Shown here in pieces: positions 1 through 64,000 of a DNA stretch of 64,000 nucleotides (within the stretch, counting starts at the first letter, position 1; every line of letters starts with the position of its first letter). The notes under the pieces were generated by a model. The model made no database searches, was not told the DNA's origin, and saw only the letters and a program-made list of their open reading frames with translations. The DNA is from an uncultured Maribacter sp. (lineage in GTDB: Bacteria; Bacteroidota; Bacteroidia; Flavobacteriales; Flavobacteriaceae). Position numbers and translations under genes: made by a program. The stretch is from positions 1-64,000 of the forward strand of contig NZ_CANMTX010000010.1 of NCBI RefSeq assembly GCF_947500985.1. Reading direction: 5' to 3'.

Positions 1-562
1 TACAGTTGCCGTGTCACAATTTCCTTCCGCATCACATACCGTATACTCTATTACATCGGTTCCTTCAAAACCATCGTCCGGAGTATATGTAATCGTATCA
101 TCTGAAATATCATCAGGTGTACCACCATCATTAATTTCAACAGTTCCATTTGATGGATCGGTTACCGTTAACGTACCATCACTAGGAATACCAAAATCGT
201 TATCTAAAATATCTATATCAATTGGAGTATCTATTGGAGTAGATACAGTATCGTCCACAACATCTAGAGCTACCGGTTCCCCTACAGTAATTGTTACAGT
301 TGTCGTGTCACAATTTCCTTCCGCATCACATACCGTATACTCTATTACATCGGTTCCTTCAAAACCATCGTTCGGAGTATATGTAATCGTATCATCTGAA
401 ATATCATCAGGTGTACCACCATCATTAATTTCAACAGTTCCATTTGATGGATCGGTTACCGTTAACGTACCATCACTAGGAATACCAAAATCGTTATCTA
501 AAATATCTATATCAATTGGAGTATCTATTGGAGTAGATACAGTATCGTCTACAACATCTAAC
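1..562 (-). repeat. Near-identical tandem 294-bp (98 aa) Ig-like repeat units within the CDS
   Basis: Positions 1-268 align to 295-562 with about 3 substitutions seen by eye and constant offset 294. Confidence 0.9.
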
Positions 563-2775
563 TCTTCTATAGGAGTATTATCAGGATCTAAATAATCCGG
601 AGTACCATCATTATCCGTATCGTCATTTGTTGGATCACCATCGTTGTTCGCATCCTCGTCCGATGTATCCAAACCATCACCATCATCGTCCAAATCCCTA
701 TAGTTTACGTCCTCCGTACCATCGGTGTCAGGCAGATCGTTAGCAGGGTCGTTGATCTCATCGTTGACATCAAAACCGTCATTTACATCAGAACCTTCAT
801 AACCATCGTCAAGTCCATCACCATCGGTATCTATACCGGTAAAGGTCTGATCAGGGATTCCGTCAAAATTAAAATCGTTGCCCTCATTGTTATCGGCAAC
901 AGAATCGTTATCACTATCTAAATCAAGGTAATCTACATTATCGATTCCATCTGTATTGACAGGTGTTAGCCCATCCGGATATGCACTGTTAACTCCATCG
1001 TTAGATGCATACGTTGCGGCATCGTCCTCGTTAGGAGCTATATAGCCATCTGTAGTCTGTGCCTCTGCATTATCTGGAATTCCATCGTTATCACTATCAA
1101 TATCCAAATGGTTCGGTATTCCATCATCATCACTATCTAATGAATCAGTTAACGGATCGTTGTCGCCATCTAAATTAGGATCTTCAACACTGTCCAATAT
1201 ACCATCGTTGTCATCATCAAGATCTGCACTATCCGCTACTCCATCGCCATCAGTATCAGGACCAGTATTGGTGTCAGGATCTAAATAATCTGGAGTACCA
1301 TCATTATCACTATCGTCATTTGTTGGATCACCATCGTTGTTGGCATCCTCATCAGGTGTATCCACACCGTCACCGTCATCGTCCAAATCCCTGTAGTTTA
1401 CATCCTCAGTACCATCGGTATCAGGCAGATCATTAGCAGGGTCGTTGATCTCATCATTGACATCAAAACCGTCATTTACATCAGAACCTTCGTAACCATC
1501 GTCAAGTCCATCACCATCTGTATCTATACCGGTAAAGGTCTGATCAGGGATTCCGTCAAAATTAAAATCGTTGCCCTCATTGTTATCGGCAACAGAATCG
1601 TTATCACTATCTAAATCTCTATAATCGGGCTCAGCATCACCATCTGTATTAATCATATCAATACCTTGATTTCCAGAACCTTCATACGCATCGTCAAGAC
1701 CATCCTTATCACTATCCAATCCTGAAGGAGGCACATATCCATTAGTTAACTGACCTTCAATATTATCAGGAATACCATCATTATCAGAATCTATATCCCT
1801 ATAATCTGGTTTAGCATCACCATCTGTATTGTATTGAGGTTCAATACCCCCTTGACCGTAAACTTCATCTAAACCATCGCGTGTACTATCAATACCATCT
1901 GGTGCTAAATAACCAGCAGTAGATTGTGCTTCGTAATTATCTAAAATTCCATCATTATCAGAATCTATATCATGAAAATCAGGAATTCCATCACCGTCAG
2001 TATCTATAGGAGACAACCCAGCCTCATAAGAATCATCGATACCATTGTTATCATTATCACCAGTTGGTGGAATATACCCTTCAGAAGTTTGAGCCTCTAC
2101 CTTATCTTTAATACCGTCATTATCTGAATCAAAGTCTCTATAATCAGGATACTGATCACTATCGGAATTTATCGGTATAATACCAAAACCAAAACTACCT
2201 TCATAAGCATCATCTAAACCATTTTGGTTTACATCGATACCTAAAGGAGCCACATATTCTAAATAAGGTTGAGATTCAACATTATCTCTTATACCATCAA
2301 TATCAGAATCAAAATCTAAATAATCTACTATCGCAGCCCTATCAGAGTTAATAGGAATGATACCAAAACCATATGAGCCTTCGTAAGCGTCATCTAATCC
2401 ATTATTATTATCATCAATACCAGAAGGAGCGACATAACTAATAGTACGCTGACCTTCATAATTATCTAATATACCATCTCCGTCAGAATCAATATCTAAA
2501 TAATTCGGTATACCATCACCGTCCCTATCAGAAGGGTTCGTTAAGTAATCCCCATCACCATCTTCATTCTGATCTTCAACAGTATCTAAAATACCATCAT
2601 CATCTTTATCTATATCTTCTACCGATTGTTCAAAAAACAGAATTGATGTATTGACTTCTTTAGATTCAAATCCGAAAACTTGAATACCAAGAAGCAATAT
2701 CATTGAAAAAATAAATAGAAAAGAAAATCTGTCGGTATTAAAACCGTTAATTTTTATAAAAGAAATTTTACCCAT
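1..2775 (-). CDS. Large secreted thrombospondin type-3 (calcium-binding DxDxDG) repeat protein with C-terminal tandem Ig-like (Big_9 / tandem-95-like) repeats; truncated at window edge
   Basis: Reverse-complement frame with ATG at 2775 reads [42 protein letters not shown]... (signal/TM) then many (D)[17 protein letters not shown] motifs and two ~98 aa [24 protein letters not shown]...[27 protein letters not shown] units. Frame spot-checked near 1, 600, 1261 and 2775. Not in ORF track because it runs off the window. Confidence 0.88.
581..1618 (-). repeat. Duplicated ~345-bp TSP3 segment (581-925 vs 1274-1618, offset 693 bp)
   Basis: Same offset at both ends (tcaggatctaaataatc... and ...agaatcgttatcactatctaaatc); 693 = 231 codons, in frame, few substitutions. 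Confidence 0.88.
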
Positions 2776-3130
2776 AAGTGTTAGTGTTTTACTAATCACC
2801 ATGGCATTACGCAGGATTTTTAAAATGTTCGTTATAAGAAAGTGGGGCTGTCTTATTTAACGATGCTAAGATATATTATAATTGAATCAACTCAAATTCT
2901 TTTTCGATTAACCAAGGAATTAAATGGGTAATCGACAGAAAAAGCAGGCTTTTTAATTAAGAATATTTAACATTTCAATTTTATTTACGATGAATTCTTA
3001 ATAAAAGATCATAGAATATTTAAAATAGTAACCTTTAAAAACCTAAAACCCAATTAATCAAATAGATATAAAAAATAATAATTTAAAATTATCATACCTA
3101 CAACCTAAATGTTAAGAATTGAATTTATAT

Positions 3131-3138
3131 TACTTTTG
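3131..3138 (+). promoter_or_regulatory. Putative Bacteroidota -7 element TACTTTTG upstream of prfC
   Basis: Matches TAnnTTTG ~15 nt before the likely ATG; no convincing -33 element. Confidence 0.35.
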
Positions 3139-3152
3139 CACAAATTTTGTAT

Positions 3153-4742
3153 ATGACCTTTAAGCAAGAAATAGAACGTAGAAGAACCTTCGGAATAATT
3201 TCTCACCCAGATGCGGGTAAAACTACATTGACTGAAAAATTATTACTTTTTGGTGGCGCAATACAAGAAGCAGGTGCTGTTAAGAATAATAAAATTAAAA
3301 AAACAGCTACTAGTGATTTCATGGAAATTGAAAGACAAAGAGGTATTTCAGTTGCCACTTCTGTTCTTGCATTTAACTACAAGGGTAAAAAAATCAATAT
3401 ACTTGATACGCCTGGTCACAAAGATTTCGCAGAAGATACTTTTAGAACCTTAACTGCCGTAGATAGTGTTATTGTTGTAATCGACGTTGCAAAAGGTGTT
3501 GAGGAACAAACAGTTAAATTGGTTGAAGTTTGTAGAATGCGTAAAATACCGATATTGGTGTTTATAAACAAAATGGATAGGGAAGGTCAAGATGCTTTTG
3601 ACCTACTTGACGAATTAGAACAGAAATTAGGTCTTTCTGTAACTCCGTTAAGTTTTCCTATAGGTATGGGATATGACTTTAAAGGTATCTACAATATTTT
3701 CGAAAAGAATATCAACTTATTTAGTGGAGATAATAAAAAGAACATTGAAGAGACTATAGCATTTGATGATGTTACCAATCCTGAGTTGGATAAAATTATA
3801 GGAAATAAGGCAGCAACTGAATTAAGAGAAAACCTAGAACTGGTTTGGGGTGTCTACCCTAGCTTTGATAAAGAGCTTTATTTAAAAGGAGAACAGCAAC
3901 CCGTATTTTTTGGTTCTGCATTAAATAATTTCGGAGTAAGAGAGCTTTTAGACTGCTTTATTCAAATTGCTCCTACTCCACGTTCAAAGAATGCCGAAGA
4001 ACGTCTTGTAGCAGCTAACGAAAAAGAAATGACAGGGTTTGTCTTTAAAATTCATGCTAATATGGATCCAAAGCACAGAGACCGTCTTGCATTTATAAAA
4101 ATCGTATCTGGTACTTTTGAACGTAACAAACCTTATTTACATGTAAGAAATGGTAAAAACTTAAAATTCTCTAGTCCGAATGCATTTTTTGCCGAAAAGA
4201 AAGAAATAGTTGATATCTCTTACCCAGGAGATATTGTAGGGCTGCATGATACTGGCAATTTTAAAATAGGAGATACATTAACTGAAGGAGAAAGTCTGCA
4301 CTACAAGGGTATACCTAGCTTCTCTCCTGAACACTTTAGATATATAAACAATGCTGACCCAATGAAGTCTAAACAACTTAATAAAGGTATTGATCAGTTA
4401 ATGGACGAAGGTGTTGCCCAATTGTTCACCTTAGAACTAAATGGAAGAAAAATAATCGGTACTGTAGGAGCTTTACAGTTTGAAGTGATACAATATAGGC
4501 TTGAGCATGAATATGGTGCAAAATGTAGCTACGAAAACTTTAACGTACACAAAGCCTGTTGGGTGGGTACTGAGAATAGAAAAACAGATGAATTCAAAGA
4601 ATTTGAACGAGTAAAGCAAAAATTCTTAGCGAAAGACAAAAAAGGACAATTGGTTTTTCTAGCAGACTCTCAATTTTCTTTGCAAATGACACAGCAGAAA
4701 TATCCATCAGTGAAATTTCATTTTACTTCTGAATTTGAATAA
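3153..4742 (+). CDS. prfC: Peptide chain release factor 3 (RF3)
   Basis: MTFKQEIERRRTFGIISHPDAGKTTLTEKLLLFGGAIQEAGAVK... translational GTPase. ORF track uses TTG at 3147; ATG at 3153 is the more likely start. Confidence 0.95.
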   Translation: MTFKQEIERRRTFGIISHPDAGKTTLTEKLLLFGGAIQEAGAVKNNKIKKTATSDFMEIERQRGISVATSVLAFNYKGKKINILDTPGHKDFAEDTFRTLTAVDSVIVVIDVAKGVEEQTVKLVEVCRMRKIPILVFINKMDREGQDAFDLLDELEQKLGLSVTPLSFPIGMGYDFKGIYNIFEKNINLFSGDNKKNIEETIAFDDVTNPELDKIIGNKAATELRENLELVWGVYPSFDKELYLKGEQQPVFFGSALNNFGVRELLDCFIQIAPTPRSKNAEERLVAANEKEMTGFVFKIHANMDPKHRDRLAFIKIVSGTFERNKPYLHVRNGKNLKFSSPNAFFAEKKEIVDISYPGDIVGLHDTGNFKIGDTLTEGESLHYKGIPSFSPEHFRYINNADPMKSKQLNKGIDQLMDEGVAQLFTLELNGRKIIGTVGALQFEVIQYRLEHEYGAKCSYENFNVHKACWVGTENRKTDEFKEFERVKQKFLAKDKKGQLVFLADSQFSLQMTQQKYPSVKFHFTSEFE

Positions 4743-4777
4743 AAAAAAGCCCAACTTTAAAAGTTGGGCTTTTTTTT
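4743..4777. terminator. Bidirectional Rho-independent terminator between convergent prfC and DUF3467 gene
   Basis: AAAAAGCCCAACTTTTAAAAGTTGGGCTTTTTTT perfect hairpin with A-run and T-run. Confidence 0.9.
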
Positions 4778-5090
4778 ATGCTTCACCGGTCGGACCAAAA
4801 TTCATTGGTATAGAAGGTTGTTCATAATCTTTTATAGTACCATTAGCTTTTTCAAACCGTTGTACATTATCATTCAATGCTTTTAAAAACTTTTTAGCAT
4901 GTTGCGGAGTAAGTATAATTCTACTCTTAACCTTTGCCTTTGGAGCTCCTGGCATCATACTTATGAAATCAACTACAAATTCAGATACTGAATGATTTAT
5001 TATGGCTAGGTTAGAATATATACCCTCTGCCATCTTCTCATCCAATTCAATATTAATTTGTTTTTGATTCGGATTCTTATTGTCACTCAT
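4776..5090 (-). CDS. DUF3467 family protein
   Basis: 104 aa: INIELDEKMAEGIYSNLAIINHSVSEFVVDFISMMPGAPKAKVKSRIILTPQHAKKFLKAL; typical DUF3467. Confidence 0.85.
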   Translation of the reverse strand: MSDNKNPNQKQINIELDEKMAEGIYSNLAIINHSVSEFVVDFISMMPGAPKAKVKSRIILTPQHAKKFLKALNDNVQRFEKANGTIKDYEQPSIPMNFGPTGEA

Positions 5091-5146
5091 ATTACAGTTT
5101 TATTAGAAAAATAACCCCCAAATAAAATTTGAGGGTTAATATAAAA

Positions 5147-8100
5147 TTAGAATCTTAATGCCTCTTTTCTGGCCATTATTTCATCATATTCTTCTTTGGA
5201 CCCAACGATAATACTATCGTAGTCTCTCATACCCGTACCAGCCGGAATCTTATGACCAACGATTACATTTTCCTTAAGACCTTCTAATGTATCAATCTTA
5301 CCACTTACAGCAGCTTCATTCAATACTTTAGTCGTTTCTTGGAACGATGCAGCAGAGATAAATGATTTCGTCTGTAACGATGCTCTAGTAATACCTTGTA
5401 GAATTGGAGTAGCAGTTGCTGAGACAGCATCTCTTGCTTCTACCAATGCCTTATCACCACGTCTCAATAAAGAATTTTCATCTCTCAACTCTCTTGGAGT
5501 TACAATTTGACCTGGTTTAAGGTTATCAGAATCACCCGCTTCCATTACTACTTTCTTACCAAATATTTCATCATTTTCCATAATGAAATCATCTTTATGA
5601 ATCAATTGATTCTCTAAGAAAATAGTATCACCCGGATCTTGAATTCTTACTTTACGCATCATCTGCCTAACAACTACTTCGAAGTGCTTATCATTAATCT
5701 TCACACCTTGAAGTCTATAAACTTCCTGTACTTCGTTTACCAAGTACTGTTGTACTGCAGAAGGACCTTTAATTGCTAAGATATCTTCTGGAGTAATTGA
5801 ACCATCTGACAATGGCATACCAGCTCTTACGTAATCATTCTCCTGAACTAAGATTTGATTAGAAAGTTTTACAAGATATTTCTTCACTTCACCTAATTTA
5901 GATTCAATGATGATTTCTCTGTTACCTCTCTTAATCTTACCAAAAGAAACAACACCGTCAATTTCAGATACAACTGCTGGGTTTGATGGATTTCTTGCTT
6001 CGAATAATTCAGTAACTCTTGGAAGACCACCCGTAATATCACCTGCTTTTGCAGATTTACGAGGAATTTTAACCAAAATCTTACCTTCTTTAATCTTATC
6101 ACCATCATCTACCATAATGTGCGAACCTACAGGTAGGTTATATGAACGTAATGTTTCACCTTTAGCATCTTGAATCAATAATGTTGGTATCAACTTCTTG
6201 TTTCTAGACTCAGAAATTACTTTCTCTTGGAAACCTGTTTGCTCATCAATTTCAACTTGGTAAGTTACACCTTGCTCAATATTCTCATAAGCTATCTTAC
6301 CCGGGAATTCTGAAACGATAACACCGTTATATGGATCCCAAGAACAAATAACATCACCTTTAGCAACCTTAGCTCCGTTTTCAATAAATAATTGAGAACC
6401 GTAAGGAATATTACTTGTACTTAAAGTAATACCTGTTTTAGCATCTACTACTTTTATTTCACTCGTTCTAGAGATTACAATTTCAGCAGGTTTACCGTCT
6501 GAACCTTCTCCTGTTACTGTTCGTAAATCTTCAATCTCAGCAACACCAGAGAATCTTACTTCTAGTTTATTATCTTCAGAAATGTTACCTGCAATACCAC
6601 CTACGTGGAATGTTCTAAGTGTAAGCTGTGTACCTGGCTCCCCAATTGATTGAGCAGCAACAACACCAACAGCTTCACCTCTTTGAACCATCTTATTAGT
6701 AGAAAGGTTTCTACCATAACATTTAGCACAAATTCCTTTATCCGCCTCACATGTAAGTGCCGAGCGAACTTCGATTTTCTCAACCGGAGAAGCTTCAACT
6801 CTTTTCACATCAGCTTCCATAATTTGCTGACCAGCCTGAAGAATTAACTCTTCAGTCATTGGGTTATAAACATCATGCAATGAAACACGACCTAAAATTC
6901 TTTCACCTAAAGTTTCAACGATCTCTTCATTCTTCTTAAGCGCCTGAACTTCTACACCTCTTAATGTTTCACAATCTTCAGTGTTAATAATAACATCTTG
7001 AGAAACATCAACTAGTCTTCTAGTTAAATAACCTGCATCTGCAGTTTTCAAAGCGGTATCAGCAAGACCCTTACGAGCACCGTGAGTAGAAATAAAGTAT
7101 TCCAGAATTGAAAGACCTTCCTTAAAGTTAGAAAGAATCGGGTTTTCAATAATTTCACCACCACCGGCAGTAGATTTTTTAGGCTTAGCCATCAAACCAC
7201 GCATACCTGTTAACTGACGAATTTGCTCCTTAGAACCCCTTGCACCAGAATCAAGCATCATATATACCGAGTTGAAACCTTGCTGATCCTCACGGATACG
7301 CTTCATAGCCAACTCTGTTAACTGAGCGTTAGTAGATGTCCAAACATCAATAACTTGATTATATCTCTCGTTGTTGGTTATAAGACCCATGTTATAATTG
7401 GCCATAATACCGTCAACTTGAACATTGGCTTCACCAATCATGTCCATTTTTTCAGCAGGAATAATAATATCCCCCAAACTAAAGGACAATCCACCTTTAA
7501 AAGCGAATTCATAACCCATAGTCTTAATCTTATCCAAGAACGCGGCTGTAACTGGTACACTTGTTACAGCTAAAATATCTCCAATAATATTTCTTAAGGC
7601 TTTCTTATTAAGAACTTGGTTAATATAACCTGCCGCTTCTGGCACGTGATTATTAAATAATACACGACCTACAGTTGTAGGTATGATTTTATAAACCAAC
7701 TCACCTTCTTCATTGAAATCTTTTGCTCTAACTTTTATTCCAGCATTCAGGTTAACCATGCCTTCATTGAAAGCAATCTCTACCTCTTCTGCTGAATAAA
7801 AAGTTAAACCTTCACCAATAATTGGAACTTCTGGTGTTGATTTACGCTCTTTGGTCATATAATATAGACCCAAGACCATATCCTGTGATGGAACCGTAAT
7901 TGGTGAACCGTTCGCAGGGTTTAATATGTTTTGAGAAGCAAGCATTAATAATTGCGCTTCTAAAATTGCCTCTGGTCCTAATGGTAAATGAACCGCCATT
8001 TGATCCCCATCAAAATCCGCATTAAATGCAGTACATGCTAATGGGTGAAGACGAATCGCTTTACCTTCTATTAATTTAGGTTGGAATGCTTGAATACCTA

Positions 8101-9445
8101 AACGGTGTAATGTAGGAGCCCTGTTTAATAATACTGGGTGACCTTTCAATACATTCTCTAAAATATCCCAAACTACAGGTTCTTTTTTATCTATAATTTT
8201 CTTAGCGGACTTCACTGTTTTTACAATACCTCTTTCTATCAACTTTCTGATAACAAAAGGTTTGTACAATTCAGCTGCCATATCTTTTGGAAGACCACAT
8301 TCGAACAAGTTCAATTCTGGTCCAACAACGATTACCGAACGTGCAGAATAATCAACACGCTTACCAAGTAAGTTTTGACGGAAACGACCTTGCTTACCTT
8401 TTAATGAATCTGAAAGTGACTTTAATGGTCTATTAGATTCAGTTTTTACAGCAGATGCCTTTCTTGTGTTATCAAACAAAGAATCAACAGCTTCCTGAAG
8501 CATACGTTTTTCATTACGCAAAATCACCTCTGGTGCTTTTATCTCTACTAATCTTTTAAGACGGTTATTACGAATAATTACCCTTCTATAAAGATCATTT
8601 AAATCTGAAGTCGCAAAACGACCACCATCTAATGGAACTAATGGACGCAATTCTGGTGGTATAACCGGAATTACTTTCATAATCATCCACTCTGGCTCGT
8701 TTTCTCTATTCTCTTGAGATTCTCTTAATGCCTCTACAACCTGTAAACGTTTTAAAGCTTCAGTTTTACGTTGCTTAGAAGTTTCTGTATTTGCCTTATG
8801 TCTTAACTCGAAAGAAAGTTCTTTAAGATCTATTCTACCCAATAAATCAATTAAACACTCTGCTCCCATTTTAGCTATGAACTTGTTAGGGTCAGAATCT
8901 TCTAAATATTGATTTTCTTGAGGAATAGTATCTATTATATTTAAATACTCTTCTTCTGTTAAGAAATCCATTTTTTGAATTTCTTCACCTTCAGGACCTT
9001 TAGCAATACCTGGTTGAATTACTACATAACGCTCGTAGTAAATAATCATATCCAATTTCTTGGATGGCAAACCTAATAAGTACCCTATTTTGTTAGGCAA
9101 AGAACGGAAATACCAAATATGAGCAACTGGCACTACCAAGTTAATATGACCTACACGGTCTCTACGTACTTTTTTCTCAGTAACCTCTACACCACAACGG
9201 TCACATACGATACCACGGTAACGTATACGCTTATATTTACCACAAGCACACTCGTAATCCTTTACAGGACCGAAAATACGCTCACAGAACAAACCATCGC
9301 GTTCTGGTTTATGAGTTCTATAGTTAATTGTTTCAGGCTTTAAAACTTCACCTCTAGACTCTGCCAAAATAGATTCTGGCGAAGCTAATCCTATTGAAAT
9401 TTTATCAAACCTTTTTACTGGGTTATTATCTTTTATTCTAGCCAT
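5147..9445 (-). CDS. rpoC: DNA-directed RNA polymerase subunit beta'
   Basis: 1432 aa with [15 protein letters not shown] catalytic motif and zinc-finger motifs. Confidence 0.99.
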
Positions 9446-9507
9446 AATAGCGTGCTGATAATGTTTTAATTTGTTTTACTTAATAGTCTTCAATATAAAA
9501 TATTGAA

Positions 9508-12500
9508 CTATTCCTCAAGTCTAATATCCAAACCTAATCCCTTAAGTTCGTGCATTAAAACGTTGAAAGATTCTGGTAAACCAGGCTCAGGCATAGTTTC
9601 TCCTTTAACGATAGATTCATAGGTTTTTGCTCTTCCGATAACATCATCAGATTTAACCGTTAAAATCTCACGTAAAGTTGCCGATGCACCATATGCTTCA
9701 AGTGCCCATACTTCCATCTCTCCAAAACGCTGACCACCAAATTGAGCTTTACCACCCAATGGTTGTTGTGTAATTAATGAGTATGGTCCTATAGAACGTG
9801 CATGCATCTTATCATCTACCATGTGTCCAAGTTTCAACATATAGATCACACCTACTGTTGCAGGTTGATCAAAACGTTGTCCAGTACCACCATCATATAA
9901 GTATGTATGTCCAAATCTTGGAATACCCGCTTCGTCTGTGTAAGCATTAATCTGATCTAATGTAGCACCATCAAAAATTGGAGTTGCATACTTTCTACCA
10001 AGCTTAAGACCTGCCCAACCTAATACGGTTTCGTAAATTTGACCAATGTTCATACGAGAAGGTACACCCAGTGGATTAAGAACGATATCAACAGGAGTTC
10101 CATCTTCCAAAAACGGCATATCTTCATGACGCACTATTCTAGATACAATACCTTTGTTACCGTGTCTACCTGCCATCTTATCACCAACCTTAAGCTTACG
10201 CTTTTTAGCAATATAGACTTTAGCCAACTTCATAATACCAGCTGGCAACTCATCACCAACAGATATTGTAAACTTATCTCTTCTCAAGTTACCTTGTAAA
10301 TCGTTAAGTTTAATTTTATAGTTATGAAGTAAATCTGCTACTAATGAATTAGTCTCGTTATCTGTAGTCCAGCTTCCACCAACTAAGTGAGCGAAATCAT
10401 CAACAGAATTTAACATTTTCATTGTATACTTCTTACCCTTAGGTAATACTTCTTCACCTAAATCATTAAGAACACCTTGAGAAGTTTTGCCATTAACTAT
10501 GGTAAATAATTTCTCAACAAGAACATCTTTCAATTCTTGGAATTTTACTTCGTATTCTAATTCTAATTTAGAAAGCTCTTCTTTATCTTCTGAACGTTTT
10601 CTCTTATCTTTTACTGATCTAGAGAATAATTTCTTATCAATAACAACACCTCTTAAAGAAGGTGAAGCTTTTAAAGAAGCATCCTTTACATCGCCAGCTT
10701 TGTCACCAAAAATAGCACGTAATAATTTTTCTTCAGGAGTTGGATCCGATTCCCCTTTTGGAGTAATCTTACCTATTAGAATATCACCAGGCTTAACCTC
10801 TGCACCAATTCTAATCATACCATTTTCATCAAGGTCTTTTGTAGCCTCTTCAGAAACGTTTGGTATATCATGTGTAAGCTCTTCAGCTCCTAATTTAGTA
10901 TCTCTAACATCTAAAGAATATTCATCAACATGTATAGATGTAAATATATCTTCACGAACAACTTTTTCAGAAATTACAATTGCATCCTCAAAGTTATACC
11001 CTTTCCAAGGCATAAAAGCTACTACTAAGTTTCTACCTAATGCCAACTCTCCTTTTTCGGTTGCATAACCTTCACAAAGAACTTGTCCTTTCTTAACTCT
11101 ATCTCCTTTTTGTACAATAGGTTTTAGGTTAATGTTCGTACCTTGGTTAGTTTTTCTAAACTTAACTAAGAAATACGTTTTACTATCTTCTTCAAAGCTG
11201 ATCAATCTTTCGTTATCAGTTCTATCATATTTGATAGTAACTTTCTGAGCATCTACATACTCTATAACTCCATCACCTTCTGCATTGATCAATACTCTAG
11301 AATCTGAAGCAACTTGGCGCTCTAAACCTGTACCAACAATCGGTGATTGTGGCTTCAATAAAGGAACTGCCTGACGCATCATGTTTGATCCCATCAAAGC
11401 CCTGTTGGCATCATCATGTTCCAAGAAAGGAATTAAAGATGCAGAAATAGATGCAATTTGATTAGGAGCAACATCGGTATATTGAATTTCTGATGGATCT
11501 ACAACAGGGAAATCACCTTCTTCTCTAGCAATAACCTTTTCAGCATCAATAGTACCATCTTCCTTCATAGGAATGTTTGCTTGCGCAATCTTCATTCCTT
11601 CTTCTTCTTCTGCACTTAAATAAGTAAAGTTCTTATAATCAACAACAGAATCAGTAACTTTTCTATAAGGTGTCTCTAAGAAGCCCATTGGGTTTACTTT
11701 CGCAAACACAGACAATGAAGATATCAAACCAATGTTTGGACCTTCAGGAGTTTCAATAGGACATAAACGACCGTAATGTGTATAGTGAACATCACGTACT
11801 TCGAAACCAGCACGCTCTCTAGATAAACCACCTGGACCTAATGCCGATAGCCTTCTCTTGTGCGTAATCTCTGCTAATGGATTCGTTTGATCCATAAACT
11901 GAGATAACTGATTCGTACCAAAGAAAGAATTAATAACAGAAGACAACGTCTTCGCATTAATCAAATCTATAGGTGTAAATACTTCGTTATCACGAACGTT
12001 CATACGCTCACGAATTGTTCTTGCCATACGTGCAAGACCAACACCAAACTGAGAAGATAATTGTTCACCTACAGTTCTAACACGACGGTTAGATAAGTGG
12101 TCAATATCATCAATCTCTGCTTTTGAGTTAATTAATTCAATTAAATATTTTATTATAGTAATGATATCAATTTTAGTCAAGACTTGCTTGTCCATACCAA
12201 TATCCAACTGTAATTTCTTATTCATTCTATAACGACCAACTTCACCTAAGTTGTAACGTTGATCAGAAAAGAATAATTTATCAATAATACCACGTGCTGT
12301 TTCCTCATCTGGCGGCTCAGCATTACGTAATTGACGATAGATATGTTCAACGGCTTCTTTTTCAGAGTTCGTTGGATCTTTTTGTAATGTATTATGAATA
12401 ATTGCGTAATCCGATTGCGCATTATTTTCTTTATGTAAAAGAACAGTCTTTACATCTGCATCTATAATCTCAGCAATATGTTCTTTCTCTAAAATAGTAT

Positions 12501-13317
12501 CACGATCTAGAACAATTTCATTACGCTCAATAGATACTACTTCACCAGTATCCTCATCAACGAAATCTTCATGCCATGTATTCAAGACTCTAGCCGCTAA
12601 TTTACGACCAAGTACTTTTTTAAGTCCGGCATTAGAAACCTTTACTTCTTCCGATAGGTCGAAAATCTCTAATATATCTTTATCACGTTCAAAGCCAATA
12701 GCTCTAAACAATGTAGTAACCGGTAATTTTTTCTTTCTATCGATATAAGCATACATAACTCCATTAATATCGGTAGCAAACTCTATCCAAGAACCTTTAA
12801 AAGGTATTACTCTTGCAGAATATAATTTTGTTCCATTTGCATGGAAAGACTGTCCAAAGAATACACCAGGAGAACGGTGTAACTGAGAAACAACAACCCT
12901 TTCTGCACCATTGATAACGAATGTACCACTTGGTGTCATATAAGGAATCGTACCTAAATACACATCTTGTACAATTGTTTCGAAATCCTCATGCTCAGGA
13001 TCCGTACAATATAATTTTAAACGTGCTTTTAAAGGAACGCTGTAAGTAAGACCACGTTCGATACATTCTTGAATAGAATATCTTGGTGGATCTATGAAAT
13101 AATCTAAAAATTCCAATACAAACTGATTTCTAGTATCAGTGATTGGAAAGTTTTCCATGAAGGTGTTATAAAGACCTTCATTACCTCTTTCATCTGATTT
13201 AGTCTCTAGTTGAAAAAAGTCTTGGAAAGATTTAATCTGAATATCTAAGAAATCCGGGTAATCCGGTGTGTTTCTTGCGGAAGCGAAGCTTATTCTTTCA
13301 GTATTATTTGTGAACAT
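9508..13317 (-). CDS. rpoB: DNA-directed RNA polymerase subunit beta
   Basis: 1269 aa, includes [42 protein letters not shown]. Confidence 0.99.
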
Positions 13318-13391
13318 CTACGGACAGTGTTTTGATCGTGAGTACTAAATGAGTAGTATACCTCTTAATATACCTAATTCTATAAAATGGC

Positions 13392-13424
13392 TTAGGTCTA
13401 AACGCAAAAAGCGCAAAGACCTAA
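13392..13424 (-). promoter_or_regulatory. Hairpin in the rplL-rpoB intergenic region (candidate attenuator or processing site)
   Basis: Inverted repeat ttaggtct(13392-13399)/agacctaa(13417-13424) enclosing a small cgc-aaaaa-gcg stem. Confidence 0.5.
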
Positions 13425-13449
13425 ACCAAAAGTAATATGGTTGTTGCTA

Positions 13450-13824
13450 TTATTTAAGCTCAACTTCTGCTCCAGCTTCTTCCAATGATTTTTTGATACC
13501 TTCAGCTTCATCTTTAGTAACTGCTTCTTTAACAGCTTTTGGTGCGCTATCAACGATATCTTTCGCATCTTTCAAACCTAAACCAGTTAATTCTTTAACC
13601 AATTTAACAACTGCTAATTTAGAAGCACCTGCTGCTTTCAAAATTACATCAAATTCAGTTTTCTCTTCTGCTGCTTCACCAGCTTCACCACCACCGGCAG
13701 CTACTGCTACTGCTGCTGCTGCAGGCTCAATACCGTATTCATCTTTTAATATATCAGCTAACTCGTTTACTTCTTTAACTGTTAAGTTAACTAATTGTTC
13801 TGCGAAATCTTTTAAATCTGCCAT
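13450..13824 (-). CDS. rplL: 50S ribosomal protein L7/L12
   Basis: 124 aa, [46 protein letters not shown]. Confidence 0.98.
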
Positions 13825-13875
13825 TTTCTATCGTTTAATAAAATTTTTAAAATATACTTAGTTTATTGTGCGTAC

Positions 13876-14391
13876 TTATCTTTCAGATAATGTTTTAAGG
13901 ATTCCAGCGATTTTTCCACCACCAGATTTAAGACCAGAAATAACATTCTTGGCTGGAGATTGTAACAATCCAATAATTTCGCCAATCATTTCTTCTTTAG
14001 ACTTAATGCTAACTAAAGCATCCAAGTTTTCATCACCTATGTAAATTGCTTCTTCTACAAAAGCTCCCTTCAATAAAGGCTTCTTAGATTTTTTTCTAAA
14101 ATTCTTTATCAATTTTGCAGGGGCATTGGCAACATCAGAAAACATAAGAGATGTATTCCCTTTTAATGTCTCTGGTAATTCACCAAATTCTTTCTCTGAA
14201 GCTTCCATCGCTTTTGCAAGCAATGTATTTTTAACTACAGCTAGCCTAATATTAGCTTTGAAACAAGCTCTTCTTAAATCAGAAGTTGTACCTGCGTCTA
14301 AACCTGAAATATCAGCCACATAAATTGTGGTGCTATCTGCCAACTGCGTAGTCAAATCTTTTATAACCGTTGCTTTTTCTTCTCTTGTCAT
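13876..14391 (-). CDS. rplJ: 50S ribosomal protein L10
   Basis: 171 aa L10 family; position between rplA and rplL. Confidence 0.97.
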   Translation of the reverse strand: MTREEKATVIKDLTTQLADSTTIYVADISGLDAGTTSDLRRACFKANIRLAVVKNTLLAKAMEASEKEFGELPETLKGNTSLMFSDVANAPAKLIKNFRKKSKKPLLKGAFVEEAIYIGDENLDALVSIKSKEEMIGEIIGLLQSPAKNVISGLKSGGGKIAGILKTLSER

Positions 14392-14416
14392 ACTTTTAAT
14401 TTTTAACTACCAGCCG

Positions 14417-15106
14417 TTAAACTGACTTTGGATCTAATTGCAAACTAGGACTCATTGTGCTAGACATGAAAATTGATTTCATATAAACACCTTTTGCCGC
14501 AGTTGGCTTCATCTTATTCAAAGTATCTAACAACTCATTAGCATTATCCGCTATTTTATCAGCAGAAAAAGAAGCCTTACCTATCGCAGCGTGTACGATA
14601 CCAGTTTTATCAACTTTAAAATCTATTTTACCTGCCTTCACTTCAGATACAGCCTTAGCCACATCCATAGTTACAGTTCCTGTTTTTGGATTAGGCATTA
14701 AACCTCTTGGTCCTAATACTCGACCTAAAGGACCTAATTTACCCATAACACTTGGCATAGTGATAATAACATCAACATCTGTCCAACCGCCTTTTATTTT
14801 CTCCAAATACTCATCTAACCCAACATAATCAGCACCTGCTTCTTGAGCCTCTGCTTCTTTGTCTGGTGTTACCAAAGCCAAAACCTTAACATCTTTACCA
14901 GTTCCATGAGGTAATGTTACCACACCACGAACCATTTGATTAGCTTTTCTTGGATCTACACCCAAACGAATCGCTAAATCTACAGATGCGTCAAATTTTG
15001 TATTGGTTATCTCTTTAATTAAAGCTGAAGCTTCTGTAACAGAGTATAATTTATCTTTCTCTATCTTCGAATGCGCTTCTTTTTGCTTCTTAGTTAACTT
15101 TGCCAT
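14417..15106 (-). CDS. rplA: 50S ribosomal protein L1
   Basis: 229 aa, [20 protein letters not shown]. Confidence 0.98.
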
Positions 15107-15124
15107 TTAATTACTTTTAAGATT

Positions 15125-15562
15125 TTAAAAAGGTTTCTTTCCTGCTACCTTCATACCCATAGAACGTGCAGTACCAGCTATCATACTCATAGCAGATTCT
15201 ACTGTAAATGCATTAAGGTCAACCATTTTATCTTCGGCAATTGCCTTGATTTGGTCCCAGGTAACACTACCTAATTTTACTCTGTTAGGTTCGCCAGATC
15301 CTTTTTTAATCTTAGCCGCTTCCAATAGCTGAATTGCCGCCGGTGGAGTTTTTACAACGAAGTCGAAAGACTTATCCTTGTAAACGGTGATAACAACTGG
15401 TAATATCTTACCTGGTTTATCCTGTGTACGAGCATTAAACTGCTTACAGAATTCCATTATGTTAACACCAGCAGCTCCTAAGGCAGGTCCAACCGGTGGC
15501 GATGGATTCGCTGCACCTCCCTTAACTTGTAGTTTAACTACTTTACCTATTTCTTTTGCCAT
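15125..15562 (-). CDS. rplK: 50S ribosomal protein L11
   Basis: 145 aa, [36 protein letters not shown]. Confidence 0.98.
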
Positions 15563-15641
15563 TGTTTAAAATTAAATTGAAAGTGTGTTTACGGAAGCAA
15601 CACTACTTTAATTATATGTATGTAACACTTATTCTAAATAC

Positions 15642-16193
15642 TTATACTTTCTCTACTTGCATGTAACTAAGCTCTAATGGTGTTTTTCTTCCAAAAATTT
15701 TCACCATAACTTCAAGCTTACGTTTTTCTTCATTTATCTTTTCAACAGTACCATTGAAGCCATTAAAAGGACCATCAATTACTTTTACCGTTTCACCAAA
15801 GACAAATGGGATAGCAACACTATCTGTATTAACAGCTAGCTCATCTACCTTACCAAGCATTCTATTTACTTCATTCTTTCTTAACGGAACAGGATCTCCC
15901 CCTTTAGTTTCACCTAAAAAACCTATAACATTAGTAATAGACCTAATAATATGCACCATTTCTCCACCTAAATTGGCTTTGATCATGATATAACCAGGAA
16001 AATAAACTCTTTCTTTATTTATCTTCTTGCCATTTCTAATCTGAATAACCTTTTCAGTAGGAACAAGAACATCTTCTAAATAGTCAGAGAAACCATGACG
16101 CTCCACTTCACTCTCAATGTATCCTTTGATCTTATTCTCTTGACCACTGACAGCTCTTACAACGTACCATTTTTTATCCAATACTTCTGACAT
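15642..16193 (-). CDS. nusG: Transcription termination/antitermination protein NusG
   Basis: 183 aa: KKWYVVRAVSGQENKIKGYIE...VYFPGYIMIKA with C-terminal KOW-like segment. Confidence 0.97.
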   Translation of the reverse strand: MSEVLDKKWYVVRAVSGQENKIKGYIESEVERHGFSDYLEDVLVPTEKVIQIRNGKKINKERVYFPGYIMIKANLGGEMVHIIRSITNVIGFLGETKGGDPVPLRKNEVNRMLGKVDELAVNTDSVAIPFVFGETVKVIDGPFNGFNGTVEKINEEKRKLEVMVKIFGRKTPLELSYMQVEKV

Positions 16194-16201
16194 AGTCCTA
16201 T

Positions 16202-16390
16202 CTAGTTTAAAACAAAGTTGAAATAAGATTTAATCACTTTACTAAAGACCGTATCTACTCCCCAAGTTGCCAAAGCAAAAAGGATAGAAAACACAGCTAC
16301 AATAACCATCAAGTTAGATGATTCTGCACGTGACGGAAGAGTAACATTATTCCTTAACTCTTCAACGGATTCTTTTATATATGTGAACAT
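16202..16390 (-). CDS. secE: Preprotein translocase subunit SecE
   Basis: 62 aa, YIKESVEELRNNVTLPSRAESSNLMVIVAVFSILFALATWGVDTVF; adjacent to nusG. Confidence 0.93.
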   Translation of the reverse strand: MFTYIKESVEELRNNVTLPSRAESSNLMVIVAVFSILFALATWGVDTVFSKVIKSYFNFVLN

Positions 16391-16445
16391 TTAAATTCTT
16401 TTTACAATTTCAACAAATAGGATACCTATATTCCAAATTCTATTG

Positions 16446-16521
16446 TGGCACGGGAGGAGAGACTCGAACTCCCGACACCTGGTTTTGGAGACCAGTGCTC
16501 TACCAACTGAGCTACACCCGT
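16446..16521 (-). tRNA. tRNA-Trp (CCA), 3' CCA encoded
   Basis: Reverse complement ACGGGTGTAGCTCAGTTGGTAGAGCACTGGTCTCCAAAACCAGGTGTCGGGAGTTCGAGTCTCTCCTCCCGTGCCA; cloverleaf with anticodon CCA. Confidence 0.93.
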
Positions 16522-16620
16522 ATGAATAGCGATTATTAAATCACCTATTCTATTATTTGCATGTAAAGGTGTCCCGCTTGAGCAAGACACCCTTATACAC
16601 AATACTCTTTTAGATTAAAA

Positions 16621-17808
16621 TTAATCTATAATCTTAGTTACCTGACCAGCACCTACTGTTCTACCACCTTCACGTATAGCGAAACGTAGACCGATACTCA
16701 AAGCAATAGGCTGAATAAGCTCTACCGTAATAGTAAGGTTATCACCTGGCATTACCATTTCAACTCCTGAAGGAAGTGCAATGTTACCAGTTACATCTGT
16801 AGTTCTTACATAGAACTGTGGACGATAGTTATTATGAAATGGGGTATGACGACCACCTTCTTCTTTTTTCAATACATAAACCTCAGCTTCAAACTTAGCA
16901 TGTGGCTTAACAGAACCTGGCTTACAGATTACCATACCTCTACTAATCTGAGATTTTTCAATACCTCTTAGCAAGATACCTACGTTATCACCAGCTTCAC
17001 CTCTATCCAAAATCTTACGGAACATTTCAACACCAGTAACAGTAGAAGTCAATTTCTCAGCTCCCATACCGATAATCTCAACTGGATCACCTGTATTTGC
17101 AACACCAGTTTCAATACGACCAGTTGCAACAGTACCACGACCAGTAATTGTAAATACATCTTCAACAGGCATTAAGAAATCTTTTTCAACATCTCTCTTT
17201 GGAAGTTCGATCCACTCATCAACAGCAGCCATCAATTCCATAACTGTATCAACCCATTTTTGCTCACCGTTCAATGCACCTAATGCAGAACCAGCGATTA
17301 CAGGTCCATTATCACCATCATACTCATAAAAAGAAAGTAATTCTCTTACTTCCATTTCAACAAGCTCGATTAATTCCTCATCATCAACCATATCCACTTT
17401 ATTCATGAATACAACCATTCTTGGAATACCTACCTGACGACCTAATAAGATGTGCTCACGAGTTTGTGGCATAGGACCATCTGTAGCAGCAACAACTAAT
17501 ATAGCACCATCCATTTGAGCAGCACCAGTAACCATGTTCTTCACATAATCCGCGTGACCAGGACAGTCAACGTGTGCATAGTGACGATTAGCCGTAGAGT
17601 ACTCTACGTGTGAAGTGTTAATTGTAATACCTCTTTCTTTTTCCTCAGGAGCGTTATCGATAGAATCGAAACTTCTCAATTCAGAAAGACCTGCATTTGC
17701 CAAAACAGTAGTAATAGCAGCAGTCAATGTAGTTTTACCGTGATCCACGTGTCCAATAGTACCTATATTTAAGTGCGGTTTGGAACGATCGAAAGTTTCC
17801 TTTGCCAT
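16621..17808 (-). CDS. tuf: Elongation factor Tu
   Basis: 395 aa: [33 protein letters not shown]... Confidence 0.99.
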
Positions 17809-17863
17809 GTTTAATGTATTTTATTCTTAGTTTATATTAGTGTACAAATTTATACCTTAATTG

Positions 17864-17935
17864 AGCCAATGACGAGAATTGAACTCGTGACCTCTTCCTT
17901 ACCAAGGAAACGCTCTACCCCTGAGCTACACCGGC
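17864..17935 (-). tRNA. tRNA-Thr (GGT)
   Basis: GCCGGTGTAGCTCAGGGGTAGAGCGTTTCCTTGGTAAGGAAGAGGTCACGAGTTCAATTCTCGTCATTGGCT; anticodon GGT. Confidence 0.92.
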
Positions 17936-17960
17936 GTAAAGTGTTGAACCCACCCAAAAG

Positions 17961-17990
17961 ATAGATTCCTGCCTTCGCAGGGACGACATT
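17961..17990. repeat. REP-like palindromic element between tRNA-Gly and tRNA-Thr
   Basis: agattcctgccttcgcagggacgacatt: CCTGC-CTTC-GCAGG hairpin resembling the common bacterial GTCATTCCTGCGAAGGCAGGAATCT family. Confidence 0.6.
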
Positions 17991-18006
17991 ACTGTCAAAT
18001 TTATAG

Positions 18007-18079
18007 AGCGGGAGACCGGGTTCGAACCGGCGACATTCAGCTTGGAAGGCTGACGCTCTACCAACTGAGCTACTCCCGC
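18007..18079 (-). tRNA. tRNA-Gly (TCC)
   Basis: GCGGGAGTAGCTCAGTTGGTAGAGCGTCAGCCTTCCAAGCTGAATGTCGCCGGTTCGAACCCGGTCTCCCGCT; anticodon TCC. Confidence 0.93.
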
Positions 18080-18126
18080 TTATAATATTACAATATTTCA
18101 ATAAAATTCTTTAGAAAATAGTTTTG

Positions 18127-18208
<82 letters not shown>

Positions 18209-18235
18209 TCAAACTAATATTTTAAAGATCTTAAG

Positions 18236-18309
18236 AGCCGATGGAGGGACTCGAACCCACGACCTGCTGATTACAAATCAGCTGCTCTAGCCAGCTGAGC
18301 TACATCGGC
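18236..18309 (-). tRNA. tRNA-Thr (TGT)
   Basis: GCCGATGTAGCTCAGCTGGCTAGAGCAGCTGATTTGTAATCAGCAGGTCGTGGGTTCGAGTCCCTCCATCGGCT; anticodon TGT. Confidence 0.93.
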
Positions 18310-18333
18310 TTATTTTACAACTATTTCTGTCAT

Positions 18334-18359
18334 AAAAAAGCCCGCTATTTCTAACGGAC
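18334..18359 (-). terminator. Rho-independent terminator downstream of hpf
   Basis: Minus strand GTCCG-TTAGAAATAG-CGGGC followed by TTTTTT. Confidence 0.7.
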
Positions 18360-18413
18360 TGCAAATGTATACTAGTTTTTTGTTTATTCAAAACAAATTT
18401 TAAAAAATTTTCA

Positions 18414-18716
18414 TCAAGCTTGTAATCTTATTTTCTCTTTTTGCTTTATTAGCCTACGTTCCAGCGTACTACATGCAGAGTCTACAGCCTCTTCAAATGA
18501 TTTACATTGTTTTTTTACCACAAATTTATCTTTAGGAACCGTAATCTTAATTTCAACTATTTTATTTTCTTTAGCACTAGTATTCTCCACTTTCATATAA
18601 ACATCTGAGCTAATTACCTTAGAATAAAAGGTTTCCACCTTATCAAGTCTATTTTGAAGGAAATTAATCAACTTATCGTCTGCATTAAAATTTACCGATT
18701 GCGTATTTACTTTCAT
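18414..18716 (-). CDS. hpf: Ribosome hibernation promoting factor / sigma-54 modulation (HPF/RaiA) family
   Basis: 100 aa: MKVNTQSVNFNADDKLINFLQNRLDKVETFYSKVISSDVYMKVENT... Confidence 0.88.
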   Translation of the reverse strand: MKVNTQSVNFNADDKLINFLQNRLDKVETFYSKVISSDVYMKVENTSAKENKIVEIKITVPKDKFVVKKQCKSFEEAVDSACSTLERRLIKQKEKIRLQA

Positions 18717-18763
18717 AGTCAGAAAATTTATGGCTTTAAGAATTCAGCCTGATTTTACAATAA

Positions 18764-19654
18764 TTATTTATTTCCCCTAGGATGAGCCTTTGCATGAACC
18801 TTTTTCAACTCTGCAATACTATTATGGGTATACACCTGAGTGGATGCCAAACTAGAATGACCTAACAATTCTTTAACAGCATTTAAATCTGCACCCTTAT
18901 TCAAAAGATGCGTTGCAAAGGTGTGTCTAAGAATATGCGGACTCGTCTTTACCTTTGAAGACACCTCTCTAAAGTACTTTTTTATTAATCTATAAACAAG
19001 AGTTTCATACAATTTATTGCCTGATTTCGTTAAGAACATAAATTTATCATCAATCACTTCATTCAGTCTTTTACGATTTAATAGATATTCTATAAATTTT
19101 TCTTTGGTTTCAGCGAGCATAGGTATAATTCTCTCTTTATTACGCTTACCTAAGACTTTTATAGTCATTGTTTCAAAATCTACATCTGACACTTTCAAAG
19201 CAATAACCTCTGCCCTACGCATACCGGTAACATAAAGAACATCTATTAACAGCTCATCTCTTATACCCTCAAAATCTTCTTTATATTCTATTTGCGATAG
19301 CACATTCTCCATTTCTAATTCAGAAAAAGGAATCTCAACCTTCTTTGCTGTCTTCAACGCCCTATGCTTACTCAACGGATTAATTTCAGTTATCTCAATT
19401 TTTTGAAGAAACTTGAAATAAGCTTTTAATGATGATATTTTTCTATTAATAGATCTATTGTTGATTTTTCTTTCTGATAAATCAACAATCCAAAATCGAA
19501 CAATGTTGTATTCCACGATATCAATATCGCTTAAATCGTAATTAGACAAGCAGAAACCACTAAATTCAAGAATATCATTCTCATACGCCTTTGTAGTATG
19601 CGTAGAATAATTTTTCTCTAAGGTTAGATAAGAAATAAACTCTGTTAAAAACAT
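18764..19654 (-). CDS. xerC: Tyrosine recombinase XerC/XerD family
   Basis: 296 aa, VTGMRRAEVIALKVSDVDF ... SPHILRHTFATHLLNKGADLNAVKELLGHSSLASTQVYTH. Confidence 0.9.
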   Translation of the reverse strand: MFLTEFISYLTLEKNYSTHTTKAYENDILEFSGFCLSNYDLSDIDIVEYNIVRFWIVDLSERKINNRSINRKISSLKAYFKFLQKIEITEINPLSKHRALKTAKKVEIPFSELEMENVLSQIEYKEDFEGIRDELLIDVLYVTGMRRAEVIALKVSDVDFETMTIKVLGKRNKERIIPMLAETKEKFIEYLLNRKRLNEVIDDKFMFLTKSGNKLYETLVYRLIKKYFREVSSKVKTSPHILRHTFATHLLNKGADLNAVKELLGHSSLASTQVYTHNSIAELKKVHAKAHPRGNK

Positions 19655-19701
19655 AATCTAAAGGTATCAAAGTTTTAGGTCTGTTGAGATTTGAGCAAAA
19701 A

Positions 19702-19724
19702 AAATCCCGCAAATTGCGGGATTT
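19702..19724. terminator. Rho-independent terminator after rpsU
   Basis: AAAATCCCGCAAATTGCGGGATTTTT, perfect stem. Confidence 0.85.
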
Positions 19725-19743
19725 TTATTTTATAAAACAAAAT

Positions 19744-19938
19744 TTAGATTTCTTCTTGATCTCTAAGACCTTGAATGTACTCTGCTTTTTGTATTTGTGC
19801 TCTACGAACAACTGACGGCTTATTAAACTGTTGACGCTTACGTAACTGTCTCATTGTACCTGTCTTATCGAACTTACGTTTGAAACGCTTTAAAGCTCTA
19901 TCGATGTTTTCTCCTTCTTTTACTGGTATTATTAACAT
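19744..19938 (-). CDS. rpsU: 30S ribosomal protein S21
   Basis: 64 aa: MLIIPVKEGENIDRALKRFKRKFDKTGTMRQLRKRQQFNKPSVVRRAQIQKAEYIQ. Confidence 0.97.
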   Translation of the reverse strand: MLIIPVKEGENIDRALKRFKRKFDKTGTMRQLRKRQQFNKPSVVRRAQIQKAEYIQGLRDQEEI

Positions 19939-20038
19939 GGGCTAAACCTCCTCTCTTTTGTGATTAAGGCTGCAAATATAACAACTAAATTGAAACAAGC
20001 AACCTTTAAACTGATTTTTAAAATTTTAATTAAGCTAA

Positions 20039-21208
20039 CTATACTGTAGCTGGCTTATATTCTTTCTTATCGATAATAATTTTAGAAATAATTTCTCTCA
20101 ATATTTCTGATGTTCCACCACCAATAGGCCCTAATCTACTATCTCTAAAGTTACGTGCCATTGGATAATCTTCAATATAACCGTAACCACCTAAAAACTG
20201 TAAACATTCGTAAGCGACCTCGTCTGCAACCTTTGTTGATTTTAATTTAGAGATTGTAGCTTCTTTAACTACATACTGCCCCTTATCTAAGCGATAAGCT
20301 ACAGAGTAGTTATACTCTTTACACATATCTATATCTGCGTGAAGATCCACGACTCTATGTCTTAATGCCTGAAATTGATTGATAGATTTACCAAAAGCCT
20401 CTCTTTCTGACATATAATTTAGAGCATAGTCTAAAACATGCTCTGACCTAGCATGAGCATTAACACCCATTATCAATCGTTCTAATGAGAAATGTTCCAT
20501 TATATATGAAAAACCCATGTTTTCGTCACCCATAAGATTCTCTGCAGGAATTTTTACATTATCAAATGCCAACTCGGCAGTATCCGATGCTCTCCAACCT
20601 AGTTTATTCAATTTATTTGCAGTTACGCCTTCACTATTTCTGTCTACTGCGAAAATACTGATACCCTTATTACCCAAATCAGGACTTGTTTTTGCCGCCA
20701 CAATCATGTAATCAGCATATACACCATTGGTAATAAATGTTTTCGAACCATTCAATATATAATGATCACCTTGCTTTACAGCAGTGGTTCTCATCGCAGC
20801 AACATCGCTACCGCCAAAAGGTTCTGATATACAAAGACAGCCAATTTTATCTCCATCTACACTTGGTCGCAAGTACTTTTCCTTTAAAAATGAATCTGCT
20901 TCTTTATTTAAATGTGTCATTGCCAAGTATGTATGAGCCCACATTGCAGCTGCGAATCCGCCAGAATTTATCTTTTGTAATTCTTCTAAAAAAATAATAG
21001 TATAAAAAAGATCAAGACCAAGACCACCATCTTCTTCAGGAGTTAAAAGACCGAAATAGCCCATATCACCGAATTTCTTCCAAATAAACCTTTCTATTGT
21101 TCCTGTTTCTTCCCATTTATCAATATGAGGAACCACTTCTTTCTGTAAAAAATCTTTTAGGCTGTTCCTAAATAATTGATGTTCTTCTGTGAAGTACATA
21201 CTCTGCAT
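20039..21208 (-). CDS. Acyl-CoA dehydrogenase family protein
   Basis: GCLCISEPFGGSDVAAMRTTA, LGGYGYIEDYPMARNFRDSRLGPIGGGTSEILREII. Start MQSMYFTEEHQ at 21208 preferred over 21274, which would overlap the neighbour. Confidence 0.92.
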   Translation of the reverse strand: MQSMYFTEEHQLFRNSLKDFLQKEVVPHIDKWEETGTIERFIWKKFGDMGYFGLLTPEEDGGLGLDLFYTIIFLEELQKINSGGFAAAMWAHTYLAMTHLNKEADSFLKEKYLRPSVDGDKIGCLCISEPFGGSDVAAMRTTAVKQGDHYILNGSKTFITNGVYADYMIVAAKTSPDLGNKGISIFAVDRNSEGVTANKLNKLGWRASDTAELAFDNVKIPAENLMGDENMGFSYIMEHFSLERLIMGVNAHARSEHVLDYALNYMSEREAFGKSINQFQALRHRVVDLHADIDMCKEYNYSVAYRLDKGQYVVKEATISKLKSTKVADEVAYECLQFLGGYGYIEDYPMARNFRDSRLGPIGGGTSEILREIISKIIIDKKEYKPATV

Positions 21209-21218
21209 AGCGTTTTTT

Positions 21219-22088
21219 TTATAATGACAAATATAAAGCAATTCTATTAATACGCTCTGCCGGAAATTCTTCAACTTTCACTAAATCGTTCAAAGAATTA
21301 ATACTTCCGTTGAGATTACGATAATTTACTATACTCACAGCGACGTGTTTTTGCAGATATATCAATTTAGACAATTCTTCTGCCGTTGCGGTATTTACAT
21401 TTATTTTTATAATATCCGGTTTCGTTATCACCTTAAACTGTTTTAAAGCTCTTTCAACAACATCTGCCTCAAGACCATAAACATCAAACAATTGGTCGTC
21501 GATTAAAAAGCCACCCAAACGGTCTCTAAATTTTATTATTCTAGCTGATAACTTCTCCCCTATTCCACTAATCTTTTTTAAATCTTCTGCCGTGGCTGTA
21601 TTCAAATCTTTCCAAATAACTTTCTTAGCCTTATAATTAGAAGTTGATGCGTTGGAAGTTTTACTCTTTCTGTTTTGAGTCCACTCTGGAAACTTAAAAT
21701 ATGGAGAGATTATATTAAGTAATGAATCGGAAACTTTTGTGATGTTTTGAAATTCTATTACAGAATTAACAAATTTATCTTTCCTTCTAAAATCATGTAA
21801 TCTATCTATTTCCTCAACTGACATACCAAGTGTATAGCCCTTAAAATCAGTTATAAAATTAGGATTAAATGGATAAATCCGAATAGTATCTTTTTGTAAC
21901 GAAATAACTGCTAAAGAATCAATTTTAGCCTGAACTACCGCATCATGCTTTAATAGTGAAGATTGATTTTCTGTATTAGATTGAAACAGATAATACCCCA
22001 GCTGAATACTAATTATAAAAAATAATAAAAAGAAAATCCCACTTCGTTCCTGTTTATTGAACTTGAAGTGGGATTTAAATGAAGTCAT
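21219..22088 (-). CDS. ComEA-like helix-hairpin-helix protein
   Basis: 289 aa; WKDLNTATAEDLKKISGIGEKLSARIIKFRDRLGGF and INVNTATAEELSKL; one TM. Confidence 0.85.
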   Translation of the reverse strand: MTSFKSHFKFNKQERSGIFFLLFFIISIQLGYYLFQSNTENQSSLLKHDAVVQAKIDSLAVISLQKDTIRIYPFNPNFITDFKGYTLGMSVEEIDRLHDFRRKDKFVNSVIEFQNITKVSDSLLNIISPYFKFPEWTQNRKSKTSNASTSNYKAKKVIWKDLNTATAEDLKKISGIGEKLSARIIKFRDRLGGFLIDDQLFDVYGLEADVVERALKQFKVITKPDIIKINVNTATAEELSKLIYLQKHVAVSIVNYRNLNGSINSLNDLVKVEEFPAERINRIALYLSL

Positions 22089-22096
22089 ATTAAAAC

Positions 22097-23785
22097 TTAA
22101 TTATCTATAGCATCATATTTTAGCTTGATAGCGTCTAAGTATCTAGTCAATTGCTTTTTCACCACTGGGAATAAAAAGAATAGACCTACCATATTAGGGA
22201 ATACCATTGCAAATATCATAGCATCTGAGAAATCCCAAATAGATTTCATACTTGCTGCCGCTCCAATAACAATAAACGTTAAGAATAATAATTTATAAAC
22301 CATATCAGCTGTCTTACCTCTACCGAATAAATATTTCCAAGATTGCAAGCCATAGTAAGACCAAGATATCATCGTAGATACTGCAAATAATACCACAGCA
22401 ATTGTTAAAAATACATTTGAGTAAGGAATGTATTCAGCAAAAGCTACAGCAGTAATACCTGCACCTTCATAAGGAACACCATCAATTAAAACTGAACCAC
22501 TACCATCACCACCATAAGTGAAAGCTCCTCCAAAATTAAATATAATAATTACTATTGCCGTCATTGAACAAATAACCACAGTATCGATAAATGGCTCTAA
22601 CAAAGCTACTAAACCTTCAGAAGCAGAATACTTTGTCCTAACTGCAGAGTGAGCAATTGAGGCAGAACCTGCACCGGCTTCATTTGAAAATGCCGCTCTT
22701 TTAAAACCTACCAATAAAACACCTATAAGACTACCAACACCTATTGCAGTTGGCTTAAATGCTTCTTCTACAATTAAAGCTATAGCGTCATCTACTAATG
22801 TATAGTTACTTAAAATGATATACAAACAAGCAACAACATACATTATTGCCATAAACGGAACCACTTTTTCGGTTACTTGAGCAATACGTTTTATACCACC
22901 AATAATAATAACACCAACAAGTATAGCTAAAACAAGACCTACTATAGCTCCTGCTGCAGTACTTTGCCAATTAAAAAGTTCTTTTATAACAATTGTCGCC
23001 TGGTTAGATTGAGCTGCATTACCTCCTCCAAAAGAGCCTCCAATACAAAAAATGGCAAAAATAACTGCCGCTACTTTACCCAAATTTTTAAAACCCTTTT
23101 CTTTTAAACCTTTACTTATATAATACATAGGACCGCCATAAACAGTACCATCTTCACCTACATCTCTATACTGAACCCCTAGCGTACATTCAACAAATTT
23201 TGTTGACATACCAAGAAGACCGCAGACTATCATCCAAAAAGTAGCTCCTGGACCACCTAGCGCAATTGCTAAAGCAACACCAGCTATATTACCATTACCT
23301 ACTGTACCAGAAACTGCAGTTGCCAAGGCTTGAAAGTGACTTACCTCACCATCAGTACTTTCATCCCTAATCGTATCAATGATATCACCACTAACGGCAA
23401 GATCATTTTCCATACTTACAAGATGATCTTCAATATCGACATTTGATAAATCTTGACCTTGTGCAATACCATCTTCCCCATACAAATTTTGGGCTCCATG
23501 TTTTTCAATATCTTCATATTTACCGCGAACAGTATTAATGGCCTTACCAAAAAATCTAATATTTGGAAAACCAAAATATATAGTAAAAAACAAAGCACTA
23601 CCTACCAATAACACTAATACAAATGGTATATCTGGATCGTGCCAAACATTGAAGAAAATAACTGCTGAGAAGAAATCTGAAATAGGCTTAAAAGCTTGAT
23701 CTATTTGTTGATCTAATCCTACTTCTTGAGAAAAAATTAGAAAGGGAAATAAAAAGGTAAACAGGGTTAGAAGTTTATACTTCAT
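22097..23785 (-). CDS. Alanine/glycine:cation (sodium) symporter, AGCS family
   Basis: 562 aa; TAVSGTVGNGNIAGVALAIALGGPGATFWMIVCGLLGMSTKFVECTLGVQYR, FSNEAGAGSASIAHSAV. Confidence 0.9.
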   Translation of the reverse strand: MKYKLLTLFTFLFPFLIFSQEVGLDQQIDQAFKPISDFFSAVIFFNVWHDPDIPFVLVLLVGSALFFTIYFGFPNIRFFGKAINTVRGKYEDIEKHGAQNLYGEDGIAQGQDLSNVDIEDHLVSMENDLAVSGDIIDTIRDESTDGEVSHFQALATAVSGTVGNGNIAGVALAIALGGPGATFWMIVCGLLGMSTKFVECTLGVQYRDVGEDGTVYGGPMYYISKGLKEKGFKNLGKVAAVIFAIFCIGGSFGGGNAAQSNQATIVIKELFNWQSTAAGAIVGLVLAILVGVIIIGGIKRIAQVTEKVVPFMAIMYVVACLYIILSNYTLVDDAIALIVEEAFKPTAIGVGSLIGVLLVGFKRAAFSNEAGAGSASIAHSAVRTKYSASEGLVALLEPFIDTVVICSMTAIVIIIFNFGGAFTYGGDGSGSVLIDGVPYEGAGITAVAFAEYIPYSNVFLTIAVVLFAVSTMISWSYYGLQSWKYLFGRGKTADMVYKLLFLTFIVIGAAASMKSIWDFSDAMIFAMVFPNMVGLFFLFPVVKKQLTRYLDAIKLKYDAIDN

Positions 23786-23874
23786 AAGTTTAAAATTTAT
23801 TTTGAATTAGTTAGTTTGTCTAGCAATATCCTAAAAATAATGGATGCAATCAAATATAAACGACAGAAAGATTA

Positions 23875-24882
23875 TTATTCGATATTGAACATTTCGTTCA
23901 ATATCTTTATTTGCTCAGGTCTACCTAACACTATGACCTTACTTTTTGGCTGTAGTTTCATATCTGCTTCAGGGTTTATGGTATACTCACCATCAGGAGA
24001 AATGTAACCTATAATAGTACACCCAGTTTTTCTTCGTAAATCTAAATCTCTCAACGAATTACAGTCTATCTGATTTGCAAAATCTTCAATAGCCACTTCT
24101 TCTAAATTGGTCGTATGCTCCCCTTCCATAGAAAGCTTATCCATAAATGTGATAAGGTCTGGCATAACTACCAAAGATGCCATATGATCACCTCCAATTT
24201 TATCTGGCATAATAACTTTATTTGCACCTGCCAAAATTAATTTCTTTTGAGAATTGACTAATGATGCTCTACTAATGATAAAAAGATTTTTTTTCATTTG
24301 TCTGGCTGACAAAACAACAAATAAATTTGCAGCATCATCTGGCAAGGTGGCAATTAAATACTTAGACCTCTCAATACCGGCTTCCAATAACACATCATCA
24401 TCATTTGCATCACCTTCTATAAATAACACATCGTCTTCATATCGCTCTATTACCTCCTTATCTTTTTCTATAACTACAAATGGTCTTTTATATGCTTTTA
24501 GCCGCTCTGCTGCCTGCATACCATTTCGACCAAAGCCACAGACGATTACATGCTGATTTAAATTTGCGATGGCATTCTTCATTTTTTTCTTTTTTAGCAG
24601 TTCTACTGAATTTCTTGAGAGTAGGTATTCGGTAACGATTGATATAGCGAAACCGACTATAAATACACTTGTAACAATAAGAATTATTGTAAATATCTTG
24701 CCTTCAGGTCCCATTGGCCTAACCTCTGAAAAACCTACGGTGGTTACTGTAATTATGGTCATATAAAAAGCATCGACCCAAGAATAGTCGGCAACAATTC
24801 TATACCCGAGCACACCGAATGTCAAAACCATTAGCATTAATGCCAATGCCAAATAAATTTTAGACCGAAATAATTGCATCAT
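23875..24882 (-). CDS. Potassium channel protein: two-TM pore with TrkA-N (RCK) and TrkA-C domains
   Basis: 335 aa; YMTIITVTTVGFSEVRPMGPEGKIFT filter region; HVIVCGFGRNGMQAAERLKAYKRPFVVIEKD. Confidence 0.9.
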   Translation of the reverse strand: MMQLFRSKIYLALALMLMVLTFGVLGYRIVADYSWVDAFYMTIITVTTVGFSEVRPMGPEGKIFTIILIVTSVFIVGFAISIVTEYLLSRNSVELLKKKKMKNAIANLNQHVIVCGFGRNGMQAAERLKAYKRPFVVIEKDKEVIERYEDDVLFIEGDANDDDVLLEAGIERSKYLIATLPDDAANLFVVLSARQMKKNLFIISRASLVNSQKKLILAGANKVIMPDKIGGDHMASLVVMPDLITFMDKLSMEGEHTTNLEEVAIEDFANQIDCNSLRDLDLRRKTGCTIIGYISPDGEYTINPEADMKLQPKSKVIVLGRPEQIKILNEMFNIE

Positions 24883-24885
24883 ATA

Positions 24886-25113
24886 TTACAAATCAAAAAC
24901 AGAATTTCGTTTCGTATAAATCAAATCTTTTATTCTAAGCCAGAAAGCCAAAAATAAATAAAGTGCAAACCCGAAGCCTACAGTTACAAAAGTGAGATAA
25001 ATGAACGATGTTCTTACTACTCTTGCACGTATACCTAAACGTTCGGCTATTCTACCACAAACCTCATACCCTCGTTTCTGAAAATAATGCAGTAATTTAT
25101 AAAATACGTTCAT
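24886..25113 (-). CDS. PspC domain family protein
   Basis: MNVFYKLLHYFQKRGYEVCGRIAERLGIRARVVRTSFIYLTFVTVGFGFALYLFLAFWLRIKDLIY; start set to avoid overlap with next gene. Confidence 0.75.
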   Translation of the reverse strand: MNVFYKLLHYFQKRGYEVCGRIAERLGIRARVVRTSFIYLTFVTVGFGFALYLFLAFWLRIKDLIYTKRNSVFDL

Positions 25114-25124
25114 GGGGTATAAAA

Positions 25125-26411
25125 TTAGACTTTTATATTCATTAAAGAAGCCCCAATAGCACAATCTAAACATTTGTCTTTTGCGCAATAATTTGTATAC
25201 AGCTGTAGATATGTTTGAGAATCTTTTGCACTTTTAATAGATGTTCCCAATTTACCAAAGTTAGCTATAATACTGTTTTCTTCTTTTTTAATTTCTGACA
25301 TCATCTTTAAAAACTTCTCGTTCTCTGAACCGCCTTTATACCGGCTGTACGCAAACTTCAACGGAATTATAGTGTTTATCATTAACAAGTTTAAAAAGGA
25401 ATTTGAAATAACCTTTTTGCTCTTTTTTGAAATTTTACCAAAATTAAAATGGGTTTCCCAATACTCACTTGTTCCCGATTTTAAGATATGAGAAAAATTA
25501 GGCTCGTCATTTTCGATTAATGCATGAAATAAATTATTATTATTATTATTATTAGAGTAAATAGAGCTTAATTGAGCTAATCTAATGGTAGGAAAATTTG
25601 GCGGTCTCAACCTAAAAAACTCTGGAGACTTGAATACGGGACTTAAATTAAACTTATGTTTTAAAAATTGATATTCCTTTATCAACTCATTATAATACGT
25701 ATCGCCTTCAATAGTAGTACTAAGTAAATTTGCTTGTCCTAAAAACAAGCTTTCCATTTGAAGTGGTTTATCATTTAATTTTCTGATTATTGAAAAATCA
25801 ATTAATTTACCTATTTCAATAAATGCTTCTCTATTTATTTTGGACCCAAAAGTTTTTAAAAGCATTAAAAATAATACTTGCTCCCAGTCATTATTCGTAA
25901 AATCTAATAGCTCTTTGATAAAGATAGACTTCTGCTCTAACCGTTCTACAAACAAACGATCCAACCAATTGTTCTTTATAAATTCATCAACCTCATTAAA
26001 CTCATTTTCACAATTAATGAATTTATAATTCTTTCTATCAAAAAGATTTTGATAGTTATTTAGCATAGCTAACGGTATATATTCTTTTAAAGATAAAGTA
26101 GGAATTTCACTTCCGTCTTTTCTGTATACTGCGATATCATCTTCCCAAACAACATGCAAAATTACATTGTCATAATTAGTATCATCTTGGTGATTATGCG
26201 CATACCAATCTGATGATTTTATATGAATCTCTACATTACCTGCCCACAATTGCCCATTTAACTCTATTTGAGCATTAAAAAAATCAGGTCCGCTTAAATG
26301 ATTATGCATACCTGTTGAAACCACATGTACCTCCTCACCAGATGTAGACACGAGTTGGTTAATGGGATACTTTTTGTACTTCCATATAAAATGAAGTAAG
26401 TCTTCCTTCAT
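25125..26411 (-). CDS. DUF2851 family protein
   Basis: 428 aa: MKEDLLHFIWKYKKYPINQLVSTSGEEVHVVSTGMHNHLSGPDFFNAQIELNGQLWAGNVEIHIKSSDWYAHNHQDD. Confidence 0.88.
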   Translation of the reverse strand: MKEDLLHFIWKYKKYPINQLVSTSGEEVHVVSTGMHNHLSGPDFFNAQIELNGQLWAGNVEIHIKSSDWYAHNHQDDTNYDNVILHVVWEDDIAVYRKDGSEIPTLSLKEYIPLAMLNNYQNLFDRKNYKFINCENEFNEVDEFIKNNWLDRLFVERLEQKSIFIKELLDFTNNDWEQVLFLMLLKTFGSKINREAFIEIGKLIDFSIIRKLNDKPLQMESLFLGQANLLSTTIEGDTYYNELIKEYQFLKHKFNLSPVFKSPEFFRLRPPNFPTIRLAQLSSIYSNNNNNNNLFHALIENDEPNFSHILKSGTSEYWETHFNFGKISKKSKKVISNSFLNLLMINTIIPLKFAYSRYKGGSENEKFLKMMSEIKKEENSIIANFGKLGTSIKSAKDSQTYLQLYTNYCAKDKCLDCAIGASLMNIKV

Positions 26412-26427
26412 TCTATAAAAATAAAAA

Positions 26428-26445
26428 ACCCGCCGTTAAGCGGGT
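26428..26445 (-). terminator. Rho-independent terminator downstream of rhodanese gene
   Basis: Minus strand ACCCGCTTAACGGCGGGTTTTTTATTTTT. Confidence 0.8.
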
Positions 26446-26469
26446 CAATTTTTTTTAAAAGAAATAAAA

Positions 26470-26778
26470 TTATGCGGTTTCTCCTTCCCAATTCATAAAA
26501 CCTCCTTGAAGATTAAATGCCTTATCAAAACCTAAACTATTCATTATTGCACATGCCTGACCACTTCTGGCACCAGATCTACAATACACATAATAGTTTT
26601 TTGTTTTGTCTAATTTCTCTAGCTCTGCTACAAACTCTTGACCTTTATAAATATCAATATTTATAGAATTTGGAATTATACCTTCTTCTATTTCTTCTTC
26701 TGTTCTTACATCGAGAATTACTGCATTAGAATCTTTCTCTAACTGCGCTTCCCATTCTTGTTGTGATAAATCTGCCAT
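26470..26778 (-). CDS. Rhodanese-like domain protein
   Basis: 102 aa; VILDVRTEEEIEEGIIPNSINIDIY ... YYVYCRSGARSGQACAIMNSLGFDKAFNLQGGFMNW. Confidence 0.93.
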   Translation of the reverse strand: MADLSQQEWEAQLEKDSNAVILDVRTEEEIEEGIIPNSINIDIYKGQEFVAELEKLDKTKNYYVYCRSGARSGQACAIMNSLGFDKAFNLQGGFMNWEGETA

Positions 26779-26887
26779 AGTATAAATTATATATTGTAAA
26801 AATAACCGATTTTTCCTTATCTGATTACCTCAGGTATTTTTAACAAAAATTTAATCTCTTTAAAAAACAGAACATCAAAATTACAAT

Positions 26888-26913
26888 TACATTTGTATAT
26901 ACAATTATTGTAT
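26888..26913 (+). promoter_or_regulatory. marR promoter -7 element (TACATTTG) with overlapping inverted-repeat operator
   Basis: TACATTTG 26888-26895; palindrome TTGTATATACAA 26893-26904 overlapping ATACAAT-T-ATTGTAT 26899-26913. Confidence 0.6.
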
Positions 26914-26917
26914 CAAC

Positions 26918-27364
26918 ATGAATGTAGAAGAAATCATTAAAACAAACCAAAGCATGCCTTTGCCAAAACGGACATTAATTCATATGGCATTGGTTGCAAA
27001 TAAAATTGACGAAGAAATAGCAACGGTACTTAAACCTTTTGATATTTCAATTCAACAGTTTAATGTTTTAAGAATTTTAAGAGGGCAAAATGGCAAGCCT
27101 GCTAATCTTTCTACTATTAACGAACGCATGGTTACTAAAATGAGTAACACTACCCGCTTAGTCGATAAATTAATTTCAAAAGACTTTGTCAACAGAACTG
27201 TTTGTTTAAAAAACAGAAGAAAAGTTGAAATAGTAATCACAGAAGGCGGTTTGAATATGCTGAATAAAATTGATGGAATACTTTTTGAAGCAGAGAAGAG
27301 AATACTTAAAAACTTTGCCGAAGCCGAATTGCATGAACTCAATGAACTATTAAATAAATTTTAA
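26918..27364 (+). CDS. MarR family winged-helix transcriptional regulator
   Basis: 148 aa; ISIQQFNVLRILRGQNGKPANLSTINERMVTKMSNTTRLVDKLISKDFVNRTVCLKNRRKVEIVITEGG. Confidence 0.92.
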   Translation: MNVEEIIKTNQSMPLPKRTLIHMALVANKIDEEIATVLKPFDISIQQFNVLRILRGQNGKPANLSTINERMVTKMSNTTRLVDKLISKDFVNRTVCLKNRRKVEIVITEGGLNMLNKIDGILFEAEKRILKNFAEAELHELNELLNKF

Positions 27365-27373
27365 GTTTTACCA

Positions 27374-28006
27374 ATGAATTCAATATTAGAGAAATTAAAC
27401 TGGCGTTATGCCACTAAAAAATTTGACAGCTCTAAAAAAGTGAGCAAAGAGAATTTAGAAACTTTATTAGACGCTGCTAATTTAACAGCTTCTTCTTACG
27501 GTTTACAACCTTATAAAATTTATGTAATTGAAGATGCAGACATTAGAACAAAACTAAGAGCTGCCTCATATGACCAATCTCAAATAACAGATGCATCATA
27601 TGTTATTGTTTTAGCCAATAAGCCTACTTTTGACGATACTATGATTGATGATTACATTAATAACATCATGAAAATTAGAGGACTATCTAAAGATGATCTT
27701 GAAGGATTTTCGCAAACTATGAAATCTACTCTTTTAGATTTACCTGATGCGCAAAAGAACGCTTGGACATCTAACCAAGCTTATATTGTATTAGGTAATC
27801 TAATGACCATAGCCGCTGAAATGGAAATTGACACCTGCCCAATGGAAGGTTTTGATAAAGCTCAGTACAATGAAATTCTAGGTCTTACCGACAATGGGTT
27901 GAATGCTGCCGTAGTTTTAGCTGTTGGCTATAGATCTGCTGAAGATGAAACTCAAAATTACCCTAAGGTGAGATATTCTAAAGAACAAATTATCACTCAT
28001 ATATAA
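27374..28006 (+). CDS. Nitroreductase family (NfsB-like) NAD(P)H-dependent oxidoreductase
   Basis: 210 aa: LNWRYATKKFDSSKKVSKENLETLLDAANLTASSYGLQPYKIYVIED. Confidence 0.92.
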   Translation: MNSILEKLNWRYATKKFDSSKKVSKENLETLLDAANLTASSYGLQPYKIYVIEDADIRTKLRAASYDQSQITDASYVIVLANKPTFDDTMIDDYINNIMKIRGLSKDDLEGFSQTMKSTLLDLPDAQKNAWTSNQAYIVLGNLMTIAAEMEIDTCPMEGFDKAQYNEILGLTDNGLNAAVVLAVGYRSAEDETQNYPKVRYSKEQIITHI

Positions 28007-28036
28007 ATTAAACACAATCATTTTAAAATTAGAAAC

Positions 28037-28618
28037 ATGAAAAAATCATTATTAAGTTTAGCATTCGTAGCCATTTTCGGATTTAGCGCTACAGCCTCTA
28101 CACCAATTGATGGAGAGAAAAAAGAAATTAACGTTAGCGAAAGTACTGTTACATGGAAAGGTTACAAGGTTACCGGATCACATGATGGTAGCATCAACCT
28201 AAAATCTGGTCATCTAGAAATGAACGGAAAGAAATTAACTGGTGGTGAATTTGTTGTAGACATGACTACAATTTCTAATAATGATCTTGAAGCAGGGAGT
28301 GGAAAAGAAAAACTTGAAGGTCATTTAAAATCTGCTGATTTCTTTGGCGTAGAAAGTAACCCAACTGCAAAATTGGTTTTCACTTCTGTTAAGGCCATGA
28401 ACGACAATTCATATACCGTAACAGGAGACTTAACTATTAAAGGTATTACAAAACCTATAACCCTAGTGGTTTCTATGTTTGAAAATAAAGCTACTGCAAC
28501 ACTTAAAGTAGACAGAACAAAATTTGATATTAAATATGGTTCTGGAAGCTTTTTTGATAATCTAGGAGATAAAGCAATCTACGATGATTTTGATTTAGTA
28601 GTAGACTTAGTACTATAA
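28037..28618 (+). CDS. YceI family periplasmic/lipid-binding protein
   Basis: 193 aa; signal peptide, STVTWKGYKVTGSHDGSINLKSGHLEMNGKKLTGGEFVVDMTTI. Confidence 0.92.
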   Translation: MKKSLLSLAFVAIFGFSATASTPIDGEKKEINVSESTVTWKGYKVTGSHDGSINLKSGHLEMNGKKLTGGEFVVDMTTISNNDLEAGSGKEKLEGHLKSADFFGVESNPTAKLVFTSVKAMNDNSYTVTGDLTIKGITKPITLVVSMFENKATATLKVDRTKFDIKYGSGSFFDNLGDKAIYDDFDLVVDLVL

Positions 28619-28650
28619 TCGTTTTAATACAATCAAATTACAACAATTTA

Positions 28651-28680
28651 AAATCCCTTTGATAAATTTCAAAGGGATTT
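28651..28680 (+). terminator. Rho-independent terminator after yceI
   Basis: AAATCCCTTTGATAAATTTCAAAGGGATTTTTATTTTT. Confidence 0.85.
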
Positions 28681-28700
28681 TTATTTTTGACTAGCTAAAG

Positions 28701-28731
28701 TTTGATAGTTTAAATTTCCTCTTTATATTTG
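28701..28731 (+). promoter_or_regulatory. Putative promoter of the trp operon
   Basis: TTTG (28701-28704), 19 bp spacer, TATATTTG (28724-28731): matches the TTTG-N17-23-TAnnTTTG flavobacterial consensus. Confidence 0.6.
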
Positions 28732-28738
28732 ATGCTCA

Positions 28739-28795
28739 ATGAAAAATTTAATCGCAAATACTTGGTGGTGGAACAACTTACGAAAAACATCGTGA
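28739..28795 (+). CDS. trpL: trp operon leader peptide MKNLIANTWWWNNLRKTS
   Basis: ATGAAAAATTTAATCGCAAATACTTGGTGGTGGAACAACTTACGAAAAACATCGTGA: three consecutive Trp codons immediately upstream of a terminator and trpE. Confidence 0.85.
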   Translation: MKNLIANTWWWNNLRKTS

Positions 28796-28824
28796 GCAAA
28801 GCATCATTGTAGTAAAACTATATA

Positions 28825-28858
28825 AAGGCTTGTCATCACGACAAGCCTTCTTTATTTT
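28825..28858 (+). terminator. trp attenuator terminator hairpin
   Basis: AAGGCTTGTC-ATCAC-GACAAGCCTT (10-bp perfect stem) followed by CTTTATTTT, 12 nt before trpE ATG. Confidence 0.88.
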
Positions 28859-28870
28859 ATAAAAGTACCT

Positions 28871-30268
28871 ATGACCTATCAATTTAAGACATATCATAAA
28901 AAAATTCTTGCCGACACCATGACGCCGGTAAGCGTTTATTTGAAAATAAGAGACCGTTTTCCAAATAGTATTTTATTAGAGAGTAGTGACTATCACGCTA
29001 ATAACAATAGCTTTTCGTACATCTGCTGCAACCCTATTGCATCTATTAAAGTGGAGAATGAGATTATTACAAAACAGTTTCCTGATGGCGCTATTGAAGA
29101 GATTCAAATTACAGTAGATACCAATGTTGTTGATATTATTGATACGTTCAGTAAAACGTTCAAGGCAGACACTAACGACTTTAAATTTATAAATAATGGT
29201 CTGTTCGGCTATATGGCTTACGATGCCGTTCGGTATTTCGAAGATGTAGATATATCTGTTAAAGATGACTCGATTCATATTCCAGATATTTACTATGCAG
29301 TATATCAAAACATTATTGCTATAAATCATTATAAGAACGAAGCTTATCTTTTTGCGCATTGCTATAACACAGAGAATAATATTCCTGAATTAGAACAACT
29401 GTTAAGTATTAGAAATTTTGCCACGTATAACTTTAAAATAGAAGGTGACAGAGAATCTAATCTAGAAGATGAAGAATATAGAGAACATGTAGACTTAGCA
29501 AAAAAGCATTGTCAACGTGGCGATGTTTTTCAATTGGTATTGAGCCGTCGTTTTTCTCAAGGTTTTAAAGGTGATGAGTTCAATGTTTATAGAGCGTTAC
29601 GTTCTGTAAATCCTTCACCATATTTGTTCTATTTCGATTATGGAGATTTTAAGATATTTGGTAGTTCACCAGAAGCACAACTGATTGTTAGCGATGGTAA
29701 GGCAGAAATTCACCCCATTGCTGGTACTTTTAAAAGAACCGGAAACGATGAACAAGATGCACAACTTGCTAAAGAGTTAAAGACAGACGATAAAGAAAAT
29801 AGTGAGCATGTAATGTTAGTAGATCTTGCACGTAACGACCTTAGTAGAAATGGTAGCGTAGTACAGGTAGAAAACTATAGAGAAGTACAGTTTTTCTCTC
29901 ATGTAATTCACTTAGTTTCAAAGGTTACCGGAATAAAGAAAAGTGATATACCTACTATGAAGGTTGTCGCTGACACTTTCCCCGCAGGTACTTTAAGTGG
30001 CGCGCCTAAACATATGGCAATGCAACTTATTGAAAAATATGAAAAAACGAGTCGTGGGTATTATGGTGGCGCTATCGGTTTCATGGATTTCTCAGGAAAC
30101 TTCAACCATGCCATCATGATCAGAACTTTTTTAAGTAAAAATCACAAACTACATTATCAGGCTGGCGCCGGATTGGTCGCTGCATCAAACCCAGAAAGCG
30201 AACTACAAGAAACATATAACAAACTAGGAGCTTTGACCAAGGCATTAGAAATAGCTGAAGAAATATAA
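28871..30268 (+). CDS. trpE: Anthranilate synthase component I
   Basis: 465 aa; IFGSSPEAQLIVSDGKAEIHPIAGTFKRTG, chorismate-binding domain; followed by trpGDCFBA. Confidence 0.95.
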   Translation: MTYQFKTYHKKILADTMTPVSVYLKIRDRFPNSILLESSDYHANNNSFSYICCNPIASIKVENEIITKQFPDGAIEEIQITVDTNVVDIIDTFSKTFKADTNDFKFINNGLFGYMAYDAVRYFEDVDISVKDDSIHIPDIYYAVYQNIIAINHYKNEAYLFAHCYNTENNIPELEQLLSIRNFATYNFKIEGDRESNLEDEEYREHVDLAKKHCQRGDVFQLVLSRRFSQGFKGDEFNVYRALRSVNPSPYLFYFDYGDFKIFGSSPEAQLIVSDGKAEIHPIAGTFKRTGNDEQDAQLAKELKTDDKENSEHVMLVDLARNDLSRNGSVVQVENYREVQFFSHVIHLVSKVTGIKKSDIPTMKVVADTFPAGTLSGAPKHMAMQLIEKYEKTSRGYYGGAIGFMDFSGNFNHAIMIRTFLSKNHKLHYQAGAGLVAASNPESELQETYNKLGALTKALEIAEEI

Positions 30269-30269
30269 G

Positions 30270-30839
30270 ATGAAGAAAATATTAGTTATAGATAATTACG
30301 ATAGTTTCACTTATAACCTAGTGCATTATTTAGAGGAATTAGGTTGTGAGGTTATTGTAAAACGTAATGACCAACTTACTCTAGAAGAGGTTGATGCTTT
30401 TGATAAAATTGTACTTTCTCCAGGTCCTGGTATTCCTGATGAAGCGGGATTATTAAAACAAATCATCGAAAAATATGCACCTACCAAAAGTATATTCGGT
30501 GTTTGTTTGGGGCAACAGGCTATAGCTGAAGTATTCGGTGGTTCGTTAATAAATTTGGATGAAGTGTACCACGGTATTGCAACTAAAATAAAAATCACAA
30601 AAGATGATATTATTTTTGAAGGGCTGCCTAATGAAATCGAAGTAGGTAGATACCATTCTTGGGTGGTGAATCCTAATTTACCAGAAGTTTTAGAAGCTAC
30701 TTCTATAGATAAAAACGGACAAATCATGTCACTCCGTCATAAAACTTATGATGTACGTGCCGTACAATTTCATCCAGAATCTGTTTTAACTCCGCAAGGA
30801 AAAAAAATGCTTGAGAATTGGGTAAATGCAAAAGCATAG
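30270..30839 (+). CDS. trpG: Anthranilate synthase component II (glutamine amidotransferase)
   Basis: 189 aa; VLSPGPGIPDEAGLL, FGVCLGQQAIAEVFGG, VQFHPESVLT. Confidence 0.95.
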   Translation: MKKILVIDNYDSFTYNLVHYLEELGCEVIVKRNDQLTLEEVDAFDKIVLSPGPGIPDEAGLLKQIIEKYAPTKSIFGVCLGQQAIAEVFGGSLINLDEVYHGIATKIKITKDDIIFEGLPNEIEVGRYHSWVVNPNLPEVLEATSIDKNGQIMSLRHKTYDVRAVQFHPESVLTPQGKKMLENWVNAKA

Positions 30840-30908
30840 TAATGAGTATCAAGTACAAAGTAAAAACTTCTTTGTACCCTATACAAACTACTTAATAGTA
30901 TTAAAAAA

Positions 30909-31904
30909 ATGAAAGAGACACTTAATAAACTTATAAATCACGAAATACTTTCCAAAGAAGATGCGAAACGCATTTTGGTAAATATTGCGAAAGGTGATTA
31001 CAACACAAGTCAGATTGCTGCTTTTTTAACAGTATATATGATGCGTAGTATTACTATTGAAGAACTTGAAGGATTTAGAGATGCATTATTAGATTTATGT
31101 TTGGCAGTAGATTTATCTGCCTATAACCCTATTGATCTTTGCGGTACTGGTGGTGATGGAAAAGATACTTTTAATATTTCTACTCTTGCCTCTTTTGTTA
31201 CAGCAGGCGCAGGAGTAAAAGTTACTAAGCATGGTAATTACGGAGTATCTTCTAAATGTGGTAGTAGTAATGTGATGGAATTTCTAGGGATAAAATTCAG
31301 TAACGACGCTGGCTTCCTAGAAAAATGTATAGATGAAGCTGGTATTTGTGTTTTACACGCTCCCCTATTTCACCCTGCCATGAAAAATGTGGCTCCTATT
31401 CGTAAAGATTTAGGCGTAAAAACGTTCTTCAATATGCTCGGTCCAATGGTAAATCCTGCTTTTCCTAAAAATCAAATGGTAGGTGTTTTCAACTTAGAGC
31501 TTGCCCGTATGTACGGATATTTATATCAGAAAACCGATAAGAATTTCACCGTTCTGCATGCTTTAGATGGGTATGATGAAATTTCTTTAACGGGAAGTAC
31601 TAAAACCATTTCTAACCATACAGAAAGCATGCTAAAACCATCTGATTTTGGTGTAAAACAAATTAAACAAAGTGATATTGTAGGCGGAGATTCTATTGAT
31701 ACTTCTGCTCAGATTTTCTTGAATGTTTTACAAGGCAGAGGTACAGAGCCGCAAAACAATGTTGTGTGTGCTAATGCCGGTATTGCAATAGCTACTGTAA
31801 ATAACCTAACACCTTTAGAAGGTTTTGAAAAAGCTAAAGAATCGCTTTTAGGTGGACACGGACTAGCAGCTTTGAAGAAAATACAAGAACTAAGCAGAAA
31901 TTAA
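30909..31904 (+). CDS. trpD: Anthranilate phosphoribosyltransferase
   Basis: 331 aa; DLCGTGGDGKDTFNISTLASFVTAGAGVKVTKHGNYGVSSKCGSSNVME. Confidence 0.96.
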   Translation: MKETLNKLINHEILSKEDAKRILVNIAKGDYNTSQIAAFLTVYMMRSITIEELEGFRDALLDLCLAVDLSAYNPIDLCGTGGDGKDTFNISTLASFVTAGAGVKVTKHGNYGVSSKCGSSNVMEFLGIKFSNDAGFLEKCIDEAGICVLHAPLFHPAMKNVAPIRKDLGVKTFFNMLGPMVNPAFPKNQMVGVFNLELARMYGYLYQKTDKNFTVLHALDGYDEISLTGSTKTISNHTESMLKPSDFGVKQIKQSDIVGGDSIDTSAQIFLNVLQGRGTEPQNNVVCANAGIAIATVNNLTPLEGFEKAKESLLGGHGLAALKKIQELSRN

Positions 31905-31955
31905 GCAGATTACTTCATACCTTGAAATGACGAGGTAATAAAGAACATATATTTC

Positions 31956-32741
31956 ATGAACATTCTAGATAAAATAGTAGCCGATAAACGCAAAGAAGTT
32001 GAATTGAAAAAATCGATCATTCCAGTGTCTCAATATGAAGCATCTGTACTTTTTAATCGAAAAACCAACTCTTTAGCTCAAGCACTTAAAAATAGTGATA
32101 CGGGTATTATAGCTGAATTTAAACGTAGGTCTCCGTCCAAAGAAAGTATTAATCAAAATGCTAATGTTGGTCAAGTTGCCAAAGGTTATGAGAATGCCGG
32201 AGTTTGCGGAATGAGCGTACTTACAGATATTAAATATTTTGGTGGTGCTATCGAAGATTTAATTTTAGCACGCGCATCGGTTAATCTTCCATTACTACGT
32301 AAAGAATTTATCATTAGTGAATATCAAATAATCGAAGCCAAAGCATATGGTGCAGATGTTATTTTACTTATCGCAGCAATTCTAACAAAGCAAGAAATTA
32401 AGACCTATTCTGAACTGGCTAAAAGCTTAGGCTTAGATGTTTTATTAGAGGTACATAATGAAGAGGAACTTCATAAATCTATTATGCCAAGTTTAGATAT
32501 GTTAGGCGTAAACAATAGAAACCTAAAGACTTTCGAGGTAAGTTTAGATACTAGTAAATCTTTATCAAAATTGATACCAGATGATTTTGTAAAAATTTCT
32601 GAAAGCGGAATTAGTTCTATTGATGCCATCAAAGAATTAAAACCTTATGGTTATGAAGGTTTTTTAATTGGTGAGAATTTTATGAAGACAGATAACCCTG
32701 GGAAAAGTGCCATTCAATTCATCAAAAACTTGAAAAACTAA
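31956..32741 (+). CDS. trpC: Indole-3-glycerol-phosphate synthase
   Basis: 261 aa; IIAEFKRRSPSKESIN, MLGVNNRNLKTFEVSLDTS. Confidence 0.96.
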   Translation: MNILDKIVADKRKEVELKKSIIPVSQYEASVLFNRKTNSLAQALKNSDTGIIAEFKRRSPSKESINQNANVGQVAKGYENAGVCGMSVLTDIKYFGGAIEDLILARASVNLPLLRKEFIISEYQIIEAKAYGADVILLIAAILTKQEIKTYSELAKSLGLDVLLEVHNEEELHKSIMPSLDMLGVNNRNLKTFEVSLDTSKSLSKLIPDDFVKISESGISSIDAIKELKPYGYEGFLIGENFMKTDNPGKSAIQFIKNLKN

Positions 32742-33367
32742 TGAAACTGAAAATTTGTGGAATGAAACTGAATACGACTGAAGTTGCGCAATTGCGACCA
32801 GACTATTTGGGCTTTATTTTCTGGGAACCCTCTTCTAGATTTTTTGAAGGTAAAATCTCCGAACTTCCGCATACGATTAGTAAAGTGGGCGTTTTTGTTG
32901 ATGCAGAGTTAGATTATATCATTAATACAGTTCAGAAATATCAGTTACAAGGACTGCAATTGCACGGCCATGAAACTCCAGATTATTGTACTAAAATTGC
33001 AGCTGAATTAAAGAAATTGAATCATAAAGTCGACATTATAAAAGTATTCTCCATTAAAGAGGAATTCAACTTTGATGTTTTGACGCCGTATGAAAATGTG
33101 TGCGACTATTACCTTTTTGATACTAAAGGAAAATTACCCGGCGGAAATGGATATACCTTTAATTGGTCTGTTCTTAAAAATTACCCTTCTACAAAACCTT
33201 TCTTTTTAAGCGGAGGTATTGGTTTAAATAATCTGGATAAGATTAATGAATTTATGAAAACACCTGAATCTAAATATTGCTATGCCATTGATGTCAATAG
33301 CTCTTTCGAAATAGAACCAGGATTGAAAAATATTGAAGAATTACAAAAGTTTAAAGAAGCGCTATGA
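32741..33367 (+). CDS. trpF: Phosphoribosylanthranilate isomerase
   Basis: 208 aa; [21 protein letters not shown]; overlaps trpC stop by 1 nt and trpB start by 4 nt. Confidence 0.95.
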
Positions 33368-34548
33368 ATTATAATGCTGACGAAAAAGGATACTACGGTG
33401 AATTTGGTGGTGCCTTTATACCTGAAATGTTGTACCCAAACGTTGAGGAACTACGACAAAATTATTTAAAACTGATGTATGAAGATTCTTTTCAGAAAGA
33501 ATTTAATCAGCTTTTAAAAGACTATGTTGGTAGACCTTCTCCCCTATATTTTGCTAAACGTCTTTCTGAAAAGCACGGTTGTAAAATTTATTTAAAAAGA
33601 GAAGACTTAAACCATACTGGTGCCCACAAGATTAATAACACTATCGGTCAAATTCTTATGGCCCAAAAATTGGGTAAAACTAGAATTATCGCCGAAACTG
33701 GTGCTGGTCAACATGGTGTTGCTACCGCTACCGTTTGTGCTTTAATGGGCATGGAATGTATCGTTTACATGGGTGAAATTGATATTGCCCGTCAAGCTCC
33801 TAATGTTGCCCGTATGAAAATGCTTGGCGCAGAAGTAAGACCGGCAAAATCTGGTAGTAGAACATTAAAAGATGCAACAAACGAGGCTATTAGAGATTGG
33901 ATAAACAATCCTATAGACACCCATTACATTATTGGTTCTGCAATTGGTCCGCATCCTTACCCAGATATGGTTACACGTTTTCAATCTATAATATCAGAAG
34001 AGATAAAATGGCAACTGAAAGAACATGAAGGGCGAGAAAATCCTGATTACGTAGTGGCATGTATTGGTGGTGGCAGTAATGCCGCTGGCACTTATTACCA
34101 CTTCTTAGATCAACCTGAAGTTGGAATTATTGCCGTTGAAGCTGCTGGTAAAGGAGTAAATTCTGGCGAAAGTGCTGCAACATCTGCTCTTGGTAAAGTA
34201 GGTATTATTCATGGTTGCAAAACCATGTTGATGCAAACAACAGATGGTCAAATTACAGAACCCTATTCTATTTCTGCGGGATTAGATTATCCTGGCGTAG
34301 GTCCTATGCATTCGCATTTATTCAAATCTGGTCGTGCTGAATTTTACTCTGCAACAGATGACGAGGCTATGGCTGCAGGGTTAGAATTATCGCAATTAGA
34401 GGGAATTATACCTGCTATTGAAACAGGACATGCGTTTGCCATTTTTGAACATAAAAAATTCAAGAAAGATGACGTTGTCGTTATCAGCCTTTCTGGTCGA
34501 GGCGATAAAGATTTGAATACATATATTGATTATTTTAAGCTAGCATAA
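33364..34548 (+). CDS. trpB: Tryptophan synthase beta subunit
   Basis: 394 aa; [33 protein letters not shown]. Confidence 0.98.
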
Positions 34549-34554
34549 CCTATT

Positions 34555-35319
34555 ATGAGCAATAGAATTACAACAAAATTACAAGAAGACAAAAAGCTTC
34601 TTTCTATATATTTTACGGCTGGTTATCCTGCATTGAATGATACCGTTCAAATCATTCAAGATTTGGAAAAGAACGGCGTAGATATGATCGAAATAGGATT
34701 ACCATTTAGTGATCCTCTTGCAGACGGACCTACTATTCAAGAAAGCTCCACTGCCGCCTTGAAAAATGGAATGACTACCGAAATAATTTTCAACCAATTA
34801 AAAGATATTCGCAAAACGGTCTCTATCCCTTTAATTATAATGGGATACTTTAACCCAATGTTACAATACGGTGTTGAGGCATTCTGTAAAAAATGTCAAG
34901 AAATTGGTATTGACGGATTGATTATGCCAGATTTACCTTTAGATGTGTACAAAGAGGATTATGAGGCAACTTTTAAAAAATACGGACTTATAAATATTTT
35001 TCTAATTACACCACAAACTAGTGATGCTCGTATTCGTCAAATTGATGATGCTTCTAACGGGTTTATCTATATGGTCAGTTCTGCTAGTGTTACAGGTTCA
35101 AAATCGGGTTTTGGTCAAGAACAAGAAAATTATTTTGAGCGAATAGCTTCCATGAATTTAAAGAATCCACAAATAGTTGGTTTTGGTATTAAGGACGAAG
35201 AAACTTTTAAGCAGGCAACTAAAACCGCCAAAGGTGCTATTATAGGTTCTGCTTTTATTAAGCATTTGACTGCTAATGGAACTGATAAAACTGCTGAGTT
35301 CACCAAACTAATACGATAA
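34555..35319 (+). CDS. trpA: Tryptophan synthase alpha subunit
   Basis: 254 aa; IEIGLPFSDPLADGPTIQESSTAALKNGMT. Confidence 0.97.
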   Translation: MSNRITTKLQEDKKLLSIYFTAGYPALNDTVQIIQDLEKNGVDMIEIGLPFSDPLADGPTIQESSTAALKNGMTTEIIFNQLKDIRKTVSIPLIIMGYFNPMLQYGVEAFCKKCQEIGIDGLIMPDLPLDVYKEDYEATFKKYGLINIFLITPQTSDARIRQIDDASNGFIYMVSSASVTGSKSGFGQEQENYFERIASMNLKNPQIVGFGIKDEETFKQATKTAKGAIIGSAFIKHLTANGTDKTAEFTKLIR

Positions 35320-35320
35320 T

Positions 35321-35551
35321 TTGAAAGAGTTTATAAACAATTGGAAACTAATTATTCTACTTTGCCTTACCTTAGGTTTAGCACCCTTTTTTCCTGAGCC
35401 ACATATTGTAGGCAAATTAAAATGGATTTTTGGTGGTGCTAATGACATGGTTTTTATGGATTGGTTTGATGTTGTATCACATGGATTTCCGTTTATACTT
35501 TTAATTCGTTTAATTATCATGAAGATAATCAGCTCAAAAACCGGAAATTAA
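35321..35551 (+). CDS. Small conserved membrane protein of unknown function, apparent TTG start
   Basis: 76 aa MKEFINNWKLIILLCLTLGLAPFFPEPHIVGKLKWIFGGANDMVFMDWFDVVSHGFPFILLIRLIIMKII; 1 nt after trpA stop, before the operon terminator. Confidence 0.75.
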   Translation: MKEFINNWKLIILLCLTLGLAPFFPEPHIVGKLKWIFGGANDMVFMDWFDVVSHGFPFILLIRLIIMKIISSKTGN

Positions 35552-35605
35552 ATTGATAATTTTTTAATCATTTAAATAATTGTTAGCATATCCCATATTT
35601 AAAAT

Positions 35606-35644
35606 AATGAACGAGGTTGCCTTAATAGGGCAACCTCGTTCATT
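35606..35644 (+). terminator. Strong Rho-independent terminator at end of trp operon
   Basis: AATGAACGAGGTTGCC-TTAATAG-GGCAACCTCGTTCATTTTC, 16-bp perfect stem. Confidence 0.85.
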
Positions 35645-35782
35645 TTCTACCCTACTTCTAAAACAGCCTTAAATAGTTTATTCATTTTTTATATAGAAAA
35701 TCTTAACAAATGCAACCATCTAATTAGAGTACAGTTCCCTCCATTTTGCTTACATTTAAAGAATATATCCACGAGAACGAAC

Positions 35783-37276
35783 ATGAAAAAATCACTTACC
35801 CTTCTATTAATTATTACTCTTTATTCCGGGTACTCACAAGACTCTATCCTAATAAAATCTAAAGTTGCCAATGCAATTGTAGAATTAAGAGAATTTGTTG
35901 CCTTACCTAATGATGCCTTAAACGCAGATGATATAGATACAAACCTTTATTGGCTTAGAAAAAAGTTTACCGAACGCGGCTTCAATAGTACCATTTTAGA
36001 GACAGAAGGATTACCACTTTTCTTTGCTGCCCTACCAATGGATGATACTAAACCTACCATCTTATTTTACATGCATTTAGATGGGCAATCTGTTGATGCT
36101 ACTAAATGGGATCAGCCTGATCCTTACGCAGTAGTGCTAAAATCTAAGACTGATGATGGTTGGAAAAAAGAATCATTTTCAGATTTAGAAGATGACATTA
36201 ATTATGACTGGAGACTTTTCGGAAGATCTACTTCTGACGATAAAGGACCTATTGTTATGTTTTTAAACGCCATTGATGCACTAAAAAAAGACGGTATTGA
36301 AATACCTTATAACGTAAAGGTCATTTTAGATAGTGAAGAAGAGAAAAGTAGTGCACCATTACCGCAAGCTGTGCGCACATATAAAGATTTACTTAAAGCT
36401 GACTTCTTAGTCATTAATGATGGTCCGGTTCATGTTTCTGGTAAACCTACCGTTATTTATGGTTGCAGAGGTATCACTACATTATCTATCACCACTCACG
36501 GACCAATAAAACCTCAGCATAGTGGTCATTACGGAAATTACGCTCCTAACCCTGGTTTTCAATTATCGCAACTTCTAGCTACTATGAAAGATGCTGATGG
36601 CAGAGTTTTAATCAAAGGATATTATGACGGAATAACCTTGGATGAAGCTACGTTAGAAATATTAAAAAGTGTACCTGATAATATAGAAGAGATCAATAAA
36701 AACTTAGCAATTTTTACTCCTGAAAAAGTAGGTAGCTTTTACCAAGAAGCATTGCAATATCCTTCTTTAAACATAAGAGGATTGGGTTCTGGATGGATTG
36801 GTGATCAGGCTAGAACAATTTTACCAGCTACAGCAACTGCAGAATTAGACTTAAGATTAGTTCCAGAATCTGATGGCAACAGACTTAAAAAATTAGTAAA
36901 GGAGCATATTAAAAACCAAGGCTTTCATGTAATGAGTACAGAACCAACTATGGAAGACCGTCTTAAATATGATAAGATTGTAACCATTAAAGAAGGTACG
37001 GTTACAGATGCCTTCCGTACAGATTTGAATAATCCGTTTGGTAATAGCATCGTTAAAACCATAGAAACTAAATTCGGAGAAAAACCCGTTCAAATAAGAA
37101 TAATGGGTGGTACCGTCCCTATTTCTCCTTTCATCAATGAATTAAAGATTCCGGCATTTATTGTACCAATGGTTAACGCAGATAACAATCAACACAGCCC
37201 CAATGAGAATTTAAAAATTGGGCAAATAGCATATGGTATCGAAACATTTTATGCGCTATTAAGTTCTAAAATGTAA
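35783..37276 (+). CDS. Secreted M20/M28-family metallopeptidase (dipeptidase-like)
   Basis: 497 aa; TILFYMHLDGQSVDATKWDQPDPY, YDWRLFGRSTSDDKGPIVMFLNA, VILDSEEEKSS; signal peptide. Confidence 0.9.
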   Translation: MKKSLTLLLIITLYSGYSQDSILIKSKVANAIVELREFVALPNDALNADDIDTNLYWLRKKFTERGFNSTILETEGLPLFFAALPMDDTKPTILFYMHLDGQSVDATKWDQPDPYAVVLKSKTDDGWKKESFSDLEDDINYDWRLFGRSTSDDKGPIVMFLNAIDALKKDGIEIPYNVKVILDSEEEKSSAPLPQAVRTYKDLLKADFLVINDGPVHVSGKPTVIYGCRGITTLSITTHGPIKPQHSGHYGNYAPNPGFQLSQLLATMKDADGRVLIKGYYDGITLDEATLEILKSVPDNIEEINKNLAIFTPEKVGSFYQEALQYPSLNIRGLGSGWIGDQARTILPATATAELDLRLVPESDGNRLKKLVKEHIKNQGFHVMSTEPTMEDRLKYDKIVTIKEGTVTDAFRTDLNNPFGNSIVKTIETKFGEKPVQIRIMGGTVPISPFINELKIPAFIVPMVNADNNQHSPNENLKIGQIAYGIETFYALLSSKM

Positions 37277-37379
37277 TATTCTACCACATTAGAAACTTTT
37301 TACAGTCTTTTAAGTAAATGCCGATTCTTCTGCCTTCAACCAGCAAAATTATCGGCATAATAATTGAATTAAAACTATT

Positions 37380-37820
37380 ATGATATTTAAAAAGCATCCC
37401 TGGTTATTTTTACTTTCCATTTTTATATTAACTACAAGTTTTAAAGTAGACGATTCTATAGTAACTGCTGATTATAAATACTCAACAGATCGATTGCCGA
37501 CAATGGTTGAAATGTTACAACATGGCGAACACTATTCTATTCAAATTACTTCTATTGGTTGTTTTCATGGCAAACGCCAAACCATTACTGTTTTAAACAA
37601 AGAAGGTATTTTAACTGCTAGCTTAAATAACAAAAGAAAAATTCTATCTCCATCCGATGTTAATGAGCTTATTCATTTTGAACTTCAATTGAGAGAAATA
37701 CCACTGGGTGGTTGTACGACCATAGACACCTATACTATCAGTAATGACTACGAAACTTTTACAACTAGCGATGGCACTTGCAGCTGGCAAGGGTATAAAT
37801 CACTAGTTGCCATTTTTTAG
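37380..37820 (+). CDS. Hypothetical exported protein
   Basis: 146 aa with N-terminal hydrophobic segment; no family recognised. Confidence 0.6.
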   Translation: MIFKKHPWLFLLSIFILTTSFKVDDSIVTADYKYSTDRLPTMVEMLQHGEHYSIQITSIGCFHGKRQTITVLNKEGILTASLNNKRKILSPSDVNELIHFELQLREIPLGGCTTIDTYTISNDYETFTTSDGTCSWQGYKSLVAIF

Positions 37821-37904
37821 ATAGATAAAAAAGTGTAAACAACCATCTTTCTAATAATCAACATATTACCGTGACGATTGTCAAAATAGGTAATACTCTA
37901 TAAA

Positions 37905-37955
37905 TATCACGAAACTATCACAAGAGTTATCACAATAAGTTGATATTCTTGTGAT
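37905..37955 (+). promoter_or_regulatory. Candidate regulator-binding cluster: three TATCAC direct repeats plus inverted ATCACAAG/CTTGTGAT
   Basis: TATCAC at 37905, 37916, 37928 (11- and 12-bp steps); ATCACAAG 37917-37924 with CTTGTGAT 37948-37955. Confidence 0.4.
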
Positions 37956-38011
37956 TACCTTGTAATATGATTTTTATTCATTTGTCTGTAACCAAAAAAA
38001 AAACAGAACAT

Positions 38012-40096
38012 ATGAAAAATTTCAACTTTTTATCAATTTTAATGCTTTTGCTGATTATAGCAAGTTGCTCAGATGACGACAATGCCGTATCCAACGTAAT
38101 CATACCAGCATCTGGTGACATCGCCGGCGGACCCTTTACTTTTTGTGTAGACGGTGTACCTGATATGGTAAGTGGCATAACCCTTAATAGTGAAAGCGCT
38201 ACAGGTACTAGCAGCACATGGGTAATTACTGATGACCAAAATAATATTCTTGGTATTCCTCCAACTTTAGAAGCAGTACAAGGTGTTGATTTTGACGCTG
38301 CGGGTGCAGGTACTTGTTTTATTTGGTACTTAAGATATGAAGAAGGGCTAACCGGACTCGAAATGGGTTTGAATACCAATGGTTTTGAAGGCTCTTTTGA
38401 TTTATCGAACTCCATCGAGGTCCAAAGAAACGAAACCATGGCAGGTGTTCTTTCAGGTGGACCTTATGAATTTACCGTTGATGGTAATGCCGATTTCGTT
38501 ACCGATATTTCTTTAGATGGTGAAAATGCAATAGGTAGCAATAGTACTTTTGTCATTACCGATGATGAACTCAATATTCTTGGATTACCACCAACATTAG
38601 AAGCTGTAAAAGAAGTTGATTTTGACATGGCAGGTGCAGGTGTTTGTCTTATCTGGTATTTACGATATGAAGATGATTTGATCGGTGCCGAAGCAGGTAT
38701 GAATGCGGGAGAACTTGAAGGCTGTTTTAGTTTATCTAATTCTATTCAAGTTACTCGATTAGATGCTGCAAATGCTGGAATAATTTCAGGAGGTCCATTT
38801 AACTTTTGTGTAGATGGTGAAGTAGATAACGTTTATGGAATTACTTTAGACAGCTCAGAATCTACAGGTAGCAGTAGCAGCTGGGTTATTACAGATGAGC
38901 AAGGAAAAATTCTAGGTCTTCCACCTACATTAGAAGCAGTAGAAGGGGTGAATTTTGATGGAGCAGGTGCTGGTACTTGCTTAATATGGTATTTACGCTA
39001 TGAAGGTGAATTGAACGGACTAGCTGTTGATATGAATGCAAATGACCTACAGGGGAATTTTAATTTATCTAATTCAATTGAAGTGGTTAGAAGTAAAACC
39101 GAAGCCGGAGTTTTAACTGGTGGACCATATAAATTCTATGTAGATGGTGAAGCTGACCATGTAACCGATATTATGCTAGATGCCTCTGAAGCTTCAGGAA
39201 CAAATAGCACATGGGTTATTACAGATGAAGAATTGAATATTCTTGGTCTTCCACCAACTATTGATGCTGTTAAAGGTGTAAACTTTGATGCTGCAGGTGT
39301 TGGTACTTGTTTAATTTGGTATTTAAGATATGAAGATGGTTTAGAAGGTGCCGCCATGGGCTATAACGCTGCAGACTTAAACGGATGCTTTGATCTGTCT
39401 AACCCTATTGAAGTTCAAAGAGTACAAGGTGTAAATGCAGGTACTTTAGAAGGAGGTCCATTTAGCTTTTGTGTTGACGGTGAAGTTGATAATGTATATG
39501 GCATTACGCTAGATAATTCCAACGCAACGGGAACTCAAAACACTTGGGTTATTACTGATGATCAAGGAAAAATATTGGGTCTACCTCCAACACTTGAAGC
39601 TGTAGAAGGCGTAAACTTTGATGGTGCCGGTGCAGGAACTTGTTTAATTTGGTACGCACGTTACGAAGGTGAAATTACAGGACTTGCGGTAGATATGAAT
39701 GCAAATAACGTTACAGGAAATTTTGCGCTATCGAACCCATTGACAGTGGTAAGAACAAAACCTGAAGCCGGTACAATTACGGGAGGTCCGTTTGAATTTA
39801 TTGTCGATGAAACTGCTGATTTCGTTACTGGTATTACTTTAACCAACGAAAATGCGTCAGGAGCAAATAGCTCTTGGATAATTACAGATGAATCTGGTAG
39901 AATACTTGGATTGCCACCAACTTTAGCAGATGTACAAGCTGTAGATTTTAACGCTGCCGGTGAAGGAACATGCTTTATCTATTACATTAGATACGAAGAT
40001 GGATTAACAGGTATGGAACCTGGCTGGACATTTGATGAGTTCAATGGCTGTTTTGATATTTCAAACAATATAAAAGTGGTTCGCAAGGTTCATTAA
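38012..40096 (+). CDS. Lipoprotein composed of six tandem ~110-aa repeats of unknown function
   Basis: MKNFNFLSILMLLLIIASCSDDD (lipobox) then six GGPFxFCVDG...WVITDxxxxILGLPPTLEAV...GAGTCLIWYLRYE...LSNxIxVxR units. ORF track start 37967 is likely too early. Confidence 0.9.
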   Translation: MKNFNFLSILMLLLIIASCSDDDNAVSNVIIPASGDIAGGPFTFCVDGVPDMVSGITLNSESATGTSSTWVITDDQNNILGIPPTLEAVQGVDFDAAGAGTCFIWYLRYEEGLTGLEMGLNTNGFEGSFDLSNSIEVQRNETMAGVLSGGPYEFTVDGNADFVTDISLDGENAIGSNSTFVITDDELNILGLPPTLEAVKEVDFDMAGAGVCLIWYLRYEDDLIGAEAGMNAGELEGCFSLSNSIQVTRLDAANAGIISGGPFNFCVDGEVDNVYGITLDSSESTGSSSSWVITDEQGKILGLPPTLEAVEGVNFDGAGAGTCLIWYLRYEGELNGLAVDMNANDLQGNFNLSNSIEVVRSKTEAGVLTGGPYKFYVDGEADHVTDIMLDASEASGTNSTWVITDEELNILGLPPTIDAVKGVNFDAAGVGTCLIWYLRYEDGLEGAAMGYNAADLNGCFDLSNPIEVQRVQGVNAGTLEGGPFSFCVDGEVDNVYGITLDNSNATGTQNTWVITDDQGKILGLPPTLEAVEGVNFDGAGAGTCLIWYARYEGEITGLAVDMNANNVTGNFALSNPLTVVRTKPEAGTITGGPFEFIVDETADFVTGITLTNENASGANSSWIITDESGRILGLPPTLADVQAVDFNAAGEGTCFIYYIRYEDGLTGMEPGWTFDEFNGCFDISNNIKVVRKVH
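38126..40093 (+). repeat. Six in-frame repeats (GGPF starts at 38126, 38456, 38789, 39119, 39452, 39782), period 330/333/330/333/330 bp
   Basis: Start-codon-relative positions counted; all in frame; dimer period exactly 663 bp. Confidence 0.9.
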
Positions 40097-40115
40097 TTTA
40101 AAACGAATTCAATAA

Positions 40116-40151
40116 AAAAAGGCTCTGTAATTAAATTTACAGAGCCTTTTT
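40116..40151. terminator. Bidirectional Rho-independent terminator between repeat lipoprotein and ppc
   Basis: AAAAAGGCTCTGTAAATTTAATTTACAGAGCCTTTTT-type hairpin at convergent gene ends. Confidence 0.85.
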
Positions 40152-40169
40152 AAATTTTACTAAAAAATA

Positions 40170-42716
40170 TTATGCCGAATTCCTACTAGCATTAATATTA
40201 CCATATAAAGATCGTGTTACAATTTTCTCATATAACTCTTTATACTCCGTTCCCTCACCTATTCTTTGAAGTGCATATTGTTGTATAACCAATAACGGTA
40301 AAACAATATTCTCTCTAATCTTAATAGACTCTCTAGAAATTGCCTCTTTTTGCATTAAAATTTCCATTCCTGATAATTTCAACAACATTGCTTTAGAAAG
40401 CTGGTATTCTGCCAATAAAATCTCCCAGAATACCCCGTATTCCTCATTCTCTTTCATATAACTGGTCAATTCAAAATAACATTTAGAAAGACTCATCATA
40501 CTATTCATCATTAAAGCTTGAAAGAATGGTACCTCTTGGTAAAGTTTCTGAGCTTCAGCAAATCTTCCACTGTCTTCTAAGTTTTTTAAAGCTGTACCTA
40601 TACCATAATATCCTGGTACATTTTGCTTTAATTGGCTCCAAGAACCTACAAAAGAAATTGCACGTAAATCTGACAACTCTAACTTAGCCTTATTCCCTCT
40701 TTTACCTGGTCTACTACCAATATTTGCTTTTGTATAATATTTAAGCGTACTCATATTTTCTAAATATGGCATAAACTTATCATGATGCTTTAAGTCGTCA
40801 TATTTTTCAAAACTCATTTCAGATAACTCTTCTATCAGCTCTCTATCTGAATCTGATATAACAATTTCCTTCTCTAAAATTGTATTTGATAGTCCGGCTG
40901 TCAATAACTGCTCACTGTTATAAATGAACTGTTCTTTTGTACCATACGTACTAGTAATGGTCTGCCCTTGAATGGTCAGTTGAATTTCGTTATTCGCAAC
41001 TTTATTTGTCTGTGCTGCATAAAAACGATGCGTTTTACCACCACCTCTTGCTGGTGGTCCACCCCTACCGTCAAAGAATATAGCTGCTATACCATGTTCG
41101 TCGCAAACTTCTGAAAGTTCTTCTTTAGTTTTTAAAATAGACCAGTTCGCTTTTAGGTAACCACCATCTTTTGTACCATCAGAAAAACCAAGCATAATAG
41201 TCTGCTTATCATTTCTATTTTTAACGTGCGCTTTATACTCTGGTAAATTGAATAAAAGCTGCATGGTAGCCTGCGCATTATCCATTCCGTTCATTGTTTC
41301 AAACAATGGTACGATATCAAAAGTAATATCTTTACCTGCCCAACCACACCATCTAAATAGTGCATAAACAAAAAGAATAGAGAATACATCTTCAGAATTA
41401 CTAATGATGTATCTATTACAACCTTCTTCGCCATTCTTATCTTGAATGGTCTGTAGTTGAAGTATGTTCTTAACAGTATCTTTTACAATATCTTCTTCAT
41501 AATCATCTGCTACTAAATTCAAATTCTCATGTAAAAGAATATCAATCAATTTTTCTTCAGATAATTCACTTAGGTCTTCTTTGATCAATCCGTTCTTTTT
41601 CAAAACCTCAACCATCACCTTAGTATGCATACTATGGTCTTGACGAATATCTATCGTTGCAAAGTGAACTTTAAAGATTTTCACCTTATCAATTAACAGC
41701 TCTAAATCTTTTAAATAAAGGCTCTGATATTTTTCAATAAGTATTAATCTGATTTCTTCTAACGGTATAATTAAATCTTCATAACCAATATCTTTAGAGC
41801 TATCGAACATAGCGGTATAAAGATTAGATCTTAACTTTTGTAATGGTTCTTGAACATCTTTAAAGGTAAGTTTATGAACCAGCCCTTTTAAATCGTTGTA
41901 ATAGCACTTCATTAAAGTTAAACGAAGCTCGTTCATTACATCTCTAGTAATATCTGCTGTTACGAACGGATTACCGTCACGGTCACCACCAGGCCAAAAA
42001 CCTAATTTTACTATATCATGATTTTCAAAGGCTTTTGATCCTACACTACCTTTGATATATGCATACATTTCACCAATAGCATCATAGTATACATGTCTTA
42101 ATGTATAAATAATATTTTTTGCTTCATCTAAAGGTGTAGGCTTCTTAGCGTTTATTAAAGATGTGAGTCCTAATTGTTGTAGACCTACATCGATCTCATC
42201 TATTTTATCTTCTAAGATTAATGTTCTAAGATTGGTGATTATATCTAAAACTGCTGGTGTATAGAACTGTGTTGGGTGCGCTGTAAGCACTATTCTTGCG
42301 CTGAAATTACTCAGTTTATCCCAAATAGTATCCCATGAATTATTTTTCTCAACTAACTGAAAATAATCTTTCAATGATAAAGAACTAGAATGTTTTTGCA
42401 ACTTCGGGAACGCAGCATCTTCTACACTATCATAAAGAACCACTTGGCGCTCTACGTACTGGATAATACGGAACATAAAATCTATCTGCTCTTTTTCTGA
42501 TTTTATTTCTACAAAGTTCTCAAAAAAGTTTTCTAGAATTTCTTTCGGATTAAGACCTTCGCTCAATCCCTTTTCAGATTGATTCAGCAATAACGGAATC
42601 AACATACCCACATTCTCAATATTCTTATAGGGTAGGTTTAAAAATAGACTGTTATAGACATTAAACTTATTTTGGACAGATTTCTTAAATTCTGCCAACC
42701 TTTCTTGTTGTTGCAT
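40170..42716 (-). CDS. ppc: Phosphoenolpyruvate carboxylase
   Basis: 848 aa; LTAHPTQF, WPGGDRDGNPFV, FFDGRGGPPARGGG. Confidence 0.96.
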   Translation of the reverse strand: MQQQERLAEFKKSVQNKFNVYNSLFLNLPYKNIENVGMLIPLLLNQSEKGLSEGLNPKEILENFFENFVEIKSEKEQIDFMFRIIQYVERQVVLYDSVEDAAFPKLQKHSSSLSLKDYFQLVEKNNSWDTIWDKLSNFSARIVLTAHPTQFYTPAVLDIITNLRTLILEDKIDEIDVGLQQLGLTSLINAKKPTPLDEAKNIIYTLRHVYYDAIGEMYAYIKGSVGSKAFENHDIVKLGFWPGGDRDGNPFVTADITRDVMNELRLTLMKCYYNDLKGLVHKLTFKDVQEPLQKLRSNLYTAMFDSSKDIGYEDLIIPLEEIRLILIEKYQSLYLKDLELLIDKVKIFKVHFATIDIRQDHSMHTKVMVEVLKKNGLIKEDLSELSEEKLIDILLHENLNLVADDYEEDIVKDTVKNILQLQTIQDKNGEEGCNRYIISNSEDVFSILFVYALFRWCGWAGKDITFDIVPLFETMNGMDNAQATMQLLFNLPEYKAHVKNRNDKQTIMLGFSDGTKDGGYLKANWSILKTKEELSEVCDEHGIAAIFFDGRGGPPARGGGKTHRFYAAQTNKVANNEIQLTIQGQTITSTYGTKEQFIYNSEQLLTAGLSNTILEKEIVISDSDRELIEELSEMSFEKYDDLKHHDKFMPYLENMSTLKYYTKANIGSRPGKRGNKAKLELSDLRAISFVGSWSQLKQNVPGYYGIGTALKNLEDSGRFAEAQKLYQEVPFFQALMMNSMMSLSKCYFELTSYMKENEEYGVFWEILLAEYQLSKAMLLKLSGMEILMQKEAISRESIKIRENIVLPLLVIQQYALQRIGEGTEYKELYEKIVTRSLYGNINASRNSA

Positions 42717-42946
42717 ATATTAAAAACTTTGGACCATACCGTTATGGCAAACTTGCTAAAATTCGAACATAAATATCGCTATTCCAAGAGAATTTGGAGA
42801 ATGATTTTTGTGAAATATCAATTTCATAGAAGTATACCACAAAATAGTGCGTATTGACAACAAATATTCCATAAAACAGCTAATGCTTTCTACCTTTACA
42901 TTGTAAATAAGTAATAAAATTTTTCATTTTCATATAGTGTTCTCGT

Positions 42947-42985
42947 AAAAGAGTCTTGTTTTAAAAGCAAGACTCTTTTTAGTTT
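42947..42985 (+). terminator. Terminator-like hairpin downstream of UDG-like gene, best T-run on + strand
   Basis: AAAAGAGTCTTG-TTTTAAAAG-CAAGACTCTTTTTAGTTTT. Confidence 0.65.
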
Positions 42986-43013
42986 TAAGAAGTTTTGAAA
43001 ATATCTTTTCGGG

Positions 43014-43682
43014 TCAGAAATAATCTTTATACTGTAGCACTCTAAAATCTATCGTATTAAAAGTAAGATCTTGCATCTTCATCTTCTTATAACCAACAAG
43101 ACTACCCACTGCCCTATTTGCCGCCCCAGAAGGTGCAATTAAACAAACTGTTTTAATAGTTTTACCAGTGATGGGATGAGTGAATTCATGAATTCTAGGT
43201 ACTTCATCAGAAATTCTTACTAGCGACACCGAGTACTCTTTTAAATGCTTTCTAAAAAAGTATTCAGGACCATTTTTGCTGTTACCTCCTGTAAATAAAA
43301 GCGTATGTACTTTGGTATACTTTTCTAAATAACTCAACACATCTCTTAATTCAATATTTTGCATACCAATATCTGAGGCATCTATTTTTGTACGTTCTGC
43401 TGAAGCTACAATATCACATACTCCGATCTTTCTATCTCTCAAAAATGCTTTGCGTTGTTCTATTGCCTGATCAGTAGTTTCAAATGCTAGATTTAAATCG
43501 AAAATTTTATTTAGAATAGGCCATAACTGTCCGTCTTTACTACCATAACAGAAATCAACATCACCTTTTTTCAACTCGCCAGTAGTAAAACGTGGCGGTG
43601 GCAAAGTACCTACAATTAGTTTTTCGGTAGTATGGTCAATAAAAGGTTCGTAAGGGTGCGTATGGTTAAATACGTATTGCAT
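43014..43682 (-). CDS. Uracil-DNA glycosylase-like superfamily protein
   Basis: 222 aa; KLIVGTLPPPRFTTGELKKGDVDFCYGSKDGQLWPILNKIF ... TLLFTGGNSKNGPEYFF. Confidence 0.7.
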   Translation of the reverse strand: MQYVFNHTHPYEPFIDHTTEKLIVGTLPPPRFTTGELKKGDVDFCYGSKDGQLWPILNKIFDLNLAFETTDQAIEQRKAFLRDRKIGVCDIVASAERTKIDASDIGMQNIELRDVLSYLEKYTKVHTLLFTGGNSKNGPEYFFRKHLKEYSVSLVRISDEVPRIHEFTHPITGKTIKTVCLIAPSGAANRAVGSLVGYKKMKMQDLTFNTIDFRVLQYKDYF

Positions 43683-43765
43683 TAGTGATTTATTTTCATG
43701 AGTCTATTATACAGACAAATGATTTCTAAATTACTAACTTTAAAAGAAACCTAATTAAACGAGTT

Positions 43766-43894
43766 ATGGGAAAGGGAGATAAAAAATCAAAAAAAGGGAA
43801 AATATCTAATAATTCTTACGGGGCAAGACGACCACGTAAAATTAAAAAAAGACCTACTATTGAAGAAAAGATAAAAATTAGTAAAAAGAAATAA
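43766..43894 (+). CDS. 30S ribosomal protein THX-like small basic protein
   Basis: 42 aa MGKGDKKSKKGKISNNSYGARRPRKIKKRPTIEEKIKISKKK*; below the ORF track length cut-off; fits the bTHX family pattern (MGKGDKKTKRGKI..SYGKRRP). Confidence 0.88.
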   Translation: MGKGDKKSKKGKISNNSYGARRPRKIKKRPTIEEKIKISKKK

Positions 43895-43896
43895 CC

Positions 43897-44262
43897 TTAA
43901 TCATCTATTCTAAATGTTAGCCCTACTTGATTTTCTTCATCTAAAGTAATCTCGTAGGTATAAAAACCTAATGGTAATGAGTCTGAAGATACTTCTGCAG
44001 GGGTATAATTCAAACTAGTTGAATCTGTAAGAATTGATATTGTAGTATTGGCATAGCCAGTTTCAAATTCCATATACTCAGAAAACTTACCAGCTTCTAC
44101 ATTCTCATAAACAGTATCTTTCTCTGCTACACGAACTTCTGTAAACAAAAGTTCTGTACTGTTTAGAATACGAATATTAACCAAGTTAACTTCGTCATCT
44201 CTATCTGTGCAAGAGAATAGTAATACAACACAAATTACAGAAAGCAATAGAACCCTTTTCAT
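43897..44262 (-). CDS. Hypothetical lipoprotein
   Basis: 121 aa; MKRVLLLSVICVVLLFSCTDRDDE lipobox. Confidence 0.75.
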   Translation of the reverse strand: MKRVLLLSVICVVLLFSCTDRDDEVNLVNIRILNSTELLFTEVRVAEKDTVYENVEAGKFSEYMEFETGYANTTISILTDSTSLNYTPAEVSSDSLPLGFYTYEITLDEENQVGLTFRIDD

Positions 44263-44307
44263 AGACGTATTTTATATAGCTAAGAACGAAAAAGAGTAGA
44301 TTATATT

Positions 44308-45069
44308 TTATCTAATAAAGACTGGCTGGTTTTCTTTTAAGGTATGCTCTTGACTAAATTCATAATCGTCTAGATTAAAACCTTTTATATCGGTAAGTGT
44401 TTTTGCGTCTGAGTCTAAAATATATCTTACCATAGCACCTCTAGCTTTCTTGGCAAAGAAGCTTATTATTTTCAATTTATCATTTTTCCAATCTTTGAAA
44501 ATCGGTGTAATAATTTCTGCTTTAATATGCTTTGGTTGTAGCGCACTATAATATTCATTACTTGCCAAATTAACAAGCAATTCACCATCGGTCATTTCAT
44601 CATTTAAATGATCAGTAAGCCTACTACCCCAATATTCATATAAGTTCTTATTTCTACCAATTTTTAATGAAGTACCCATTTCTAAACGGTAAGGCTGCAT
44701 TAAATCTAGAGGTTTCAGCATACCATATTGTCCCGATAAAATTCTAAGGCTTTGTTGTAGCTTATCCATTTTTTCTTCGGATAAAGTGTAAGCGTCTAAC
44801 CCTGTATATACATCACCGCTAAAGGCATATATTGCCGGTCTAGAATTCTCTGGTGTAAACGGTGTTGTAAAATCTTGATTACGCTGCCAGTTCAGTTGCG
44901 CCAAATTATCTGAAATAGACATCAATTCTGAAAGTGCTACCGGCTTCTTTTTCTTTAGAATTTTATTTAGCTTTTCAGCATCTTCTATAAATTTTGGAGA
45001 AGTAAATTTTGCCATCGGAAGTTCACTTTCGTAATTCAATGACTTAGCCGGAGAAATAACAATTTTCAT
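44308..45069 (-). CDS. yaaA: Peroxide stress protein YaaA
   Basis: 253 aa; [56 protein letters not shown]. Confidence 0.95.
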
Positions 45070-45159
45070 AGTGCAATTTTAGATGCCCAAAAATAAACAG
45101 GATAAGTAGGAAGACCTACAAAAGATAAAAAAGAGTTTAAATAGCGGTATCGAAGAAAC

Positions 45160-46191
45160 TTATTCTGTGCTGTTTTTAGTGTAACCACGCCATTTTTCAA
45201 TAGCTTTGGTCATATCTTCTGGCACTTCTGAATCGAAACTCATACGTTCACCGGTTACTGGGTGTACAAAACCTAATGTCTTCGCATGTAACGCCTGCCT
45301 AGGTAATAATTTAAAAGTGTTCTCAACAAATTGCTTGTATTTTGTAAAGGTTGTTCCTTTTAAAATTTTCTCACCACCATAACGTTCATCATTAAATAAC
45401 GTATGGCCTATGTACTTCATATGCACACGAATTTGATGTGTTCTACCTGTCTCCAATTTACATGACACAAGTGTAACATACCCTAATCTTTCTAATACCT
45501 TGAAATGAGTAACGGCTGCTTTACCTTCTTCCCCTTCAGGAAAAACATGCATTTGTAGACGGTTTTTAGGGTTTCTACCTACATGACCTACTACTGTACC
45601 TTCGTCTTCTTCTACATTACCCCAAACTAAAGCTACATACTCTCGTTCAGAAGTTTTATCGAAAAATTGTTTTGCCAAATGGGTCATGGCAGCTTCGGTC
45701 TTTGCTACTACTAATAAACCAGAAGTATCTTTATCTATACGATGCACCAAACCTGGTCTCTCATTACTATTTGCCGGTAAATTATCGGTATGAAAAATTA
45801 AGGCATTTATTAATGTACCCGAATAATTACCATGACCTGGGTGAACCACCATACCTGCAGGTTTGTTAACTACCAAGAGTACATCATCTTCATAGACGAT
45901 ATCTAATGGAATATCTTCTGGTACCAACAAAAACTCATGTGGCGGATGCTCAAATAATACCTTGACCTCATCGCCTGCTTTGACCTTATAATTAGATTTT
46001 ACAATCTCATCATTAACCCAAACATGACCGCCTTTTGCAGATTGTTGTATTTTATTTCTTGTAGCATTTTCAATGAAATTCATTAAAAATTTATCTACAC
46101 GTAAAGGCTCTTGCCCTTTTGACGCTACTACCCTATGGTGCTCAAAAAGCTCTCCATCTTCATTCTCTGGCTGCACAATATTCTCCTCCAT
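45160..46191 (-). CDS. rluD: Ribosomal large subunit pseudouridine synthase, RluA/RluD family
   Basis: 343 aa; S4 domain, GLVHRIDKDTSGLLVVAKTEAA, ETGRTHQIRVHMKYIGH. Confidence 0.93.
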   Translation of the reverse strand: MEENIVQPENEDGELFEHHRVVASKGQEPLRVDKFLMNFIENATRNKIQQSAKGGHVWVNDEIVKSNYKVKAGDEVKVLFEHPPHEFLLVPEDIPLDIVYEDDVLLVVNKPAGMVVHPGHGNYSGTLINALIFHTDNLPANSNERPGLVHRIDKDTSGLLVVAKTEAAMTHLAKQFFDKTSEREYVALVWGNVEEDEGTVVGHVGRNPKNRLQMHVFPEGEEGKAAVTHFKVLERLGYVTLVSCKLETGRTHQIRVHMKYIGHTLFNDERYGGEKILKGTTFTKYKQFVENTFKLLPRQALHAKTLGFVHPVTGERMSFDSEVPEDMTKAIEKWRGYTKNSTE

Positions 46192-46782
46192 CTAATCTTC
46201 AGATTCCGATTTAATTACCGCTCTTTCTGTAATACTACCATTACCACAAATCAACTCTATTTTAGAAGTTTTAGGTAGCTTATCGCCAGGCTTAACATAC
46301 TTGCCCTTAAATTTTATTTGGTATACCATATCCTTACCCAACTCGTCTACATAGGTTACCCTTTGTACATCTAAACCCACTGCCTTCAACATAGAAGATG
46401 CGTTACGCTTGGTTACTTGAATAATTTTAGGAACGGTTACTTTTTTATATCCTGACGGATTAACGGTAAAATATATTTTTCTATTCTCCTTTACTTTTGA
46501 ACCTGCAGTAGGATCCTGCTCAATGATAGAAAACCTAGGGTAATCTGGATTGTAATTTGCCGAATCAAGCACTTCATATCTTAAGCCTGCTTCTTCAATA
46601 GATTTTCTCATATCCATAACAGATTTTTTTGAGAAATCTGGCACTTCTACAAACTCACCATGATTGGTGGTACTGTTCAGGTATCTTAATGTGACAAAAA
46701 TCACAATCGTCAATACCAACAACGCAAGACCAAGCTGAATTAAAAAAGTCTTACTTTTTAAAAAATTGAAAAAATTCCTCAT
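46192..46782 (-). CDS. Membrane-anchored PASTA domain protein
   Basis: MRNFFNFLKSKTFLIQLGLALLVLTIVIFVTLRYL then PASTA-like repeats (VPDFSKKSVMDMRKSIEEAGLRYEV...; VTVPKIIQVTKRNASSMLKAVGLDVQRV). Confidence 0.87.
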   Translation of the reverse strand: MRNFFNFLKSKTFLIQLGLALLVLTIVIFVTLRYLNSTTNHGEFVEVPDFSKKSVMDMRKSIEEAGLRYEVLDSANYNPDYPRFSIIEQDPTAGSKVKENRKIYFTVNPSGYKKVTVPKIIQVTKRNASSMLKAVGLDVQRVTYVDELGKDMVYQIKFKGKYVKPGDKLPKTSKIELICGNGSITERAVIKSESED

Positions 46783-46957
46783 ACATATTATTTGACCAGA
46801 CAAATATAGTAAATGCCCACATACCTTTTAGCAGCTTCGGTTTATAGTTACATCTTACTTAAAAAATTTAATTCATTTTTTATGAATGCTGTTCGTTTTC
46901 TTTTTTATTTTATTTCAATACTTCATCTTTGCTTTCACATTCTTAATAGACCATAAA

Positions 46958-47932
46958 ATGAAAAAAAATATAGCAATTATAATGGGCGGGTATTCTAGTG
47001 AATATGAAATATCGCTTAAAAGTGGAAATGTGGTCTATGATTACCTGAACAAAGAAAAATTCAATCTTTACAGAATACATATTTTCAAGAGCAAATGGGT
47101 CTATGTAGATGATGCCGGTAACGAAACGGCAATTGATCGAAACGACTTCTCCATCCCTTTAAACGGCACATCAATAACGTTTGATTGTGTTTTTAACGCC
47201 ATACATGGTTCGCCTGGTGAAGACGGACTCATGCAGGCTTATTTTGAACTATTAGAGATAAAACACACCTCTTGCGATTTTTATCAAGCAGCCCTTACGT
47301 TCAATAAAAGAGATTTGCTTAGTGTATTGAAACCTTACGGAATTAAGGCTGCACCATCTTACTACCTAAATTTAGGCGATGAAATAAATGAAGCAGAAAT
47401 AATAAATAAAGTAAAGCTACCTTGTTTCGTAAAGGCAAATAAGTCTGGTAGTAGTTTCGGTATTACTAAAGTCTATAAAGCAGAAGAGCTAAAAAGTGCT
47501 ATAGAAACTGCTTATAAAGAAGATGATGAAATTATTATTGAAGGTTTTCTTGACGGTACAGAAGTATCTGTGGGCGTTCTAAAACTAAATGGCAAAACAA
47601 CAGTTTTCCCGATTACAGAAATTGTTTCTGAAAATGACTTCTTTGACTACCAAGCAAAATATGAAGGTAAGTCGCAAGAAATTACTCCTGCAAGAATAAA
47701 TCCTGAACAATTAGAAAAAGTAACGATCGCATCTAAAAGAATATACGATGTTCTTAAAATGACAGGCTTTTCTAGAAGTGAATTTATATTTATCGGCAAC
47801 GAACCTTTCTTGTTAGAGATGAACACTACACCTGGTCTTACTACAGAAAGTATACTACCACAACAAGCTAAAGAAGCTGGCATTGAGCTAGGTATGTTAT
47901 TTGAGTATGCAATTAACGAGGCATTGGCTTAA
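46958..47932 (+). CDS. ddl: D-alanine--D-alanine ligase
   Basis: MKKNIAIIMGGYSSEYEISLKSGNVVYDYL; FLLEMNTTPGLTTESILPQQAKEAG. Start moved to 46958. Confidence 0.95.
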   Translation: MKKNIAIIMGGYSSEYEISLKSGNVVYDYLNKEKFNLYRIHIFKSKWVYVDDAGNETAIDRNDFSIPLNGTSITFDCVFNAIHGSPGEDGLMQAYFELLEIKHTSCDFYQAALTFNKRDLLSVLKPYGIKAAPSYYLNLGDEINEAEIINKVKLPCFVKANKSGSSFGITKVYKAEELKSAIETAYKEDDEIIIEGFLDGTEVSVGVLKLNGKTTVFPITEIVSENDFFDYQAKYEGKSQEITPARINPEQLEKVTIASKRIYDVLKMTGFSRSEFIFIGNEPFLLEMNTTPGLTTESILPQQAKEAGIELGMLFEYAINEALA

Positions 47933-47963
47933 ATTAACTATATTTAAAACGTAAAACCCACCT

Positions 47964-48416
47964 ATGAGACGCGCAATTTTTCCTGGTTCTTTTGATCCTT
48001 TAACATTAGGGCATCATGATATTATTATGCGTGGCATAACGCTGTTCGACGAAATAATAATCGCCATTGGAAAAAATGCAGATAAAAAATACATGTTCAG
48101 TTTAGAACAGCGTATTTCATTTATAGAAGAGGCATTTAAAGACGTGCCTTCTATTTCAGTAAAGTCATATACAGGTCTAACAGTTGATTTTTGTAAGAAA
48201 GTAGATGCAAATTTTATTTTAAGGGGATTACGTAATCCTGGTGATTTTGAATTTGAGAAGGCAATTGCCCATACTAACCGTAAGTTATCGGAGATAGAAA
48301 CCGTGTTTTTATTGACCTCATCGGGGAAATCATATATAAGCTCATCTATTGTAAGAGACGTAATACGCAACGGTGGTGACTATACGGGCTTAGTACCCGA
48401 TTCTGTAAGAAAATAG
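47964..48416 (+). CDS. coaD: Pantetheine-phosphate adenylyltransferase
   Basis: 150 aa; RRAIFPGSFDPLTLGHHDIIMRG. Confidence 0.97.
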   Translation: MRRAIFPGSFDPLTLGHHDIIMRGITLFDEIIIAIGKNADKKYMFSLEQRISFIEEAFKDVPSISVKSYTGLTVDFCKKVDANFILRGLRNPGDFEFEKAIAHTNRKLSEIETVFLLTSSGKSYISSSIVRDVIRNGGDYTGLVPDSVRK

Positions 48417-48539
48417 ATGTAGTTCATCGGCCTCACAACATCATAGACCACTTCAACCACACTTTTAAGCAAAAACACAACAAAAGCTAAACGTAAGTTA
48501 GAATATTCCTATAAATTAGTAGGAAAATTCAACAAAAAT

Positions 48540-50381
48540 ATGTTTAAATCACAAAATAGCTCATCTTTTTCTTTAGATTGGATAAATCAGATTCCGTCAT
48601 CTATAGTTATAATTGATACAGATTTCAAACTGATCAGTGCCTCTCCAAGATGGCAAGCAAATTTTGAATTGGATTTGAATGATATTGAAGGAAAATACTT
48701 TCTTGATCTTTTTTCTGAATTATCTCAAGATTTAAAGTCTAGACTTAATTATAGCTTAGAGGGATTAAGAGATATTAAGTTTAAATATAATGCTAAAGAT
48801 TGCCAATACTCTTCTAAAGATTCTATTTGGCACTTAAACCCTTGGAAAGATGGTTATGGCAATATTATAGGTGTTATAATTAAAGTAGATCCAATTTCAA
48901 AAACTCAAGAACTTGAAATGGAACTTAGCAAGACTAAACTTATTCTAAACCAAAAGAGTTCTGTTGCGAAAATAGGTAGTTGGGACTATGATGTACAAAA
49001 AGAAGAATTACATTGGACCCCAATAGTAAATAAAATCTACGGTTTACCTTCAGAGTATCAACCTACGCTAGAAAATTCTATCAATTTCTATCTTAAAGAA
49101 TCTCAAGAAATAATTAAAAAACTAGTTACTGAAGCAATTGATTCAGGTAAACCATGGAATGAAAAATTGCGGTTAAGAAAATCTGATGGAGAAGTTATAT
49201 GGGTTAATACTATTGGCAGACCCAAATTCAAGGAAAGTAAATGCACCAGAATAATAGGTACAATTCAAAATATTGATGAAAGCACATTACAGAAAAAAAA
49301 TGCTTTAAATCAATCGCCTACCGAGTATCCTTTATTTGAGAAAGTACCATTCGGACTAGCAATTATAAATTTTACTACCGGTAAACTTTTAGATGTAAAT
49401 GAACAATTTATAAAACTTACCTCGTTTGAAAAAGAACATTTTTTAGGTCATAATTTTAAAAATTTTGTAAACTCACATATCAAAAGCAAAGGCGCTGAAC
49501 TTAAAAACCAACTAAAAGAACATGGTTCTTTTAAACCTGTTAAGTTCACCTATACCAACCAAAAGAAACATAATATCAATATTAAGATGACAGGTACTCT
49601 AGTAGAAGGTAACTCTGGCGTCACAAGTGTGCTATGCACCTTTGAAAACATTACTTCTCAGACAAAACTAGAGAGAAACCTAAAGAGCACCATTGCATCC
49701 TCAAGAGAGAAAAATGAGCAACTACTTAATTTTGCGCACATGGTTTCTCATAATTTAAAAACTCATGCTACTAACTTCTCGTTGTTACTTAATTTCTTAA
49801 ATGATGAAACCGGAAAGATTCAACGTAACAAATACATGAATATGTTGTTCAGCGCTTCAGATAACTTATCTGAAACCATAAAAGGGCTTCGAGAGATTGT
49901 TGCTGTAAAGTCTAGTATTAATGAAGAGAAAAAATTACTTTCTTTAAATGAAAGCCTATTTGTTGTTGAACAGAACGTCACTGGCTTATTAAAAGAAACT
50001 TATGGTAAAATTATTAATGAAATACCAGAGACAACTCAAGTAAAGGCATTACCCGCGTATCTTAATAGTATTTTGACTAATTGTATTACCAACTCTATTA
50101 AATATAGAAGTCATGATAAAAAACCTATTATCATATTAAGTATTGAAGAGAATAAAAACTATACTGTTTTAAGTATTGAAGATAACGGTCTGGGTATTGA
50201 TTTAGAAAAATATGGTAATCAGTTGTTTGGGCTTTACAAAACTTTCCACAGAAATAAAGATTCTAGAGGTATTGGTCTATACATTACTAAAAACCAAATG
50301 GAAGCTATGAACGGAAAAATAACCGTAGAGAGTATGCCAAATGAAGGAACCACTTTTAGGTTTCACTTCAACAAAAAATAA
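48540..50381 (+). CDS. Soluble PAS-domain sensor histidine kinase
   Basis: 613 aa; PAS repeats, FAHMVSHNLKTHATNFSLLLNFL H-box, LTNCITNSIKYRS N-box, DNGLGIDLEKYGNQLFGLYKTFHRNKDSRGIGLYITKNQ; no clear TM. Confidence 0.9.
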   Translation: MFKSQNSSSFSLDWINQIPSSIVIIDTDFKLISASPRWQANFELDLNDIEGKYFLDLFSELSQDLKSRLNYSLEGLRDIKFKYNAKDCQYSSKDSIWHLNPWKDGYGNIIGVIIKVDPISKTQELEMELSKTKLILNQKSSVAKIGSWDYDVQKEELHWTPIVNKIYGLPSEYQPTLENSINFYLKESQEIIKKLVTEAIDSGKPWNEKLRLRKSDGEVIWVNTIGRPKFKESKCTRIIGTIQNIDESTLQKKNALNQSPTEYPLFEKVPFGLAIINFTTGKLLDVNEQFIKLTSFEKEHFLGHNFKNFVNSHIKSKGAELKNQLKEHGSFKPVKFTYTNQKKHNINIKMTGTLVEGNSGVTSVLCTFENITSQTKLERNLKSTIASSREKNEQLLNFAHMVSHNLKTHATNFSLLLNFLNDETGKIQRNKYMNMLFSASDNLSETIKGLREIVAVKSSINEEKKLLSLNESLFVVEQNVTGLLKETYGKIINEIPETTQVKALPAYLNSILTNCITNSIKYRSHDKKPIIILSIEENKNYTVLSIEDNGLGIDLEKYGNQLFGLYKTFHRNKDSRGIGLYITKNQMEAMNGKITVESMPNEGTTFRFHFNKK

Positions 50382-50423
50382 AATTAATTGAATAAATAGA
50401 TTATTGATTGTTTTACAACGCAA

Positions 50424-52349
50424 ATGATAACATTCACAACAATTATGTCCCAACAAATAAACAATCCCACTACATTCGTAGGAAATTACATCGGTATGAT
50501 AAAAGTTCCCCAGGTATCTAATACCTCGTACCTAATTAGACAATTGCCAACACCAACGGCTTTCGTAGACACTAATTATAACATTGTTCAGACATCTGAC
50601 AAGTGGACGAGTATTTTTAATGAAAATGAGGAGTGTGATAACTCTAGAAGCTTATTTGCGGTTTTTCCGAATTTAAGTGAAAAATGGAAAATGGTATTAG
50701 AAAACTGCTTTAAAGGTAATCCTCAGCCTATGGGTATTCATAAAACCATAGATACTAAAAATAATGAACTTTGGTTCGAATGGATCAATGCACCTTGGTA
50801 TGATACCAATGAGAATATTGTAGGAGCAATTATACAATTAAATAATATTACCGACGCCGTTAGTAATGAATTAGAACTCAATAAAAAAGATTTATTATTA
50901 CAACAACAAGCAGAAATTACCAAAATTGGAAGATGGGAATATAACATTGTTGATAACCAACTATTTTGGTGTTCTACCACAAAAGCTATTCATGAAGTAC
51001 CTGAACATTTTTCTCCAAATATTGAAACTGCTCTTTTTTATTATAAAGAAGGGCATAGTAGAAACGCTATATCTATGGCTCTTTTTGAAGCTCAAGATAA
51101 AGGAAAACCATGGAGCAATCTAAAGCTACAAATTATTACAACAACAGGTAAGGAAAAGTGGGTAATGGCCGGGGGAAAACCTATTTTTAACAAAGGTGAA
51201 ATGGTCGGATTAATCGGTACCTTTCAAGACATACACGAACAGGTAGAAGCTGACATAAAAATTATTAATAATGAAAAACTATTAAGAACACTCATTGACA
51301 ATTTACCTGTAAACGTTTACATAAAGGATACGGAATCAAGAAAGATTCTAATCAACAAAGCAGAATGTGAATATTTAGGAGTTAACGACCCAAAAGAAAT
51401 TATCGGTAAGAGTGATTTTGAACTCTACCCTTATGAAGCAGCCGAAAAATCTAGAGAAGAAGATTTAGAGGTAATGAATACTCTTAAACCTGTAATTGGA
51501 AAAGAAACCGTTAAAACCACTATAGACGGTAAACAAACTTCTTTTTTGAGTTCTAAAATACCATTATTAAATAACAAAGGTTTTGCTTATGGGCTTGTGG
51601 GTATTAGTCTAGATATTTCTAAACTAAAAGAAAAAGAAAAAGAGCTTAGAAATATTATAAATATTGCGTCGGTACAGAACAAAAAGTTATTAAACTTTGC
51701 ACATATTGTTTCGCATAATTTACGTTCCCACTCGGCTAATTTTTCAATGCTTTTAAATTTTTTAGAAACCGAAAAAGATGAGGGAGAAAAGAAAAATATA
51801 ATATCAATGCTTACTACGGCTTCAAATAATTTATTGGAAACATTAGATAACCTTAATGAAGTTGTTTCAATAAATACAAATACAAATATTGCAATCAAAG
51901 AAATAAATCTAAATAATAAAGTAATTGACTTGTGTGATAATCTTTCTCCTTTTATTGCTATAAATAGTGGGAAGATTGAAAACAACATTCCGGATAATTT
52001 CAACATAAAATCCGTACCAGCATACTTAGATAGTATATTAACAAACTTTATCACTAATGCGATAAAATACAAACATCCAGATAGAGAAGCCCTTGTAATT
52101 TTAAGTGCAGAGAAAAAGGGAGGCTATTCTATTTTAACCATTACTGATAACGGTTTAGGTATTGATTTAGATAAATATGGAAAAAAACTATTTGGTATGT
52201 ACAACACATTTCATGAACACAAAGATGCTAGAGGTATCGGTTTATACCTTACTAAAAATCAAATTGATGCCATGAACGGTAAAGTGGAAGTAACTAGCGA
52301 AACTGGAAAAGGAACAGAATTTAAAATTTTCTTCAATGACAAAAATTAG
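50424..52349 (+). CDS. Soluble PAS-domain sensor histidine kinase (paralogue of upstream gene)
   Basis: 641 aa; FAHIVSHNLRSHSANFSMLLNFLET, LTNFITNAIKYKH, DNGLGIDLDKYGKKLFGMYNTFHEHKDARGIGLYLTKNQ. Confidence 0.9.
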   Translation: MITFTTIMSQQINNPTTFVGNYIGMIKVPQVSNTSYLIRQLPTPTAFVDTNYNIVQTSDKWTSIFNENEECDNSRSLFAVFPNLSEKWKMVLENCFKGNPQPMGIHKTIDTKNNELWFEWINAPWYDTNENIVGAIIQLNNITDAVSNELELNKKDLLLQQQAEITKIGRWEYNIVDNQLFWCSTTKAIHEVPEHFSPNIETALFYYKEGHSRNAISMALFEAQDKGKPWSNLKLQIITTTGKEKWVMAGGKPIFNKGEMVGLIGTFQDIHEQVEADIKIINNEKLLRTLIDNLPVNVYIKDTESRKILINKAECEYLGVNDPKEIIGKSDFELYPYEAAEKSREEDLEVMNTLKPVIGKETVKTTIDGKQTSFLSSKIPLLNNKGFAYGLVGISLDISKLKEKEKELRNIINIASVQNKKLLNFAHIVSHNLRSHSANFSMLLNFLETEKDEGEKKNIISMLTTASNNLLETLDNLNEVVSINTNTNIAIKEINLNNKVIDLCDNLSPFIAINSGKIENNIPDNFNIKSVPAYLDSILTNFITNAIKYKHPDREALVILSAEKKGGYSILTITDNGLGIDLDKYGKKLFGMYNTFHEHKDARGIGLYLTKNQIDAMNGKVEVTSETGKGTEFKIFFNDKN

Positions 52350-52740
52350 TGATATTACCATTATTGACGATGATGCTATAACGGTCTTCGGTTTACGTAA
52401 ATTAATAACTTCAAGTGTTGAATACAACACTATTGAATCTTATTCCAATGGTAAAATTGCATTAGACGCAATAACAGCTTTTTTAAATAATAACCAGCAA
52501 ATACCTCAGATTATATTTTTAGATATTAACATGCCAATTATGGATGGATGGGAATTTCTAAAAGCTTTTCTCGAGCTTCCAATTACCCAAACTATTAGAA
52601 TAAATATTGTAACATCATCAATCGACCCTCGCGATTATAAACAATGGGAGTTTTTTAAAAATAAAAGCCACCATTTAATCACTTTCAATCAAAAACCAAT
52701 CGACAGAAATAAAATAACAGAAATTACTCAACTTGCTTAA
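52336..52740 (+). CDS. Single-domain response regulator
   Basis: 134 aa; ITIIDDDAITVFGLRKLI, IIFLDINMPIMDGWEFLKAF, FNQKPID; overlaps upstream HK by 14 nt. Confidence 0.9.
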   Translation: MTKISDITIIDDDAITVFGLRKLITSSVEYNTIESYSNGKIALDAITAFLNNNQQIPQIIFLDINMPIMDGWEFLKAFLELPITQTIRINIVTSSIDPRDYKQWEFFKNKSHHLITFNQKPIDRNKITEITQLA

Positions 52741-52801
52741 TGCTATAAAGTAATCGTTATTTTTACAATCAATTATTGGCACTAATCACCTCTTTAATTG
52801 T

Positions 52802-54550
52802 TTGTACATGAAATATATATCACTCTTCTTTTTGGCTATTTTATTTTTCTCTTGCGAGAGTAAAGTTGAAAATACCAAAACCAATTACCCGACTCCTTTC
52901 GAAACTTCGAACAAGACAGAAACTGCGACCTATGAACAGGTACTAGATTTTTACCTAAAACTGTCTCAAGAGTTTTCTACTATAAACATACAGACCATTG
53001 GCACAACTGATAGCGGAAAACCATTACACGTAGTCACCTATAGTACAAAGGGTGATTTTGATTTTAAAAAATTAGGTGAAAATAATACCATGATGTTGAT
53101 TAACAACGGTATTCACCCAGGTGAAAGTGATGGTATTGATGCCACCATGTTACTTTTTCGTGATTTGGCAAGCAATGAAATTGAAACACCGAAAGAGACG
53201 ATCATAGCTACTATACCTATTTACAACGTTGGTGGTGCATTAAACAGAAATAGTACTTCTAGAGCTAACCAAAATGGACCTCTGGAATACGGATTTAGAG
53301 GTAATGCCAAAAATTATGATCTTAATAGAGATTTCATTAAAACCGATACCAAGAACGCTGCAACTTTTGCCGAAATATTTCATCTTATAAATCCTGATGT
53401 GTTTATAGACAATCATGTTAGCAATGGTGCCGATTACCAATATGCCTTAACCCATCTCTTTACACAACATAATAAATTAGGCGGAAAATTAGGTGAATAT
53501 ATTCATGATTCATTGATGCCTCAATTACAAGAATCATTAGCAAAATCGAATTGGGATATTACTCCGTATGTGAATGTATTTAATACTCCACCAGAAAAGG
53601 GATTTCAACAATTTATGGACCACCCAAGATATTCTACCGGCTATACTACACTGTTCAATACTGTAGGTATGATGGTCGAGACACATATGTTAAAACCATA
53701 CGACAAGCGTGTAGCAGGAACTTATGAATTGATGCGAAAAATGATTGCCATAACTGAAAAAGATGGCGATAAAATTAGAAAGCTACGTGATGCCGCTTTA
53801 TCATCTTTTGACGAAGATGAATATTACTACATAGCATGGACAATTGATACCACCAAAGTATCTAATTATATTTTCAAAGGCTTTAAGGCAGATACTATTA
53901 TTAGTGCGGTTACTGGTTTAAAAAGGCTAAAGTACAACCGAGAGTTGCCGATTGAAACCGAAGTTGCTTATCAAGATTATTATAAATCTTCAGATTCCGT
54001 TAAAATTCCTAAAGCATATATTTTAGGTAGACAATGGCAAAATGTAATTGAAAAATTAGAATTAAATAAGATCCTATACACCACGCTTCAAAAAGATTCG
54101 ACACTTGCAGTAGAATCTTATAAAATCAATGATTATAAAACGTACACATCGCCCTATGAAGGGCACTACCCTCATTATAATACTACCGTAAACGTCACAA
54201 ATAGCACTAAAGAATTTCATGCGGGAGATATTATAATACCTACCAATCAACCAGGTTTTAGATATCTTTTAGAAACATTAGAACCCGCTGCAATTGACTC
54301 CTTTTTTAATTGGAATTTCTTTGACACTATACTACAGCAAAAAGAAGGATTCTCACCTTATGTGTTTGAAGATACCGCATTAAAAATGCTAGAAAATGAT
54401 GCTGTTTTGAAAGCCAAATTTGAAAATAAAAAAAAGCTTGATTCAGATTTCAATGAAAACTGGCACAAGCAATTAGACTGGCTTTTTAAACAAAGTGAAC
54501 TTTATGAAAAGGCACATTTACAATATCCTGTGTATAGAATAAAAAAGTAA
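52802..54550 (+). CDS. M14 family zinc carboxypeptidase-like lipoprotein
   Basis: 582 aa; MKYISLFFLAILFFSCES lipobox; NNGIHPGESDGIDATMLLFRDL (HxxE), NYDLNRDFIK, DVFIDNHVSNGADYQY. Confidence 0.9.
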   Translation: MYMKYISLFFLAILFFSCESKVENTKTNYPTPFETSNKTETATYEQVLDFYLKLSQEFSTINIQTIGTTDSGKPLHVVTYSTKGDFDFKKLGENNTMMLINNGIHPGESDGIDATMLLFRDLASNEIETPKETIIATIPIYNVGGALNRNSTSRANQNGPLEYGFRGNAKNYDLNRDFIKTDTKNAATFAEIFHLINPDVFIDNHVSNGADYQYALTHLFTQHNKLGGKLGEYIHDSLMPQLQESLAKSNWDITPYVNVFNTPPEKGFQQFMDHPRYSTGYTTLFNTVGMMVETHMLKPYDKRVAGTYELMRKMIAITEKDGDKIRKLRDAALSSFDEDEYYYIAWTIDTTKVSNYIFKGFKADTIISAVTGLKRLKYNRELPIETEVAYQDYYKSSDSVKIPKAYILGRQWQNVIEKLELNKILYTTLQKDSTLAVESYKINDYKTYTSPYEGHYPHYNTTVNVTNSTKEFHAGDIIIPTNQPGFRYLLETLEPAAIDSFFNWNFFDTILQQKEGFSPYVFEDTALKMLENDAVLKAKFENKKKLDSDFNENWHKQLDWLFKQSELYEKAHLQYPVYRIKK

Positions 54551-54553
54551 AAC

Positions 54554-55144
54554 CTAATCTTCGCCGAACAAGATTTTAATATTTACATAAGAATTCTCAA
54601 GAGCCTTTTGAATTTTAGCTGGGCCTTTCCATTTCACTTTAAATATTCCTTCCTTTTTTTCAGGTTTTAATGTACCTTCAAAATCGGTACTCATAGCGTA
54701 CCAATATACTTGCTTCAGTTTATTGACTCCGTTACGTTTAAAAATGTGATATGTGGTACGTATATAACTATCAATAACAAGATTTCTTACGCCAGTTTCT
54801 TCTTCAACTTCGCGAATAGCACATTCTTCTATAGATTCACCCTTATCTAACTTACCTTTTGGTAAATCCCATTTATCGTTTCTATAGATAAAAAGTACTT
54901 TTCCTTTCTTATTTTTAACCACGCCACCACCAGCAATGACCATAGGAATTTCTTTAGTGAACTTCTTTAAAATTTCATCGTGGTTAGGGTGATAAATGAA
55001 CGCTTCTTTCAACTTCCCTTTCCTCAATGAACTTATTGCATCTTCAATAGATTCTTGATTTAACAAAAAATACTCCCCATTTGTAGTATCAGAGAGTTTA
55101 TTTGTCAAAATCAAAGGCAATTCATTAACAAAAACTTTATACAT
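54554..55144 (-). CDS. NUDIX hydrolase
   Basis: GKLDKGESIEECAIREVEEETGV Nudix box; start MYKVFVNELPLILTNKL at 55144 preferred over the longer ORF-track start, which runs into pyrE. Confidence 0.9.
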   Translation of the reverse strand: MYKVFVNELPLILTNKLSDTTNGEYFLLNQESIEDAISSLRKGKLKEAFIYHPNHDEILKKFTKEIPMVIAGGGVVKNKKGKVLFIYRNDKWDLPKGKLDKGESIEECAIREVEEETGVRNLVIDSYIRTTYHIFKRNGVNKLKQVYWYAMSTDFEGTLKPEKKEGIFKVKWKGPAKIQKALENSYVNIKILFGED

Positions 55145-55151
55145 TTGCGTC

Positions 55152-55796
55152 ATGGTTTTAGACAAAAACACTGCAAAAAAAACAGCAGAGCTTCTCCTGC
55201 AAATTAATGCAATAAAATTGAAACCCGAAAATCCTTTTACATGGGCTTCGGGCTGGAAATCTCCAATATATTGCGACAATAGAATTTTACTCTCTTATCC
55301 TATCATCAGAAACTACGTTCGCGATGAAATGGCAAAGCAAGTTGAACAACTTTATGGCAAGCCAGATTGTATCGTTGGGGTTGCTACAGGAGCAATAGGA
55401 ATAGGAGCTCTAGTTGCCGATAAACTTAATTTACCTTTCGTATACGTAAGACCTGAGCCTAAATCTCATGGTCGTCAAAATCAGATAGAAGGTCATTTAG
55501 AAGCACACCAAACAGTTGTCGTCATTGAAGATTTGATTAGTACTGGCAAAAGTAGTTTAAACGCTGTTGATGCTTTAAGAGCTGTTGATGCGAACGTAAA
55601 AGGTATGTTAGCCGTTTTCACTTACGGTTTTGAAACAGCTGCAAATAACTTTAAAGAAAAAAATACCGAACTGCACACTTTAAGTAGCTACGAATATCTT
55701 ATTGAACAAGCATCTGATACTGGTTATGTAAAAGAAGAGCAGTTAATTACATTAATGGAATGGAGGAAAGACCCTTCAAAATGGACAAATAAATAG
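55152..55796 (+). CDS. pyrE: Orotate phosphoribosyltransferase
   Basis: 214 aa; FTWASGWKSPIYCDNR, VVVIEDLISTGKSSLNAVDALR. Confidence 0.96.
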   Translation: MVLDKNTAKKTAELLLQINAIKLKPENPFTWASGWKSPIYCDNRILLSYPIIRNYVRDEMAKQVEQLYGKPDCIVGVATGAIGIGALVADKLNLPFVYVRPEPKSHGRQNQIEGHLEAHQTVVVIEDLISTGKSSLNAVDALRAVDANVKGMLAVFTYGFETAANNFKEKNTELHTLSSYEYLIEQASDTGYVKEEQLITLMEWRKDPSKWTNK

Positions 55797-55798
55797 TT

Positions 55799-56191
55799 AT
55801 GTTAATAGAAACACCAAAGACACAAGTATCTAAAAGTACAGAAGATACTTTCAACTTTTTGAATGACCTGCCTAATTTTAGACAGTTAATGCCAGAGAAT
55901 ATTGACAAATTTGAAGTTTTGAACGAGAATAGATTTCTTTTTGCTTTAAAAGGAATGCCAGAAATTGTTTTGGAGAAAAAAGAACAAACACCTTTTACCC
56001 AAATTGTTTTAGGTGCTGCCAGCGAAAAACTACCATTTACGTTAACTGCAGATATTATAGAAATAGAAAGCGACAAAAGTGAGGTCGTTTTAAGTTTTAA
56101 AGGTGAATTCAATGCTATGATGGCGATGATGATAAAAAAACCTATCACTAATTTCATAAATACATTATCAACAAATTTGGGTACAGTTTAA
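55799..56191 (+). CDS. SRPBCC-like (polyketide cyclase/START fold) protein
   Basis: 130 aa; MLIETPKTQVSKSTEDTFNFLNDLPNFRQLMPENIDKFEV...; 2 nt after pyrE stop. Confidence 0.7.
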   Translation: MLIETPKTQVSKSTEDTFNFLNDLPNFRQLMPENIDKFEVLNENRFLFALKGMPEIVLEKKEQTPFTQIVLGAASEKLPFTLTADIIEIESDKSEVVLSFKGEFNAMMAMMIKKPITNFINTLSTNLGTV

Positions 56192-56919
56192 TACAACAGT
56201 TGTATTTCTTTCAACCCATACTCTTGATAATCACCATTTTCAAGTTTCACTATAAGCTTACCGCTAATTGAAACTTCCTCTATTGTTCCTTTAAATAGTG
56301 TATCATGTCGGTTCTTAAAAGTACTCTTCTCTCCTATTTTAAATAATTGAGAATGATATTGAGCGTACAATTCATTCTCTAGAGATTGTATTGGCTTATT
56401 TAAATAGCTATGCAATTGTTCTATTAAAGAATAAAATACCGAATCAAGATCAAATACGGTACCCACAATATTTTTTAATGAAGACGCATTTGGAGCTTTT
56501 TCGAACACTTCTTGATTCACATTCAACCCAAAACCAACTATACTTCGTTTTATTTTAGATCCAGATAAAATATTTTCGATAAGAATACCTCCTATTTTAT
56601 TATTACCTGACAGAATGTCGTTAGGCCATTTTATACTCAAATCAGGTATACCTAAACGTTTTAAACCATCTATTATCGCAAGAGACACACAAACACTTAC
56701 CAAAAAAACTTCTTTAATAGGTACATCTATATTACTCTTCAATACACTGAAAGCTAGGTTTTTACCTGGCTCAGATTCCCATTTTGCATTCATTTGACCT
56801 CTGCCAGAAGTTTGATTCCTAGTTGTAATTACAGTAAAATCTTTCAATTCTTTTTGAAATGATAACTCTTTTAAATAGGTGTTTGTAGATTGCGTGGCAT
56901 CAAGTTTGATTATTTGCAT
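56188..56919 (-). CDS. birA: Biotin--[acetyl-CoA-carboxylase] ligase
   Basis: 243 aa; DATQSTNTYLKELS, RNQTSGRGQMNAKWESEPGKNLAFSVL, LSIKWPNDILSGNNKIGGILIEN. Confidence 0.93.
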   Translation of the reverse strand: MQIIKLDATQSTNTYLKELSFQKELKDFTVITTRNQTSGRGQMNAKWESEPGKNLAFSVLKSNIDVPIKEVFLVSVCVSLAIIDGLKRLGIPDLSIKWPNDILSGNNKIGGILIENILSGSKIKRSIVGFGLNVNQEVFEKAPNASSLKNIVGTVFDLDSVFYSLIEQLHSYLNKPIQSLENELYAQYHSQLFKIGEKSTFKNRHDTLFKGTIEEVSISGKLIVKLENGDYQEYGLKEIQLLY

Positions 56920-56985
56920 TTACTGTTCTTATTGTGAATCTATAATCTATTGTTAAAAACTAGTCCTAAAAGAACAAAAAAATAA

Positions 56986-56993
56986 TAACTTTG
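56986..56993 (+). promoter_or_regulatory. Putative -7 element TAACTTTG for rsfS-ftsH cluster
   Basis: Matches TAnnTTTG ~20 nt upstream of rsfS ATG; no clear -33 element at standard spacing. Confidence 0.4.
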
Positions 56994-57012
56994 TAAAAAT
57001 TAAAATTTTTGA

Positions 57013-57387
57013 ATGCAGGAAAGTAAAACTAGCAAAGATGAGTTAATTGCATTAATAATTCAGGGAATTGACGAAGTAAAAGGTCATAACATTAACCTAT
57101 TAGATTTAAGAGAAATTGAGAATACCGTTTGTGACTACTTCATAGTTTGTAACGGTACTTCAAATACGCATGTAAATGCGATTGTAGGTTCTATCCAAAA
57201 AACAGTAAGTAAAGCGATTCAAGATAAACCTTGGCACGTAGAAGGCGAAGACAATGCCGAATGGGTATTAATGGACTATGTTAATGTAGTAGTTCATGTA
57301 TTCCAGAAGCAAGTACGAGAATTTTATGATATAGAAGGTTTATGGGGAGATGCAAAATTCACAACCATAGAAAGTAGCGTAAACTAA
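57013..57387 (+). CDS. rsfS: Ribosome silencing factor
   Basis: 124 aa; CDYFIVCNGTSNTHVNAIVGSIQKTV, WHVEGEDNAEWVLMDYVNVVVHVFQKQVREFYDIEGLWGDA. Confidence 0.96.
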   Translation: MQESKTSKDELIALIIQGIDEVKGHNINLLDLREIENTVCDYFIVCNGTSNTHVNAIVGSIQKTVSKAIQDKPWHVEGEDNAEWVLMDYVNVVVHVFQKQVREFYDIEGLWGDAKFTTIESSVN

Positions 57388-57399
57388 TAAAAAATTAAA

Positions 57400-59424
57400 A
57401 TGGCAAAAGAAAACAAAACAAATCCGAAAAAACCAAAATTTAGCTCTTGGTGGATTTATGGATTAGTAGCAGTATTACTAATTGGATTTCAATTATTCAA
57501 TAGTGATGATTTAGCTAGTACCAATAAAACGACTACTTCAGAATTACAACAGTACTTAAGAAATGGTGATGTAAAGAAGATTCTAATTATTACGAATACC
57601 AATCAAGCAAAAGTCTTTTTAAAAGATGAAGCTATTGCTAAAGATGTTCATAAAGATTTGAATGAAAAATCATTTCTACCATCTTCAGGTAATTTACCAC
57701 AGTATACTTTAGACTATGGTGATCTTCAAATATTTCAAAATGAAATAACTGAAATCAAAAAAGAAAATAATTTAGATACGATTATTGAATTTGGTAAAGA
57801 ATCTACAGCCATTTTAGATTTCTTACTATCCTTATTGCCATTTGTTCTAATCATTGGTATATGGATATATTTAATGCGTAGAATGTCTGGCGGCGGCGGC
57901 GGTGGCGCTGGAGGTCAAATATTTAATATCGGTAAATCTAAAGCCAAGTTATTTGACGAAAAAACAGATACTAGAACATCTTTTAAAGATGTTGCCGGTC
58001 TAGAAGGAGCAAAAGAAGAAGTTGAAGAGATTGTAGATTTCTTAAGAAATCCAGACAAATACACTTCATTAGGTGGTAAAATTCCTAAAGGTGCATTATT
58101 AGTTGGCCCTCCAGGTACCGGTAAAACCCTTTTGGCAAAAGCCGTTGCAGGTGAAGCTAAAGTGCCTTTCTTTTCACTATCAGGTTCTGATTTCGTTGAA
58201 ATGTTCGTAGGTGTTGGTGCTTCTAGAGTACGTGACCTTTTTAAACAAGCGAAAGACAAATCACCAGCTATTATTTTCATTGACGAAATTGATGCTATCG
58301 GTAGAGCTAGAGGTAAAAATAATTTTACCGGTTCTAACGATGAGCGTGAAAATACATTGAACCAATTATTAACCGAAATGGATGGTTTCGGTACAAATAC
58401 AAATGTTATTGTACTTGCAGCTACTAACCGTGCAGATGTATTGGATAAAGCTTTAATGCGTGCAGGTAGATTTGACAGACAAATTTATGTTGACCTTCCA
58501 GATATTCGCGAGCGTAAAGAAATTTTCGAAGTTCACTTAAGACCTATTAAAACTGCTGAAACTTTAGATTTAGATTTCTTAGCAAGACAAACACCTGGTT
58601 TCTCTGGTGCAGATATTGCAAATGTTTGTAACGAAGCAGCATTAATTGCAGCCCGTAATGAGAAAAAAGCGGTTACTAAACAAGATTTCTTAGATGCAGT
58701 AGATAGAATCGTTGGTGGTCTAGAAAAGAAAAATAAAATCATTACTCCTGGTGAGAAGGAAACTATTGCTTATCACGAAGCTGGTCATGCAACCACAAGT
58801 TGGATGTTAGAACATGCTGCTCCTTTAGTGAAGGTGACCATCGTACCTAGAGGACAGTCCTTAGGTGCTGCATGGTATTTACCAGAAGAGCGTTTAATAG
58901 TTAGACCAGAACAAATGTTGGACGAAATGTGTGCAACAATGGGAGGTAGAGCTGCCGAGAAAGTTATTTTCAATAAAATATCTACTGGTGCATTAAGTGA
59001 TCTAGAGAAAGTAACCAAGCAAGCTCGTGCAATGGTAACTATCTATGGCCTTAATGATGAAATAGGAAACATAACTTATTATGATTCTGCTGGGCAAGAT
59101 TCTTATGGTTTTTCAAAACCTTACAGTGAAGATACCGCTCGAAAAATTGATGCAGAAATATCTAAAATCATAGAAGAGCAGTACCAAAGAGCAATTAAAG
59201 TGCTTACCGATAATAAGGACAAATTAACGACCTTAGCCGAACGATTGTTAGAGAAAGAAGTTATCTTTAAAGAAGATTTAGAAAAAATATTTGGTGTTAG
59301 AAATTTTGAAAAAGATATCCTAGCATTAGAAAACAAAAAAAATCTTGAAAAGTTAAAAGATTCAGACTCAAATTTAGATTCTGATTCAAAAACGGAAGAG
59401 GAAGAAATTACAGAGAATAAATAA
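57400..59424 (+). CDS. ftsH: ATP-dependent zinc metalloprotease FtsH
   Basis: 674 aa; VGPPGTGKTLLAKAVAGEA, HEAGH, SRH region. Confidence 0.98.
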   Translation: MAKENKTNPKKPKFSSWWIYGLVAVLLIGFQLFNSDDLASTNKTTTSELQQYLRNGDVKKILIITNTNQAKVFLKDEAIAKDVHKDLNEKSFLPSSGNLPQYTLDYGDLQIFQNEITEIKKENNLDTIIEFGKESTAILDFLLSLLPFVLIIGIWIYLMRRMSGGGGGGAGGQIFNIGKSKAKLFDEKTDTRTSFKDVAGLEGAKEEVEEIVDFLRNPDKYTSLGGKIPKGALLVGPPGTGKTLLAKAVAGEAKVPFFSLSGSDFVEMFVGVGASRVRDLFKQAKDKSPAIIFIDEIDAIGRARGKNNFTGSNDERENTLNQLLTEMDGFGTNTNVIVLAATNRADVLDKALMRAGRFDRQIYVDLPDIRERKEIFEVHLRPIKTAETLDLDFLARQTPGFSGADIANVCNEAALIAARNEKKAVTKQDFLDAVDRIVGGLEKKNKIITPGEKETIAYHEAGHATTSWMLEHAAPLVKVTIVPRGQSLGAAWYLPEERLIVRPEQMLDEMCATMGGRAAEKVIFNKISTGALSDLEKVTKQARAMVTIYGLNDEIGNITYYDSAGQDSYGFSKPYSEDTARKIDAEISKIIEEQYQRAIKVLTDNKDKLTTLAERLLEKEVIFKEDLEKIFGVRNFEKDILALENKKNLEKLKDSDSNLDSDSKTEEEEITENK

Positions 59425-59465
59425 AATTGCTGTACTTTAGTTTAGCAATTATTTCAATAACGTAA

Positions 59466-60077
59466 ATGGGGTTTTTAGATATTTTATTTGGTGGTGGTAA
59501 GAAGAAAGTTTCGAAAGAAACTGCTGAAACGCGTGGCGACCACATGCCAGATTTAAATATCCCTGTTGATGAAAAATTTACTATACATTTTAAACAGAAT
59601 GGCGGTAAATTTATTTATTGTGATTCTGATTTAGAAGTTTCCAGGGCAATAGAAAATATTGTTACCGAAAATAATTGGGAGAGTGAGCCTTTCTTTGTTC
59701 TCAATGAAAGGCTAGCCCAAAAATTCTCAAAAGAAGCTATTACTTTTACAGATAAATCTCGTGATAGCGAGGTCTTCTTTACCACTTGCGAGCATCTTAT
59801 CGCTCAAAATGGAAGTATTCTTGTATGTTCTAATCAACTACACGAGAAAAAAGTAAATGAACTACCAAGTAACGTTGTAGTTTTCGCAACAACAAGTCAA
59901 CTGGTAGAATCTATAGGTGAAGGTTTAAAGACCATCAAGAAAAAATATGGTCAAAAAATACCGGCCAATATCACTACATTAAAACACTTTAAAGCTACCG
60001 CAGAGAATTCAGATGATTTTCTAACATATGGTAGTAGTACTAAAAATCTTTATCTTTTACTTCTGGAAGATTTATAG
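59466..60077 (+). CDS. LUD-domain-like protein
   Basis: 203 aa; VFFTTCEHLIAQNGSILVCSNQLHEKKVNELPSNVVVFATTSQLVESIGEGLKTI. Confidence 0.65.
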   Translation: MGFLDILFGGGKKKVSKETAETRGDHMPDLNIPVDEKFTIHFKQNGGKFIYCDSDLEVSRAIENIVTENNWESEPFFVLNERLAQKFSKEAITFTDKSRDSEVFFTTCEHLIAQNGSILVCSNQLHEKKVNELPSNVVVFATTSQLVESIGEGLKTIKKKYGQKIPANITTLKHFKATAENSDDFLTYGSSTKNLYLLLLEDL

Positions 60078-60078
60078 T

Positions 60079-60882
60079 ATGAAAGAAATTTTAAGAAGGT
60101 CACTAACTGGGGCTGTCTACATTATATTATTATTGTCAGCAGTCTTTTTAAGTTCTGATGCTTTCGATTTTTTATTCATGACTTTTGGTTTAGCATGTTT
60201 ATACGAGTATAAAAAATTGGTCCACTTAAAAGGCTATCACATTTTTGCTGCGTATTTGGCTTTATGGTGGGCTTTTATTTATCTAGTAAAAGATCAACAA
60301 ATAATCAATATTTTAATGGTTGTTACTATAGTTGTTGATATTTATCTTCTGATTAACCTTTTTACTAAAAAACCGATAAAATTTAATACACCAATGAAGT
60401 TTATAGTTGGTCTATTTTATATAGGCGGCGGATGTATCTTTCTAACAATGATACCTTACAAGAATGACGCCTTTGCCAAATTATTAATTATGGGCATCTT
60501 TATACTAATATGGGTAAATGATTCATTTGCCTACTTGGTAGGTAAAAGCATAGGTAGAACCAAATTATTTCCTTCAGTTTCTCCTAAGAAAACTATTGAA
60601 GGTACCTTAGGAGGCTTTATATTTGCACTAATAGCCGCATATTTAATGGCTACCTTTGAAGCTTTAATTAGCCCAATTCAATGGATGATACTTGCAACTG
60701 TAATTGTTGTTGCCGGTAGCTTGGGCGATTTAATAGAATCAAAATTAAAAAGAGCAGCTGGTGTTAAAGACAGTGGCGCTATATTACCAGGCCATGGTGG
60801 CATGTTAGATCGCTTAGATAGTTTGGTCTTTGCTGCTCCATTTGCTTATTTAACCTTAAATATATTTAGTTATGTTTCATAA
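60079..60882 (+). CDS. cdsA: Phosphatidate cytidylyltransferase
   Basis: MKEILRRSLTGAVYIILLL...SVSPKKTIEGTLGGF, GDLIESKLKRAAGVKDSGAILPGHGGMLDRLDSL. Confidence 0.95.
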   Translation: MKEILRRSLTGAVYIILLLSAVFLSSDAFDFLFMTFGLACLYEYKKLVHLKGYHIFAAYLALWWAFIYLVKDQQIINILMVVTIVVDIYLLINLFTKKPIKFNTPMKFIVGLFYIGGGCIFLTMIPYKNDAFAKLLIMGIFILIWVNDSFAYLVGKSIGRTKLFPSVSPKKTIEGTLGGFIFALIAAYLMATFEALISPIQWMILATVIVVAGSLGDLIESKLKRAAGVKDSGAILPGHGGMLDRLDSLVFAAPFAYLTLNIFSYVS

Positions 60883-61555
60883 AGAGGGACAAAAAATTAT
60901 ATTGTTTTCTTTTTGTTTAGTAGGAATCAGCGTACTCTTAGCTCATTTCTTTATTGATATATCTTGGTTAAAACTGACCATTCAATTACTGGGTTTAATA
61001 CTATTGATAATTATTCTTCAGTTTTTCAGAAACCCAAAAAGAGTTGCTGCTAAAGATTTCAACGAAATTCTGTCTCCAGTTGATGGTAAGGTCGTTGTTA
61101 TTGAAGAAGTTTTTGAAAAAGAATTCTTTAAAGAAAAGAGAAGGCAAGTTTCTATTTTCATGTCTCCTGTAAATGTTCACGTAACAAGATACCCAGCAAG
61201 TGGTAGTATCATTTTTTCTAAATATCACCCTGGTAAATTTCTAGTTGCATGGCACCCCAAATCTAGTGAAGAGAACGAAAGAACTACTGTAGTTATAAAA
61301 ACACCGAAATTTGGCGAAATTTTATATCGGCAAATTGCAGGTGCATTAGCTAGACGTATTGTTAATTACGCAGAAAAAGGGGAAAGTGTACAGCAAGGTG
61401 ATGACGCAGGATTTATAAAATTTGGCTCTAGAGTAGATTTATTTTTACCTCTAGATTGTCAAATTAATGTAAAGCTAAACCAGAAAGTTAAAGGTGCAGA
61501 GACTTGTATAGCTACTTTTGTTGACCCAAATGAAAATGAAGAAATTACGTATTGA
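60872..61555 (+). CDS. psd: Phosphatidylserine decarboxylase family protein
   Basis: 227 aa; LSPVDGKVVVIEEV, SIFMSPVNVHVTRYPASG, FIKFGSRVDLFLPLD. Confidence 0.92.
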   Translation: MFHKEGQKIILFSFCLVGISVLLAHFFIDISWLKLTIQLLGLILLIIILQFFRNPKRVAAKDFNEILSPVDGKVVVIEEVFEKEFFKEKRRQVSIFMSPVNVHVTRYPASGSIIFSKYHPGKFLVAWHPKSSEENERTTVVIKTPKFGEILYRQIAGALARRIVNYAEKGESVQQGDDAGFIKFGSRVDLFLPLDCQINVKLNQKVKGAETCIATFVDPNENEEITY

Positions 61556-61787
61556 ATTTGAGGAAACCGTTGTTTTGGTCAATAACTTTAACGAACCAAT
61601 ACCGGCTGACATACTTTTAAAGCTATACGCGTATTATAAAATAGCCAATTCAAATTTTGACAATCCTGGTAGCAAAACACCCTTAATTAATGCTTTTAAA
61701 GCAAATGCATTGTTTCAAGCTAAGAACATGAGCAAGAAAAAAGCGATGCAAGCTTATATTGATTTAGCCACCAAAGAACTAAAATGA
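61530..61787 (+). CDS. Acyl-CoA-binding protein (ACBP)
   Basis: ILLKLYAYYKIANSNFDNPG...NALFQAKNMSKKKAMQAYIDLATKEL; start codon uncertain (61530 or 61536). Confidence 0.85.
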   Translation: MKMKKLRIEFEETVVLVNNFNEPIPADILLKLYAYYKIANSNFDNPGSKTPLINAFKANALFQAKNMSKKKAMQAYIDLATKELK

Positions 61788-61867
61788 TAATTATCGATTA
61801 TCTAAACATTAGTTGACGTCGTGTCTATATGGTTTAAAATAATTAGTAAACAATTGACCAACATTCG

Positions 61868-62338
61868 ATGAAAAGATTAGAAAAGATAAAGACCAATATT
61901 CTTCGTATTTCTATCGGTGTTGTGTATCTAATTTTTGGGTTTATAAAATTTATTCCACACTTGAGTCCGGCAGAAGATTTAGCTACTGATACAATTAGTA
62001 TTTTAACCTTAGGAATTTTACCCTCGCAAATAGGCTTGATTACATTAGCAATAGGAGAAACTTTAATTGGTATCTTTCTTATAGCAAATTGGAAACCTAG
62101 ATTATTTATTGGTATCGCTATAATTCATATACTATTTACATTTAGCCCACTATTCTTATTACCTGAAGAAATTTTTGGCAAAGGCGAATTAGTATTCACC
62201 CTAGCAGGACAGTACATTTTTAAAAACATCATTATTTTAAGCGCCTTAATATCGTTGAAAATTGATTTAGATATTAATCTAAGAAGAAAAGCCAATCTAG
62301 CATCATCTTCAAATAAATTAGTTGCTATTAAAAATTAA
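61868..62338 (+). CDS. DoxX-like/unknown membrane protein
   Basis: 156 aa, four predicted TM; ISIGVVYLIFGFIKFIPHLSPAEDLATDTISILTLG. Confidence 0.6.
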   Translation: MKRLEKIKTNILRISIGVVYLIFGFIKFIPHLSPAEDLATDTISILTLGILPSQIGLITLAIGETLIGIFLIANWKPRLFIGIAIIHILFTFSPLFLLPEEIFGKGELVFTLAGQYIFKNIIILSALISLKIDLDINLRRKANLASSSNKLVAIKN

Positions 62339-63099
62339 TGATATAAATCTTTTAAGTCGGCGTCGCAAAGGGAACAAAACAAATCATTTAATTTTTGGCA
62401 AACGTCATAAAAAAAACGTTCCCCTTTTTCTGCAGTAGCAAACTCCGGATTACCAATACCTGTATCGCTACTTACCTTAGACCACTGTCTTTCTGCCCAA
62501 GCCCAACCTTCATTAAATGCTTCTATTTTGAATGACTTAGCACTACCACTACCCCATTTCTCTTTTGGTTGAACTAAATCAGGTCTCAAATAAAGCATCA
62601 AGCTCGTTTCCATTTCATCGGCATGATCACCCGCTTCTTGAAAATATTTAGATTTATCTAACATTGGCGGAAAAAAGCAAAAGCTTATAAACATGTCTGG
62701 AAACATCAAGCCCAACTCTCTTACAAGAGGCTTGAAATTATTACCACCATGACCATTAAAAAGCAGCAATTTTTTAATGCCTTGTCTATTTAACACCGTC
62801 ACCAAATCTTTTAGAATAGCCAATTGCGTTGACGGATTTAGATTCATATCTAAATAAATGTCACTTTGACCTGTATTTACACCATAAGGAATCGTTGGCA
62901 ATACTATCACCTTCTTACCTTTGTCCCAGGCGATTTTAGCAGCTGATTCAACCATACTTTGCGCTTGATAGTTATCTGTACCATATGGTAAATGATAATT
63001 ATGTGCCTCTGTAGCACCCCAAGGCAAAACTGCCAATTCTATTTGTTCATCTTTTAAATGTTCCCAGTTCGTTTCGGCAAGTACATAAGGTCTAATCAT
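62335..63099 (-). CDS. Creatininase family protein
   Basis: 254 aa; LAVLPWGATEAHNYHLPYGTDNYQA, LLLFNGHGGNNFKPLVRELG, GDHADEMETSLMLYLRPDLV. Confidence 0.9.
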   Translation of the reverse strand: MIRPYVLAETNWEHLKDEQIELAVLPWGATEAHNYHLPYGTDNYQAQSMVESAAKIAWDKGKKVIVLPTIPYGVNTGQSDIYLDMNLNPSTQLAILKDLVTVLNRQGIKKLLLFNGHGGNNFKPLVRELGLMFPDMFISFCFFPPMLDKSKYFQEAGDHADEMETSLMLYLRPDLVQPKEKWGSGSAKSFKIEAFNEGWAWAERQWSKVSSDTGIGNPEFATAEKGERFFYDVCQKLNDLFCSLCDADLKDLYH

Positions 63100-63126
63100 A
63101 GTATTAAAGATACTATTAAAGCATAA

Positions 63127-63151
63127 AAAAACCCTTGAAATTAATCAAGGG
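63127..63151 (-). terminator. Rho-independent terminator downstream of small lmo0937-like gene
   Basis: Minus strand CCCTTGATTAATTTCAAGGGTTTTTTT. Confidence 0.8.
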
Positions 63152-63192
63152 CTCCTATATTTTTTTGATAAATATGGTTTAATAAATCTGAT

Positions 63193-63402
<210 letters not shown>

Positions 63403-63499
63403 TTACCTCTGTATGCTTAACTCAAATAAATTGATTACTAGCTCAAAATCAGAACAATAATCAGTATATACACAATCAAAAACACTTATAATCTGTAAT

Positions 63500-64000
63500 T
63501 TACACCAACTTTTCTTTAAAAAACTCAATGGTACGTGACCAAGCAAGTTCTGCCGCAGGCTCATCATATCTTGGTGTAGATGTATTATGAAAACCATGGT
63601 TTACCTCTGGGTAGAAATAGGCAACATTCTCTTTACCAAGTTCATTCAGCGCCTTTTCATAAGCTGACCATCCGGAGTTTACACGTTCGTCTAAACCCGC
63701 ATACTGCAACATTAAAGGTGCATTAATATTTTCTATGCCTTCTGTTGGCTGACCGCCATAAAAAGGTACTGCAGCTGCCAAATCTGGTACTTTTACTGCC
63801 ATCATATTAGAAATCCATCCACCGAAACAAAAACCTACAACTCCTATCTTACCATTACAATCTTCATGATTTTTCAAATATTCAAATGCCGCTATGAAAT
63901 CTTCTAACATTTCATCTCTATCTCGGGTTTTCTGCATTGCACGACCTTCATCATCATTACCTGGGTAACCACCAAGCGGACTCAAAGCATCTGGTGCAAT
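63500..64000 (-). CDS. Dienelactone hydrolase family protein, N-terminus beyond window
   Basis: [39 protein letters not shown]; frame stays open to 64000 (…[19 protein letters not shown]). Confidence 0.9.

Follow-up and report, generated by a model that had tools for sequence, protein, structure and literature searches.

How are the domains of a protein that consists of nothing but repeats joined to one another? The question is raised by a gene in the window, by which we mean the whole 64,000-nucleotide stretch of Maribacter DNA analyzed here. Its product is a lipoprotein of six repeats in which one Cys of each repeat alternates strictly between two sites, so that several pairings can be drawn on paper, each coupling different repeats. 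The arrangement of Cys in the relatives of this protein distinguishes among them.

The six-repeat lipoprotein and its cysteines

The gene, its repeats and the flanking elements are as follows.

38012..40096 (stop included), + strand: lipoprotein gene, 694 aa, solely six repeats (from the translation and the Maribacter orthologues)
38012..38068, + strand: signal peptide with lipobox IIASC (from the sequence; same lipobox in 8 Maribacter orthologues)
38066-38068, + strand: lipidation site Cys19 (from the lipobox)
38069..38080, + strand: SDDD directly behind Cys19, a predicted signal for lipoprotein export (motif likeness to the signals in PMC5080379)
38126..38455, + strand: repeat 1; N-site Cys45 (38144-38146), core Cys102 (38315-38317), no C-site Cys
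38456..38788, + strand: repeat 2; core Cys212 (38645-38647), C-site Cys238 (38723-38725); predicted bond Cys45-Cys238
38789..39118, + strand: repeat 3; N-site Cys266 (38807-38809), core Cys323 (38978-38980)
39119..39451, + strand: repeat 4; core Cys433 (39308-39310), C-site Cys459 (39386-39388); predicted bond Cys266-Cys459
39452..39781, + strand: repeat 5; N-site Cys487 (39470-39472), core Cys544 (39641-39643)
39782..40093, + strand: repeat 6; core Cys654 (39971-39973), C-site Cys680 (40049-40051); predicted bond Cys487-Cys680
40116..40151, no strand assigned: 15-bp terminator-like hairpin between the lipoprotein gene and the convergent ppc (consensus match only)

An earlier note on this DNA had placed the repeat starts at 38126, 38456, 38789, 39119, 39452 and 39782; on translation these, the repeat lengths (110/111/110/111/110/104 aa for R1-R6) and the Cys positions all prove correct. 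The 13 Cys comprise lipobox Cys19 and two residues per repeat: a core Cys in each of R1-R6 and a second Cys that occupies the N-site in R1, R3 and R5, whose C-sites hold S, N and N, respectively, and the C-site in R2, R4 and R6, whose N-sites hold T, Y and I. The note's description of one core Cys per repeat with an alternating second Cys is exact. Across the family the core Cys hardly varies (158/159; it is Tyr in L129), and every pairing considered leaves it without a partner. The six repeats are 50-79% identical to one another, with R3-R5 at 79%, R3-R4 at 63% and the odd-even pairs at 50-66%. To judge from the sequence, a 221-aa two-repeat unit was duplicated, and part of the Cys regularity is inheritance.

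Maribacter orthologues of the lipoprotein are 72-99% identical to it, the 99% counterpart being that of Maribacter sp. 1_MG-2023; every full-length close orthologue fetched has six repeats and the identical Cys alternation. Only about 3 aa separate the last strand of R6 from the protein end, and there is no tip domain C-terminal of R6. The gene stands alone, with ~190 bp of non-coding DNA upstream. Close Maribacter relatives share its neighbors, the trp operon, an M20 peptidase gene and ppc, and ppc adjoins the repeat gene also in two more distant relatives (L091 and L097); in the remaining loci examined, trp, the M20 peptidase and ppc were not found beside the repeat genes. Because the neighbors differ beyond close relatives, an operon-based function for the lipoprotein was rejected. 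A literature search on the Maribacter lipoprotein returned nothing relevant. In the window itself, the translations show that 28871-35319, which lies upstream of the gene for the M20 peptidase, has the trp genes in the order of a complete operon, trpEGDCFBA. In one Maribacter genome (L192, G1272:C5:34500-38000) the lipoprotein gene is reduced to a remnant with in-frame stops; the lipoprotein can thus be lost.

Cysteine counts at the junctions between repeats

Relatives carry 1 to 25 repeats and distribute their Cys in several ways. Pair arrays, the type found in the window, contain a unit with an N-site Cys followed by a C-site Cys, repeated 1, 2, 3, 5 or 6 times, in some cases behind one or two leading repeats that have neither. 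In five 3-repeat lipoproteins (one unpaired and two paired repeats) and four 4-repeat lipoproteins, the pair is always at the far end, and pair-type arrays of 2, 3 or 4 repeats have exactly one N-site and one C-site Cys, in consecutive repeats and with N first. In chain arrays (L131-L134, L137-L140) the first repeat has the N-site Cys only, the middle repeats have both and the last has the C-site Cys only. Arrays with both Cys in every repeat (L128, L130, L141-L143) usually have two additional Cys, one immediately ahead of the first repeat and the other immediately behind the last, and the 5-repeat lipoproteins lack N- and C-site Cys throughout. Where a single site is missing inside an array, a Cys in the linker substitutes for it, and a linker that contains two Cys comes with both sites filled (L018, L025, L161, L171, L178 and L185).

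These layouts follow one rule. Writing N(i) and C(i) for the N-site and C-site Cys of repeat i, we added up, at the junction of repeats i and i+1, the Cys that N(i), C(i+1) and the linker between them contribute, and asked whether the sum is even or odd (its parity), with the Cys sites scored by profile for the final counts. The 112 loci have 567 distinct junctions, and 564 of these show even parity; when C(i+1) is shuffled among junctions, the mean is 324 and the maximum 354. The three exceptions are one in L009, which is truncated by a contig start, and two in the divergent array L179. The rule was formulated on the first loci, and 38 further loci, mostly from another family, were fetched with the prediction fixed beforehand: among these, parity is even at 254/256 junctions, and an odd number of linker Cys is found at 11 of the 13 junctions that have just one of N(i) and C(i+1) and at none of the 243 others. 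Over all loci, linker Cys occur at 13/16 junctions where one partner is absent and at 0/551 others. Even junction parity in the relatives makes it most likely that N(i) bonds C(i+1) and that, where one of the two is missing, a linker Cys replaces it. By way of contrast, C(i), the linker and N(i+1) together give even counts at 514/567 junctions, and N(i) with C(i) at 400/567. Uniform arrays satisfy all three pairings and so have no discriminating power; in the varying arrays alone (300 junctions), N(i)-C(i+1) is even at 297, C(i)-N(i+1) at 247 and N(i)-C(i) at 133. When sites are paired throughout 52 arrays (359 sites), N(i)-C(i+1) with flanking Cys leaves 5 unpaired, four of them at contig ends, as compared to 171 for intra-repeat pairing and 89-121 for C(i)-N(i+1). 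The Cys without a predicted partner include the head Cys of L010 (GCDGG) and C1 of L135.

The earlier note had offered two arrangements for the window protein. A disulfide between each odd repeat and the even repeat that follows it (R1-R2, R3-R4, R5-R6) is well supported by the 2-, 3- and 4-repeat arrays, in which N comes first. Bonds across the units (R2-R3 and R4-R5, that is, C2-N3 and C4-N5), with R1 and R6 closing a ring, are arithmetically possible in the window protein alone; however, short of ring closure they would deprive both N1 and the final C-site of a partner in every pair-type array, are impossible as a rule for arrays of two to four repeats with one N followed by one C, and strand the 89-121 sites counted above where N(i)-C(i+1) strands 5. 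Ring closure finds no support and is contradicted by the homologue arrays, and we regard the across-unit arrangement as extremely improbable. Of the note's expectation that a survey of homologues would reveal alternating Cys and an even number of repeats, the pairing stood and the even number fell: arrays of 3, 5 and 9 repeats exist, and those of 3 and 9 obey the rule.

A bond within a single fold would also pair the Cys. It could form in a strand-swapped two-repeat unit, in which repeat i+1 takes up the N strand of its predecessor, or between N(i) and C(i) of single repeats. In its favor, both Cys are frequent in single repeats and in the uniform both-Cys arrays, and in the two-repeat model the N- and C-strand secondary structure differs between R1 and R2; against it, the N strand is predicted in an isolated repeat too. 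Intra-repeat pairing, moreover, needs no flanking Cys, yet the both-Cys arrays usually have them at both ends, and chain arrays begin with N only and finish with C only, making an intra-fold bond unlikely.

The alternation could instead reflect duplication of the two-repeat unit alone, with no paired role for the extra Cys. The higher identity of R3 and R5 than of odd-even pairs fits such a history, and well-supported independent changes are few: a tree of 253 junctions has five on well-supported branches. In those five, N(i) and C(i+1) shift together in 4.7/5 on average and never oppositely (sign test p = 0.06), and the relatedness of the repeats weakens the parity statistics. Duplication would nonetheless leave unexplained both the joint gain and loss of N(i) and C(i+1) and the presence of linker Cys exactly where a partner is missing. 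That the N(i)-C(i+1) rule holds in arrays of quite different layout argues that the alternation is not duplication alone, an explanation that we consider quite improbable.

The position of the substituting Cys bears on the geometry of the N(i)-C(i+1) bond. A Cys right after a repeat replaces the C-site Cys of the next repeat, and a Cys right before a repeat replaces the N-site Cys of the previous one. Since C(i+1) can be replaced by a Cys that follows repeat i at a distance of a few residues, the N-site of repeat i would lie near the end that faces i+1; since N(i) can be replaced by a Cys that precedes i+1 by a few residues, the C-site would lie close to this joint as well, on its opposite side. 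With both sites facing one joint, they are most simply read as forming a disulfide that connects two domains arranged end to end. In the window protein, the predicted bonded pairs 45-238, 266-459 and 487-680 are each 193 residues apart. Linker lengths differ along the same lines: in arrays with N/C sites, the linker has 9 residues in 75/91 joints scored as locked by a predicted bond and at least 10 in 54/57 unlocked joints, and in the window protein linkers 2-3 and 4-5 are one residue longer than those of joints 1-2, 3-4 and 5-6. Nine residues does not require a bond, as linkers of this length are common (54/82) in arrays without N/C-site Cys.

Alternatively, the joint Cys, two of them or four where the linker has two, could bind a metal and form no disulfide. 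A metal site, too, would fit joints that have 0, 2 or 4 Cys, and in the organism's own genome there is no match to DsbB, VKOR or Thioredoxin_4 profiles, though disulfides are predicted in an exported protein. A site with two Cys, however, would need extra conserved ligands at the Cys joints, and an unsystematic look at the alignments noticed none. In an exported protein of an aerobe two Cys normally oxidize, and the paired Cys would be expected to do so here, possibly through oxygen or another thioredoxin-fold protein; metal binding therefore strikes us as a distinctly improbable use of these residues.

The repeat as a domain of Bacteroidota

In a family sample of 93 diverse repeats, each taken singly, none matches Pfam-A or NCBIfam (E <= 0.01). 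A match of the whole protein to Pfam DUF3846, above the cut-off over 52 residues, is absent from the 93 single repeats and was judged spurious. Profile searches against PDB sequences found no significant match among solved structures, and the weak matches at E 0.3-1.2 were set aside as chance. AlphaFold models the repeat with high confidence (repeats 1-2, pLDDT 95.2 and pTM 0.78; repeat 1 alone, pLDDT 95.7 and pTM 0.87), and Foldseek gives no significant PDB fold match for these models: for two repeats the best are cadherin EC1-2, the SraP adhesin and CbhA FnIII, with E of at least 1.6e-3 and TM < 0.4, and for a single repeat the best E is 0.18 with TM 0.40. A viral structure library yields generic Ig-like/BIG2 resemblances only. 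As modeled, the repeat appears to be an uncatalogued Bacteroidota domain, beta-rich and possibly Ig-like. The structural comparison that the earlier note had proposed for a single repeat has thus returned a confident model and no significant solved relative, and its remark that similar sequences of marine flavobacteria are annotated only as hypothetical fits repeats that lack a Pfam or NCBIfam model.

The repeat was found in 8/396 genomes drawn across the phylum, 50/301 genomes of the window's family, 19/36 genomes of its genus (by whole-protein search) and 157/248 genomes of a second family, which holds a metagenome-assembled genome labelled Saprospiraceae. It occurs in three contexts: lipoproteins that end at the last repeat, arrays secreted by the type IX secretion system (T9SS), and spacers in cellulases, where repeats lie between GH5, GH9, GH48 or LPMO10 domains and a T9SS tail. 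A 917-aa repeat protein is present with the same layout in L018 and L156, and the longest array has 25 repeats in one 3252-aa frame (L172).

Several loci illustrate this range. In L031:2896-9894 and L113:2250-16637, repeats without N- or C-site Cys separate the catalytic domains of cellulases that are secreted; in Aquimarina litoralis a single polypeptide joins GH9, CBM3 and PKD to three repeats, which are followed by GH48 and a T9SS tail; and in another genome, three adjacent genes (GH5; GH5 + GH48; GH9) have near-identical repeats. Genomes of the Saprospiraceae type (L172 = G1028:C337, L165 and L166) carry very long arrays, and many copies per genome. The genome of the window has 13 T9SS tails above the cut-off, so T9SS cargo exists in this organism.

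A predicted rod with locked and free joints

For the window protein, we think it likely that disulfides lock joints 1-2, 3-4 and 5-6 and that joints 2-3 and 4-5 are free. The lipoprotein would sit in the outer membrane, exposed at the surface, and its whole mature part would be a rod: an uncatalogued and beta-rich extracellular domain, present six times, with neighboring copies packed end to end. The N-site Cys would lie at the end of domain i toward i+1 and the C-site Cys at the end of i+1 toward i; where both are present, a disulfide would lock the joint, the outcome being three stiff two-domain segments and two hinges. In short lipoprotein arrays in which a single joint scored as locked follows unlocked ones (L093, L105, L107, L114 and L096, L098, L100, L104, L116), the joint so scored lies outermost in every case, at the greatest distance from the membrane anchor.

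The N terminus of the lipoprotein, IIASC-SDDDN, combines a lipobox with the export-signal pattern, polar and then acidic, of surface-exposed Bacteroidota lipoproteins, and most lipoprotein-type relatives have S/N/E/D and then D/E-rich residues. SDDDD from B. fragilis and SDDFE from F. johnsoniae are functional export signals in Capnocytophaga (PMC5080379), and surface exposure of the Maribacter lipoprotein is predicted from its C-SDDD. Most lipoprotein-type arrays end 0-4 aa past the last repeat. Without a tip domain, either the repeats themselves would bind or pack or the protein would be a coat or spacer, and the occurrence of the same repeat between cellulase domains favors a structural or carbohydrate-facing role. 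We suggest, tentatively, that the lipoprotein could serve as a surface fiber, whether spacer or adhesive.

Similar designs are known, each with differences. In RTX adhesins the extender domains are beta-sandwiches repeated in tandem, and Ca2+ occupies their linkers (PMC7493085); like the proposed Maribacter rod, these are long surface proteins with tandem beta-rich domains and stiffened joints, whose array projects from the cell, but their lock is linker calcium, whereas that of the Maribacter array is a predicted interdomain disulfide at some joints only. We found no sequence relation between RTX extender domains and the Maribacter repeat. Cross-linked stalks of Gram-positive bacteria are likewise surface Ig-like arrays with covalent cross-links, including disulfides. 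Their links are intradomain, as in the giant adhesin of Mobiluncus mulieris, which has cross-links within each Ig-like domain and a flexible interdomain linker (PMC10619420), whereas the bond predicted in the Maribacter family is between neighboring domains. Periscope proteins, with stalks of SHIRT domains, resemble the family in that repeat number, and hence length, varies among relatives, and the abstract makes no mention of disulfide locks (PMC8201768); unlike the periscope proteins as described there, the full-length close Maribacter orthologues fetched show no length variation. The fibrillar adhesin-like proteins of Bacteroidetes (PMC8286594) share tandem stalk domains, and many of them, like many relatives of the window protein, have a T9SS tail. 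They are defined, however, by known adhesive and known stalk domains, and the window protein has neither in Pfam; with no adhesive Pfam domain, the six-repeat lipoprotein falls outside the definition of a fibrillar adhesin.

This extracellular domain is widespread and has no entry in Pfam or NCBIfam, and no relative of it was found among solved structures; its Cys allow interdomain disulfides to be predicted from sequence with unusual precision. Taking the relatives together, we lean somewhat toward the view that the domain family, which ~63% of the genomes sampled from one Bacteroidota family possess, builds extracellular rods whose joints are individually set as locked or free by a Cys code; a locked joint would be specified by N(i) and C(i+1), by one of these two plus a linker Cys, or by both plus two linker Cys. 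If so, hundreds of surface rods would have a stiffness pattern readable from sequence, which would spell out whether all joints are locked, alternate joints as in the window protein, the outermost only, or none. Calcium-stiffened joints are established in RTX adhesins; locking by disulfides, joint by joint, would be a new route to the same end.
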